NCBI GenBank assembly: GCA_964017235.1
Contig: OZ024933.1
Coordinates: 8,621,962-8,685,961, forward strand
Reading direction: 5' to 3'
Source: Sabellastarte sp. h YS-2021
Lineage: Eukaryota; Annelida; Polychaeta; Sabellida; Sabellidae
DNA: 64,000 nt
The notes beneath the pieces were generated by a model. The model searched no databases, had not been told where the DNA came from, and saw nothing but the letters and a program-made list of their open reading frames with translations. Numbering within the stretch: the stretch's first letter is position 1; each line of letters opens with the position of its first letter. Shown in pieces: positions 1-64,000 of the stretch. The position numbers and the translations under genes were made by a program.

Positions 1-564
1 CTACTACTACTTCTGTCACTACATGCTCCAATAACCCTCACAAAGTACAAACTATTACAATCCAAAACATTGCTTTCTACAAAGCTGACTCTTTCTAATT
101 TGCCAAAAGTTTCAGTGATCCATTGCAATCCAACCAAACTATTCTTCAACTCTATTTCTCTTGTTCGACCACTATTTTTGAAGAAATCCTTTTCATTGAC
201 ATCTCTACAAAAAAGTTTTACATTTTCTTCTTGGCAAATGCATTTTTCATGACACCACATCAAACCCCTGGTAATAACCAAAACCCAAAAGACTGATAAT
301 ACTTTGATGAACATTTTGATAAATTTCTAATGAACTCTCATTAAACTACACTGTATATATATATACCCACAGAAACATACAGACACAGACATACACATAC
401 CATTGTTTTGGGAAGCCATATCTTAATGCATGAATAGTATTATGACAAGAAATAGATATTTTTTAAGTAGAAGAAGATATCTATAATGAGAAGCCACTCT
501 TTTATAAGAAAGGGGTATTAATAAAGCCTAAAAAAGAAAACAGATTTGAAATAGCAAATAATAA

Positions 565-755
565 CATAAGCCCCTCTATGTCAAGAAGCCATGTGCATTT
601 TTTTCAACACAGCCCCCATTGTCAAGGATTTTAAATGAAACCCATAAGCCCCCTATGTCAAGAAGCCATGTCCATTTCCACAACAGACCCATTATTAATG
701 ATATTCCAATGTACCCCTAATCCCTTCATGTCAAGAAACCATCCCTCATAACACC
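565..755. repeat. Three diverged tandem copies of a ~78-bp unit
   Basis: A unit containing the core TATGTCAAGAAGCCATG begins near 567, 645 and 718, each followed by a C/A-rich stretch. The third copy is the most diverged. I see no gene in 1-930; the single ORF there is low-complexity and unsupported. Confidence 0.6.
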
Positions 756-930
756 TGATGATTAAACAATGAAGCTTATGTTCTAAAGGAAATGGATATG
801 TCTTTTTAATTGATCCTTGCAACACCTATTCTATACCTATACATCAAATATTCAACTTTACCATTATTCTTTTGTACTCATTTTCCCATTGTCTCCCAGA
901 TTATCAGCATTGTCTTACACTCTACCCATA

Positions 931-966
931 CTGCTATATATTGAGATCTAATTTCACTCAGGTTAT
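931..966 (+). promoter_or_regulatory. Candidate TATA promoter of the LRR gene
   Basis: TATATA at about 935-940 lies about 55 bases upstream of the first ATG (993) of the LRR-protein gene. This would place transcription start near 965 with a short 5' UTR. The spacing is consistent, but the motif is common in AT-rich DNA. Confidence 0.4.
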
Positions 967-992
967 TCATTTGATTTAAATTGGCTATCATT

Positions 993-1921
993 ATGTTTTG
1001 GAAATTATTTTTGATCACACTCTGTATTTACATCTCAGTGTACTGTATGTGTCCTGAGAAATGTGTTTGTGGAAAAGACCAGATATCATATCTACATTTG
1101 GAAACATCTGATCAGCTGAAACTAAGCAATGATGAAAGTAAAGGGATACAGAAATTGGTCTTAAGGGACAGTGCATTTCAACTGGACAAAATTCAAAAGG
1201 TCTTTCCCAATCTACAAGAGATATCACTGATGAAATCAAAATTAATAACTGATGAAACTCAGTCAATAGATATTAAAAAAGAAACATCATTCCTATTTTA
1301 CACTTGGTGCATGCTTCCAATTTTTGTCATAGCCTTTCTACAGGCCCATCAACAAGAAATTTGCAATGTTATTCATCACATGCAATTCATTCATATGTGT
1401 GTTCAAATGTGTATAAGGACCATAGAGGGTATTGCAAAGACTGTCCACTTTATGTACAAAGTACTGACCATCTTGAATCTTGCTATAGGTAAGAAATACC
1501 ATTAATTCACCTCCCATTAGAGGATCTGAATTGAGTTATTGCCATCTGATGTAATACTTTTCCATTAATCCATTCCATTTTTATAATATATCACACCAGG
1601 AACAATGTAGAAATAACTGTATTATAACACTGAATTATAGAGGTATAATTTTTTATACTAAAAATCTTATTATTGTAAGATATATCACATATTCTGTACT
1701 TATCTTCAGGGATGATGGTGAGGACATTGGAAAGGACCTATCGGCGCCAGTTTATGGATCAACCGCTTCCAGGCAGACCACCAGCACTACAAGATGGACC
1801 AGCAGCTAGAGGAGATAGGCCACCAGCCGGACAGGACAGAGGACTGCCTAGACAAGAAAGAAGAGTCTACAACCTCAGACAGACAACTCAGAGACAGCAC
1901 CATTACCGTTATACAAATTGA
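993..1921 (+). CDS. Two-exon LRR membrane protein, ~235 aa
   Basis: Exon 1 is 993-1488 and exon 2 is 1710-1921. The donor ATAG|GTAAGA and the acceptor ATCTTCAG|G join in frame (phase 1) to give about 235 residues. The protein starts with a hydrophobic signal peptide (residues 1-18), followed by a cysteine cluster CMCPEKCVCG that resembles an LRR N-terminal cap. One or two leucine-rich motifs follow (IQKLVLRDSAF, FPNLQEISLMKSKL). A hydrophobic, probably membrane-spanning segment FLFYTWCMLPIFVIAFLQ lies near residues 95-112. Exon 2 encodes a Pro/Arg/Gln-rich tail. I used ATG 993 because the frame upstream lacks another ATG and a signal peptide follows at once. A second frame also splices open into exon 2 and ends at 1809, but it lacks the signal peptide. 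The architecture resembles the LRR protein inside the nearby Polinton (17046-17513). The function is unknown; a cell-surface recognition role is inference. Confidence 0.55.
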
Positions 1922-2128
1922 AGAAATTATTTTATCGCTTTACAACTATGTGTAATGGCATAACTCTCACACAAGTTCTATGTACTGTATTATATATTAG
2001 GGACACTCAATAACAAATTTTAGCTATAATTTCTTCTTCTAACCTCACCAAAGTTTTATCTTATGTAACACTAACCAATATATATATAAATTGTTTTTTA
2101 AATGTAATTTTATGTGTCATTAATTAGA

Positions 2129-2134
2129 AATAAA
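2129..2134 (+). promoter_or_regulatory. Polyadenylation signal AATAAA
   Basis: AATAAA lies about 210 bases after the stop codon of the upstream two-exon gene. This supports that gene being complete and ending near 2150. Confidence 0.45.
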
Positions 2135-2225
2135 GGTTTATATGATATAGATGTCTATCTTCTGCTACATATTCAGTATATCTCAACACTAATGTTAGGA
2201 TTCATTTCCTCACAATTTCTTAAAA

Positions 2226-2600
2226 ATTGAAAGACTTCTGCATTGATACTATGACTGGGCTTTGAGACTTTGGGGTTATGACTCATTTGGTCACAAAAGG
2301 TAAAATGGTACAATGTAGGGGTTTTGACTTTGGGGTTATGACTCATTTGGTCACAAAAGGTAATATGGTACAACGTAAGGGTTGTGACTGTGGGCTTTAT
2401 GACTCATTTGGTCACAAAAGGTATTATGGTACAACGTAGGGGTTTTGACTGTGGGCTTTATGACTCATTTGGTCACAAAAGGTATTATGGTACAACGTAG
2501 GGTTTTTGACTGTGGGCTTTATGACTCATTTGGTCACAAAAGGTATCATGGTACAACGTAGGGGTTTTGACTTTGGGCTTCATGACTCATTTGGTCACCT
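2226..2600. repeat. 61-bp tandem repeat, about six copies
   Basis: The core TATGACTCATTTGGTCAC recurs at about 2277, 2337, 2398, 2459, 2520 and 2581, a period of 60-61 bases with little divergence. Each unit contains TGACTCA, which matches the AP-1/bZIP consensus. Confidence 0.9.
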
Positions 2601-3161
2601 TTTTGTGGAGGGAAAAAACAGCTATTAGCTTTCCACAAAGTGGAAATTTCCAGAAGCCACCACGAGGAGGTTAGCTGTTACGGCTTCCATAATTTAGAAT
2701 CCAAATTTTTTTCCCCAATTTTTGAAACCAAAAAATAATTATAGCCCCCCGCCTCATAAATGTTTTACTGATTTATGGGCTCTTCTTCCCCCTCCCAGGA
2801 CATACTCTCCTCCATCTGAAAATATAAAAAAAAAACATTACTTGTTATAAAAAAACATATCTTCCCAAAATTTCAAAAATAAAATATGAAAAAAACATTG
2901 TTATAAAAACCATATATTCCCAAATTTTAAATATTATTTATACAGAAAGATCCTTATTATCCTATTTTTATCATAATCTAAAGTATCACACTCAATCAAA
3001 AAATACTTTCAAACAATTCTTTTTTGACTGACTCTTCTAAGAGTCAATAACTTTTCAGGAGCGCTTGCTCCAGAAGGTCACTGGTCTTATTTATAGGCTT
3101 GCTGTCCAGCCCCCTTAGGGCTTTTAACAGAAGCTCAGCAATTCTGAAAAAAAGAAAATAA
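2601..3161. other. AT-rich non-coding stretch with small hairpins
   Basis: There is no coding potential. Two perfect short stem-loops sit close together near 3030-3080: GACTCTTCTAAGAGTC and GGAGCGCTTGCTCC. They could be the edge of the mobile element or simple structure. Confidence 0.4.
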
Positions 3162-3386
3162 CCCAATGTTCATCCATATATATTTGACAAATACTTTTTT
3201 CTTTAAAAAAATTCTTTAGAAATACTCATTTTTTGTCCCACATAGGACAACTTAGCAGATGGAGCTTTGCCCCAATGTTCATCCGTATATATTTGACAAA
3301 TACTTTTTTCATTAAAAAACTTCCTTAGAAATACTTACTCATTTTTTTGTCCTGCACAGGACAACTTAGCAGAAGGATCTTTGCTT
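3162..3386. repeat. Two tandem copies of a ~109-bp unit
   Basis: Copies begin at 3162 and 3271 with CCCAATGTTCATCC. Each ends in a GTCC...GGAC hairpin followed by AACTTAGCAGA. Confidence 0.75.
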
Positions 3387-3592
3387 GTAGTGGGAGTATC
3401 CATCCTTGCAAAATGTGTAAATAAATCCAAATACAAGATTGCACCACTATTTATAACCCTCCAAGGAACCACCTTTTAGCCCCTCCCACCACTCTCCCTT
3501 AATTTCAGACAGATGACCACTCATGGTTCTAGACTCATTGACCAATTTGGTCAAGCAAATATGGCCATATAGGGAGTAATTAAGGTCCCATA

Positions 3593-3948
3593 ACAAACCA
3601 CCAATTGCTAGCATAACAGGAATATATGAAAAATAAAATCTAATGACAAACCAATAACTGCTATTGCTGATCCAACCAATGTAATATTTATTACTGCAAA
3701 AACAAAACATTGATATTTTTAAAATAACTGCACTGATGAAATCCTGAAATCCGATTGATGTGACTATATTCCAACAAACCACTAACTGTTAGCATAACAG
3801 TGGGCTATATGAATAATTAAATCTAATGACAAACCAATAACTGATACTGCTGATTCAACCAATTTAATATTTATTACTGTAAAAACAAAAATATTGGAAT
3901 TTTCAAAATATCTACACTGTTGAAATCCTGAAATCCGATTGGCGTGAC
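3593..3948. repeat. Two tandem ~179-bp promoter-proximal repeats
   Basis: Copies at about 3593-3771 and 3772-3948 share CTAGCATAACAG/TTAGCATAACAG, AATCTAATGACAAACCAATAA and ATCCTGAAATCCGATTG. They contain several CCAAT/ATTGG boxes. They lie directly upstream of a TATA box at 4044. Confidence 0.8.
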
Positions 3949-4075
3949 TATAATTCCAGCATTTTCATTGGTGTGACTATAATTCCAGCATTCCCATTTG
4001 ACTGATTGAATTAAAATCCCTTAATCCACCACCAAAATTTCCCTATAAAAAGCAAGGATTTGCAATTCAAAAATA
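3935..4075 (+). promoter_or_regulatory. Left promoter: ATTGG modules and TATAAAA
   Basis: ATTGGYGTGACTATAATTCCAGC occurs in two close copies at about 3937-3990, followed by TATAAAA at 4044-4050. Closely related ATTGGTGTGAC and ACCATAATTCC modules lie upstream of the minus-strand gene at 20020-20799, so this looks like a shared element promoter. It is the best candidate to drive the plus-strand polymerase gene. The cap site near 4075 is inferred. Confidence 0.5.
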
Positions 4076-4182
4076 TTATTCCGGATTTCCTTCTCACCTT
4101 TTCAACACAGATTTAAGCTCTTCACCTTTGTTGTAATAGGATACAATTAGTGTTTTGGATAACTATTTCTACATCGTTCAAG
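4075..4182 (+). other. Possible 5' UTR exon of the polymerase transcript
   Basis: A donor-like TTCAAG|GTATTT occurs at 4182/4183, about 135 bases after the TATA box. A clean acceptor (TTTTTCAG|ATG) occurs at 6526/6527. A spliced 5' leader joining 4075-4182 to 6527 is a reasonable model, but only RNA data can show it. Confidence 0.3.
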
Positions 4183-5267
4183 GTATTTATCATTAACTTT
4201 TATGAAAAGAAGTAATTAGACTTTAATGCATTACCAATAGCATAATGCCCGCATATAATTTTTTAAAAATTAGACTAATAATGTACCTGAAACACTAAAC
4301 GGCTGCATAATGAAAAATAACTTTAAAAATGCACTCAAATAAATTCATAATGTAGTCTTATATTTTTGGTCAAATAAAATCAAAACGTACACTTCAATTA
4401 CACTTCAGTCTTAAAAACCGTAATGCACTAATATATATACCTTAAGAAAAAATATTCTGTTCCACAATGCACTCTTTTAATAATTCAATTATATAAAAGC
4501 ATCAAGCATAATTTCCATTGAAATCATTAGCATTTGTTTTATTTACATTTATAACCACACTTTTCCAGAAAACATAGGTGTATTAATATTCTAAGCAATA
4601 ACTGAAAATAGGGTAGTAACTGAATATAATTCATTACTTAAAAGTTAATAAATACACTGATGTCCAATGGTAGACTACATTAGACAGTTGGACACAAAAA
4701 TGTGCAAGGATCTAACTGTGTCAGTAGCTGTACCAATTGCTTTGACATCAAAATATAGCAATTAAGTAGCTAAACAACATACTTGAAGTGTATGGGCATT
4801 CACTGGTATTTCCAGTTTGTAGTAAAATGGCCAATAAATAGAGATAAAATGTTAAAATATAAAGCTTCGAAACAAATATAACAATATGTATCTCAGTTAT
4901 TGTATTTTACATTATTTGACAATCTCATAGAAGATGAATGAAATATAAAGCTGTCAATTTAACTTCAAAATATTAACATCGTTGTGGGTGTTTACTGGTA
5001 GAAAGCCACTATCTTGTTCTACGGTATGGTGATCCATGGGGTTTTCGTGGCAGTAAAAACATTTTATGTACTAGTAATTTCTAGCAACTTTGTAGATCGA
5101 TTTCACTTTAATATATGCTAAAATATGAATTAAAATTAAATTAAAAACATATTATTTCATAAAGAATATAACAATCTACCAGTTTTGGTATTAAAATCCT
5201 AGGCTATCTACAGAAGTAATCATTATACCATGAAAACTCCAACAACACGAAAATACCACAGCTACCT

Positions 5268-5468
5268 AGTGGTGGTGGACCAGGTCACGCCCGGGTACCA
5301 ATTCACGCCCACCCTCAATTTTCTTGAAGAGTAATAATTTTTCATAGAGAAGATGTTTACCACATCATAGATAATCATTAAATTGATCATATACATATGT
5401 TATTTATTGTTTAACTGTGATTGTTTTGGATAAATTCAGGGGTGGGCGTGAACTGGTCCACCACCACT
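5268..5468. repeat. Short inverted-repeat element (MITE-like), ~200 bp
   Basis: AGTGGTGGTGGACCA at the left is repeated as its reverse complement at the right end. Inside each arm lies CACGCCCACC or its complement, so the arms pair over roughly 40 bases with one internal interruption. There is no coding capacity. It lies within the long candidate leader intron. Confidence 0.65.
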
Positions 5469-5499
5469 ATACTTAAAAAAATCTTTTAAAAAATAAAAT

Positions 5500-6185
5500 G
5501 GGGTTGGCCATCGTTTTGTTTACAAAGTCACTGGCCATTATCTGCTTCTACAGCTCGCTGGACTGGTACTTAAACTTCTTTTTAAAATAAAATGAGGAAC
5601 GGCCATTTCTTTGTTTACACACGTGCTTTCCAATGAACTCGTCTTCTACGGAAACTACCGAAGTACGGGCTAGTGCTAAAACTTCTTTTTAAATCGAAGC
5701 AGACGATTCGTCCCACAACTACGACCTCCATTTCTTTGTTTACAAACTCGCTGGCCATTATCTGCTTCTACAGCACGCTGGACTGGTACTTAAACTTGTT
5801 TTTAAAATAAAATGAGGAACGGCCATTGTTTTGTTTACAAACTCGCTGGCCATTATCTGCTTCTACAGCACACTAGACTGGTACATAAACTTCTTTTTAA
5901 AATAAAAAACGACCATTGTTTTGTTTACAAACTCGCTGGCCATTATCTGCTTCTACAGCACGCTGGACTGGTACTTAAACTTGTTTTTAAAATAAAAAAA
6001 CGACCATTGTTTCGTTTACAAACTCACTGGCCATTATCTGCTTCTGCAACACACTGGACTGGTACTTAAACTTGTTTTTAAAATAAAAAAACGACCATTG
6101 TTTTGTTTACAAACTTGCTGGCCATTACTTTACAATAGTCGCTTCTACAGAATAGTAGAGTGGTACATAAAACTTGTTTTTAAAA
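5500..6185. repeat. ~90-bp tandem array, about seven copies
   Basis: The unit contains TTTGTTTACAAACTCGCTGG, then CCATTATCTGCTTCTACAGC and a TTTTTAAAATAAAA spacer. The best copies begin near 5735, 5819, 5908, 5998 and 6087, with a more diverged copy around 5600-5730. An 85-aa reading frame in it only reflects the repeat. Nothing else is seen between 6186 and 6526. Confidence 0.85.
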
Positions 6186-6526
6186 TGAAAAACAACCGTT
6201 GTTTGTTTATAAATGCACTTTCCAAAGATATTCCTGGCCATATATTTTATGAAAATAAATATTAAAACCCCTGATGAAAATTAACCTCTTAGCTACAACA
6301 TTTAATTCTATTTTCTAGTCTTCATAGGGCCTATCTTAATGCAAAACAATTTAATAACTGTATCTTACATTCATAGAGCCTAATCTCCCAAATGACCTAG
6401 ATTAACTGCCAAGCAAAGTTATACCATCCAATTAGTGCTACATGTAACTTACAATGTGCCAGCTTACAATTCGGCATATATTATAATAACTGTTCATGCT
6501 ACTGTACAAGTAATTTAATTTTTCAG

Positions 6527-6690
6527 ATGGCGACTCTTCGAGCAAAAGTGGATTCTTTCCAAGATTCTGGGAAGCTTTTAGAATGGGCAGAGGCATTAGA
6601 GATTCACCAAGATCCGATAGTCCTGGACCGACTGACCATTCTTAGATCGGGCAGCACTGATCATAAGTTACTATTTGCTCAGTACCTAAT
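6527..6690 (+). CDS. Candidate N-terminal coding exon upstream of polB
   Basis: An ATG follows directly after an acceptor-like TTTTTCAG and opens a frame of about 55 codons (begins MATLRAKVDSFQDSG). It runs to a stop at about 6697. I found no donor whose phase joins it cleanly to the next exon at 6749, so either the exon is damaged or the model is wrong. It shows no recognisable domain. Confidence 0.3.
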
Positions 6691-6748
6691 TTTTTGAAAA
6701 GTGTTTTACTAAGGAAAATTTATAATGCCTGTTTCTGTTTTTTATTAG

Positions 6749-7294
6749 ACGAATCGTGGTCACTACTGGATAGCCTGCCCGAACCGGGAAGTGATCTGAG
6801 TTGGTGGGACAGCGACATCTTTGCGGATCAGTCCCTCCTCACCGAAACACACAGAGAAGTCGATAGCCGTATAGAATGGTGGGACCAGTCTTTATTCGAC
6901 GAGCCGGACCAAGAGGAAGAAACAGAGCCTGACCAAGACCAAACAGCTATGACTGACCAGGGTCTACCAGCAAAAGCCGACCAAGATGAACCAACCGAAC
7001 CCGACCGAATTCCCGGTGCAATGCGGATGGACGAGCCAATGGAAAGTGCTGAACCAAAGGAAGCCGACCAATCCGGAACCAAGTCAGATTCAACATCGGA
7101 TCGAGAAGGTGCCCCTCGAGAATGGTGGGATGATTCGTTCCAGGATGATTTAGAAGCAGCCAACTTTCACGAAGCAGCTGAATCGGGGCAGGTGTCTTCT
7201 CCAGTGACCGCACCAGATGCCCCTCGAGCCGCTGAATGGTGGGACGATTCATTCGACGCGACGGATGAGGCCTTGCTCCTAGATCCCGATAACT
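6749..7294 (+). CDS. Acidic N-terminal exon with repeated WWD motifs
   Basis: The open exon lies between an acceptor (TTTTTTATTAG at 6748) and the donor AACT|GTAAGT at 7294/7295. It encodes about 182 residues, very rich in Asp, Glu, Pro and Ser. A short motif recurs at intervals: SWWDSDIF, EWWDQSLFD, EWWDDSFQD, EWWDDSFDA. It splices in phase to 7396-7503/7509, which carries SKKKYEV and KYYEVES. That exon in turn joins the polymerase exon at 7605. This makes the WWD region an N-terminal extension of the polymerase, in the position where the terminal protein of protein-primed polymerases may reside. Regular acidic/aromatic repeats suggest a protein-docking peptide; that is inference. It has no obvious break, unlike the polymerase core downstream. 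Confidence 0.6.
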
Positions 7295-7604
7295 GTAAGT
7301 TTTTTGGCTTCCTATTTTTGTAATTTTTTACACATACACTTTGATTTTATGTTGAACTAAGCGCTTCTATAAACCTTTTTTATCATGTTTTTCAGCTCCG
7401 CGGGCAAACAAGAGATCGGTTTCGGGTTCAGAGGACAGTCCTTCTAAAAAGAAGTACGAAGTCGCACCGCCCGAAACCAAATACTACGAAGTCGAGTCGT
7501 TAGGTTCGCGTAGTTTCGCGTAGGTGGTTAAAATTTCATTCTTCTTTTTTGTATGTAGGGTCCGTACACTACACTAGTCTAAATTTTCTTCTTTATTTTT
7601 ACAG

Positions 7605-10600
7605 GTAAAGTACTCAGGGAACATACTTTCCGTATAAGATTCCGGGAGGAAGTCAACGGGATACAGATACGCGACCTCGGCACCGAGCTTCTCGAGATGT
7701 TCAATGAAGTCATTTGTAGGGGAAGCCAAGACTACCCGCGGGACGCTGTGGCCCGTATGTACATTGTTGCTGAAAACCTGAGCAACCCCATTATTGTCAG
7801 GCCGAGGCCCCTCAGTGAAATGACAGCAGAAGCTGTCCTGGAAGCCGTGATGGCTGCCTTGAACAGTAACGAAGGGATCCTCGTGACTGACAAATTTCAA
7901 ATCCAACTGGGCATCGCTCAATTTGAAAGAGGGAGCGGTCCTAAAAAAGCAATAGTCAATGTAGAAAAAGACTCTAAAGCCAAAAGATCTATCGTTACCA
8001 TTAGCAATAGAGACCATCTTTGTTTAGCCAGGGCTATAGCCGTGTGTCTCACTCACTGGGAAGTGGTCAACGCGAAAACCGACTCGGCAACACGAGAAGC
8101 CAGAAAGGCATATAACAATATGAGAAAAGGGGACCAAAACCGTAGGAATATTCAGCAGAAAAAGATGGCTCTACAGTACCACGCATTAGCCGGAGTCCCT
8201 ACAGACCGCCCATGCTCTTTGGCCGACATTTCAAAGTTCGAAGAAGCTTTGGACGTCGACGTATACGTGTTCGTGGCGCATGTCAACCAAAGAATCGTGT
8301 ACCCCAACTATGAGAGACCGCAAAGGGAGAAGAGGGTGTACTTGTTTTACTCCAAACAAGATGAAATGGAAGGCCATTTCGACACCATCACAAAAGTGCC
8401 CTGCTTCGTGAATCGAAGTTACTTTTGTCACAAGTGCCTCAAGGGGGTCCATTCCAGGGACAATCACATTTGCGAAGAGTTTTGCCGCACCTGCATAAGG
8501 AACAGTTGTCTTCAAGACCGAGTCACTGTCTGCGATGATTGCAATATGCAATGTCGCTCAAAAGAGTGTTTCGACCACCATAGAAAGAGTAAAACCATCG
8601 GAAAAAAGGAGATTCCCGCACCCTGCAGCGTCTATTATAAGTGCAAAACCTGTAAGACTGTCTTACATACCTCAAAGAGGAGCAAGAATGATCACCACTG
8701 CTGGGAGTTTAAATGCAGATCCTGCGATGAGTACTACGTAGGAGAACACTTGTGCTATCTCAGGATCAGGGATCCGAAGGACAGACCGTGCAAGTACGTG
8801 TTTTTTGACTTCGAGTGTACCCAGGAAAGCGGAGTCCACGTGCCCAACTTTGTGGTTGCGCAGACTGTATGCAGAGTCTGTATGGATGAACCTTGCACTA
8901 CAGATTCTAGATGTCATTCGTGCGGGACCAGATGTCATCTCTGCAACCGCCTGGATACCAAATCCGGAGAGTATTCTGGGGAACCCTGCGATGGCTGCGC
9001 CAAGAGGGAGGTCATCTTTTCAGGCCCCAACACCCAGAATCTGTTCGGAGAGTGGCTTTTCAATAAGGAAAGGAGCCGGTTCACCGCACTGGCCCATAAT
9101 GGCAAGAGCTACGACAATTATTTCTTCTTGTCATATCTGGTCCAAAACGGATCAGTTCCCAAGTTGGTCTATAATGGATCCAAGATCATGCTCATGCACC
9201 TGGAAAAAGGTTATGATATCAGGGTCTTGGATTCGGCCAATTTCCTGCCCATGCGACTGGCCGCTCTCCCAAAGGCATTCGGGCTGAAAGAGCTAGCCAA
9301 GGCTATTTCCCTCATTATTTCAATACCACTCAGAATTGGAATTACAAGGGTCCCTATCCACCAGTGGAAGACTATGGCATAGATTCCCTGTCTTCATCGG
9401 ACCGAGAGAGCTTTATGCAGTGGTATACCGAGCGGACGGATGAGTTCGATTTTCAGAAGCAGATGCTCTTGTACTGTAGGAACGATGTACAATTGCTGAG
9501 AGAGGCCTCCATGAAATTTCGAGATTTACTCATAGGTATCACCGGAGACTCCGATCCTCAATCCCAAGAAGTCGGGAGAGCCATTCAAAACGGATTGGAC
9601 CCATTTGCTTACCTTACAATCGCATCCGTCTGCATGAACGTGTTCGGAAGCAAATTCCTCACAGAGACGCACAAAATAGCTACCCCAGAAGCCAAAGATG
9701 AGGTCATCAGACCCGGAAAGACGGAGGCGATAAAAAAAGGAAATAAGTTTATGTAGCAAAATCTCGATTCAGTGGCTAGAATGGGAGTCTCACAAGCGCA
9801 GAGTTATGATCAGACACGCCTTAAATGAGGGAGAGGTCAGATTTCCTGCCCCTAGTGGTAGGTACTACAAGCTGGACGGATTTTACATCAATCCAGTAAC
9901 CGGTGAAAACGTATGCTTAGAGTATAACTCTTGCGTGCACCACGGCTGTCTTTGTCAAGACAGAGAGTCCATGGATCCTTATAACAAACAATCCATGGCC
10001 CAAAGATATGCCCGAACCATGGAAAAGGTGAGGGTCCTGGAAGAAGCCGGAATTAAAGTGATTACGAAATGGGACCACAAATTCAGACGCCAGTTGAAAA
10101 ACGATCCGGAGTTGGTCGCGTTCGTGGAGACCTTGGATCTAGAGGAAAGACTGGAACCCAGGGATGCCTTCTTCGGGGATAGAACCAATGCCGTGAAAAT
10201 GTATAGAAAGGCCGAAGAGGGAGAAAAGATAAAATATGTCGACTTTACGTCTCTATACCCCACTGTCAACAAATACGACCGATACCCGATAGGCCATCCG
10301 ACCGTCATCACGTCAGAATTTGCAGATATCCGGAACTACTTCGGTATTGCCAAAGTAAAGGTGCTGCCTCTGAATGATCTCTACCATCCCGTACTCCCTG
10401 TTCGGTGCCACGGAAAGCTGTTGTTTCCACTGTGCAGAACCTGCGCCGAAAACAAGAACCAGGAGGGCTGTTCCTGTTCCGACGAGCAGCGCGTCTTGTT
10501 GGGGACCTGGACCACTCTGGAAATTCGGAAGGCAATAGATAAGGGCTACAGAATAGTTCGCATCTACGAGGTGTACCACTGGTCAGAAAGTACCCAGTAC

Positions 10601-11585
10601 GACCCGCGGACTGGTAAACGCATTTCTCAAGGTGAAACAAGAGTCCTCAGGATGGCCGGAATGGTGCAAGACCCAGCGGGACGAAGATGCCTACCTCTCA
10701 TCCTACGAGCGTAGAGAAGGAATTGCTTTGGCGAGAGAAAAGGTCCAGAAGAATCCAGGCTTGCGGTCCCTTGCCAAATTATGCCTAAACAGGTAAATAT
10801 ATTTATATACTAGCTTAACTTATGCGTGTATATAATTGTTTAAAATAATGGCTCACAATAACTCTAAATGTTTTTCTTACAGCTTCTGGGGCAAATTTGG
10901 CCAAAGAGAAAATCAGAGACAGAGCCTCATAGTCTCAGAATAAGCAGAATTTCTGAGGATTCTCAGCAGCACGGACAAAGAAATCCTGGACTGGCATATC
11001 ATTAGACAGGACTTGGTGCAGGTGGACTGGAGATATGCCAGAGGCTACCTCGGCGAAAATGCGATGACCAACGTCTTCCTGGCAGCCTTCACGACCGCAC
11101 ATGCAAGACTGAGGCTGTATGAGGTGCTCGAAAAGTTGGACAGGAAAGTCTTGTACTTTGACACGGATTCGGCTGTCTACGTCATCAAAGAGGGCGAAGA
11201 AGAACCCCCTGTGGGTGACTTTTTGGGCGAGCTTACGGACGAGTTGAATGGTAAACATATCGTCGAATTCGTCTCGGCAGGTCCCAAAAATTATGCCTAC
11301 CTCCTGAACGATGGAGACACCCAGTGTAAAGTAAAGGGCTTTACTCTTAACCACCAAAATGCCAAGAAGATTAACTTTAGGACTATGTGTTCGGAAGTCT
11401 TTCTCTGGCATTTTCACGGCAACACGCTGGGGACGAAGCTGGAAAATTCATGGCAAATATGCAGAGATCCTAAAACTCAAAATGTGTACAATCGACGGCA
11501 ATTGAAGTCGTATTCCGTCGTGTATGACAAAAGGAGGGTCTTGGCTAATATGGACACTGCACCCTATGGCTACGTAGATTATTAA
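7605..11585 (+). pseudogene. polB: Protein-primed DNA polymerase B, broken
   Basis: The exon follows the acceptor TTTTTACAG at 7604. Long frames are 7607-9382, 9364-9756, 9806-10714 and 11013-11585. Domains in order: a Cys/His-rich zinc region (about 8425-8750); exonuclease motif I (FFDFEC, 8800s), motif II (HNGKSYDN) and motif III (YCRNDVQLL, 9475); a VSR-like insert (EYNSCVHHGCLC, 9920s); polymerase motif A (VDFTSLYP, 10240s); motif B (KLCLN then WGKFG); motif C (YFDTDSAVY, 11156); and KVKGF. A 90-base GT-AG intron (10793-10882) splits motif B. Lesions are a one-base loss near 9301, a frame change near 9750, a small deletion near 10615 and an in-frame TAA at 10941-10943. The catalytic Asp pair is still encoded. 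The family makes the element's DNA copy from a protein primer; this copy cannot make a full enzyme. Confidence 0.9.
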
Positions 11586-11794
11586 GTTTATTCTTGTTTG
11601 AACATAATGTTATCTTTTGTCCATCATTTCTTTTTTTCGTTATTGCATTATTCTTTAAAAATTGTTATTTGATTTGTTATTTAATTTGTGATTTGATTTA
11701 TTTGATTTGTTATATAATTTGAGATTTTATATCAATAAAATGAACTGCGATATGTTTTGGTCTTTATTAGTCTTAACCAAACTTTATTTGCGAG
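11586..11794. other. AT-rich spacer after polB
   Basis: No gene is seen. TTGTTATTTGATTTG-type runs recur. The minisatellite begins at its 3' edge. Confidence 0.5.
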
Positions 11795-12440
11795 CACTTA
11801 GCAGCCATCCGGAGCCATTTAAGAGCTATCCAGAGCCATTTAGGAGCTATCCGGAGCCATTTAGGAGCTATCCGGAGCCATTTAAGAGCTATCCGGAGCC
11901 ATTTAGGTGCTATCTGGAGCTAATTAGGAGCTATCCGGAGCCAATTAGGAGCTATCCGGAGCCATTTACGAGCCATTTTAGAGCTATCCAGAGCCATCCG
12001 GAGCCATTTAGGTGCTATTCGGAGCCATTTAAGAGCTATCCGGAGCCATCCGGAGCCATTTAGGTGCCATCCGGATCCCCTCTGGAGCCATCCGGAGCCA
12101 ATTAGGAGCTATCTGAAGCCAATTACGAGCCATCCGGAGCCCCTCCGGGGCCATTTAGGAGCCATTTAAGAGCTATCCGAAGTCATTTAAGAGATATCCG
12201 GAGCCCCTCCGGAGCTATCCGGAGCCATTTAGAAGCTATCCGGAGCCAATTAGGAGCTATGCGGAGCCAATTAGGAGCTATCCCTAGCCATCCGGAGCTC
12301 CTCCGGAGCCATTTAGGAGCCATTTAAGAGCTATACGGAGCTATCCGGAGTCATTTAAGAGCTATCTGGAGCCATTTAGTAGCTCTCCGGAGCCATTTAG
12401 GAGCCCCTCCGGAGCCATTTAGGAGCCATCCGGAGCCACC
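11795..12440. repeat. GAGCCATTTAGGAGCTATCCG minisatellite
   Basis: About 640 bases are built from 9-15 base modules such as GGAGCCATTTAG, GAGCTATCCG and CCCCTCC, joined in irregular order. Nearly every unit contains CCGGAGC or GAGCCATTT. The frame at 11707-12063 (repeating SYPEPF) is a by-product of a repeat unit that is a multiple of three. It separates the polymerase from the capsid-module genes. Confidence 0.9.
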
Positions 12441-12525
12441 TTAACCTAAAACCCTAAGATCTAAGTACCCTAAACCCCTAAATCTAAAGCCACTAAGCCC
12501 TTAAACCCTAAGAATTTTATAAAAG
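12441..12525. repeat. Degenerate CCCTAA-like tract
   Basis: Directly after the minisatellite come repeated CCCTAA/CCTAAA words (for example AACCTAAAACCCTAAG and TACCCTAAACCCCTAAA). This resembles degraded telomere-type repeat or simple drift of a C-rich repeat. Confidence 0.5.
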
Positions 12526-12548
12526 CAAAAGACATTTTTATCCATAAA

Positions 12549-13313
12549 ATGACCATAATGAAAATGTGTAGTGAATGCGATAAAAGCTTTTCTAAAGGCT
12601 ATAATTACAAGAGACATATTCAGAGGTTTCACAATAATCATTTTGGAAAGGAAGCTGTACCCTTACCTTTCAAAGAGGCATCCACAGCCTGCGTATGCGG
12701 AGCAACCAAAAGTGGAAAAACTACATAGTTCTTTCGCTTACTTAGGAACAAGAATGTCATGTTTTCGGAACCAGTAAACAAAATATTGTATTGTTACGGT
12801 ATCTACCAAGATACTTTCGACAGCATGAAAAGGGAAGTGGAGGGTATAGAATTTCTAGAAGGCATACCGAGTCGGGCTGAAGTAGAAAATTTTGCGGATG
12901 GAATGCATAATCTCGTGATTTTGGACGACCTCTCAGAAGGCGTGGTTAAGAACCCGGATATGGAAAAGTTGTTCGTTCAGGGAGCACACCACTCCAATCT
13001 TAGCGTGTTTTTTGTTAGTCACAATTGTTTCAGGCAAGGCAAATGCACGAGAACTATAGCCTTAAACACTCATTACACGGTTTTGTTTAGAAATATAAGG
13101 GATGGGCAACAGATATCCGCATTAGGAAAACAAATGTTTCCGGGCAATAATAAAGCATTAGTGGAGGCGTACGAGGACGCTACTTCTCGTAAATACGGAT
13201 ATTTGGTGATCGATTCCACGGCTAATGGCGATGACGCATACAGGTTGAGAACCAATATATTTCCGGGTGAAGATCCTTTGGTCTACGTACCGATAAACTA
13301 TAAAAGGGACTGA
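12549..13313 (+). pseudogene. C2H2 zinc finger + packaging ATPase, in-frame stop
   Basis: One continuous frame of 255 codons is broken only by TAG at 12726-12728. The N-terminus has a C2H2 finger (C7, C10, H23, H28; CSECDKSF...HIQRFH). A Walker A motif GATKSGKTT (residues 51-59) is followed immediately by the stop. Beyond it come Walker B (LVILDDLSE, about 12915) and the sensor-like SHNCFRQGK with TRTIALN, typical of the FtsK/HerA-type genome-packaging ATPases of Polintons, adenovirus-like and giant viruses. The family pumps DNA into the capsid. The length and order fit an otherwise complete gene. The start was chosen at 12549 because it includes the finger; an ORF at 12571 in another frame is a shadow. 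Readthrough of TAG cannot be excluded but is not needed, since neighbouring genes are also broken. Confidence 0.88.
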
Positions 13314-13334
13314 GTAAAAGTTCGATGTCATATC

Positions 13335-13629
13335 ATGGATGCAAAGAGCAAGAGTCTGTTACTCTATTTATCGGAGGCGACTGATAAACAGCTATCGTCG
13401 TTTTTGAAGATAGCCGACAAAGGACAAATTTTAGTTCTGAAGGAAACGGTGTTTAACTTACTATTGGGAAATTTGCCGATTACTGAAGAAGATAAAAAAA
13501 GCTTTGAAAAAACACAAGAATTTTCTGAGGGAGTTTGCCCGTAAAGGTAGCAAAAGCGACATAAAAAGGAAGGCTAAAGTTATTAAACTTGTATTACGTG
13601 TAGCAGTCCCCGTATTAAAGAGACTATGA
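13335..13629 (+). pseudogene. Small conserved-looking basic protein, frameshifted
   Basis: ATG 13335 opens MDAKSKSLLLYLSEATDKQ. After a run of seven A at about 13493-13499 the useful frame shifts. The shifted frame carries a basic stretch (KKHKNFLREFARKG, KRKAKVIKLVL) and ends at TGA 13627-13629. The ATG of the next gene (13626) overlaps that stop as ATGA, which supports the shifted frame as the original end. The leucine-rich helical start followed by a Lys-rich half resembles small proteins that accompany Polinton capsid genes in marine invertebrates; this is recollection of the pattern only. The function is unknown; a virion-associated or DNA-binding role is possible. Confidence 0.55.
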
Positions 13630-14012
13630 AAAGTGTACGTAAAATGATGTTAGTGCCTTACGAGGAAGGGCTAGACAAACCTAAAAATAAAGGTTTGGAG
13701 AAAGAATTGATCGTATCGGCTATGCCAAAATCTTTAAAGCGTAAAGCGGATTCATTACTCAGTTGCATACAGGGTAGTATTGAGAGGAAAAATAACGGTG
13801 AAGTGGTTTACAACGATAAATGCCTGGAGGATAGTCACATTACAGACCTAGTACGTTATAGTCTACAAGAATACGGCGAATCTCCCCCTCCCCATTATGG
13901 GACCTTTCTAGAAATACTAAGCGAGGTCAACGTTCCTAAAAGCTTAGTTACCCGTAGAAAAAACCCATTTCCAAGACGAGATAAAAAGACAGTCAGTACT
14001 TGGCAAAAGTGA
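13626..14012 (+). CDS. Conserved-looking Polinton-associated protein, 128 aa
   Basis: The frame is intact, starts four bases before the stop of the previous gene and is followed by the integrase region. Residues include MMLVPYEEG near the start, a Lys-rich centre (AMPKSLKRKADSLL) and HITDLVRYSLQEY. The protein ends in a basic tail (TRRKNPFPRRDKK). There is no signal peptide or membrane segment. I recognise the general pattern from invertebrate sequences near such elements but cannot name a domain. The tight packing with ATPase and capsid genes suggests a virion or assembly role. Confidence 0.65.
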   Translation: MKSVRKMMLVPYEEGLDKPKNKGLEKELIVSAMPKSLKRKADSLLSCIQGSIERKNNGEVVYNDKCLEDSHITDLVRYSLQEYGESPPPHYGTFLEILSEVNVPKSLVTRRKNPFPRRDKKTVSTWQK

Positions 14013-14046
14013 TAAGAGTGGGTCAAGGATTAAAAGTTTTACCAAA

Positions 14047-14232
14047 ATGAAGATCGGTTACATCTGTCGAATAGCTGTGTGTTTGGTGGTGGTAATAGCT
14101 GCCTTGCTCGATCCCACTGGAAAGGGATTTTGGTTCGGTATATTACGACATTGTTTACAGCTGTTAAACAGGGATGACCCCATGGAAACAGTTTCTGGAG
14201 AAGAATTACTTCGATCCGGGGAATCCAGCTAG
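14047..14232 (+). CDS. Possible small membrane protein, 61 aa
   Basis: MKIGYICRIAVCLVVVIAALL gives a strong hydrophobic N-terminus (residues 5-21). The reading frame then overlaps the start of the integrase fragment by about 60 bases in another frame. It could be a real short membrane protein, or the leader of the integrase region could be shifted. Only the hydrophobic segment supports it. Confidence 0.3.
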   Translation: MKIGYICRIAVCLVVVIAALLDPTGKGFWFGILRHCLQLLNRDDPMETVSGEELLRSGESS

Positions 14233-15028
14233 TTTTGCGGGACCGCATAAGTTATATCGCTACTTGAAAGAAGAGGGTAATTTCGATGTGACGAAGAACC
14301 AGGTGGCAACTTGGCTAAAAAATAAAGACGCATACAGTTTACATCGCCAGTCGCGTAAACCAAAAAGACGTAGCAGAGTAGTGGTAGAAGGAATAGACAG
14401 TCAAGAACAAAACGGGTAAAGAGGTCAAAGCCGCTTTAGAAGATAATTTTCGAAAGGGGCGCAAACCTAAAAAGTGCCGTTTCGGCCAAGGAAAAGAATT
14501 TTCTAATAAGCAAGTACAAGGGCTTTTGAAAGATGAAAAAATAGAATTTAATCTTATAACTATAGCTATCATAGAACCATAGGTATGCCCCCTGCGAGGG
14601 TGGGTCAGAGTAACGAAAGATCGGTCTGGTGGTATTCCTATTGGCCTGAAAAGGACGAAAATTTCCGGCTGAAACCTTATAAGTTTAAAGTAGGCAATAA
14701 CGTAAGAGTTACTCACACTAAAACCCTTTTCGACAGGGAATACGATTTCAAGTGGACCGGTGAGATATTCAAAATAAGGGCGCGTTATAAGAGGGATGGA
14801 ATCAATGTGTATCGTTTAAAAGAGTTTTTGGACGAAGATATAAAAGGAAGCTTCTACGAAGCCGAATTGCAGAAAGTGGAGCAAAGCGACGAAAATAGAA
14901 AGTGGAAAATTAGCAAAGTGCTAAAAACGCGTAAAACTAAAGGTCGCAAAGAACATTTGGTAAGGTGGTTGCATTGGCCCAAAAAATTTGATTCTTGGGT
15001 GACCGATAAAGATTTGAAAAGTTTATAA
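14174..15028 (+). pseudogene. Retroviral-type integrase with chromodomain, shattered
   Basis: Three collinear pieces are visible. Piece 1 (14174-14419) is the N-terminal region, with KQFLEKNYFDPGNPASF, LYRYLKEEG and DAYSLHRQ. Piece 2 (about 14405-14560, another frame) is part of the RVE catalytic core, with TGKEVKAALED, GRKPKKCRF and GQGKEFSNKQVQ. Piece 3 (14560s-15028) starts with SYHRTIG and continues as the C-terminal DNA-binding region, with YKFKVGNNVRV. It ends in a chromodomain (residues like ISKVLKTRKTKG, HLVRWLHWPKKFDSWV). The first part of the DDE core is absent, and the usual Asp before GKEF reads Gly. This family inserts Polintons into host DNA. This copy has lost catalytic residues as well as the frame, so it cannot be active. 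Confidence 0.88.
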
Positions 15029-15031
15029 GAG

Positions 15032-15439
15032 ATGTTTCTCTACATAGGCTGGCAGGATTCCTTAGAGGTTCACCCTTTCAACAGACCTAACGATTTTATC
15101 GTGGATTTGCCAAAAAGTTTGCTTTTACAAGGAAAGCGGGAGGTAGCCTTGACGGATATTAAAGTAAGGGCTCCAAAGAAATCTACTTTTTATGTATTAG
15201 CGGACTTTTGCGAAGAGAGTTTTTTAAAGGGAAGTCAGTACCCTGTGTTACGGAGAGTGGATGGGAAAGAGGCTCAATATACGCTACCATATTTCATAGA
15301 AACAAATAAATCAGAGGTGCGGAGTATAAGATTGAGTATTCTCGATCAAAACTTAAAACCTTACCAACTGAGCGATATTGAGTGTACCTTGTATCTAAGG
15401 AAAAAATATGTGGATACCCAAAGGTTACCATCCGTTTAA
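15032..15439 (+). CDS. Minor capsid (penton-like) protein, 135 aa
   Basis: The frame is intact and starts three bases after the integrase stop. Its early segment NRPNDFIVDLPKSLLLQGKR followed by VALTDIKV matches the start of the single-jelly-roll penton/minor-capsid proteins of Polintons (a D/N-F-x-V-x-L-P strand, then E/K-V-x-L-x-D/E-I). Such proteins form the vertices of the icosahedral shell. The next gene overlaps its last ten codons. The length is on the short side for the family, so the final strands could be missing. Confidence 0.72.
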   Translation: MFLYIGWQDSLEVHPFNRPNDFIVDLPKSLLLQGKREVALTDIKVRAPKKSTFYVLADFCEESFLKGSQYPVLRRVDGKEAQYTLPYFIETNKSEVRSIRLSILDQNLKPYQLSDIECTLYLRKKYVDTQRLPSV

Positions 15440-15776
15440 ATTAATCAGCCCGGTGCAACAGCAAACTGAAATGGCTGAAATGTTGGTCAAAAGGAAGAGA
15501 GGAACGGGAAAACCTGTTTAGAAAAAGAAGACGGGAATGAGAAAACCGGCACAGAAAAAGAAAGCTGGAACGAGAAATCCAGCACAGAAAAGGAAAGCTG
15601 GAACGAGAAAACCGGCGCAGAAAAAGAAAGCTGGAACGAGAAAACCGACTCAGAAAAAAAAGAAGACTGGTAATAATAGCGTAAATAAAAAACCAAAGAG
15701 GAAGAATACAACAGTCAAGAGGGTTAAAAAGTCTATAAGAGGTCGAAGGACGGTGCGAAAAGATATATTTTCGTGA
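15408..15776 (+). pseudogene. Basic core-like protein with 11-residue repeats
   Basis: ATG 15408 lies inside the end of the minor-capsid gene. The frame is open to 15776 apart from TAG at 15519-15521 (codon 38). The body is a near-perfect tandem repeat of an 11-residue unit (KKKAGTRKPAQ) in four copies, followed by a Lys/Arg tail (KRVKKSIRGRRTVRK). The composition and the place between the penton and hexon genes resemble adenovirus core proteins that condense DNA in the virion. The stop overlaps the capsid start as TGATG. A shorter frame after the stop (15537-15776) retains the repeats and could still be made from a downstream start. Confidence 0.72.
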
Positions 15777-16998
15777 TGGAGGTATACAAATCTAATTTGC
15801 ATTTGTTCGGAGAGACCCATACGGATTCTTTCATTGAAAAAACGGAATGGATTCCCTATGCCCCTCAGGGCGTGATCGGAAGAAATGCTCCCTTAGAATT
15901 TGATTTAAATAGAAGTAGATTGAGAGTGGGCCTACGCATCATAACGGGTGAGGATAAACCTGTGACCGAAGCGGACAAAGTATGTTTAGCAAACCTTGGA
16001 TTGCAAAGTTTGTTGAGACAAGTAGACATCGAGTTAAACCAGAGGCTGATTACCGCAAGCGTGGGCTCTTATTATCCTTACAAGGCGTATTTAGATGCCC
16101 TTTTAAACAGTAACATCGGAGATACCAAGGGAATTTTAAATAACGAACTATTCCATAAAGACTCTTATGACGCAATGGATAGCGACTCGACCAGTAATAT
16201 TGGGTTCAACCGAAGGTACAAACGGACAAGTAAAGGTAATACTGTCTTTTTAGAAGGCCCTATTAGAATGGATATTCGTCAACAAAAGAAATTTATCATC
16301 AATGGTATTAGAATTTGTATGAAACTTTACCAGTATGAAGATCCTTTTCGACTCATGGCTGAGACTACCGACGACTACAAAGTTGAAATACAATACGCCT
16401 CTTTGAGAGTCTGTCAGGTGAAACTAAGCCCTGCTATGGTGGTAGCGCATGAAAAAAGAATACCAAAGCAATGCGCCGTGTACCCGTTTTGGAAGTCCGA
16501 TTTAAAAGCTTTCAATATAGAAAAGGGAAGTTACGGGTGGTCTGCTGAGGACGTGTATCATGGGAGCATACCCTCTGAGATAAAACTAGTGTTGTGCAGC
16601 GGAAGCGCATTCAATGGTAATTACTCTGAAAATCCCTTTAATTTTAAAAATTACCAATTAAATTTCGCAGAGGTTATGGTAGATGAAGTGTCCGTTCCAT
16701 CTCAAGCTATTACCCCTAACTATACCAATGGAGATTTTTCTGAAGCTTACTGGACCCTGATGTGCAAGGAACCTAGATATGGTCGGTGTATAGAATTAAA
16801 GAATATCCCAACGGTTACTGCATATACATATTTAGAATTTTGGGAAGAGTAGGCGGGGATGTGGTAAATCAGAAGAAATGCAGGCATACCAGAATCAATT
16901 TAAAATTTGCCAAGGCTTTAGAAGAAAATGCTACTGTCTTGCTGTACGTATCTTTTCCAGCTGAAATAAGAGTGGATGCTGCCAGAAATATCCTATAA
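15776..16998 (+). pseudogene. Major capsid protein (double jelly roll), C-terminus broken
   Basis: ATG 15776 overlaps the preceding TGA; the main frame runs 358 codons to TAG at 16850-16852. The N-terminus reads SFIEKTEWIPYAPQG, then PLEFDLNRSR. GPIRMDIRQQKKFI, YQYEDPFRLMAE and VYPFWKSDLKAFNIEKGSYG follow. This order matches Polinton hexon-like capsid proteins that form the shell. The usual last segment, here TRINLKFAKALEENATVLLYV and a basic end, is encoded downstream in another frame (about 16890-16998). It comes after the TAG and a TAA, so the C-terminal strand has been lost. The same lesions are present in the duplicated copy. Confidence 0.85.
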
Positions 16999-17045
16999 AG
17001 AAGTCTAAAAAAGGGAGGAACAGGTCTGAAAATGAGTCATTCAGG

Positions 17046-17513
17046 ATGTATACGAAGTATTTCTAGATTTTCTTTTGGATACGCGGGTTTTATTGCAAAC
17101 CTTGTGGTGAACCAGCGGTGTGTCGATGCTACGAGTCTCTGAGTTTAATATCCTGTAAAGAAATAGAAGAGTTTCCGAGATTTAATAGTTCGGATATATG
17201 GAATATTGATATACTGGATATTGTTAATAGCAGCTTATCCCAAATACCGGATTTAGATGACTGGCCTAATCTTGCTATGTTAAATTGGATTGGCAATAGG
17301 TATTCCAGTTGTAGAGAGCTGGAGGGATGGAGCAGCCATATCTACGTGAATAGCGATTGTCTAAGAGACTCTCTATCTACGATTGAAATAATGGAAGGTA
17401 ACGAAGTTTTCTTGTGGCCATTCTTTTTAACATTCATTCCGTTTTCGCTTCTGGGTTTAGTAGGAGGTTGTCGGATAATATACCAGTATATCAAAAAACC
17501 CTTGCTCATTTGA
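17046..17513 (+). pseudogene. LRR transmembrane protein of the element, copy 1
   Basis: ATG 17046 is followed by TAG at 17064, then a long frame to 17513. After the stop a hydrophobic stretch leads into cysteines CKPCGEPAVCRCYE and ISC, the pattern of an LRR N-terminal cap. An LRR-like segment (LDIVNSSLSQIPDLDDWPNL, then MLNWIGNR) and two further cysteines (SSC, SDC) follow. A C-terminal membrane span PFFLTFIPFSLLGLVGG and a short basic tail close the protein. It reads as a secreted-pathway single-pass membrane protein whose signal peptide is now interrupted. It lies between capsid and TBP genes on the same strand. The architecture is close to the cellular gene at 993-1921, suggesting capture from the host or descent from a common family. 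Function is unknown. Confidence 0.6.
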
Positions 17514-17560
17514 AGATATATACGGAAGAGAGTTTGGTTTAATGATCAGTTCGAGTCCAG

Positions 17561-17761
17561 ATGGCTAAGTTAACGCATCGAGTGCTTTACAGCGATTTGG
17601 GATGTCCATTAAATCTGCAGGATATGGCAGAAACGAAGATCGACATCAAGTACCATTCTTTGCCGTTTGAAAGATTATTGTGGAGACACAGGAAAATCGG
17701 ATGCACTTGCATGATTTATTCTACCGGAAAAATTAAACGGAAGGTACAAACGGACAAGTAA
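17561..17761 (+). pseudogene. Truncated TBP-like gene, duplication junction
   Basis: Identical to the first 58 codons of the complete TBP-like gene at 19089, then diverted at 17736 by the duplication junction into capsid-gene sequence read in another frame (ending KRKVQTDK). It keeps only most of the first TBP repeat and is expected to be non-functional. Confidence 0.9.
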
Positions 17762-18526
17762 AGGTAATACTGTCTTTTTAGAAGGCCCTATTAGAATGGA
17801 TATTCGTCAACAAAAGAAATTTATCATCAATGGTATTAGAATTTGTATGAAACTTTACCAGTATGAAGATCCTTTTCGACTCATGGCTGAGACTACCGAC
17901 GACTACAAAGTTGAAATACAATACGCCTCTTTGAGAGTCTGTCAGGTGAAACTAAGCCCTGCTATGGTGGTAGCGCATGAAAAAAGAATACCAAAGCAAT
18001 GCGCCGTGTACCCGTTTTGGAAGTCCGATTTAAAAGCTTTCAATATAGAAAAGGGAAGTTACGGGTGGTCTGCTGAGGACGTGTATCATGGGAGCATACC
18101 CTCTGAGATAAAACTAGTGTTGTGCAGCGGAAGCGCATTCAATGGTAATTACTCTGAAAATCCCTTTAATTTTAAAAATTACCAATTAAATTTCGCAGAG
18201 GTTATGGTAGATGAAGTGTCCGTTCCATCTCAAGCTATTACCCCTAACTATACCAATGGAGATTTTTCTGAAGCTTACTGGACCCTGATGTGCAAGGAAC
18301 CTAGATATGGTCGGTGTATAGAATTAAAGAATATCCCAACGGTTACTGCATATACATATTTAGAATTTTGGGAAGAGTAGGCGGGGATGTGGTAAATCAG
18401 AAGAAATGCAGGCATACCAGAATCAATTTAAAATTTGCCAAGGCTTTAGAAGAAAATGCTACTGTCTTGCTGTACGTATCTTTTCCAGCTGAAATAAGAG
18501 TGGATGCTGCCAGAAATATCCTATAA
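17740..18526 (+). pseudogene. Headless second copy of the major capsid gene
   Basis: This is the duplicate of 16212-16998, beginning inside the capsid coding region. It retains the TAG after LEFWEE and the frameshifted C-terminal segment. The open part (17796-18380) could encode only the second jelly-roll half. Confidence 0.92.
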
Positions 18527-18573
18527 AGAAGTCTAAAAAAGGGAGGAACAGGTCTGAAAATGAGTCATTCAGG

Positions 18574-19041
18574 ATGTATACGAAGTATTTCTAGATTTTC
18601 TTTTGGATACCCGGGTTTTATTGCAAACCTTGTGGTGAACCAGCGGTGTGTCGATGCTACGAGTCTCTGAGTTTAATATCCTGTAAAGAAATAGAAGAGT
18701 TTCCGAGATTTAATAGTTCGGATATATGGAATATTGATATACTGGATATTGTTAATAGCAGCTTATCCCAAATACCGGATTTAGATGACTGGCCTAATCT
18801 TGCTATGTTAAATTGGATTGGCAATAGGTATTCCAGTTGTAGAGAGCTGGAGGGATGGAGCAGCCATATCTACGTGAATAGCGATTGTCCAAGAGACTCT
18901 CTATCTACGATTGAAATAATGGAAGGTAACGAAGTTTTCTTGTGGCCATTCTTTTTAACATTCATTCCGTTTTCGCTTCTGGGTTTAGTAGGAGGTTGTC
19001 GGATAATATACCAGTATATCAAAAAACCCTTGCTCATTTGA
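18574..19041 (+). pseudogene. LRR transmembrane protein of the element, copy 2
   Basis: Same as copy 1 including the early TAG (18592). It has two differences: Arg to Pro near the N-terminal hydrophobic stretch and Leu to Pro before RDSLSTIEI. Domains are as in the first copy. Confidence 0.6.
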
Positions 19042-19088
19042 AGATATATACGGAAGAGAGTTTGGTTTAATGATCAGTTCGAGTCCAG

Positions 19089-19568
19089 ATGGCTAAGTTA
19101 ACGCATCGAGTGCTTTACAGCGATTTGGGATGTCCATTAAATCTGCAGGATATGGCAGAAACGAAGATCGACATCAAGTACCATTCTTTGCCGTTTGAAA
19201 GATTATTGTGGAGACACAGGAAAATCGGATGCACTTGCATGATTTATTCTACCGGAAAAATTATTTGTCACGGAGGGAAAGAACAAATGAGACAATACGC
19301 AAGGCTAGTGGAAAGAATGGGATATCCGGTAAGGATGAAGAAAATCAAAACGCTTACTATGAGTGCGTTATATACTTTACGAGGAAAAGTAGACTATTGC
19401 AAAATAGTACAATGGATGCAAGGTTCTTATGAACCGGAAATCTTTCATGCTGTGGGCTTACATTATACCATTTATAAAAGCGGTAAAACGATTGTGACTG
19501 GAATAAAATCCGAAAAAGATTTGGATAACAAAGTTAATGCTGTTTTACTAGAGTTAGAAGTGTTATAA
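19089..19568 (+). CDS. Divergent TATA-binding protein (TBP) homologue, 159 aa
   Basis: The protein shows both halves of the TBP saddle. The first repeat (about residues 8-80) has DLGCPLNLQDMA, the spacing YHSLPFERLLWRHR, then MIYSTGKIICHGGK and MRQYARLVERMGYP. This aligns position by position with the first repeat of eukaryotic TBP (NLGC, RF-x-x-V-I-M-R-I-R, IFSSGKMVCTGAK, KYARVVQKLGFP). The second repeat (about 88-158) has YEPEIFHAVGLHY, IYKSGKTIVTGIK and a final helix. DNA-intercalating Phe positions read Phe36, Tyr53, Phe119 and Tyr129. The second repeat is several residues shorter between Phe119 and SGK, so one strand or loop is reduced. The length equals the conserved TBP core with no N-terminal tail. 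The frame is intact. It follows the LRR gene and precedes an A-rich spacer. It probably directs RNA polymerase II to element promoters; alternatively it could compete with host TBP. Confidence 0.87.
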   Translation: MAKLTHRVLYSDLGCPLNLQDMAETKIDIKYHSLPFERLLWRHRKIGCTCMIYSTGKIICHGGKEQMRQYARLVERMGYPVRMKKIKTLTMSALYTLRGKVDYCKIVQWMQGSYEPEIFHAVGLHYTIYKSGKTIVTGIKSEKDLDNKVNAVLLELEVL

Positions 19569-19657
19569 AAGTACAGACAAAATACAAAAAAAATAAATAA
19601 AAAAATACAAAAAATAAATAAAAAATACAAAAAAAATAAAAACAAAATAAAAAAAAG
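19569..19657. repeat. A-rich low-complexity spacer
   Basis: The stretch consists of (AAAAATAAATAAAAAATACAA)-like repeats without a gene; a minus-strand frame here is composition only. Confidence 0.7.
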
Positions 19658-19864
19658 ATGGAGCATGTCAGATATCACCCTAGTATCGCAAAGTATACGT
19701 ATACAATAGAATATTTGGAAAAATTACCCAGCAAGAAGAAATATGCGGATGCCAAAGAGTGTGCAATGGCTGGATTACAGTACGGTCAAGCCAGATTCGG
19801 TAACAACCTAATAAATGTGAGAGTGCTAAAAGATGGTCAAGTGATAGAATCCTGGCAACAATGA
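19658..19864 (+). CDS. Small unknown protein, 68 aa
   Basis: The intact frame begins MEHVRYHPSIAKYTYTIEY and contains AKECAMAGLQYGQARFG and VRVLKDGQVIESWQ. It is mixed charged, with a probable beta-alpha-beta pattern and no membrane segment. It is the last plus-strand gene before the convergent minus genes and is followed by three hairpins. No family is recognised. Confidence 0.5.
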   Translation: MEHVRYHPSIAKYTYTIEYLEKLPSKKKYADAKECAMAGLQYGQARFGNNLINVRVLKDGQVIESWQQ

Positions 19865-19865
19865 G

Positions 19866-19946
19866 TCTCGGTTGTGGTCCCGAGATGATACCCTTGTCTG
19901 CGAACAAATAATACCTTCCGAGGAAGGGGGGACCAGGAAACCCTGG
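19866..19946 (+). terminator. Three consecutive stem-loops after the last plus gene
   Basis: The stems are TCTCGG...CCGAGA (19866-19885), CCTTCCGAGGAAGG (19914-19927) and CCAGGAAACCCTGG (19933-19946). The last is followed by a run of A. They lie between the plus-strand stop and the polyadenylation signals. A role in 3' end formation is inference. Confidence 0.4.
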
Positions 19947-19978
19947 AAAAAAAACTAATATTTACAGAGTACACATAG

Positions 19979-20000
19979 TTTATTGAACATTTCAAATAAA
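19979..20000. promoter_or_regulatory. Back-to-back polyadenylation signals
   Basis: TTTATT at 19979-19984 is AATAAA on the minus strand. AATAAA at 19995-20000 is on plus. They sit exactly between convergent genes ending at 19864 and 20020, so the two transcripts probably overlap slightly at their 3' ends. Confidence 0.65.
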
Positions 20001-20019
20001 ACATAGAGAAATTGAAAGT

Positions 20020-20799
20020 TTATAGGGTCTCTCGGAACAGCAGTTTGTGGTCTTCGGGAATAGTCTCTAACACTGGTAGGGTAGTTTCCTCCAATGGCGC
20101 ATATTCGACTTCTTGTAGTCCTAAAATCTTGAAAACTTTCTCGACGTTTTCTGCCACGTTACTTAAAGAAATCAAATGCAAGTAATTTTGTTCTGTGTCT
20201 TCTTCTAAACAGCTATGGTCCCTCTGTCCCGGCATGTCGTATTGACAACCATAACAGTGCTCTCTGACTAGATCCGATGCTGTCTTTTGGGTCATATAGG
20301 CTCTAACGAGTCTGACCAGTTTCTGTTTGTCCGGGACAGGAGCCTTTTTCTCGGTTATAGTGTAGGGCCACCCTTCCTGTTCGGCGTACTGCTTCAGAGA
20401 AGTCCTGGAGAAGAACGATTTAGGAGATCTGTGCTCAGTGCTGTAAAGGTACTTGGTTATGGTAGGTTCAGGAGGAATGTTTTCTTTATCCGCCGGTGAG
20501 AAAATCTCGAGGGCTTTCTCTTGAAACTCTTTCCATTGGTTTTCGTCCAAATTGATGTACAGATTATTCCTCTTAAAGCAGACGTACATCTTGCCGTAAA
20601 AAGGAAGCGTCTCCAGGTTAGATTCTTTAGTAAGTTCGAACTTGAAATTTTGTTCATTCTTCAGTGCCTCTGTTACGTGATGGAATTGATTTGAGAGCTT
20701 CTTCCAGATGTTATTGGAAAAGCAAATGTAACGGTTGTTTTTGCTGAGACGCACAAAAGTAGTCTCATTGAACTTACTCTTTTCTGCTGTCAATTCCAT
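20020..20799 (-). CDS. Two-repeat protein, possibly PC4-like, with Cys/His tail, 259 aa
   Basis: The start at 20799 (MELTAEKSKF) was chosen over an upstream in-frame start because a TATA box (CTATAAATA, minus strand) lies only about 30 bases above it, inside the longer frame. Two similar segments occur: residues 15-46 (FVRLSKNNRYICFSNNIW, then KKLSNQF) and 72-100 (YVCFKRNNLYINLDENQW, then KEFQEK). The x-x-x-I-N/S-L/F-x-x-x-x-W-x-x-L/F pattern resembles the end of the PC4/p15 single-stranded DNA-binding fold (ISLNPEQWxxL). A Ser/Pro linker follows. A motif HCYGCQYDMPGQRDHSCL (C182, C185, H195, C197) may bind zinc. The frame is intact. PC4 is a transcription coactivator that cooperates with TBP and TFIIA, so pairing with the element's TBP is suggestive. 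Family assignment is tentative. Confidence 0.5.
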   Translation of the reverse strand: MELTAEKSKFNETTFVRLSKNNRYICFSNNIWKKLSNQFHHVTEALKNEQNFKFELTKESNLETLPFYGKMYVCFKRNNLYINLDENQWKEFQEKALEIFSPADKENIPPEPTITKYLYSTEHRSPKSFFSRTSLKQYAEQEGWPYTITEKKAPVPDKQKLVRLVRAYMTQKTASDLVREHCYGCQYDMPGQRDHSCLEEDTEQNYLHLISLSNVAENVEKVFKILGLQEVEYAPLEETTLPVLETIPEDHKLLFRETL

Positions 20800-20819
20800 G
20801 TTTGCCACCCGAATGCTGC

Positions 20820-21060
20820 GTTGCGATGTATTTATAGAGATGCTCATCAATTTTATAATCGAATACCTGCTTCTGATTGGTGTGACGCTAAATCCAGCAT
20901 TTTGACCATAATTCATGCAATTTGTTTGGCGTGACAATAAGACAGGGTGCTTCGCTTGGTGGGACCATAATTCCTGCAATTTGATTGGTGTGACAATAAG
21001 ACAGGGTGCTTCGCTTGGTGGGACCATAATTGCTGCAGTTTGATTGGTTGGAAGAAAAAA
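20820..21060 (-). promoter_or_regulatory. TATA promoter with repeated CCAAT modules
   Basis: On the minus strand CTATAAATA (20837-20829) is preceded upstream by tandem modules of about 59 bases (copies near 20931 and 20990). Each contains CCAAT or CCAA (ATTGGTGTGACAATAAG on plus) and GGGACCATAATTCC. Related modules lie by the left TATA promoter (3937-3990). The longer reading frame through this region (to 21027) is repeat-driven. Confidence 0.6.
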
Positions 21061-21092
21061 TGTGTGTATGTGTTTCTATATTCTAGAATTTT

Positions 21093-21410
21093 TTAAAATA
21101 GTCCGTGTCCCTTGGTAGGACATAATCCGTTGATGTCGGTGAACTTGTCGGGAACTGTCATCAGAAGGTAATGGCATCCTTTACTGTGCTTCAGGTGCTC
21201 TTCGTAAGCGCTGTCTCTAGTTTCGAAAGAGTACAAAGTAATGCTACACCAGGGACAATGTACCTTGTCAGCATAGCCAGTATAAATAAATCCTGCATGC
21301 GCTAATTCTTTGGCAGTGATAGGCATGGCTTTTGGCCATGTATTAAAGGTTGCTATTCTAGACGAATAAAGCAAATATTTAGTATGCTTCAACACAGAGA
21401 AATCTTGCAT
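21093..21410 (-). CDS. BIR-domain (IAP-like) protein, 105 aa
   Basis: A complete baculovirus-IAP-repeat is visible. It has R18-x-x-T-F with W25, LAHAGFIYTGYADKVHCPWC, then C52, C55, H72 and C79 with exact C-x2-C-x16-H-x6-C spacing. The usual Trp after the second Cys region is Phe62. The domain fills almost the whole protein; there is no RING or second BIR. In animals and large DNA viruses single-BIR proteins bind caspases or IAP antagonists, and others act in cell division. An anti-apoptotic role during replication is inferred. It overlaps by 22 bases, in another frame, the end of the upstream 60-aa frame (21389-21571), so both could come from one transcript or from one frameshifted gene. Confidence 0.85.
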   Translation of the reverse strand: MQDFSVLKHTKYLLYSSRIATFNTWPKAMPITAKELAHAGFIYTGYADKVHCPWCSITLYSFETRDSAYEEHLKHSKGCHYLLMTVPDKFTDINGLCPTKGHGLF

Positions 21411-21571
21411 GTGCCTTTCTCAACAGTGTCCTGATTCGTTGACAATGCAAAGCCTCCTATTCTGGCGTTGCTGGTATGCTCCTTCGATATAGTCGGTCCA
21501 TTTGTAGAACTGGTCCCGAATGAAAAGCCTCCGATTCTACCGTCTACTGCGTGATCTTGCTCCTTCGACAT
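21389..21571 (-). CDS. Small protein with two RIGGF motifs, 60 aa
   Basis: The frame begins MSKEQDHAVDGRIGGFSFG and later has NARIGGFALSTNQ, so two RIGGF motifs lie 26 residues apart in a Ser/Thr/Asn-rich context. An ATATATATT box lies about 45 bases above the ATG. The frame ends within the first codons of the BIR gene. It may be the N-terminal part of the BIR protein separated by a frameshift, or a separate peptide. Confidence 0.45.
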   Translation of the reverse strand: MSKEQDHAVDGRIGGFSFGTSSTNGPTISKEHTSNARIGGFALSTNQDTVEKGTCKISLC

Positions 21572-21709
21572 CTTGATGGTTTATGAAAGCGAAATCGGTT
21601 TACTACCCAATATATATTTTCACAGACAATAACACCCTGCATTAAGTAAACCCCCAACTACCCCATATCCCCCCTCCTCACACAGATGGCCCGTGACTGG
21701 AAATCTGAT

Positions 21710-21775
21710 GGCTGTATAGTCACAAAATCTATATGGCCCCTTTGGGGGCCGTATAGATTGTGTGACCATACAGCC
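21710..21775. repeat. 31-bp near-perfect hairpin
   Basis: GGCTGTATAGTCACAAAATC...GGCCCC pairs with GGGGCC...GTGTGACCATACAGCC across a TTTG loop with three mismatches. It lies just outside the outermost element gene. It could be a foldback element, the terminus of the Polinton, or an unrelated cruciform. Confidence 0.85.
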
Positions 21776-22790
21776 TCTCTTACTACTTCCTTTCATTTTT
21801 TTTCTGATTTTTGGGTGATAACTGACATTATGCTGTTCTACCTTTATGGGACACCCAGGTGGAGGGATCAGATGTCTTAATTTTTTTAATTGTTTTAGAA
21901 TGTGGAATACTTTTTATAATCTTAGGTAGCCTTGCTTAAGGCTCAAATTTGCATGACATCTTTTCAAACATGCACACAGATATTTGGTATTCATAAAGCA
22001 CTCATACATGTTAACAGACAGAACTGCCTCAGACAGAGAGCCTGGTAAACTTTGCAGAGATGGTTCAGCTTTGCAGTCCCCCATTACCATGACTACCAAA
22101 TGATTGACAGGCTGTATTTTGAGGGAAGTTTTCCCCCAAACTCCAGTTGACTGAAGTCATATTTGTGTTTCATGACATGCACAGCAAGCCATCTGTCACC
22201 TCTATAATGCATACTGCTGTGGTTATCCGACTTGAACTGCCAAACACAAAAAAAAAAACTTTTCCAATGCTCTTGCTCTTTCAACTGGTATGTATTTTCA
22301 AAAGCAAAATATATTTATTATTTGAGATAATTTTCTTTTTGTAACCTGCTTAGTTTATTTTTAAAATTAATTTCATTGAGATAAATTATTTAACTTCCTT
22401 CCTCATATATCAAGGCAATGTGTTAATCACAGAATACTGAGAGGAAGCCAATGTTAAGCAAACAAACTTAGTCTTATTTCAAAAACACATACTTAACCTA
22501 AGGGAAATCTTTACATACGACCAATTTATATTGACAGTGTCTGAATTTTAAAACAGATTGCTTTAGAAACAACAAATTGTGTCAAAATATAAAATTTGCA
22601 ACTAAATTTGAGCCTCTGTTATCCAACTATGTTGAGAGAGTTGGATTTTGTTTGGATGACAGAATGTTTGTAAAACAGAGAGGGTAATTAAGAATTCCTC
22701 AGGATTGTTTGATGATATTTATTTCATATATTATAAAGACATTTATGTATATTTGCTTGGATTAGGAGGCTATGTTTGTCTGTCTGTCAG
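21776..22790. other. No gene seen
   Basis: This is AT-rich sequence with only short frames of no recognisable content. I see no repeat structure beyond poly(A) runs. Confidence 0.5.
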
Positions 22791-22792
22791 TT

Positions 22793-22960
22793 ATAGAGGT
22801 GTTCCACTGGGGCCATCTTGTTGGTAACTATGAATTGTTTGATGGTTAGGAGCAATGTTTACAGAGTTGGATAGGGTCGGTTGTAGATTCCTGGCTTGCC
22901 ATATTGGGTCTGCAAAATATCAAACATGTTCATTATTTTACCGACCCTTGCTAACTCTTG
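22793..22960 (+). mobile_element. Harbinger-type terminus, partial
   Basis: AGGTGTTCCACTGGGGCCATC resembles the termini at 26624 and 56779. A Harbinger-specific subterminal region follows, with GGGTCGGTTGTAGATTCC and, about 120 bases in, ATATCAAACATGTTCATTATTTTACCGACCC. No matching right end was found nearby, so it is a truncated or very decayed copy. Confidence 0.55.
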
Positions 22961-25900
22961 ATCTCGACGGTGACTCCACCTGCCTGGAAACTAGCTTGTC
23001 CTAGTCCATCTTGTCCTTATCACTTCCAGTCTTGTCTTATTACCTCCAGTCCTTTTCTTATCAATTCTTGTCTTGTCCTAATCACTTTAAGTCTTATCAT
23101 ATCATGAAACTGGCTTGTTATCTCCTGTCTGCAGCCAAAGGCCAGGGTCGGGAGATTTATAAACCGCTTTCCGTATCTGCATCGGTCCATTCTTCAAGTT
23201 TTTGCATAAACCTTAACATCTTATTCATTTATTAAGATGACTTGATTGCATTTAATTTAATAGCCACCATTTTTGGGGAGACAAAATTATTTGAAAATTG
23301 GGTTTACTACTCTGCCGAGATACTCTGCAGGGAGCCAAGTTTGAAATTCAATTAGACAATGCATTTTCAAGTTAGAGTCAGGAAATGGAAATTCTGACGG
23401 ACAGACAAACAGACCAAAAACGGACAAACAAACAAACAGGCAGAATCACACCAATTTCGAAAGGAACCTAGCTATGATTGTTATAACACCAGCTACCAAC
23501 TATCACAAATACATGTAAGTTTTATGTTTAAGAATGTAAAATGCTGGTAATTGTCATGAAGTGATTACTATTGTGGATAAACTCTACAAACATATAGAAA
23601 GGGAGGAAGTGTGTTCCTTCTGCCTTGACCTGAGGCGATTCCCCTCTCACTGCCAAGCAAGTACACGTATACCAAGGCAGTTGGACATAGTCAGGATTGA
23701 TTAGCCCCGGATGCTCTCCTCATCAGAAAGGAACTTCCAGAGGTGAGGCATTATGCAGAACAAATAGATTTAAGCAGGACCAGCCCACTTCTTTGAGGCT
23801 CGATGTTATTGTCCCCTTTTAGGTATCGACGGTAGCAATGGTTGATGGTTAGCTACAGAAAGTACTGAATGCAATTGAGCCTTTTCCGTTTAGAAAACTA
23901 ATCTAAATTTGAGACCAGAAATCCCTCCAGCAAATCAACCTGTCCACTTTCTGTGTAGGGAGTCAGTGTAATAGAATTAATATGTAGTTTAAGTATTTTT
24001 AATTACAGTTTCTTCTTTCTTGTGGTTTGGATAGACAGAAGAATTTTGGATGAACACATTATGTTCCATTTTGGTCATTCACTTGTACTGAGCTCAACCT
24101 TACACTCTTGCTAATGTCAGTGCTTTTTGTTTGGATGTGTACAGGTATGAATATAATTGCCTTAAATATATGCAACGGAGTACATTTGTAGGTCTTTTTT
24201 TTAATTTTCAGTGTGTGATGATCATTTTAGAGTAAGACATTATGGCATTATTTGTCATGAAAAAAATTATTTACATTTTTATGAAGTAATGGCCTTCGTA
24301 TGCAGTTGTTTTAGTCATACATTTGTTTTTTCTAATACATATATCATCGTAAACCAGTTAAAATTTTATAATTTTATCCTGTTTTATCTATCATTATGGG
24401 TATATAACTAACGTGTATAATAAAATTTCGCATATATTGTTTCACTTATGTGTTAAGCAACTCATTTTGTGCTGTGTGGATTGACCTGCTAGTTCACCTT
24501 GACCACCTGACCTTGACCTTACAAGTGAACTTGGGTTTAATCTTGGTTCTGTCCTCATTATAAAGTTGAACTTTGTCAGAAGCATTATGGCGGCTTTGAT
24601 AGATTCTGTAGAACCTGTCACAGTAACAGTCAAGTCATATTGGTAATCTCATATGACGCCTGGCTGGGCCTTCCAAATATAAGGTCAGGGTCTTGATTCA
24701 GTTCGTATAATGTGAATTCACAGCTATGGTCTATTGGGTCACAGGCTCTTCTCTGGTCTAACAACTGTAAAAGAAATCATCACAATTACAGAGTGAATGA
24801 GTCAGATCATCACAATGTCATGATTTAGAAGAATTGAAGCTTTGGCAAAGGGTACAAGTTCAGTGCCAGATAAGGACACAGCATTTAGCACAATGTTAAA
24901 TAATATAAAAATGACATTATCTTATTTTAAAACATTAACTTAGTGTGGTTTACCCATAAATTGTATTAGTGTTATTATTTTTTACAAAAAATAAATAGTT
25001 TTATTCTAAATTAGAAAATTTGTTGATCATTTCAATCTGGTTTCATCCGTGAACAACTTAACAGTCAGTATCTTCAAGTGGTATATTAGCTCCTCATTTG
25101 GTACTGTTTGGAAGAGTAATATGAAAGTATTCACACATGAAGATGCACAAAATAATATTTGTGCTTTACACTGAGATAATGTTATCACATTTATTTGTGG
25201 TATATATTGCCAAGCACGTCCTTCAGGAAGTTTAAATATTACGTTTAATAAAATTATCATCCTGGCGAAGTCAGTTAAAAGATGAAAGATATGATTGTGT
25301 ATAAGGAAGTTGAAAGGAGTTAAAACTTTATCTAATATAAATAGCGGTACGATTTTGTTATATATTAGTCAAAACTTCTACCACAAACTTATGGCTGGTA
25401 CTTAGAAATATGTTATGGGAGTTTAAGTTGAAGGTTATACATTTCGTCTGTGAAAGAAAGTGGACTCTTACTGTCAAATAGTATTGAGCCAAAACTTTTT
25501 TTATACTTTTCATAGTGTTACAGAGGCTAAGGTGGAGTTCAGTTGTGGTGTTTCTTCTTGATCCAGTATAAACTGACTATGCCCACCCCCTTAGAAACGC
25601 TAAAGTATGGCTTTCTTCAACTCTTGAATTATAAAGCCTTTGACCTCTGTCCTCTGCTCAGAATATTCAAGACCACCCCTACACACAAGTACCAGTTTTC
25701 TAACTCTGGACAAGGGAAACTCATCATTGCCATATCTTTTCCTGTACAGACAATAAGATGACTGCATTTACACTATGCATACTGCATTTGTGGTACCATC
25801 AATAAAACTAAACCGAAGCTCAATTTTCTGGACAAAATTTGAAATATTGAAATTACAAGATAATTGCAGAAGTAATGCAGACATAAAAAGTACAACTCGA

Positions 25901-26620
25901 ACACCAACGAATTGGTTTATAAAATTTTCCTTTGGAATCAAAAACAAATTATTTTTGCTGATTTACTAAAATAATATAAGTCACGTCATGAAATAATAAA
26001 GTTTAACTGTTGGTGTTTACTCAAATAAATAATGTATATTTAATTATGTTGAACACTTTGTTACTTGTTTGTGATTGAAAGATGTATACAATTATTGTGG
26101 GTCAATACAAATTGTCTGATAACCAAATTGAAAAAGTTTGTATGGCAGTGTGTTGATAACAGTTTTAAGCATCCTTGATTATGAAAAGGAAGTATGTTCT
26201 TGTATTAAATGTATCAGATAAACCACTGCCATGGATGAATAGTTACTTTCAGTGCCATTAGCAAAATATATTGTTTGCAAAATATATAGTACTGTAAAAT
26301 GGAGACCAAGCTTCCAGGTGAGAAATAAAAACTTACAAATAGCAGTGAATTTTTAAAATCACTTAAATAATAACTATTAGTCACAGTTTATATCCTAATC
26401 TTTATCAATATCCAAGCATTAAGACCGGCTATTTTAATATGTTCAGTGAAAATATATGTCACTTTCATATATGCACTGTCGTAGCACAAAGTACTGTCTA
26501 TTATACTTAAGGCACTTTAAGTGATATTGTGATTTAATTAACATAAATTAAAATGGCTCAATAATCAGGGCACATGATTCACAGGCGGAAGTTTGAAAAC
26601 GATATGAATGATCCTCAAGT
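22961..26620. other. Non-coding, AT-rich; no gene seen
   Basis: Only frames under about 80 codons with no domain signature are present. CTTGTC-rich sequence at 22990-23110 belongs to the Harbinger remnant. Two TGACCTTGACC-like words occur near 24500, probably by chance. Confidence 0.45.
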
Positions 26621-27556
26621 TTATGTGGGTGTTTCACTGGAGCCAACTGGTTGGTAACTGTGACTTATTTGGGAGTCGGGACGAATGCTTACATTGTCTG
26701 CTAGAGTCGTTTGTAGTTTCCAGGTTTGTCATTAACAGTTGGTAAAAATATCAAACATGTTTGACATTTTTACGACCGTTTCTGACCTTTGTAACAGACC
26801 CTAACTACATCTTCATCGAAACAGGCCTGTTGGTTAACTTAACAGCCTGTTGATTATACTTCCCATCCTTGTTGGTAAATACAACAGGCCAGCCTGTATT
26901 GTGCATTCGTCTTGTCCCAAATATGGTGATTCAGACTGTATCTGATGACAAACAAGACTGTGTGGGAAAATAACTGCACAGTTGGTAACTTTAGCAAGCC
27001 TGTCTGTAAATGTTCCCAACAGGTCGGGAAAATATTTAATGTCTGAATTTTTATAAACGACAGGCTCTAAATTGAACAGGCAAGCCATAAACAGTAGCTG
27101 ACAAGCCTTTTACAACTACAGGCAAGCCAGGAACTGTAACCGACAAGCCTGTAAGATTTTTGTTTGTCTTACAGCCTGTCTGTTTCAACATCTGTGGTCA
27201 CAAGGAGTACAGTAGGCAAACACACTTCATTCATTTGGGTTTTGACTGTCGAGAGACAAGAGGTGTGCAGCTTTCACTTTAAGGTTTTACTTTCTTTAAG
27301 TTAGCTTCAGATTTGAGTTAGGCTGGGACTGGCTGAGAGTGAAACTTTTTTTCTGATGTTTCCCTTTAAAGTTTATTTTTTCAGTTTTTTTTAAGAAGCT
27401 GTATATGTAATTTAACAGCATACCAAAGAGAGAAGGAGAAAGATTGAAGACCCTAAAGATTCTCAACCACAGTTTCAGGAGATACTGTTGAGGATATAGA
27501 AAGAAGAAGAAGAAAGAGAGGAGTGAGAGGAGCAGGGCCAGAGGGATAAAGAGAGG

Positions 27557-28800
27557 TTGGAAAGAAAGGGGACAGAAGAGACCAAGCAGATGTACAAGAC
27601 ACTGAAGAAAGTACAGAAAAGCAACCTCGAACAGACACAGACACTGATCAAAAATCAAGACATTGCAAAAGGGCAAATGAAGCCTACTTTCCTGTGTGAT
27701 TCTAACAAAGAGGCAATTGTTGAGCTTGTTAAACAACACAAAGAAATGTATGGCAACACTGATGCGAAGTTCAAAGACAAGCAAAGAAAGGATGGACTAG
27801 CAGCTTGCAGGAATTAATCTGTCAACACTGTCAAGAAGTGGTTCAAGATTTAAGGTACTAGATATGGCTAACTCACTCACACAAAGTTAGGACAAGCTGC
27901 AGTGAACAGCACGAAAACACATACCTGGTGTACAGACAGTTTTAGTTTTCTACAAGGTCACATCAAAAGGAAGGGAGTATCTAAGTCTTCCATGTTCAAG
28001 TCACCACTGAGACCCTCTGGGGCCACAGTCACACCTTCAGTTCCAGATACTTCACAAAAGACTGAAACTGAGATGGGAATCAGCATGGCATTAAATGTTG
28101 CTCATCAACTTTCGAAAACAAGCCCTTCAGAGCAACCAGTTGCTGCCGCCACCACTACTGCTGAAGATCCAGTTTTAGATCATTTCCAGCAGATGAGGTT
28201 GATGATTTCCAGTTTCTTGGGTGGATGTCAGGATTCTACTTCAAATCCAAGATAATCATTCTGCAACTGTCTCTACTCCAAGATTGCAAAGCTGGAAGAA
28301 CAGTACTCTTTGACCTTCAGGAACGAGACAGTGAAACCTCTTAGTGGAATGTAGTAAAAGAGCAAAGAATGCAAGAGATAGATCTCAACAACTCAATAGG
28401 TCACAATTTTTCAACTTCCAGAAGAAACACAGGCCACAGCAGGATGTTAATGCATCCTCACCATACTTGATACTAAACAAGTTGCCACACCAGCAGTGCA
28501 ACCAACTCAGTTGGCAGCGCCACAACCACCGAGGTCAGCATTAGCATCATCACATCCTGCATCCATCATTGTTGTGGATGACCAGCAGCCTGGGCCTTCC
28601 AGAGAACTGATGTTTGTTTTGAGCAAAATAAAGACATTTAACCAGACATACGTTGCCTCTGGACAACTTGAAGACAGTCAACACAACACTTCTGGATTAT
28701 CAAGTCTTTTTTGGAAGTATTTCATCCGTACTACAGCACCAGTATATCAACAAACAATGATCGACACAACCATTTTCACACTCTCAACTTCAACTGTTTA
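27557..28800 (+). pseudogene. Decayed MADF-type DNA-binding gene of Harbinger
   Basis: Fragments in several frames match the minus-strand gene at 59892-60881. IVELVKQHKEMYGN and FKDKQRKDGL stand for the MADF start, IKRKGVSKSSMF for the linker, and DHFQQMRLMISSFLG for the helix before the Gln/Pro-rich tail. The frame is broken after 27817 and again near 28255. In intact Harbinger elements this Myb/MADF partner binds the element ends and brings in the transposase. Confidence 0.75.
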
Positions 28801-29039
28801 ACTACTGTCACCATTGCCAAGTACCACAAGCAAGATCTCACAGCCAGTACAGCCAGCAGAACTAGCCCAAAGCAGCAGATTAGCCTGCATTTAGTTGCTC
28901 CAAAAAGCCTTTATAAGGGCCACCTTAATCTTTCCAAAACAATTATTTAGCTGCTTGTTCTTTCCAAAACAAAAAAGTACATTGTGATCAATACAAATGA
29001 AAAAGAAATTCAAATGCACACATAAAAACTTAACTTGGA

Positions 29040-29870
29040 ATGAATGTGTACACTTTTGATATCTGCTCCATAGTGGTCAACAGTACCCTGAACCTACCCA
29101 CTAATATTGCAAAAGCATTCTTGTTGACCCTCCTCCCCCTGGATATCTTGTAGTTGGCTATTCTCTCTTCCCTGGTTAGTTGTCTTCTACTTCAGGGTCT
29201 GACAAGCCAAGGCATAAGGGTAAAGGCATTGTGGTGATAGCCCAAAGGTGTTGTTCTCAATTTTTCTTCTTAGCTTGCTACTGTTGAATATCTGTGCATC
29301 AGATGAAGAACAACTGGCCCCAATATTGACCCCACAGGAACTTGTTCTCAACATCTATTGGGGCTAACAGTACCAGGGAGAAGTGACCCTTATAATTGAA
29401 ATATTCACTGCCTGACATTTTACGTTTCTTCATAGCTATATTTGTGCATATCTAGTGCATCTACAGCATGTTGTACATGCGACCTGTTTTTAAATTTCTT
29501 CTCAATGGCTCTCCACTCTTCTGTGTTTGTTGGACAGATTAAATATTCCTGCTGAAATATTTCAGTTAATGACACTTCTGTCAACCCCCAATGCATATGT
29601 TACTGCGGTGATGTGTAGTTTTCTCCTGCGGATAAGTGCCTCAATGTAACTGCATTCTAATGAAATTCCAGTAACCTAGTATGCCAGTTGTTTTTACCTC
29701 ATCCAAAAGTGTTATATAGCATCCCCTCACTTCTCTTTGCAGTATCAAGGGCATAATCCATGAATGCCATGGTACTGGGTTTTGTTGTTGTCTGTGTTTG
29801 GAAATCCTGATGCAAATTAACACATTCAACTCAATAAAAAATCCAGAGGACACTGTAATTGTCAATCATA
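29040..29870 (-). pseudogene. Decayed Harbinger DDE transposase
   Basis: Reading minus from about 29870, collinear pieces are NAVTLRHLSAGENYTS, EYLICPTNTEEWRAI, HAVDALDMHK (the ALDGKH motif with changes), YFNYKGHFSLVLL and a late [13 protein letters not shown] segment (original RxERxxxYxxSRGRR). There are multiple stops and frame changes. The order matches the better-preserved transposase at 57441-58571. Confidence 0.8.
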
Positions 29871-30799
29871 TCTTATTGAAGTGTCTCTGTCATCTTGGCA
29901 GTGAGAAATAAGTGGCTGTTCACATGTGCTGAGAGGTTTATATACTGTGATATGGATCTTGGATACAGACCAATGAAGTCAATCAAGCTTGTTGTGATGG
30001 ATCATGGATGTGGTTCCGGTTTGTCTGTTTGTCTTTACCGCTTGTCTGGTTGCAATGCAGCTTGTCTGTTAGAGTTTTAGGGCATGCTGTACTACTTCTA
30101 CGACTGACTAGGCAAACAACATGCCTATGTCTTGTTGGTGTAATCACATATTGTTTTTAAGTGCAACGTCTTGTCGGTATTTCTTAACTAACTCTGCATT
30201 TTCGCGCCTTTTTTCTATGTTCCTATGACTTTCACAACTAACCTGAGAGTGGGTAGAAGGGTTGGCTCTAGTGGAACACCCACATTAGTTTAACATTACA
30301 ATTCAAAGACTTACATATTCCAATTTATGAGTTAACTGTGAACTAACTAAATTGCATAAAATTTTAAATAGTGATTCAAATTTGAATAAGTAACACTGAA
30401 TCAGTACTTATTTTGGACAATCTTATTTATTAGTCAAGTCCTCAATTCGAATCATAGTAATGTAGCTTTGATGGAGAGACTGAAAAATAAGGTGCAAGCT
30501 TGTTTTATTTAAGGTAGTGCTACGCAACTACACTGTCTTAGTGCTTGAAACACCACAATTAGAACCAAAAGCCGCACCTGAATGTCAGATTTAGTCAAAG
30601 CTAACATTTTAGATTTATATATACCAGGATCTCTTGTAAAATTCAACTATGAACTATTTCCCCTGAAACATTGATGGATTCAAACTCACACTTCTGAAGT
30701 TGTTTTTATATACAAATCAAATATAATTTTCATATTTAATACTATTCATAATCACTTATAATCAATTCATTTTTTTTACATTTTACATTTCAATGACCT

Positions 30800-31026
30800 C
30801 AATGCATTTTGGTTCAGTTCTTAAGTCAGCAAATTTCCACCTCTGAGATCGGAGTTTGAATCCCAATCGACCTCATGTGGGAAAGCTGGTAGTTGCTTGC
30901 TGTTGGTCAGTACTGTACAGTACAGTACCTTGACCAACTGTATGTACTCGTTTCCTCTGCCCTTCCAACTACTCGTGATATGATCTGTACAGTGTTGAAA
31001 GCGAAGTAAAACCCCAAATAAATAAA
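30800..31026 (+). mobile_element. tRNA-derived SINE, decayed copy
   Basis: From GTGGGAAAGCTGGTAGTTGC onward it matches the SINE at 59036-59270, including TGTACAGTGTTGAAAGCG and an AAATAAATAAA tail. The head retains a B-box-like GTTTGAATCCC. Confidence 0.8.
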
Positions 31027-34000
31027 GTCCCCAGATTTAATATGGTTCATGCTCATCTGTATATCGATATAATGATATTGAAGTAGGAATAGTATTTGCT
31101 CATGCCTTTTTAGCACCAGTCTAGCGTATCATTTGGTGAGGAATATTCACAACCTACATTGACTTTACAGTATCTAGGTCTCAGGAAAATTATTGAACCA
31201 CTCTAAGGAAGTACCATGACTTCTACCCTTTAAAATTAATATTTACCCAGGACAGGCAATTGCCATTCCCAATATTTTTGCAAAGATTGAGCCCATACTT
31301 TGGCATTAACTTAAAATAAGAACCCTGCATGCCCCGTAAGTTGTGTCTGACATCTTTTCTCAATTGTGCAATTTGTAATTGTGCAATTGTAAGATATCAG
31401 TTTATATGGGACCATTGATCCCCATAAACCACTCCCTTAACCATCAATGAGGATAAATCTGAAAATCAGTCTTTTATACTCTAAAAATAATTTGTCAATA
31501 TAGTTGTTAATTTTCCCACTATTGTAGAAGTTTTTTTCTGTATAGTTAATTATTGAACAGTTGGAGATTAACGCCCAGTACAGTGCAGAGGTGAAGGTCC
31601 ACGGTCAAAAAGGTCAATCTGAAGACATTGAAACTATGGTTGGGAGTTTTATTTACATATTAGTTAAAATCTTGTAAACATAAAGACGATATTTAAAAGT
31701 TTTATGCGTCACATGAAAATTTTAAAACCACCAAGTCCAACTAAAATGAGGAAGAGATAAGGAAAGCGAAGGTACAGGAGATCCTTAGAAGCATTTTGCA
31801 GGTAGATCCAAATGGCAGCTCTACTCCAGAGTCCTTGTTTTGGAGAGGTATATTGTGGCCCCTGACCTGCAGAAAGAATGGAACCCATGACCATGACCGG
31901 GGAAATGTTGAAACTGACATGGATGGATTTATGGGCATCTTTAATATATGTATCTATACCTTGATAATTTTGGGAGTAACTATTTGCAAATAAAGGGAAG
32001 TGGGGGAAGACTGCAAGAGAACCCTAAGAGCTCTGACAGTACAAAGATAATTTGGGCAGTTCGACCTGTTTTGAGGTGTCAAACTTCTTGAGTGAATGTT
32101 TGATATATATAGGAACATGTAGAAGGCTTACTTCTAAGTAAGGGGATATCTCTAACAGATATATAAGGAGGGATAACATGCTCATGAAATGCCATATAAT
32201 GTCTTGAGGTCAAAGACTCCTCAGGGGTGGAATACAGCAGAAGCCTCGAGGTTGTATAGGGAAGCCATGAATGTGATGGAAAAGAGGTAATTCCTAATTA
32301 CCTTGGTTGAGATTGAATATTGGTGTAAGTATTCTAGTTAAATAGCAGGAGATATAATTGGGAGGTCAAAAGTTATAAAAAGGAAACAAAAGTCCTGAAA
32401 TGAGTCCTGTGGGGATGGTCTGTAGGCTTGAAGAACTCTCTGCCAGGCTGAGGTAAGGGAGGATGACGAAGCCGCATTGCCATCTGATATTATATATGTA
32501 GGTCAAGGTTGGAACTTGAATATAGTATTTGGTATAATATATAGGCGTCCTTGAGTAGTTCATAAAGGTCATTATCATTGATTTTGTTTGTTTTTGACAA
32601 AATGATATTGCAACCTTGGTTCTGCTGATTTCTAAAGACTCTGATCACATCAATTTTTCAAAGCAATAAGCAGGGTATTGTACAATGAATTTACTCCACA
32701 ATATCATCTAGTGATGGAAATTTTAGTGAGAATAGGGGTCTGTGTAATAGGTTCCTAGTAACTTTGTCATTAACCAAACACCCATTCGGATAAGAGAGAT
32801 TTGGGATGACATTTCTGCTGTTGCCTCTTGACAGCAGTGGGGGGCAATGGAAGAGAGCATAGTGGATTCAAATGGTCCAATTATGGAACGAAGTCTACCT
32901 TCTCTGGCCAAATACTGTTCAATGGTTTCAGGATATTGGGATGTTGCTTAGTGATTGGTTATCTGAGTGTTGGTAAGGGTGCCTAGATATTCTATCGATA
33001 ATGGTAACCTGTATGTAAGATATTGAAGTAATCTCTTATCCAAATAGTCATGTACATTTTTTGGCTCACGCTTATAGATTGATACCTGATTTGATGAAGA
33101 ATCTGGCTTGTTTATAAGCAGACACTCATGTGGATCTGATGATCTTGGCCATCCCCAGATATTTCTCAAAGCTGTTAGTGTGCCTAGGTTCTCTATGATG
33201 GTCTATGAAGAAAATTAAGTGTCCTGAAGGGCTAAGTAACCTTCGATTTTTGTGAAAGACGGCATTATTGAAGATGTCACTGAGATAAGGTTGAAATTAT
33301 GGACACACAGCAGCACAAGGAGTCATCCCCTGTTTCAAATGTATATCATTGCTACTACAACTTTGTGTCTCTGTACCAGTTTCAACTGACCCACTAGGGC
33401 CTGGATGATGCATCTGCAACTTGATTAAGTGATCTATGATTGAATGCTTATGCTCTGTATTTGAGCAGTTGTCGTGTTCAAAGAAATGAATGTTTTTCGT
33501 ATAATTTGCATTTGCCAATTTTGGTTCACATGTCTGGAAATTCAAAGCAAACAAACTTGGCATCGTGATCGAAAGTAAAATTTGTAGAAAACATACTTGT
33601 GTATGACTACAAGTAAAAATTTTTACCTGGCAATTTAGTTTGTTTTAATTGCAGTAATAAAACCATTGTCTCCCGTTTGTGTTCAAAATAAATACTAATG
33701 TAGCAACCCAAGCTAAATTATGTAAACAAATAACTTTTATTATGCCAAACAGATAAACAAACTGGAACAGAAATTATTATGTCAACATATTAATTTAACA
33801 GAAAGAAAATCATATAACCCAATTCCCCAAACCTGACTCCCTAGAAATATTCCTAACCAACCAAACTGATCTCCACCTAATACATATTTTATATTCACCC
33901 AAAGTACCAAAATGCCATCTAAAATGCTAACCCCCAAGAACTTAAATTACTAAAAATGCAATAACTTAACTAAACCTAAAACAGAACATAGTTGTTCAGT

Positions 34001-34480
34001 TACCTTCCATAGCTGACAAAACTTTAAGGCTTAGTGGCAAGAACAGTGTGTTCCATGAAAGGTCAGCCCAGAATGTGGGAAATGCACCCTCTTGTATAGC
34101 CAAAAAGTTAGGTCCTCAAGTCTTTGTTGTTAGCACCTTTGACCCACATCCTTGAACCAAATACCAGTTCCCTTGATTTGTTTATCAAAAATAGACCCAA
34201 AATACCTGGAGAGTAAACAATGTCAAACATGGCTACCGAAACATGAGAATTCCCCAAATAAAAGACCAAATTCCCACAATACCCACAGGTTAGTAAAACA
34301 AATATTTTTTTTTATTTATATTTTTTATGTACCTAGAACACTTGAAACAATAGAATACACTAGAAATGAACAGCAAAATGACATGTAACATATGATAGAA
34401 TACATCTCACTGTCAGAAAAAGCATATAGTATATATAGTGTTACTGATAAAGAACATGATAATGTATCCAAGGAATCACG
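31027..34480. other. No gene seen
   Basis: Several frames of 60-90 codons on both strands lack domains, signal peptides with context or splice support. The 31709-31993 region has overlapping frames on both strands, with a balanced base composition that could be an old repeat, but I cannot name it. Confidence 0.45.
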
Positions 34481-34520
34481 AACACACACACACACACACG
34501 CATACACACACATACATATA
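34481..34520. repeat. CA microsatellite
   Basis: An (AC)n run of about nine units, then a broken ACACACATACATA. The minus-strand frame rich in Cys/Val is its by-product. Confidence 0.9.
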
Positions 34521-34586
34521 GAAAAAAACATGAAGTATATAACAAACTTTTTACTGCACCACAATCTACAGATTCGATTCAATTTT

Positions 34587-37500
34587 TCATGTAAAAAAAG
34601 ACTGAATGCTTCCCCAGTTTCTGATAAAGTCTGTATGTTTATCTTTCAATTTTGAGGCATATTCCTGGCTTAAATAAATTTCCTTTACAAAGCTCCCAAA
34701 AGTCTGTTGCGATAATTGTCCATTTGATCTTGAAGCTTTGAAAATAAAAGATTTTACAGCTAGAATTATTAGATTGATAATGTTTTTTTTGTTATTGGAG
34801 CCAAGGATTCCAAAAATAATATCAGTTGGATTTATATTCAAATCCACTCCCAGACTAAAGTAGAGATTTCTTTTCAGATCTGTCCAGAAACTTTTAACGA
34901 AATTGCACTCAATGAAGAGATGAGTAATGTTTTCAGTTTCTTTTTTGCAAAAACTACAGTTTGCGTTTACTTTTTGTTTTATCTTTACAAGGTACTCGTT
35001 TGTCCCAAGGATTCTATTTAAAAGTCTGTACTGGAACCACACCAGATCATTGTCCTCAACAGTTTTAAAGCAATTTCGATAGATAGATTTCCAATCTTTC
35101 TCTGTTATATTTGTCTTTAAAACTTGCTCCCAGTGAGAGTAATATGAAGTCTGTTTTTTCACATTTATATTATTTAATCTGTTATAAAAGTCTTTTGATC
35201 CCTTTTGAGACCTCAGTAATATTTGAGTCTGACTGTGATAAATTGGTTTCATGTGATTTCTATCATTTACATTATTACAGAAAGCTTTAATGTACTTTAT
35301 GACCCTATGGTATTCGAGAAAGTTAGTTTTAACATTATAAATTGTGTTCAAGTCAGTTTCGGTCAAGATATCTCCATCACTAGTGAGTAAATCAGCTATT
35401 GAGATAATACCAGCTTTATACCATTTCGGGCAGTAGAGAAAATGGTTTGATAATTCAGTGTTATACCAAATGGGTAAAGATAAATCTTTTCTGTGATTGG
35501 ATAGTCCCTCTATGAGCGTACTCCAACTATCTAAAATTTCTTTCCAAAACTTATTGTCCAGTTTTCTGGCTATTGTTTTTGAGTAATTTGATCCTAGTAA
35601 AATTACCTTGTCATAGGGGCCAATCCAAGTTCTACCTAGCTTAGCCCATGGAGCGTGTGGCTTATGGTAAAGACGGCGTAACCCAGTAATTTTTAAAGCC
35701 AGGACAAAATTATGTAAATTGAGCATATTGAGTCTAAGTATTTTCTTGTCAAGGTCTCCCGCTTTATTTTGTCCAGTTTACCATTCCAGATGAACTTAAA
35801 AAACATACTTTCAATGGTTTTTAAGATAACAATTCCAGGAGAAGGTAGAGACAGAAATAGATGGTTTAATTTTGATAAGGCAAAAGTTTTTATTATAGTT
35901 ATTCTTCCTAATGGAGTCAAATATCTTTGGTTCCATACATGAAATAAGTGTTCCAGCTTTTTCATAATTGGCGAAAAATTAATATGTATCATTTCACTCA
36001 GGTTGACTGAGAAGTTAACCCCTAACAGATTGAAGGTGGTTTTTCCCCATGTTAATGGTTTACCAACATCAATTTCGTCTTTTGAGTTGCGCTTTTTACC
36101 AATCCATATTAGTTTACTTTTGTCGGTGTTTATCCGCAATCCAGACATTGAACCAAAAGTTTCTAAGACATTTAGAGCAGCCAAGAGGGATTCCTTACTT
36201 CTGTTTAAGATTAGGGTTGTGTCATCTGCATATTGGGAAATTTTATATTCTGTTTTATTGATAAAAATACCTTTTATTGATGCATCATTTTTTATCAATA
36301 AATACATTATTTCGGCACAGAGTAAGAATAGATAGGGAGCTATTGGATCCCCTTGCCTGCAACCTCGACCAACTGTAAAGAAATCTGAAAGTATTCCGCA
36401 TTGGAGCACGGCTGCCCTAACATTTGAATTGAGGACCTTTATCCAGTTACAAAAACTTTCTTTAAAGCCAAAAAATTTAAGAGTGGCCTAAAGGAATGTC
36501 CAGGAGACAGAGTCAAAAGCTTTCTGAAAATCAATAAGCATTAATAAGCCTGGAATATTGTTTGTATATGTGTAATGCATTAAATCATATATCAATCGAG
36601 TATTTTTGCCAATACACCTTCCAGTCATGAAACCCGACTGAGTGTTTGATATTAGTTTATTTAAAACTGGTCGTAATCTCAATGCTAAAGATAGTGAAGC
36701 AATTTTATAGATGACAGATAGCAAAGAGATTGGTCTCCAGTTCTTCACAAATTGTCTTTCCTTATCACCTTTAGGTAAACATGTTATTACACATTGTCTT
36801 AGGGATATAGACAGCTCACCGGATTCAAAGCTACAGTTTAAAGCCCTCAAAACAAAATATTTTAACTTTCTCCAAAAGACCTTGAAAAATTCGGCTGGAA
36901 AGCCATCTATACCTGGGCATTTATGATTTTTCATGGATCTTAATGCCACACTAATTTCATCCAAAGTTAGCATTCCTTCTAAATTCATTGATTCTTGCTC
37001 AGTTAGAGTGTTTGAACCTAGCAAGGAAGAAATCTTTGATAGGTTATAATTACAAAGATCATGATCTTTATTCTTGAACAGGTTAGCGTAAAAACTTTTA
37101 ATTTCCGTTAATATTTCTTTCTGATTTGTCAAGACTGTCCCAGATTCAGTTATAATTTTTAGAACTGTTTTTTCAGTGTAGTAGTGTTTCTCCAAAGAAC
37201 TGAGGAATTTAGATGGTTTTTCCACATCATTCAGCCATTGGGCTCTAGATCGGATCATAACACCCTTGATTTTTTCATTACGAAAACTTTCGAGCTCTTT
37301 TTTTTCGCATCTAATTTATTTTGGTCAATTTGTTCAAAGTTTTTCTCCATGTTTTTAATTTCGTTTTTTAGGTTTTGTTCTTTTTCACAAGACTGTCTTT
37401 TCAAATTTGAAGCATATTTTATTGTTTCTCCTCTGATTTGTAGCAATAGAATCTCTAAGAAAGTGCTATCAGAAATTGTAAAGTTAATAGTAGAATCATC

Positions 37501-38355
37501 AAGTTTACTGACAAACATTGGATGGTACACTGGCAAGGCATAATATAGCTTTTCCTTGTCTATAACATTATTAATTGCGATTAGATAATCCTTATTTTTT
37601 AGCAGAGAGCAATTGAACTTCCATAAACCTCTCCCTCTTTGAAATTTACAGATGGTTAAAACAAGTTCCAAGATAGAGTGATCAGATCTATATCCTGATT
37701 TTATCTGGCATTTTTAACTAGGTCCAAAAGAATATCAGATACTAAAAAGTAATCTAATCTTGCATGTCTTCTAGGGTTTTTCCTGTGCCAGGTATATCGA
37801 CGTGCATTCTTGTTAAAAATTCGAAAGGTATCCTTTAAGCATAGAGTATTCATCATATCTAGTAGATATCTCCTTGCTTTTGGGTTATTGACATTCCTAT
37901 AGTTGTATGTGTCCTTCTCTGGGTCCAAAACAAGATTAAGATCCCCACAGATAATACAATAATCATAAGATGAATCTTCTATGTTAGCTTTCACAAATTC
38001 AAAAAATTGTGGTGAATCATTATTTGGTGCATAAATATTGACTAGTTTGATAGTGAAATCACTCTTTGTTAAGAGTATTGATATAAAATTCCCAACTTCA
38101 TCCCTCTCAGTTGCCGCGATTTTATAGTCAATTTTTTTGCCAATTAAGATTGCCACCCCCCTTGAGTTACTCCTTAAGCCATGTATAAAGCATTCTCCAG
38201 CCCATAGTTTTTTGATTGATTTTAAGTCATCGTTAACCCAGTGTTTGTCCTGGAGACAAAGAATGTCTGGATTTTTTTTCAGTTAAATAGTTTAAAACAT
38301 CTGTACATTTTTAAGATCTCTTAATCCCTGACAGTTTACTGACATTATTTTTAGA
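34587..38355 (-). mobile_element. L1/Tx1-like LINE, decayed, ~3.8 kb
   Basis: On the minus strand an apurinic endonuclease comes first (about 38350-37701; LVNIYAPNNDSPQFFEFV, ICGDLNLVLDPEKDTYN, ARLDYFLVSD). A linker follows (37671-37255). Reverse transcriptase comes next (37258-36488 and 36409-35693; KCPGIDGFPAEFFK, NWRPISLLSVIYKI, LMLIDFQKAFDSVSW, QYADDTTLIL). A C-terminal region ends with a zinc-knuckle-like CSFCKKETENITHLFIEC (about 34930). Frames change at about 37690, 37257, 36450 and 35710, so it is inactive. The RPISLL...DYKI/IYKI and QxGFxxGR motifs point to the L1/Tx1 group rather than CR1. The upstream ORF1 was not found; the element is probably 5'-truncated near 38355. Confidence 0.9.
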
Positions 38356-38654
38356 TTTGCAGAGAACATTGATTAAAGGAAGTAACATTGATAATTTTTA
38401 AGAGAGACATGAAATATGCCAGAGAAGATATTGTGGAAAAAGGAGTTGGAAAAAGCATGATAGAAAAGTAGCTTAGATTAAGAAACTGGGTCAAACAATC
38501 AGTCAGAACAGAGTAAGCGGTGCAGCTAAAGAAACACAAAAAGACAAAAACATTATGAAGATATAAATATAACATACAAAACATTAATGCTGTATATACA
38601 GAATAAAAGAGTTGAAAGTTGTTTTGTAGATTTTACAAGGAACTGACCGTACAT

Positions 38655-38855
38655 GTATAAGACAGATAGATGGTGAATCAAAGTGTTGAGTTAACTAAAG
38701 GGTCGTAGAAATTAGAATTTAGCATATTCATTGCATATAATGAAATAATCAGATAGATAAGACAGATAGATGGTGAATCAAAGTGTTTAGTTAATTAAAG
38801 GGTCGTAGAAATTAGAATTTAGCATATTCATTGCATATAATGAAATAATCAAAGA
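38655..38855. repeat. Two tandem ~99-bp copies
   Basis: AGATAGATGGTGAATCAAAG starts both units (about 38662 and 38762), which are nearly identical through GCATATAATGAAATAATCA. Confidence 0.9.
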
Positions 38856-38949
38856 AACTTATTATCTTTGAGATTGCTCAGTTGGATTTCAAACCAGATG
38901 TAATGTTAGCAATTAGAGTCTGACAGTCCCACATAAATTTCTTCATAAA

Positions 38950-41640
38950 ATTTCAAATGATGTACTCACTGACAGCAATATTCGGCAACAACATTTAAAA
39001 CACCTTTAGATATGAAACTATATCTCCGAAAGAAGCCATAACACAGAACATTTGTCTTAAGATCAAATCTTGTATAAACACGCTTTATTTCATAAAGTTT
39101 CGAAAGATTTACATGTGATTGAAACATAGGGCTTTTGCACATAATTAGTTATGCTGCTATATCGCTGAATTATGCCATAACACATAACATAGAACATCAA
39201 CATGTTGTATTTTTAAGTTGGCTGTGGGGCTAAAATCCCTATTGGTCAAGACATGATCAAGACGTGATAATATTAAGAAGTACTCTTATCACATAATTCA
39301 CTGAAATTATTTTATCTTCAATAGCCCCTCAGTCACCAACATTTAAAACACTTTAGATATGAAACTATACCTGCGAAAGAAAGTTGTACTTTTAAATTGG
39401 CTGTGGGGCTAAAATCCCTATTGGTCAAGACATAATCAAGACGTGACAAGACGTGATAATATTAAGAAGTACTCTCATCACATAATTCACTGAAATTATT
39501 TTATCTTCAATAGCCCTGCAGTCAACAACATTTAAAACACTTTAGATATGAAACTATATCTCCGAAAGAAGCCATAACACAACATTTGTCATAGGATCAA
39601 CCCTTGTATAAACACTCTTTATTACATAAAGTTTCGAAAGGTTTATATATGATTGAAACATAGGGCTTTTTGCACATAATTAGTTATGCAGCTACATCGC
39701 TGAATTATGCCATAGCACAGAACATCAACATGTTGTATTTTTAATTAGCTGTGGGGCTATAATTCCTATTGGTCAAGACGTGATCAAGACGTGACAAGAC
39801 GTGATAATATTAAGAAGTACTCTTATCACATAATTCACTGAAATAATTTAATCTTCAATAGCCCTGTAGCCACAGGCATATAATGCATCATGAATGCATC
39901 AGATTCTTACAGATGGGAAAATTCCATTTTTGGCCTTCAGGCCTTTTTCCCATAACAAGCGTGATTTTTCCAGTAACAATTGATTGCCCTTTGACAACAT
40001 GACAGAACAAATCTCTACAAATACCGCATATTTAGATATGAAGCTTTATCACTGATAATTGCCATACCACCGAGCCCCAACAAAAATATCACGAATATCA
40101 TACGCCTTTAGAAATAAAACTATTTCGCTAGTAATTGCTATAGCACAGAACATATATCACCTAGCCTACAGGGGTATGCAAGACAGCCCTACAGTCACAT
40201 GCAACATCATGAATGCATCAGATACTTAATACAGGGAAAATTCCAATTTTGGTCTTCAGGCCTTTTTCCAATAACAAGTGTGATTTTTCCAGTAACAATT
40301 GATTGCCCTTTGACAACATGACAGAACAGCTACCAACATTTTCAATAAGGAACAATATCTCTTTTACATTTAATAACAAATGAGTTAATCACCTTTACTT
40401 TAATACAGTCTCATTTACTGATAGATTATCTGCAAATACCACATATTTAGATATGAAACTTTATCACTCAGAATGGCTATATCACCGAGCCTCAACGAAA
40501 TACCATGTATATCATACGCCTTTAGAAATAAAAACTATTTCGCTAGTAATTGCTATAACACAGAACATATATCACATAGCCTACAGGGGTATACAAGACA
40601 CACAGACATCAAGAGGTATTACAATAGTAAAACTAACTTTGACAACATGACAGAACAGCTACCAACATTTTCAATAAGGAACAATACCTCTTTTACATTT
40701 AATAACAAATTAGTTAATCACCTTTACTTTAATACAGTCTCATTTACTGATAGATTATCTGCAAATACCGCATATTTAGATATGAAACTTTATCACTCAG
40801 AACGGCCATATCACCGAGCCTCAACGAAATACCACGTATATCAAACGCCTTTAGAAATAAAACTATTTCGCTAGTAATTGCTATAACACAGAACATATTT
40901 CACATAGCTTACAGGGGTATACAAGACACATAGACATCAAGAGGTATTACAATAGTAAAACTAACTGTAGTTATTTAACTTCAATAGTCCTGCAAATACA
41001 TATAGTGGAACAGAAAATGCTCAAAAATCCCTCATGTTTCAGTATTGTTAATGTTACAATAGTATTAGAATTAAAGTTACAATGAATTTCACACTTCTCG
41101 GTGACTAACATTTCAGTGTATCTACCTCTTCTAAAAAGAAAAACTACATCTTTGATATGTCAAAAGATCAAATGTATAAATCATGCTTGATTTCAAAGTT
41201 TTGAATGATTTACTCATTGACTGAAAGATAGAGCAACCATATTTGCCACACATTGAGACAATAAGCTATTACTCTAAGAAATTTCATAACACAAAAACTC
41301 GAACCAGGAGTAATTTTTCAGTTAGCTGTGGGCATGTGGTATAATAATGGTATAATAATATAAAAGTACTCAACATATCTTACTGAAAAAGTTTAACGTC
41401 AATAACCCTGCAATCACATGCAACATCATGAATGTGTCAGATAATTGCTATCTAATTAAGCTTTATCAGTGATAATTTGCATAAGACAGAACATCAGCAG
41501 GGAGTATTTCTCCTCTCCAGGGCTATGCAAGACATGCAAACATCAAACATATCTATAGGCCAAAACAACATAATAGCAAGAAGTACTCGACAAATCTTAC
41601 TGGAATAGTGTAACTTCAATAGTCCTGCTAAAAGAAATAT
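38950..41640. repeat. Complex nested tandem repeat field
   Basis: Blocks recur in mixed order. TTTAGATATGAAACTATAT occurs near 39007, 39355 and 39543. GGCTGTGGGGCTAAAATCCC occurs near 39221 and 39400, with a relative at 39750. A second family (GCCTCAACGAAATACCA, CTATTTCGCTAGTAATTGC) has a period near 330 (40453 and 40784), with a relative at 40060-40200. No gene; the frames 40453-40874 are repeat by-products. Confidence 0.85.
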
Positions 41641-41919
41641 TTAATACCATTACACAACCATTACCCCAAGAAACCATTTAATTATAGCAAAAAACCCTGA
41701 ATATCGCCCAGAACTCCCATAATCTCCCGATATTGATCATATCACAAAATACCATAACAGCGATCGTCGTTACACTAAGTGTATAACAGTATTGTTTACC
41801 AAACTCGAGAAACATTGATTTGTAAAGCCCACATTCTAAAAAGGCAATGGGTATTCCTGCCAACGAGTATTTAAGTGGGTACCCATTGTGGCAGTGATAC
41901 ACAGGTCGCACTGTGTCAA

Positions 41920-41972
41920 ATTTATTTATTTATTTGGGGTTTTACGTCGCTTTCAACACTGTACAGGTCAAA
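41920..41972 (-). mobile_element. SINE 3' tail fragment
   Basis: Read on minus, CCTGTACAGTGTTGAAAGCG followed by ACGTAAAACCCC and an AAATAAATAAATAAA tail matches the last 50 bases of the SINEs at 31026 and 59270. Confidence 0.8.
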
Positions 41973-43800
41973 ATGGCCTCACCATATCAACATTCTGATT
42001 ATCGTCACTTGGGTTTTTGTCCATATTAACATGAGCACAGTGAGATAATTCACAATGGTATTAGAAGATTCATTTGGGTTAGTATTTATATACATTTCAC
42101 AATGATTATCAGGACATATGTTGATACCTGTTCGCTTCATTACATTGAATAACATGTGCACTGATCCAGATACACACTTTGAAATTTTATTATGTTGTCG
42201 CTGTGACTAAAATTTATTTTCAATAATTGTTGTCATACTCGTTTGTTAAATTATAATCTCTTTTACATATACTGTCCAAGAATTTAGAATCTATATCATT
42301 ATCACACTGACTAATACTTTCATTATTACAGTCATTGTGAGTGATCTGGCTCTTGGCATTCTGTCCAAGTGATGTAACTAATTAATTGAAGTTATGCTGT
42401 TTCTCCGTGGTTTTTGACTTATTATTGACTTATGTGCCTGTATGTTCCATGTTAAAGTCATGGGAATCTGACTTTTTTGCCATTGATAGTGGAGGTTACC
42501 CTCCTCCAGGTCATGCACGGACATGATCCAAGCACTGCAAACAGCTGTCTATGGTAACAACTTGGCACCGTTCATTGCAAGGATGACCCGGGGGAGGGCA
42601 TGCCTAGCAGTTACCTGGTCTCTCATATAATATATGTTCGATAACTGACCTGTGATACATTGTGCTTATTTCAGGTCGTCATAGCTGACTCCTTTCTTAC
42701 TAGTGGAGTCATGGAAGCCCTAATTGGGCCAACAGTTTTCAGAAAGTGTATTCGCCATTTCACAAAATTTGTCTAATAGAGTCATAGATTTCATAGCTGA
42801 CAAGCTATGGTTCAGTAAATCGAGACTGGCTTGTCTTGCACATTTCCCAGCTTGTCAGTTGTAATGTATTCCTGGCTTGTCCTACTGAAATGTTACCAAC
42901 TATATGGTCAAAGACTTGGAGACTTCCCGTTTTGATGGAAAGTGACCAAGTCAGGTTGGTAATCTTTATGACAGGCCAGTTTCCTTTCGAGTATGGTCAG
43001 TTTATTTCTACGGCCTGTCAGAAAGTGGTGTTCTGGTATTGAACCATGAAAGACCTTCAAGTGCTTCTGTACAATATGGTCACAGTATAGGACAAGACAG
43101 TAAGTGAGTCTGCCAAGCCAAAGAGACCCATGACAGTACAGTTACAAGCTGGGATGAGCCAAGTTCAGGATACAGAGGGGCCATATTATACTATAAACAG
43201 AAAAAAAGAAAATGGCCATTTTCTGCCTCAAATCTTGGCCCGCATATGGGTTTTTTAATCATACTGTGTCAATATGTAAAAAGTAAGAACAGTGCTTTAA
43301 AACTATAGCATAGTAAAACAGTAAAATTACTTTTGCATGGTCACAACATTTATCAGTGCTCCAAATTTGGTTAGGCCTACAGCATTTGTTACTTTTGAGA
43401 GTCGTACCTACACAGAGGTGAAAGCCTGTGATTAGGTGTCAAACAGATTGGCTACTGTGGATCTCTATTCTCCACCCCCCTCCCCCCGAAAAAAAATTAA
43501 ACTGCACTAGAAGAGTTAAGCAAAGGCTTTTGCTCGTAGTGGCAATATTTGGACCATTATGGAATAAGAATTTTCTGGAATGACCATTAGCCAACCCCCG
43601 ATGTTTGGAAGCTTTTCACTGATTTGACCAGAGATTCCAGGTGTTTCACATGTAAGTGATATATTCCAAATAACCAGCACTAATTAGGACATTATTTGAG
43701 CCACATGCAGCTGATTAGGTTATTATGGCTTAGTTCAAAAATATATTTAAGAAGTATGTTTTAGGCCATTTAGAATAAAAAAAGAATCATTTTAAAGAAC
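41973..43800. other. No gene seen; possible Harbinger internal relic
   Basis: 42780-43160 repeats CTTGTC/GACAGGC words like the internal DNA of the Harbinger elements (26830-27180), but no termini were found. A C-run and A-run (43479-43500) is low complexity. Confidence 0.4.
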
Positions 43801-43805
43801 AAATA

Positions 43806-44220
43806 ATGACTCATAATTTTTTCAATCCTTTTTCAGTTTTAGTTGCGTGTGTAGCTTTGTGGATGCTTAATACATCATCAGCTTTGGAGCATAATGAATA
43901 TATAAATGCTACAATTTGTATAAGAAATCAGACAGAGTCTGTAAATCTACCATGCGGCAATGTTCCTGAGAAAGCAACTGCAATAGAGTGGTTTGCGAAA
44001 AATCTAAAGGAATGGGAAAGAATACTGAAATTCTACATCAACACTAACAGAGACATACAATACTACAACAACTATAGTAGAGAGAAATACGATATCAGTG
44101 ATTCTGTGAATACTTCGCTTGTGGTAATGAATATTGTACCTTCAAGCATCGGTGTGTTCAAATGCACTGCAAGTGGGGGAATCGTAGAATATAGCTACAC
44201 TACTTTGCTAAAGATTGTGG
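43806..44220 (+). CDS. Exon: signal peptide and Ig domain 1
   Basis: ATG 43806 gives a hydrophobic leader (SVLVACVALWMLNTSSA, cut near residue 26). An Ig-like domain follows: first Cys in NLPCGNVPEKATAIEWFAK and second in IGVFKCTASGG. The Y-x-C of the F strand is replaced by F-x-C. The donor is G|GTAAGT at 44220/44221. Confidence 0.7.
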
Positions 44221-47200
44221 GTAAGTTTCTACTTGGTTTGGTATTTTACAACTTCAACTTACCAACTGATGGTGAGTTTATGCAGAAATGTACATTAACA
44301 TAAAGGTTACTCAAACAACAACTAAATGATATCCTGTGAAACTTCATATTAACAGATGTGAAAGCCTGTCAAATCATCAGTAGGTCAGAGTCAATAAAAT
44401 ATTTCCATTTAGGGAAACATTGTTCCATTGAATTGAAGCGGAAAATTTGTAAATGAGGAAGAAATAGACATCTAAAAACTTCACCAAATCATAAAACATA
44501 AATAAAAAGGTTTATATCTACTTACATGTGCTGATAGATTCACTATGATTCAATCATCTTCTCATCCATTTGTGGTCACATATTTAACAATCTTAAAGAT
44601 GCTACAATTTTATTTATACTTTATACCTGTGCTTTTCCATGTAAATAGTAGTGACTTTTAAGAATTTACATTAATTGTGTTAACTTAACAGATTTTAACT
44701 GTGACTCAAGTGCCTGTCTGTGCCATGTGACTTTAGTTGTATACCCTCTCCAGTTACATTGCTTTGGTAATGTGGTGTTTCCACTGGAACTGACCCTATG
44801 ACTCTAGGGTCGGTTGCAAAAGTCATAGGGTCGTACAAAATAAGGTGCGAAAATGGTGAGTCAGTTGTTAAATCCCCGACAGGACAGTAAAGTTACAGAC
44901 AGGTCGCAATGACCATTCCAACAAGCTGTGGGATGGGGAACCTTTTTAGCACGGCCACTCGTAGAACTTCTGTGACAAGCTCTAAACCCCTAACAAACAA
45001 GCCAGATTAGAAACAGACAAGCCTGGAGCATGTTCCCCACCCTTCCCGACAGGACTGATTGTTTTTGTGGGTCGGTATCTATAGTAGGGATCCAGAATCG
45101 GGATCCATATCACACTATATAAACCCCTTCCACTGTGATGCGCCATTCATTTTGCACTTCAAAGATGACAGGAACACATCAAGTGTAACCGACAGGCTGT
45201 TAAGTTAACTGACAGGACTGTAGCTAGGGGGCTGAAATTAGTGCAAGATACAAGGGTCAGCAATGGTTGTAAAAATATCAAATATGTTTGATATTTTACC
45301 ATCCCTCGCTGACAGGCTGGGAACTTGAAACCGACCCTAAGCGACCATGTAAACATTGGTCCTGGCTCTCGAAAAATGCATGGTTACTGGCTTGTCGGTT
45401 CCAGTGGAAACACTGCAGAAAATGCTGATTTATATTTAAAAAGAATATTCATATCAACATGTATTGCTACATTCATTGAAAGCCATGAAATGTGCAATGC
45501 AATTTTGTTGTTACAAAAATAACATGTACAAGGGTAGATGTTATCATTTTACACCTAGGTAATGTTATATTTCTGCTGGACAAACTGGTCCTTTGATAAA
45601 TTGGCCTGGACAAATCAGGCCTTTACTACATTGAAGTACGTAAACTGGTGCCCTGAAACCTCAGCCCCGTGCCTACTTATGTAAAGGCCAGTAAACAAAA
45701 CATACTTTGGGAGATAAAAGAAGTTCAAATATTTATATATTTTATGTTAGTTACATGACCTGTACAGGTATCTATGATATAGAACATTTTTAAAATCATG
45801 TTCTTTTCAATCACAATATCCACTTTAAAATAGTAGTCCTTCATATATGTCTTTTGATAACATAGTTATTGCCATCAGCTGGTCCTTTAGCAACTGCATA
45901 TCATTGTGTTTATCGACTAAAAGGTGCATGCTCTGATGCATTCCGAAGATGATTTTTTTTCAAATTCTTTGAGTTCCTGTGGTAAGCCAGTTCAGCTTTT
46001 TAAATATGTGGTGACTTCAACATCCATGTTGACCCAAACTTCCGTAATAGTGTTACCTTGAATTGTCTGGATTGCAATATCAGTAAACATGTTAATACAC
46101 CAAGCAGCCTACATGGACACATCCTCAATCTCATCCTCATTCCTGATTCCAGTATTGTGTCAAATATTTAGATCAATGAATTTATTTCAGACCATGCCCT
46201 GGTGAAGCAGCAGATCAATTTTTAGCCTTTCTGTATCCAGGTCCAGTAATGGTACCTTTCAGAGGTAAAGGCAGTTAGGCGTCAGTTTGAGCATATATGG
46301 TATAAATAAAAGTCACTACATAATTCAGCTAGTATGTGCAAACAGATTGCCCTTTCCAGCTTATTTTTAACAGGGTAAAAACCAATTACTACAGAAATTT
46401 TGCTATTGAAAATGATCATGATTCAAACAAATTATGACAGGTCTTACAACCCGCATTGTACTTTGTCCCTGAAACTGCATCTCCTCCTCACAACTCTAAG
46501 AAAAGTCTTGCAAAGCGCATTATGATTTTTCCTCAAAAGTTATCACTATCATGAACTCCTTTTCCAGTACCAACTTTCTCACACTCTCTACTCCTTAAGG
46601 AGTAACAACCTGATTGATTTTAAAAATAATTGTTTCCCATAAAGAAATTTGAAAGGTAATAATTATGTCACTTATAAAAATCCTCTTGTTAGATCCATGG
46701 TCATTTTGGGGGGTTAAGAAGTGTTCAGACATTCTTCTGTCTTTAGTGACTTAACTTGTCAACTGTTCCTTGTCCGAATGTGTTGTTCCTGCTGGCTTCA
46801 AGAAACTGTTGTCATTCAAATTATCAAAAAATAGGAATTTGCTAGTGTGTTAAATGCCAAGTACTGCATCGAGGCTTGTAAATAATAATATACTCTTGTC
46901 AATGCATTGTAGGCAAACAATTGACTGTAGATTTATTGCAGTCACTCTAAAGTCTTAACAAAATCTTGTTTGGCCATATAATTTCAGATCTAAACCACCG
47001 AATGATGGGCAAAGAGAAATATTACTTTTTTGATTAATCTTGTGATTCCAACTGTTGCAACTCTTCACTTATTTTTCTTTTTAGAGTATATAGTGTTGGC
47101 TGAACGTAGGATAGGTTATTTTATTCCACAACTGATTTTCTGTGATACCCTTTACCATGACATATGTATACAAAAACTAGGATTCTATACTAATTCCTTT

Positions 47201-50200
47201 CACAGACAACAACATAATTGAAGGTCATCCCAATTTAACCTATAAAAACCAATTTCTACCAAACAACGTTAGACATTCATTAACTGCAATGGCTACTGTG
47301 CCTAACATTAACTGCAATTTCGCCAACTCCCCCTTTAATTTCAAAAGGTATAACTACAAGCTGATTATTTAGATAATGTGTTTTTGTAGTGCCTAATTGA
47401 TCACATGTGGGTCGGACAACTTTTTCAGGAAACGAGTTCTACAAAATCTAAAAACGTATTTTTTAAAGAATTTGCTCTGTAATTACACTTTCAGTGAAAG
47501 TTTATTCAAATATTTCTTATTTTATGACATTCAGTACCCCCGAAAAAAACTATTTTCTGTCTGATCATTTTCCCCTCATATCCAGCAATTATTTATTTTT
47601 GTTCTCTTGCATTTTTAAAAAAAATGTGGGATTATTTCAGGTGCCTGGTGGTTAGCAATTTTCATACTAACTGCTGTTTCGTGTATCACTTTTAATATAA
47701 CCTCTGATTTTTTCAGCATTTTTGGAATACTCAATAGCATCACAAAATATTCTGTCTTCTTTTAAAACCAGCGCAAAATACAATGTTTAAGTCAATTTCT
47801 GCAATGTATTACATTACATTGTACCTTTTAGTTTATTCCTGTTGTTATTTTGAAATATTTGCTAATTGTGAAAGGGACCGGATGTTAATGACATTTTACC
47901 AGCTTTGCCATGACATCAAATAACTGTTCAGGCGGTGCCAGAGTATTGTAGAGTTGTGTGTTCCACAAACTGTGAGCAAGAACACCTTATTTGCTATATA
48001 TTTGATATTCCTATGATATTCACAATGTAACCCACTGTTACTATAACATTTACCATTTCCTGTAACATTTAATTAATGTTAATGTTGCCAATGCAAGTTT
48101 TACACTATAAAGGCAGTGATCTGCAATATCCTCATCGACTGTTGTTATGTAACTACTAAAACCAACAAATGTTTATCCTACTTCATTTGAGCATTATTGA
48201 TCACAACTTTTGTCAGGGATCAGCAAAAATGAAATTCTCTAAATCTCAGGAATGTATAATCACAAACCCTACTGCTGCAAACTAAAAAAACTAAATTTAT
48301 CATGTACGTTTCGTGTACTGTGCACTAAATTATCAAACACATTCCATTTATTTTGTATACACTTTTTTCTGTATGTACAATTATGACTTCAGCAAAAGCT
48401 TCAACAATAAGCATGACAGATATTCCCGAGCTACCTGTTGAGGAAGGTTCAGTAGTAGAGTATGTGTGTGTGACAGACTATGCCTACTGTAGTGAACCTC
48501 CTTCTGTAATGTGGCTTGTGGGTGGCGAGTCTGTGAATGCAAGTGATATAAAAACAGTTGTCCATCGTGGAAACATAACAAAGAGCACAGTGACATTGCT
48601 AATACAGAGGAAGTTGAACAGCAAACAAGTCAAATGTATATTGAAGAATGATGATACAAAGTGGAATGAACATAATTTGAATGTGACATGTAAGTATATA
48701 TTTGTCATAACAAAGCTAAGAGTTGAAGGTTATTCACTTTCAAACTAATACATTTATTTACGATCACCCATTCTTTTCTTGTCACACCAACAGAGACAAG
48801 ACATGAAGAAATCTAAAAGCTTTTGTGGAAGAACCCCTTATTTTCATTTGTATATATCACTTTTTGTTTTGTGTTGCAGAATGTTCTTTAGACTTACCAG
48901 GCAATATTGCCTTAAATTCTAGAGTAGCCATTAGATTTGATTTACATTGATAGTATTAATACTTTAAGTTATACAATAAGACATATATTATCCAAGGCAG
49001 TTCTTTCAAATTTACACAGGTTTTGTTCTATTTTACCAGTTAAACCGGATGACCTGGATATGAACATAGGAGAGGCAGTGAAGGAAAATACTAAGAAATC
49101 AGTACAATGTAAAGCCAACAGTTCAAATCCTGCTAGTTTAGTGAGCATGGGTCTTTTTATAGATGGGAAGAAAGCAAAATATAATATAACTCAAGAAATT
49201 GAGACACCTGGTTCTGATAATGGTATGGTGAAGACCTTTGTGTTCATGTTTTCAACTAATAGAAGTCAGAACCACAAGGTTGTCAAGTGCCGTCTCCAGT
49301 GGGATGGGAAATATATCAAAATGGAGACAAAAGCCTATCTAAATATTACATGTGAGCACCTCTTTCTGGATGACAGATAACAATTTCATTTTAAGCTCAA
49401 TTATACCAATACTCAATATTTAATGATTGAATACAACAACACAAAATGCTTCTCATAACACATTTATTCCAAAGACAACAAAAGGGTTTGGTGATATGGG
49501 CTAAAAATAAATTGGTATGAAAAAGTAAATAGATTTAATCCTTTGGCCTTGTTTCAATGAATTTTGCTAAAATTTACCTCTTTCACAGTGTTTTAATTGT
49601 TGAGTGATTTTCAGTAGTAGAAAACAAGGTAAGTGACCTTACAGTAAACTACTTTCTATCAAACTTGATAGTTTATTTATTGGAATTAACCTCTTTCATC
49701 ATGGATAATATGTGAGTTTCTGTTACAAGTAGCAATAGTTTGGATCTACAGACTTTTCTCACCTATGCCATAATAAACTCACCAACATATTGCAGCCTGT
49801 ACATATCAGTATTTTGTTACTTAGATCCACCTGAAATAAGTGTAGAAGGTACATCTACACCTGCTGTGGAATACACAACCAGAAATATCACATGCAAGAC
49901 AAGTGGTGGAAACCCATTAGATTCAAGAAGCTATAACTATCAGTGGATATTCAAGCCCACTTATCATGCCTCAAACACATTTAAGGAGCTTTCACCTGGT
50001 ACGGTTAATTAAACAACCACTTATGTCAGTCTGCACTTGTTGGACTTAATTCAGTCTGTTTCGATTGAATTTTGGTGGCAGGTGTCACATTTGTTAAGAA
50101 CAAAATTATGGACCCAAATAAAATTTACTTACTAAAACTATATAGTCTCCAGTTAGATGTGTCAATATGTTTAATTATGTTTTAAATACAATAATTGCTA

Positions 50201-53200
50201 TTGCTAATTACACTAAGTGATTGTAGCACACATGAAATAGTCCATGATTCAACTGCTACGTGAATTGTTGGCAAGTAAATTTCATTTTCTGTTGGGGTGT
50301 TGAATTTGTCTACAATTTGACATCTGGAATGTGCTCCAAACTGCATAGCATAGTGACAATGCATATGCAATAACTATGGCATAAAATTTCTTCATTGTCA
50401 TTAAGACAGATATGCTTTTTTCTCATTTAATGTTTTAGGAATTACTGTGTTAGATAGTGGAACAACATTACAGCTAAATAATCTTGGCTACAGAGAGATG
50501 GCAGGTACTTACATGTGTATTGTGACAGGTGTTGGTGGATGGAGCAATGGAAGTAGTACACTGGAAGTATACTGTAAGTATTCTAGTATATATTTATGTG
50601 AGTAATTTAATACTTATTTATGTACTGAATAGCCTTTATAGTTGAACAATAAACTAGGAAGTTTGTTCATTGTAAAGCTGAATGAAAAATGGTTATTTTA
50701 GCATAAATATTAGGGTAAATATATACGTATATTATAGAGGAATTTTTTAAATCTTCCCAATAATATCTCATATTTTTGCAGATTAAATAAATTTTTGGAG
50801 ATAGTGTTCTTCGGACAATATCCCTTGCTATACTAGTTTATTGTATTCGGGACTTTTATTGCAATTAATTTCTACCAAGGCACAGTCTAAAGTGTAAAAC
50901 CAAAACCAATTCATTAATCACTATACCACAGTCATAGTTTAATTTAGGCATATTTGATGACATCCATTCTTGAGCATCCTGAAGACAGGAATTCATTTAT
51001 TGTAAAGTAAAAGCTACATTTTGTGTGAGCCATATGAATATACTGGGGGTAATCAGCATAAAAGGAAAATTTCATGTCAGAGTTATTTCAATTAACCTTA
51101 CTCAAAGGAGTGTTATACAGATAGAACAGCACTGAAAGAAGGGCTGGACCTTGTAGAACACTAAGTTGAGCTCATTCATTGCAGAGAGGGTTGATCCAAT
51201 TTTATTTGCCATAGATGAAATTAAGTATTTTAAATCATGAAGCAATTGACATACTCAAGCATTGTATGAGTTATCGACATTGCACAAGCTCTTTGATGTA
51301 GATAAAATGCTCTGCTATTGGGAACCTGTATGTATAGGATATTCTGCCAATTAATATTTTATCCATTTTATGCATTCCATCCATCGAGTCTAATGTTTTT
51401 AATCATCTCGGTGTCATTAACCTACAGATGGTGTGTAACATTGTACTTTGAAATGATTTGACTGAGGAGACTGGTGAGGAGAGTAAATTGCTTACCTTGG
51501 AGAATGCCAAACGAAAGGGGGAAAGCTTCGGAAAAGCTGTGCCATGGTTAAATTCTTATTTCCAATTAGAAAGTTTGGAATTTATCCACATCAACATACC
51601 ACCATAAACACCAACATGGCTTTAAGACAATCATGTGGAATAGAGTGATTAGTATTATTGAAAAAAAATATAGAGACCTTCAACAATGTGAGGGAAAATG
51701 CCTTCCCTTCTAGAGATTAAGATATGTTATGCTGGATCTTGAGCAGTGCTGTCTTAGTGGATTAGAAACTTTTATATGCTGTTGGCATTATGGAGTTATG
51801 AGTATGTCAATTCACCCCCTTAAATAATATATTAGGTGCGGGTCAAGGTCACTTATTTTGGTTTGGGCAGAAGATAGATTTTTTATAATCTGACAAAGTC
51901 TGATGGCTGGGAGAGGAAATAATGATTTTGATAATTTTCTCACTTAAAAGTGGCCAAGCGTAATTGCCAGGTCCATGAGATTGGTGTAATGTGGTAAGAT
52001 ACCATCTGGGGACTTGTGTAAGGTCGTTTTAAAGTAGTTTACCTTCGGACTTCATTTTCTACCATGATTCTTGAAAAGTGCTTGAATATACAATGTTTAA
52101 ACTTGATACAGTAGCGGTTTACAGCAGCATGGTATTGACTCTGATTTGTGGCTAGAGTTTTCATGTTGCCATACCTGTTATTTTTCATCTTTCAACAAAG
52201 AAAGTCAATCTTCATTTAACCAGTGTTGGTTTGCTGAGAAGATTGGCTGCTTTAGGGTCTGGTATAATCAGATCTGAATGTAAGATGTCTGGCCTGAAAT
52301 CTGGAATATGTTTGTGTGACATTTACCGATGCAGGACTCTTTGAAAGGTAGTTTGATGGCAAAAGTAATTACCATTAGGTTTCCTGTGACTTGTGGACAG
52401 ACAGCCACAGAGAAGGATTCTCTAACACATAAAACGACTACAATATAACCATAAATATGAATGAGAGAATTTGTGATTTTTACAAAACCACGATGTTTTA
52501 GGAAATCATAGAATTTTGTGACCATTGATCTTACTTATCCAATTGTAAATTTTTATCACCCAACAATATATATTAACAGCTGAATATAGTGTGTTCTCAA
52601 CCAGAATATTAAATCATTGAAGAAACTAGAACTTCAAAACGTAAGGAGGTCTGTACTGTACACAAAAACCAATTTCAGGGCTAGTTGATGGTTAAAGAGA
52701 AATACTCTCGAAACTCTGACAACATGATTGCAACAGTGATGTAAAACATAACTGGTCGTTGATAAACATATAGACTCCAGCAATCCTCTCTGTGGTATGA
52801 GTGCATGCATATCCTAGAGGAGTGACACTGGAAATGAAAGCATCAGTGTAATCAGTTCTTAGCCATGTTTCAATGACCGCTGTGTTTTGGCCTTTTTGTG
52901 TTCACAAAATTGACAAAGTCAAGAGAGGTATTCCTAATGGATAATATATGGAGCAGACAACGTGTAAAAAGTCTTTGAATCAGAACCAGGGTTAAGACTG
53001 ACATCAACAACCAGGAGGAATGACACCAAGGACGATGATATTATAAATATATAACAGGCTCTGTTGCAAATATTCATATGGCAGTTTTTGGCTTGAAGGA
53101 TTGGGTTAAAACAAGGAGGATTGAGGTGAAAGAGAAGTATCATGAACAACCTGTATAAGCTAACATAGTTATGTAGATTCATAACTGTGCTAATATAAAT

Positions 53201-56200
53201 GGTAGTAGCCAATAGTGCAAGAAGTAAGAACCAGGAAATATTGTAGAAAAAAATGGTGAACTTAATTTACCCTTAGTACCTCACTCTATACGCAACGAAC
53301 CAAAAAGGAATAAAATAGTTTGGTGCAAAAGTGAAACTAGAGAAAAGATATATTGAAGCTGAAATGCAGAACTTACCGAGATGTCATATTTAAATTAAGG
53401 GTTTATCTCTCGTTTAACAGCTAGGGTCAAATTGGCATAGGTCCTCTGCATTGCAACTTGTGGGAGTTTATCACACACAGAGATGCCAGCCTGTGATTAG
53501 ATGCTAAACTTCATGACCACTGGGGCAATTATGACATCAGATTTATTAAGGTGAACATTTATGTAAGATCAACCATGCAGGGAGGTAATTTTTAACATAG
53601 TATGATTATTGACTACAATTGATGACTTTAGAAATTAAAACTTACAAATGTCAATTCTGGGATGACAAAGATGTGTGAATTACCATATAAGTGATATGTG
53701 CAGATTCGAGAAAATGAAAACTATGTTGTCTCTGGTGAATACTGAATCACGCAGGTATCTGTGTGCAAACCATGTGCATTATTAGTAAACTATGGTTGTC
53801 ATGGTTTGTCAATTGTTGGATAGATGGAGAAAACGTTGGAACCTGTACAAACAATTTGTCAGGCATACAATTCCCTTGCATAATGGGAAAATGTATAAGC
53901 GCGTATATTTTGGATATCCTTTGTAAAGGTATTTGAACACCAGTGTTGCTGTTTTAAAATTGAGAAGTGTTCAACAGGCAGCCAGTATAAGCCTTTCAGG
54001 AAAGTATCACAAGCAGAAACCTATTACTGTTAGTGACCACTTTGGCGAGATTACTATTGATACACTGTAACTTTCATAAGTCAAAACCTAAAGGCATCTA
54101 CAGGGAGCAATGTATTTATCAAGATAACCAGTAATCAAAGCATCTGTTGCAATGATGGCAGTTTCATGAGAGAAGTACTATGTAGCCCTTCTTAGATCCC
54201 TCAGATGAAAAAGAATGACCAACTGATCAACTAAACATGACTTGACAAAAATTTCAGAATCAAACAGGAGCTACAGAACAGGCAATGTATGTCCTAAAGG
54301 TATGGCAGGTGCAGGGTAAAAACCTGTTGAAATTATTTCCAACCTTTTAATAACTAAATATATACCTTTCCCTTTAGTTCAAAAACCCAACCTTCACAGA
54401 AATGTCCGAATAATCAGGGTCCTGTATGGAATCTCAGTTTCATATCAAAATTCCTAAAGAAAATTATGACAAAATATATAACTGACATACTCAAACGAAG
54501 GGATCTCATGTATTAACCAGTTGGCTAAAAGATGTTCTCAATAGACAGAGACTGCTCTGCACATGATTCAATGCGACGTATCTACAACAGTTTCCCAAGC
54601 TCAAGTGGTTTCAAGGTTTACTGAGAAGACCACCTGTGTTCCGATGACAGAGTTTTTAATGATAGCCTCTACCAAGTTATATCAAGGTGTTGCTGAGCTT
54701 ACTCTCGAAATTCATTATTTGATCAGAATTATTCCAAATCAATGCAGATGTTACATATATTGACTGATAACTATTATGTATCACTATTGCACCAAAGTAT
54801 TTTCATGGTTTAATGTTCATTTCCTTCAGATAATACAAGACTGAATCCAACTGTCATCGCCATGGGTATATGCCTTGGCTTATCGGTCCTCATTATCATA
54901 ACTGGGTCAGCCTGGTTTAAGACATGGAAGTCTCGACAAGGTAACCATAACTTGATATTAATACATAATCATTGAACATTCTACAGATTCATTCGATAAT
55001 TTGATAGACAATGACATGGCTTTTGGATTTTACACTGAAGTGCTCATTATTAACAAAGACAATTGTTTTTTTTTTAAATTCAGCATTGTCAAAGTGCAAA
55101 AATCAGTTCATGTAATGCAGCCATGTATTAATTCATTATTGCTCTATTCCACTTAGTAGAATATCATCCTCAAGGACAAAAAGGTAAAAAGTGTTCTGAG
55201 ACAATTCTGAGAAAAAAGTTCAGAAAAATATATAACTCTAGGTGAATCTTAAGTCATTCAGCATTGTCATGGATGACTTATAAAATGTGGCTCATCATAA
55301 TTATCAGTAGCAATCTCCAGAAGCCTTCAGCCTTAATGATTCTCATTGGGATCACATGCGATTCATGATGCATTTGTCGGCAGATTCATGTAAATCTTTC
55401 TGAGCATAAAGTACTCTTTGCTATTTAATATATTGCCACTTTATAACAAATATGCTTTGATTGTGTAATCTGTTTAAAATCCTCACTATCAGACGTGTGG
55501 ACAATTCCAGTCCAAACTCTTTCTTCGGGGATGTTGGTGCTGGCTTAAATCCAAAAATCCCACCTTCACAAACCTATGAACCATCTAAATCTTCTCACTT
55601 AGTAGCCTTGTGTGTCTCTGGGATGCTGGTGACACTCTCCAGGTTGGCAGCATTGGATTCCTACTGAGTATTATTCACAGTTACCTCCGTTTCTAGCCTT
55701 TACCATTCAGGCTACAATCTTTTGTTTTCATAGACAAGTGTACGCTTTCGGGCAGGTGATCAGATTGGCTCATTCATAAATTCAATTCTTGTAGGGTCTG
55801 AGATTGCTCGGAAAGGTATGTGATTGTTCCATCGTAAAATTGCTCTAACATTACAACAGGCTGAGATCCAAAAGATTTGTTTGCTATCACTACAATAATA
55901 AAAAAAATAGGCTTGACATTCTCTCCCTGAATACAATATCTGATAAGGAATGGTGAGGCACTAAGATAATTTCAAAATGCTATATGCCTAGAAGACTAGA
56001 GGATGTAACTCCGAAGAGTAAGAGTCAGATGTTAGGTTCTTTATCTTTACTATCTTTACTAAAATGACTCAGTAACAAAATTACAAGTCCAATATCTATC
56101 CCCAAGTTCCACAGAGTTTAGAATTTAGATATCTCAATAGACGGAAGGCCAAAAGTAAAGTCACCAGTGACAGTGTGCTCAGCTCGAGAGCTCAGATCTT

Positions 56201-59200
56201 CTGAGGAACACCTGTCCTTTGATTGGCTGCTAAGAGTGTCCAATAGTGAGAATTTTGACAAAAATGCCGGCTTAAAGATTAACAAAGGTAACAGAACTGC
56301 ATTGTAGAATCTATTCTTAGAACAGCTGTATATGTTGGGACAGTGTAATATTACATACCAAGGGAACATGGAATTGACGACCTTGGGAATTGTAAAAAAT
56401 ACAATGTCACAAAATGGATGAAATATTTGAGAAAACACACATTTGTCTTTTTGAATGGACCCAAAGGGCACAATAATTAAGATTTATAGAAATATAGAAA
56501 ATAGGTAAAGTAGAACAGTCCTGTATCAAGCGATGTAGGTTGTTTTTTTTTCGTTATTTTATTTTTTTAGGTTGTTATTTTACTAATTATGAAGAGTCAG
56601 TTATAATCTTATAAGATCATTGATGTAGTGGTTACCGCAGATATGGATAATGTCAATGATTGCGGGATCAACAACCTCATTCTCTGGGATGATGACCTAT
56701 GAATACACACAACCAAACACATTTTACTTTCTTTTTCATTTAAGTAGGCACAATTATAAGTCCAACAAGAAACCATAATGCCCCTGTTCCACCAAAGGAT
56801 TAAGGCCCGATCCTGTCGGCGACCCTTAATCGTGGACAGTCGGTGGAAAAAATGCAAAAATAGGCGGGAATACTGGGTCGGTTTTAAAGTCTGGGATTAA
56901 GAACAAATCGGCCCCAGGAAACCTCAGGACGCCTCAGGCGGCCCCAGACAGTCCCCGACTGGTCTGAGACTAAGAACCGACTAAGCCACGTTTTGGGTCG
57001 GTTACACCCGCGATCCTGTCGCAGACAAACCGACCGGGTCCCAGGACGCCTCAGGCCGCCTGGGACTAAGCCCCGGCTAACACACAATTAACTCCAGGCC
57101 TCCTCAGACTTCCCCAGACCAGGATCGCTGATTCTTGTTTTTGAAAAGTTGCTCGATTTTCGAGGTATATATATATAAAATCCGCAATCTAATATCATTG
57201 CTTTTCTGGGAACACAGCAGGATGCCACCTTTTAATGGAGGACAGATTCAACAACAACTTAGGGCTTTTTTGGTTTTTATTCAGTTACAAATAATCATGT
57301 ATTTTCAATTTCTACATCGACCACAGCAACCACCAGCACCACCACCGCCAGCACCCATACAGAGACCTAGAAGAAGGCACAACATGTGGGTCAGGCTATG
57401 GCTACTACAGAGAGAGTAGAGGGGGGCCTACCACAACATTATGGCTGATCTGTATGCTACAGACATTCCAGGATTCACCAACTACATGAGGATGACCCCA
57501 GAATTTTTTGAAATGATTAAGACCAGACTGGAACCACACCTAGCCAGGCCGGCCACCAACTACAGAGCACCAATCAGTGTTGGGGAGAAGCTAGCCCTCA
57601 CAATCAGATATCTGGCCACTAGAGAGTCCTACACATCATTGTCCTGTCATTTTAGGGTTGGAAGATCCACCATTTCCAAGTTTATACCAGAGGTCTGCAG
57701 GGCCATCCAGGATGAGTTCACCAGAAAGTACCTCAAATGTCCTACTACCCCCAGATGAGTGGAAAGAACTGGAGAGGGAATTCAGGATCAGGTGGAATGT
57801 TCCACATGCCCTGGGAGCTCTGGATGGGAAGCATGTGGCCCTGAAGAAGCCCAAGAACACTGGAGCCCTCTACCACAACTACAGGGGTTCTTTTCCATTG
57901 TGATGTTGGCCCTGGTAGATGGGCAGTACAAGTTTAGATGGGTGGATGTGGGTACAGAGGGATCTTGCTCAGATGGCCAGATATTTAATGCCTCTCAGCT
58001 GAAGAGGAAGATTGAAGATGGCAGGATAGGCTTCCCTGACCCATCTCCTATAACCCAGGGTGGTCCAGATGTCCCCTACTTAATATTGGCAGATGTTGCC
58101 TTTGCCCTGAAGACCTGGCTCATGAAACCCTATGGCAGAAGGATGTTAACAAGAGAGGAAAGGATTGCCAATTATAGAATTTCAAGGGGCAGGAGAGTAG
58201 TGGAGAATGCTTTTGGCATCCTGGTGTCAAGATTCAGGGTGATGAGGACCACCATTGAACTACCCTCAGCAACAGTCAGAGAAGTGGTCTTGACCTGTGT
58301 GGTTCTACACAACATACCGAGAAGCCAATATCAAGGTCAGCAGCCTGGGGAGGACAATGATGATGATGTGCCTGGTGATTGTGGATTGATTGGTGGTGCT
58401 ACTGGTGGTGGCCAAGACAGAAACCCTGCCAGAGAGGCCAAGAGACAGAGGGATTACCTGAAGGACTACTTCAACAATGAGGGAGCAGTGGCGTGGCAAG
58501 ATGGTTGTAATCATTACTGCTGCAGTAATCAGTCCTTATCAGGACTAAAAAACAGTCCTTTTCAGGACTAACAGTCCGTTTCAGGACTACCAAATATTCC
58601 AAAAACAATTAATAGCTATGGTTGCTACAGACAAACCCCATGCCAAACATAACTTGTACCAACGCACAAACAGACAAACCCCATGCCAAACATAACTTGT
58701 ACCAATGCACAAACAGACAAACCCCATGCCAAACATAACTTGTACCAACGCAAAAACAGACAAACCCCATGTCAAACATAACTTGTACCAACCCACAAAC
58801 AGACAAACCCCATGCCAAACATAACTTGTACCAACGCACAAACAGACAAACCCCATGCCAAACAGAAGTCACCCAACTCACAAACAGACAAAACCAGTGT
58901 TAAACAATATTCTCAAAAACAGGACACAAACCCCTACATAAATTGCTAAGTAGAATAAATATTGCATATAATATGGAAGCTACACACTCATTTAAATTAA
59001 TTTGGGTTTTATTTTGCAAATAGATTTGAAGCAGAAATGGGGGCCACGGTGGCAGAGTGGTAACACTCTCGCCTCCCACCTCTGAGGCCGGGGATCGATC
59101 CCCATACGGGCTCAAGTGGGAAAGCTGGTAGTTGCTTGCCGTTGGTTGGCAGTTTACAGTACACAACCCTAGCGAACTCTATGTACTGGTTTCCTCTGCC

Positions 59201-62200
59201 CTTCCAACTACCCGTCGTGATATGACCTGTACAGTGTTGAAAGGGACGTTAAATCCCAAATAAAAGAAACAGAAATGTTTGCCTGGAAATCTTAAAAATT
59301 AATTCTTCTACCCTACTTGACAAATATTTATTGGATATAACTACTGAACTGCTTTTAATAATGGGAAATTATGTTTGCAAAGCAGTTTGTCAGTTTTTTC
59401 GTTTAGGTTTTGTTTGCTATGTTTTTCAGTGGGTTGGTCAGTGAATTGGGGGTTATGTTTGTCAGTGGGTTTGTCTGTCAGTTGAGGGTTATGTTTGGTA
59501 TTGGGTTTGTGTGTTTGTGGGTTGGTGAGTATGTGACAAGGCCTTTCAACTCTAGGGAAGGTGTAAGTGTTGGACTTTGCAATTAAATATTTTAAACTAT
59601 CCCATGGATTTTAAGCTAAAAATGGGCTGATTATTGGCCATATAGGGAGATTTTTTAAAAATTATTTTCTATGTGGCCTTTTTGTTATGTGTGGTACCAT
59701 GGGCTATTTACTTCATGTTTTGGGAGGTGTAAGTGTTGAACTTTACTGTTTTTTGTTTTGTGATAAGTATTTGTACTGAACTTTTTTGTTTTGGGAAGGG
59801 AATGTGAACTTGCAGCTTATTAATTGTTTTTGGAAGATTTGGTGGCCCTGAAAAGGGCCTGGCAGGTCAAAGACCTGCCCTAACTGGATGGCTACTGAGG
59901 AGGTTGCTGCTGCTGTTGAGGCGGTGCTGAAGTGGTGATAGTAAAGAGCTGCTGCTGTGGTTGTTGCGGCTGTGGTTGCTCTACGATCTGTGTTGATGTC
60001 AGATCAGGCAGCTGGCTTAAAATTCCACTCAGGTTATGTCTGCTCCCTTCGTCCTGTACAGTTAGGACAGATGTAGGGTTGCTGAAGCCAATGGGGCTTG
60101 GTGTATAGTAGACAAAACTGCTGGCAGCTGCTGTTTGAGTGGAACTGGATGCCTGTTGAGTGGTTGTTGGCAGTATCCCGACCCTCTGCGATTCTGTGGT
60201 AATAGTGGCCGATCTTCTGGGCAATTGCTGACGTCTTCTGTTACTCTTGATACTTTCTATGTCTCTAAATATCTTGCCCTTTAATTCTTGAAATTCTTTT
60301 TGAGTCATCTTTTCAGCCTCTGATACCACGTAGTCGAAGAAGGGCTGCCTGTCAGACTTCTGCTGCAGAAAACCTGAGATAAGTGTCCTCATCTGCTCAA
60401 AATGTTCCAGAATTTTGGAGTCTGTGGTTGAAATGGGCGTAGATGAAATGATGGACTGACTCCTCTCCCTCAGGACACTTGACTCAAGATGTTCTGTGTC
60501 AGTAGTTGACCCACGTGATTCGTCCTGCCTGCTGGTATTTGGACTAGCCTCAAAACCTGAACTTCTGTTGGCCCCCTTTCTTCTGATGTGGGTTTTAAGG
60601 AAACCCATCTGTTGGTACACCCAGGACTGTCTCTTGGTCATCTCCCTCGGAGCTTGGCCAGATTGGAGCTTAGACAGCTGGCCATAACGCATTCGCTGGG
60701 ACTCAAACAAACGTCTCACATCAAAGGGCTGTAGCTTGAGTTCTGCTGCTATTTCTGCCCAGAGAGTCTCTCTTCTGGTCCTGTCATGGAATCTTGGGTG
60801 TTCCTTGTCATACAATTCAGGCTGTTGCTTGACATATTCCACAATGGAAACTTCCTGACTGTCTATAAAAGTGGCACACACCCTAGCTCTCTTGGATGAA
60901 GAATGGCACTCCGGATCATCTTCATGGCACTCCAGTAGACAATAAAATAAAAAAATAGTAAAATGTGTCTCCTAACTGTGAAATTTGCCCTAAGCTCAAG
61001 TAAATAATATATAAAATAAAAACTAAAAACCCCTATAAATCATTGACACACATCTCTCAGTAGCCAGTCAGTAACAACGAGAACGTGTGTGCGGTCGCTT
61101 ATATAGTCCCAGACCCCCTCATTGCCTCGTTTTAATTTCAGACGCGCGGGAAACAGTCAGTTCTTAGTTGGTTGTTAGTCCCAGGCCTCCTGGGGCATCC
61201 TCAGTCTGCCACAGGCTAAAAATGTGTGTTCCCAGGTGTCCTGGGGAGGCCGGTTTGGATTGGTTAGGGTCGGTTACCCTTAGTCGGATCTTAGTCCCAG
61301 ACCTAGATTTTTGGGTCCCAGGACACCGCAGACACTCTGAGGTGTCCTGGGACTAATGCAACCGACTAACTTTCACACGCATGAAATTCTTACGCATCAT
61401 ATTTGAGTCTGGGATTAACAACCGGCCTCCTGAGATTAAGCTATGGAGGTCTGGAATTAAGGGTCGCAGGCGTCCTGGGACAACAACCAACGCTGTAAAT
61501 TTGGGTCTGAGGAGGCCTGAGGACGCCTGGGACTGGACATTTTGTGGGGGGCGGGAAATATGAATCGGTTGTAGTCGTGTGAAATATTAAACATGTTTGA
61601 TTTTTCACACAGCCTCAACCGACAACAACCGACCCTTACAGAAGGTCTGGGACTAAGCAAATATTTGAAACCGACCCCCAAATATCCTTAATCGGGAGCC
61701 TTACTCGTGTGGTGGAACACCCACATAACAACGATGACCATTTGGGTTGCAAAGGAAATCTCAGAGAAAATATAAGGGAGACCGTTTCAGCTAAGTGGTG
61801 GCAGGTTCATTACTCTCCAGATACCTTTTGAATAAATGACATTCTTACAAAGTTGGCGGAGGCATTTAATTCTTACTTCTTCAGTTCTGGCATCAGATAG
61901 CCATAATTATCATTCTGATGTGATATAAACTTTTTCTAAGCTTAACTCCACAAGTGGTGTCATGTGTTTCTCCAACCTCCCACTGGACAGTCTAAATGTA
62001 ACCTAGATATTTGGATATTTTGTAGGAGTAAAGAACCATTTCCATTGTTGCTACATCATGCATATAGATTTTAAGATTGTAATGTGCAATAAAAATCAAA
62101 TAAAATGTTAAATTCAGATCCTATATGTATAGAAAAAGTATTTCGATAGATCCACAAATTTCCATTTACAAGATAAAATATAATTAGCTGTCAAAATCAT

Positions 62201-62946
62201 TCTGACAAATGAATAAGCAATTTTCCTTGGTAAATCTTAGATGGGTAAGCATTCAATACATTTAAAATTTTACTAAATCATTATCCATTGATGTAAAGGA
62301 TTTTTTTGTTCTGAAAAGTGCGAACTTGAGATATTATTTCATGCTAAATTACAGAAGCAGTGATTGGCAGATTTATACTTGAGTCTGTTTGCCAATGGTA
62401 CCTTCAGCCAGTTTTCTGCATTGTAACAACAAGTGTCCAAATTTCTGTACAAGACCTTATGATATTGTTCCAGAGTTCAATCAAACATATGTGTACTGGA
62501 TCTTTAAAACAGGCTGCTGTTATAGCCATACCTTTTTTCCCCCCTCTCCTCTACATATATTAAGCTTAGTATGTAAGAGCCCGTGACAAGCAATGTCTAT
62601 GTTTTGGCAAACAAATACTAAACAATATAAATCTTGACTTATATACACTTAGTGAACCTAATGGACATGAAATACATGAAACTCAACAAGCAACAAATGA
62701 GCCCAGAATAAATATTCAGATCTCGTATGTAGCTCTAGATGCCAGCCCAGTACTGTGTGACCTAGCCGTACGAACGTTCTAACTTTTGAACACTACTTAT
62801 TATTTAATTTATTGTTTGAGGTAAATCTCAGGTAAAGAGAGAAAGTTCACAAGAATATACTGGCCTTAACGTGGATGGAAGAGAAGACATTCTTGATGTC
62901 CCAAGTGTCTATCGTGATTTACAAAGAAACATACAGGAAACTGCGG
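43806..62946 (+). CDS. Ig-superfamily receptor with tyrosine-motif tail, spliced
   Basis: Nine exons can be read, all joined in phase 1: 43806-44220, 48393-48689, 49040-49351, 49825-49998, 50439-50573, 54830-54940, 55157-55183, 55795-55815 and 62821-62946. Together they encode a signal peptide, about four Ig-like domains (the fourth split over two exons), a single membrane helix, two micro-exons and a cytoplasmic exon with two YxxL motifs. Uniform phase-1 exons are the rule for shuffled Ig domains and support the chain. The gene probably continues beyond 62946, because that exon also ends in phase 1 at a GTAAAT donor and no stop was reached. Introns hold several transposons, the last containing a whole Harbinger element. 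A cell-surface recognition role, possibly immune signalling, is inferred from the architecture. Confidence 0.7.
44771..45416. mobile_element. Harbinger-type MITE, ~645 bp
   Basis: TGTGGTGTTTCCACTGGAACTGACC at the left pairs with GGTTCCAGTGGAAACACTGCA at the right. TAA flanks the left and GAA the right, so the expected 3-bp duplication is imperfect. No coding region; the palindrome AATATGTTTGATATT (45270-45290) lies about 120 bases from the right end. Confidence 0.75.
46010..46560 (+). mobile_element. CR1-like LINE fragment (endonuclease end)
   Basis: Plus-strand pieces read GDFNIHVDPN, NTPSSLHGHILNLILIP, ISDHALVKQQ and then KTNYYRNFAIENDHD. This is the end of the AP endonuclease and the start of the linker typical of CR1/L2-type elements. 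It has internal stops (one between VSNI and INEF) and no reverse transcriptase that I can follow. Nothing else is seen between 46560 and 48390. Confidence 0.75.
48393..48689 (+). CDS. Exon: Ig domain 2
   Basis: The exon is bounded by ACTTCAG|CA and ACAT|GTAAGT and is 99 codons long. Cysteines in VVEYVCVTDYAYC and QVKCILKND and the Trp in SVMWLVGGE mark a C2-type Ig domain. It has three possible N-glycosylation sites (NAS, NIT, NVT). Confidence 0.75.
49040..49351 (+). CDS. Exon: Ig domain 3
   Basis: The exon is bounded by TTACCAG|TT and ACAT|GTGAGC and is 104 codons long. SVQCKANSSNPAS and KVVKCRLQWDGKY carry the domain cysteines. The usual core Trp is absent (SMGLFIDGK). It ends in LNITC, like the previous exon. 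Confidence 0.75.
49825..49998 (+). CDS. Exon: first half of Ig domain 4
   Basis: It follows TACTTAG and ends CCTG|GTACGG; 58 codons. PPEISVEGTSTP is a typical domain start, NITCKTSGGNP carries the first Cys and YNYQWIFKP the core Trp. The domain is completed by the next exon. Confidence 0.75.
50439..50573 (+). CDS. Exon: second half of Ig domain 4
   Basis: It follows TGTTTTAG and ends ATACT|GTAAGT; 45 codons. TLQLNNLGYREMAGTYMC is the classic L-x-L...D/E-x-A/G-x-Y-x-C motif. STLEVY closes the fold. It is too short for a frame list but clear by sequence. Confidence 0.78.
50930..53215 (-). mobile_element. Decayed CR1-like LINE, two palm copies
   Basis: On minus, about 53215-52934 reads a hydrophobic lead to LLVVDVSLNPGS, a 2A-like segment found near the start of some CR1/L2 elements. 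Endonuclease pieces follow (AVIETWLRTDYTDAF, about 52880; FYDFLKHRGFVKI and TFAIKLPFKESCI, 52540-52300). Reverse-transcriptase pieces appear twice: FPLSFGIPQG and VNDTE near 51530-51400, and SVLQGPALLS and KFSFYADYPQ near 51160-51040, then DAQEWMSSNM (50960). Two palm regions suggest nesting or duplication. Many stops. Confidence 0.7.
54830..54940 (+). CDS. Exon: transmembrane segment
   Basis: It follows TTCCTTCAG and ends CAAG|GTAACC; 37 codons. NTRLNPT is followed by VIAMGICLGLSVLIIITGS (membrane helix) and the stop-transfer KTWKSRQ. The phase is 1 at both sides. The decayed CR1 LINE lies in the preceding intron. Confidence 0.78.
55157..55183 (+). CDS. Micro-exon (27 bp), cytoplasmic
   Basis: It lies between CCACTTAG and AAAAG|GTAAAA, phase 1 to phase 1, encoding VEYHPQGQK. 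The splice signals and symmetric phase support it; the short length limits confidence. Confidence 0.45.
55795..55815 (+). CDS. Micro-exon (21 bp), cytoplasmic
   Basis: It lies between TTCTTGTAG and GAAAG|GTATGT, phase 1 to phase 1, encoding SEIARK after a split Gly. The donor is strong. Confidence 0.45.
55816..56775. other. Intron sequence; no gene seen
   Basis: A 117-codon minus frame at 56118-56471 has no domain and a composition typical of chance. Confidence 0.45.
57441..58571 (+). pseudogene. Harbinger DDE transposase, two compensating frameshifts
   Basis: The start MADLYATDIPGFTNYMRM is followed by a helix-turn-helix (HFRVGRSTISKFIPEVCRAI). The frame then changes at about 57742 (in a CCCC run) and changes back at about 57893. 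In between are DEWKELERE and HALGALDGKHVALKKP, with the first catalytic Asp. After the second change come FFSIVMLALVDG, VPYLILADVAFAL (second Asp) and RISRGRRVVENAFGIL (Glu). This is the full DDE set of the DDE_Tnp_4/HARBI1 family, which cuts and reinserts the element at TWA sites. Only two single-base lesions make it one of the younger copies here. They sit at short runs, so sequencing error is possible. Confidence 0.9.
58633..58885. repeat. 44-bp tandem repeat, five to six copies
   Basis: The unit ACAAACCCCATGCCAAACAT plus AACTTGTACCAACGCACAAACAG is repeated with few changes. Directly upstream (58530-58585) CAGTCCTTTTCAGGACTA occurs three times. Two long minus frames here are repeat by-products. 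Confidence 0.92.
59036..59270 (+). mobile_element. tRNA-derived SINE, best copy
   Basis: It begins GGGGCCACGGTGGCAGAGTG, with an A box (TGGCAGAGTGGT) and a B box (GGGATCGATCCCC) at tRNA spacing. A body containing GTGGGAAAGCTGGTAGTTGC follows and it ends TGTACAGTGTTGAAAGGGAC then AAATCCCAAATAAA. Two further copies lie at 30800 and 41920 (minus). Confidence 0.85.
59892..60881 (-). CDS. Harbinger-encoded MADF-domain protein, ~329 aa
   Basis: The MADF domain covers roughly residues 10-75: VSIVEYVKQQPELYDKEHPR, RETLWAEIAAEL and VRRLFESQRMRYGQL. HIRRKGANRSSGF and a Ser-rich linker follow, then a helix ILEHFEQMRTLISGFLQQKS, a basic patch (SNRRRQQLPRRS) and a Gln/Pro-rich tail. Family partners bind the element's subterminal DNA and guide the transposase to the nucleus and ends. 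The frame is intact. No in-frame ATG is seen at the start; the frame stays open upstream to about 60950, so a short 5' exon is likely. Confidence 0.82.
   Translation of the reverse strand: MCATFIDSQEVSIVEYVKQQPELYDKEHPRFHDRTRRETLWAEIAAELKLQPFDVRRLFESQRMRYGQLSKLQSGQAPREMTKRQSWVYQQMGFLKTHIRRKGANRSSGFEASPNTSRQDESRGSTTDTEHLESSVLRERSQSIISSTPISTTDSKILEHFEQMRTLISGFLQQKSDRQPFFDYVVSEAEKMTQKEFQELKGKIFRDIESIKSNRRRQQLPRRSATITTESQRVGILPTTTQQASSSTQTAAASSFVYYTPSPIGFSNPTSVLTVQDEGSRHNLSGILSQLPDLTSTQIVEQPQPQQPQQQLFTITTSAPPQQQQQPPQ
61729..62820. other. Intron sequence; no gene seen
   Basis: Short frames only. A pyrimidine/A-T rich tract leads into the acceptor TTGTTTGAG at 62820. Confidence 0.45.
62821..62946 (+). 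CDS. Exon: cytoplasmic tail with two YxxL motifs
   Basis: The exon is 42 codons long, phase 1 on both sides, between TTGTTTGAG and GCGG|GTAAAT. It reads KRESSQEYTGLNVDGREDIL and then DVPSVYRDLQ. SVYRDL fits the inhibitory ITIM pattern (S/I/V/L-x-Y-x-x-L). With EYTGL it gives two YxxL motifs 14 residues apart, slightly wider than classic ITAM spacing. An alternative acceptor (CTCAG, 62831) would not keep phase. Confidence 0.6.
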
Positions 62947-63219
62947 GTAAATATATCAACAAAGCTGTGACTTTACAACAAAATAGTATAGGATGTAGCT
63001 GAGTAATGGTTTCCTAATGTTATTTATCCGCTTGAACAGCAAACATTAAAAGCTGTATTTTTTAACATCTAGGGCTGAATTGATGTTGACAACGTAAAAC
63101 AAAACCGAATATGATTCACAGATTTGAGCATCTGTGGGGTGTACAAATTTTATTTTAAAAATTGACAATGGTCTTACTTTCTGAGGAAATTATGAAATGA
63201 CCTACCCATCTTCTGAATA

Positions 63220-64000
63220 GATCACCGCATTGAAAACAAGATCACTCAGAGAGTGCAAACCTCCGCCAAGAGAGCTCAATTCCAGGACCATCATCAAAAT
63301 CCACCCTAAAATTATCTGGTTATAACTTCCTTAAAATAAATCGGATCCAGATGATCCAGACAGTGATCCATATCACCCCAAACACAAATCTACTCACTTG
63401 TTCCTTGTCCCATTTAGGACATTTCCTGAAAATTTCATGAAAATCCATCAATAACTTTTTGAGTTATCTGTCTTTAAAAATTATATTTCATGGCTCCAAA
63501 AGATCCAGATAGTGATCCGAATCACTCCCAAAATTTAATCATTTCTTTGTTTTACCTTTTCAAACATAGTCTCAAACTTTCCTCAAAATCCGCCCATAAG
63601 TTTTGAGTTATCTTGTTGACAAACCTATTTCAAAAAATTACTCTAAATGCAATAGTTTTAAAGTTACAAGTGATTTACTCAACAGTGAGATCCTGAAATT
63701 AGCTATTGCTCAGCTTTGGAATGAGCTACAAATCTGCAACGTCATTATGTCATAACTTACCCTAACATATTAAATTATGTATTCAAAGAAAGTCACTATG
63801 TGTGAAACTTTCAAAGAAATTTGACACATTCTCATTTTAAAATTGTGCTACTAATCAGAAAATAGCTATTACTCGCTTAGCTAATGCAACAGGGCTCCAA
63901 ACAACGCACCATCTTATAGCTAAAGATAAAGTATCTGAACAACATATTTTACAGAAACACTCTAAATTCAGTAGTTTCAGAGTTATAAGTTATTTACTCA
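63220..64000. repeat. Dispersed internally repetitive element
   Basis: GATCCAGATAGTGATCCG-type words and TTTTGAGTTATCT-type words alternate two to three times (63340-63620), with further ACAAGTGATTTACTCA / TAAGTTATTTACTCA units at 63660 and 63985. It looks like an old tandemly built mobile repeat running off the window edge. No coding frame is supported. Confidence 0.5.

Follow-up and report, generated by a model that had tools for sequence, protein, structure and literature searches.

The DNA window analysed here, a stretch of 64,000 nucleotides (C7:8621962-8685961 of a 1.786-Gb assembly), carries an element of the Polinton type in which a new and conserved gene codes for a homologue of the TATA-binding protein (TBP). 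In eukaryotes and archaea, TBP serves as the central initiation factor. Virus TBPs were known before from large DNA viruses, and here TBP is a fixed gene of a clade of small, integrating, transposon-like viruses, present in many near-identical copies within one animal genome. Like Polintons and Mavericks, the TBP carriers have a type B DNA polymerase, an rve integrase with a chromodomain, a putative packaging ATPase and a putative capsid block. We call the element Polinton-type rather than a canonical Polinton because neither a protease gene nor terminal repeats were found in the parts searched and its capsid gene is named from position and relatives. The features mapped in the window are collected in Table 1.

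Table 1. Features of the Polinton-type element in the window, in order of position.
Feature	Position in the window	Strand	Remarks
Type B DNA polymerase, several frames in the window copy	7583..11585	+	PF03175, 9.5e-15
Packaging-ATPase-type gene, main part	12759..13313	+	Pox_A32 only, E 0.039
Integrase with C-terminal chromodomain, several frames in the window	14168..15028	+	open in L009
135-aa gene upstream of the capsid gene (putative penton position)	15032..15439	+	position rule, from the accessible part of PMC4028283
Capsid-type gene (MCP)	15773..16852	+	named from position and relatives; no Pfam match and no meaningful PDB match
Cut-short second copy of the TBP start, product of the 1528-bp tandem duplication	17561..17761	+	
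TM131, small membrane-type protein gene directly upstream of TBP	18646..19041	+	duplicate at 17118-17513
TATATA box 44 nt upstream of the TBP start	19045..19050	+	sequence; lineage-A box
TBP homologue, 159 aa, both repeats, without 15 nt found in other copies	19089..19568	+	
TATAAAAG box across the TBP stop codon, upstream of the 67-aa gene	19564..19571	+	sequence; box there in 5/5 lineages
P67, 67-aa gene directly downstream of TBP	19661..19864	+	matches no known family
335-aa gene	20020..21027	-	in 20/20 stretches
BIR-domain (inhibitor of apoptosis) gene	21093..21410	-	PF00653, 2e-20; in 9/20 stretches

The open frame of the window translates into a two-repeat TBP homologue. The Pfam family PF00352 (TBP) matched the protein with an E value of 6e-17 and a score of 61.7 bits (cut-off, 22.9), and did so in two stretches, which indicates two tandem repeats. 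The human TBP of solved structure was matched by sequence at 4e-13, and a profile built from 11 relatives matched human TBP at 1.5e-24. A single-sequence search with the window protein returned 18 proteins at E ≤ 0.01, its own included (35 candidates), and the profile search returned 373 members at the same threshold (2073 candidates), some of the 120 listed being cellular TBPs. PF00352 also matched each of the 24 members of alignment A3, which include one cellular TBP. The profile-profile comparison with eight cellular-type or intermediate TBPs gave an E value of 3e-39 over 164 columns spanning both repeats. Judged by these scores, the similarity of the window protein to TBP lies far beyond chance, and the two Pfam stretches and the long alignment bear out an earlier note on this DNA, which had recognised both TBP repeats. 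The same note had placed a PC4-like gene beside TBP, and this was not supported: neither the 67-aa gene nor the 335-aa minus-strand gene matched PC4 in Pfam, nor did a profile of the 335-aa gene in the PDB. The 335-aa gene contains a short stretch resembling the mitochondrial protein NDUFS4 (profile E of 0.007 against the PDB; Pfam NDUS4 no better than 0.034), which may be due to chance.

The window copy of the element is damaged. Its polymerase and integrase are broken into several frames, a direct tandem repeat of 1528 bp has duplicated the TM gene together with a section of the capsid gene and the beginning of TBP, and its TBP carries a 15-nt in-frame deletion relative to the four copies compared, the frame being still open. 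The residues lost were present in all 10 relatives that read through this region, while 4 further relatives are cut short or shifted there. Since the window copy is damaged, the claims made here for the family rest on other copies. The earlier note had described the second repeat as shortened; this is true of the window copy to the extent of the missing 15 nt, but a large loss is absent from the relatives and from the other copies. A strongly shortened second repeat was thus mostly rejected as a trait of the family, as 19 of the 20 other copies have TBP as an open frame of 164 aa. The second repeat of the relatives is a few residues shorter than that of human TBP. The integrase, taken from a copy in which it is open (L009), matched rve (4.7e-13), Chromo (6.2e-5) and Tudor-knot (4.9e-5). 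The match of the ATPase-type gene to Pox_A32 was weak in a second copy as well (L014, E 0.099). Comparison of the 5' and 3' pieces that were sampled, which stop short of the 5' end, gave no inverted match of the kind that terminal inverted repeats would produce.

A search of the host genome with the window TBP protein gave at least 150 matches (150 of 2684 candidates scored), among which a single copy may appear as two pieces. Counted by hand, the matches that span residues 1-159 without a stop number 88 of the 150 listed, the window copy included; some other listed copies are partial or contain stops. Twenty stretches of 9.9 kb were taken around TBP matches, so that TBP is present in them by selection, and therefore the gene order, not the presence of TBP, counts as evidence. 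This order is integrase, 135-aa gene, capsid gene, TM gene, TBP and 67-aa gene, with the 335-aa gene on the opposite strand. The capsid, TBP, 67-aa and 335-aa genes were matched in every stretch, and the integrase, 135-aa and TM genes in 19 of the 20. Other copies have TBP at the same place as the window, which agrees with the earlier reading of a TBP carried by a Polinton, here a Polinton-type element. All the stretches with the BIR gene, which lies at the element's 3' side, belong to lineages A and C. Over 6-8 kb, pairs of copies within a lineage were 98.4-99.75% identical in lineage A (five copies) and 99.0-99.7% in lineage B (five copies), the two copies of lineage C were 99.6% identical, and the pair compared in lineage D reached 93%. 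Given the near-identical copies in lineages A, B and C, the spread looks recent. Three TBP-bearing pairs are inverted, head to head, at 12-17 kb from each other, and 1.8-6.9 kb separate the ATPase genes of each pair: C7:34623446(-)/34635078(+), C4:60936741(-)/60953935(+) and C6:104915816(-)/104929428(+). These could be palindromic insertions, products of fold-back replication or assembly artefacts.

The linkage of TBP to the element was tested on loci chosen by the window ATPase instead of TBP (at least 151 matches; 150 of 1731 candidates scored, 150 rows used). Among the matches listed, TBP was found 0-9 kb downstream (median 5.0 kb) of 105 of the 112 ATPase matches with an identity of at least 58%, which belong to one Polinton-type clade, and none of the 38 from other lineages, with an identity of 46-54%, had a listed TBP match within 9 kb downstream or 25 kb on either side. 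Four of these 38 TBP-less loci were read directly over stretches of 6 kb (L029-L032), and no TBP was found in them (best profile E of 0.11). In three of these stretches a protease-type gene directly follows the capsid gene, and the fourth starts inside one. From its HW and C motifs we take this gene to be of the adenovirus type; in Pfam, the one protein compared gave weak matches, below cut-off, to SidE_DUB (0.026) and to the adenovirus endoprotease (0.069). It was not found in the TBP carriers searched, namely, the 20 stretches (L009-L028), two 5' pieces (L033 and L034) and positions 1-26000 of the window (best E of 1.4). Unlike their sister Polinton-type lineages, the TBP carriers thus have the block of TM, TBP and P67 at the place of the protease-type gene. 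The capsid and integrase trees had 10 rows each, of which 3 were TBP-less, and in both a 100/100 branch set the TBP carriers apart. The TBP, capsid and integrase trees branch alike, A with C and B with D and E; in the capsid tree, long branches were flagged for L032 and further rows. The simplest reading of these sequence comparisons would be that TBP was gained once and then inherited with the element.

The host has its own TBP, with canonical exons (L001 and L002), to which the element TBPs are only distantly similar: four of them were 32-36% and 36-45% identical to the two host exon pieces. In a tree of 79 TBP rows, which holds no mirusvirus, NCLDV or other large-virus TBP and in which the host TBPL1-type exon is not placed, the 16 cellular rows, the host among them, were split from the 63 others at 100/99. 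Nine element rows and three rows from elsewhere formed one 12-row group (96/85) within a wide family. A host retrocopy was ruled out for the family by the exon identities and by this split, and the element TBPs are accordingly no recent copy of the host gene, an origin that the earlier note had named as one outcome that would undo its reading. In one relative (P0091), the reading frame of TBP runs on into the beginning of a Polinton-type integrase (1e-10), and in a fragment (P0018), the start of a capsid protein (8e-41) is joined to a piece of TBP. These two joins, seen at the protein level, suggest that TBP travels with such elements elsewhere too. Another relative from the profile search (P0095) is labelled by its source as a Thiodiazotropha MAG, and our guess is host contamination. 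No virus contig with this TBP was confirmed in IMG/VR, searched with the TBP queries, cellular-type TBPs and the capsid protein, nor was this TBP confirmed in the GTDB genomes scanned; both searches used short exact patterns and do not show absence.

The nine element TBP genes form 36 pairs, of which 17 gave an NG86 estimate and 19 were saturated. In 15 of the usable pairs, which are not independent of each other, dN/dS was 0.04-0.21, with four of these values unreliable because dS was above 2; two very close pairs gave 0.40 and 0.43. The element TBP protein has been under purifying selection. Its residues were compared with cellular TBPs using yeast numbering and contact roles. Like cellular TBP, a subunit of TFIID and TFIIIB, the element TBP has two repeats that align end to end, with the EPE stirrup that contacts TFIIB, the R and Y of helix 2 and F99 all kept. 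The TFIIB-contact residue E188 was present in 9/9 element rows and 49/49 relatives, E186 in 9/9 and 40/49, and R137 and Y139 of helix 2 in 9/9 element rows. At the intercalating positions, F99 is Phe and both F116 and F207 are Tyr in the nine element representatives, which confirms the earlier observation of two Phe-to-Tyr changes, and the F190 position is Phe in four, Tyr in four and Cys in one. The exon at L006, which we take to be of the TBPL1/TRF2 type, a host paralogue of the same fold family, differs from the element TBPs in having His at this position. Unlike cellular TBP, the element TBP has a shorter loop before helix 2 and is changed at four central minor-groove contact positions in 9/9 element rows: N159 to T (also in 46/49 relatives; this column is less sure, as alignments differ there by two residues), V161 to S (48/49), N69 to H (15/49, with N in 34) and T124 to H (18/49). 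The cellular rows with a letter at the four columns (14 to 16 of the 16) keep N, V, N and T. Since all four positions are changed, it is plausible, as far as residues can tell, that the DNA preference of the element TBP is altered.

TATA boxes (TATAWA) were scanned in the 110 nt upstream of each gene in one copy per lineage (L009, L014, L020, L021 and L025), with 500 dinucleotide shuffles as the control (nine gene sets, nominal P values). P67 is preceded by a box in all five lineages (shuffled mean of 1.04; none of the 500 shuffles as high), and this box is built across the TBP stop codon. Boxes were also found for the TM gene in four of the five (shuffled mean of 0.78; P = 0.004), for the TBP gene in three (0.87; P = 0.034), for M335 in three (0.67; P = 0.016) and for P135 in two (P = 0.078). 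They were few for MCP (1/5) and P128 (1/4), and none lay within 110 nt upstream of INT (0/5) or ATP (0/1). Those found stand 30-73 nt upstream of several genes and are of the ordinary TATA type. At the TM gene, four lineages have the box TATAAAAG at a distance of 40-41 nt from the start; L014 has one at 42 nt, which would bring the count to 5/5, if the first ATG is used, a start that was chosen afterwards. In lineages B, D and E this box shares its sequence with the final codons of the capsid gene, so that constraint on the capsid protein may hold it; in A and C there is no such overlap. Of the TBP-less lineages, in which three genes were examined, L029 and L031 have boxes before none and L032 before all three, which speaks against a strict link between TBP and box.

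These observations are best accommodated, in our view, if the TBP is an initiation factor encoded by the element that directs host RNA polymerase II to element promoters, a reading that we hold to be somewhat more probable than its rivals taken together and in which binding and function are what we infer. In the nucleus, the TBP of an active element would bind the element's TATA boxes with its saddle and bend them, the kept EPE stirrup would recruit host TFIIB, and host polymerase II would thereby be brought to the structural genes and to the TBP gene itself. The changes N69H, T124H, N159T and V161S would favour element promoters over host ones or, alternatively, make element promoters independent of host TBP and its regulators. 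TBP would then probably be kept by selection because it helps turn on the element's own genes. The earlier note had proposed that the element supplies its own promoter-recognition factor, and this gains support from the purifying selection, the TATA boxes in independent lineages and the kept TFIIB-contact residues. Against it counts that TATAAAAG is presumably a good site for host TBP as well, and host TBP could therefore serve the element's promoters. The boxes of the TBP-less L032, the lack of boxes at the integrase and ATPase genes, their scarcity at the capsid gene and P128, and the overlap of the TM-gene box with capsid codons in three lineages also count against it. More tentatively, and with a chance that we put slightly short of even, this would be an animal Polinton-type clade with a private promoter system, formed by its own core TBP with derived contacts and by matching TATA boxes, where its relatives have a protease-type gene. 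On this view, the derived DNA-contact surface would be common to a large family in other sequence sets.

The TBP could instead act against the host, competing for TFIIB, TFIIA or TATA promoters and damping host transcription (e.g., antiviral), with the element genes served by host TBP. Its protein-contact surfaces are kept and its central DNA contacts changed, as they might be in a decoy, a TBP-less lineage has TATA boxes too, and the BIR gene in some of these elements makes host-modulating cargo not unusual. Nevertheless, we consider this unlikely, since a pure decoy would not need the intercalating aromatic residues, which are kept with few exceptions, and several genes in independent lineages are preceded by TATA boxes. 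These boxes, of ordinary TATA type and 30-73 nt upstream of several genes, also argue against a special task at a few sites, such as one late promoter, RNA polymerase III or the element ends in replication or packaging, in place of general initiation. Such a task, to which we give a marginally smaller chance than to an action against the host, would fit the presence of boxes at only some of the genes and the changed central DNA contacts, and TBP also works with polymerase III in cells. Far less credible than either is the reading as a functionless host TBP, captured or retrocopied and carried as passive cargo. The degraded state of the window copy (split polymerase and integrase, tandem duplication, cut-short TBP piece and TBP deletion) and the partial or stop-containing state of some other listed copies speak for it, and the window copy alone may fit it. 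For the family, it is contradicted by the distance from the host exons, by the split from all 16 cellular rows, by the low dN/dS between lineages, by the number of listed matches that are full length without a stop and by the wide family elsewhere.

A virus-type genome with its own TBP is a feature shared with African swine fever virus (pB263R), mimiviruses, CpV-BQ1 and mirusviruses. Unlike in these large DNA viruses, several of which have their own RNA polymerase, TBP is found here in a small integrating element. The closest published parallel that we found for the proposed mechanism would be, by analogy, CpV-BQ1, whose TBP and TFIIB are interpreted, in the accessible part of the report, as redirecting host polymerase II (PMC12085832). 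The parts of the other sources that were available give TBP in 59% of mirusviruses versus 0% of Nucleocytoviricota (PMC10132985), nevertheless name TBPs in members of Nucleocytoviricota (PMC5825884; PMC11464507), and state only 12-15% identity of pB263R to known TBPs (PMC5825884). Eight core genes are listed for vertebrate Mavericks in the portion available of PMC8097293, and TBP is not among them. The literature searched, which leaves out most subscription journals and the main adintovirus paper (PMC8502044), yielded no report of a TBP for Polintons, Mavericks or adintoviruses. A Polinton TBP was not found mentioned in the accessible parts of PMC10675990, PMC11071308, PMC8097293, PMC4028283, PMC10328495, PMC11071296, PMC10132985, PMC5825884, PMC10294476, PMC8905726, PMC12220804, PMC11464507, PMC12085832 and PMC7786948.

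If the proposal is true, these elements show how little a nuclear virus needs to redirect polymerase II, and they provide structure-function studies with a TBP altered by nature, whose central DNA contacts are derived. If the private promoter system is also true, promoter autonomy arose in integrating viruses of about 16-20 kb in which no RNA polymerase gene was seen. The elements also mean that mobile DNA keeps supplying an animal genome with TBP-coding genes, a point of relevance to the possible sources of TBP paralogues.

The window has some further features. The TM gene (17118-17513 and 18646-19041) codes for a protein of secreted or membrane look, with Cys- and Leu-rich repeats by eye and no Pfam match. 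Between the polymerase and ATPase genes (11749-12438) lies an array of 21-bp repeats with up to 28 overlapping matches, which is partly open as a Ser-Tyr-Pro-Glu-Pro-Phe repeat peptide. Just upstream of the capsid gene (15489-15653), 33-bp repeats encode a basic stretch rich in Lys and Arg, which we take to resemble a viral core protein. At 57759-60881, frames presumably resemble, by eye, a Harbinger-type transposase and its MADF-type partner.
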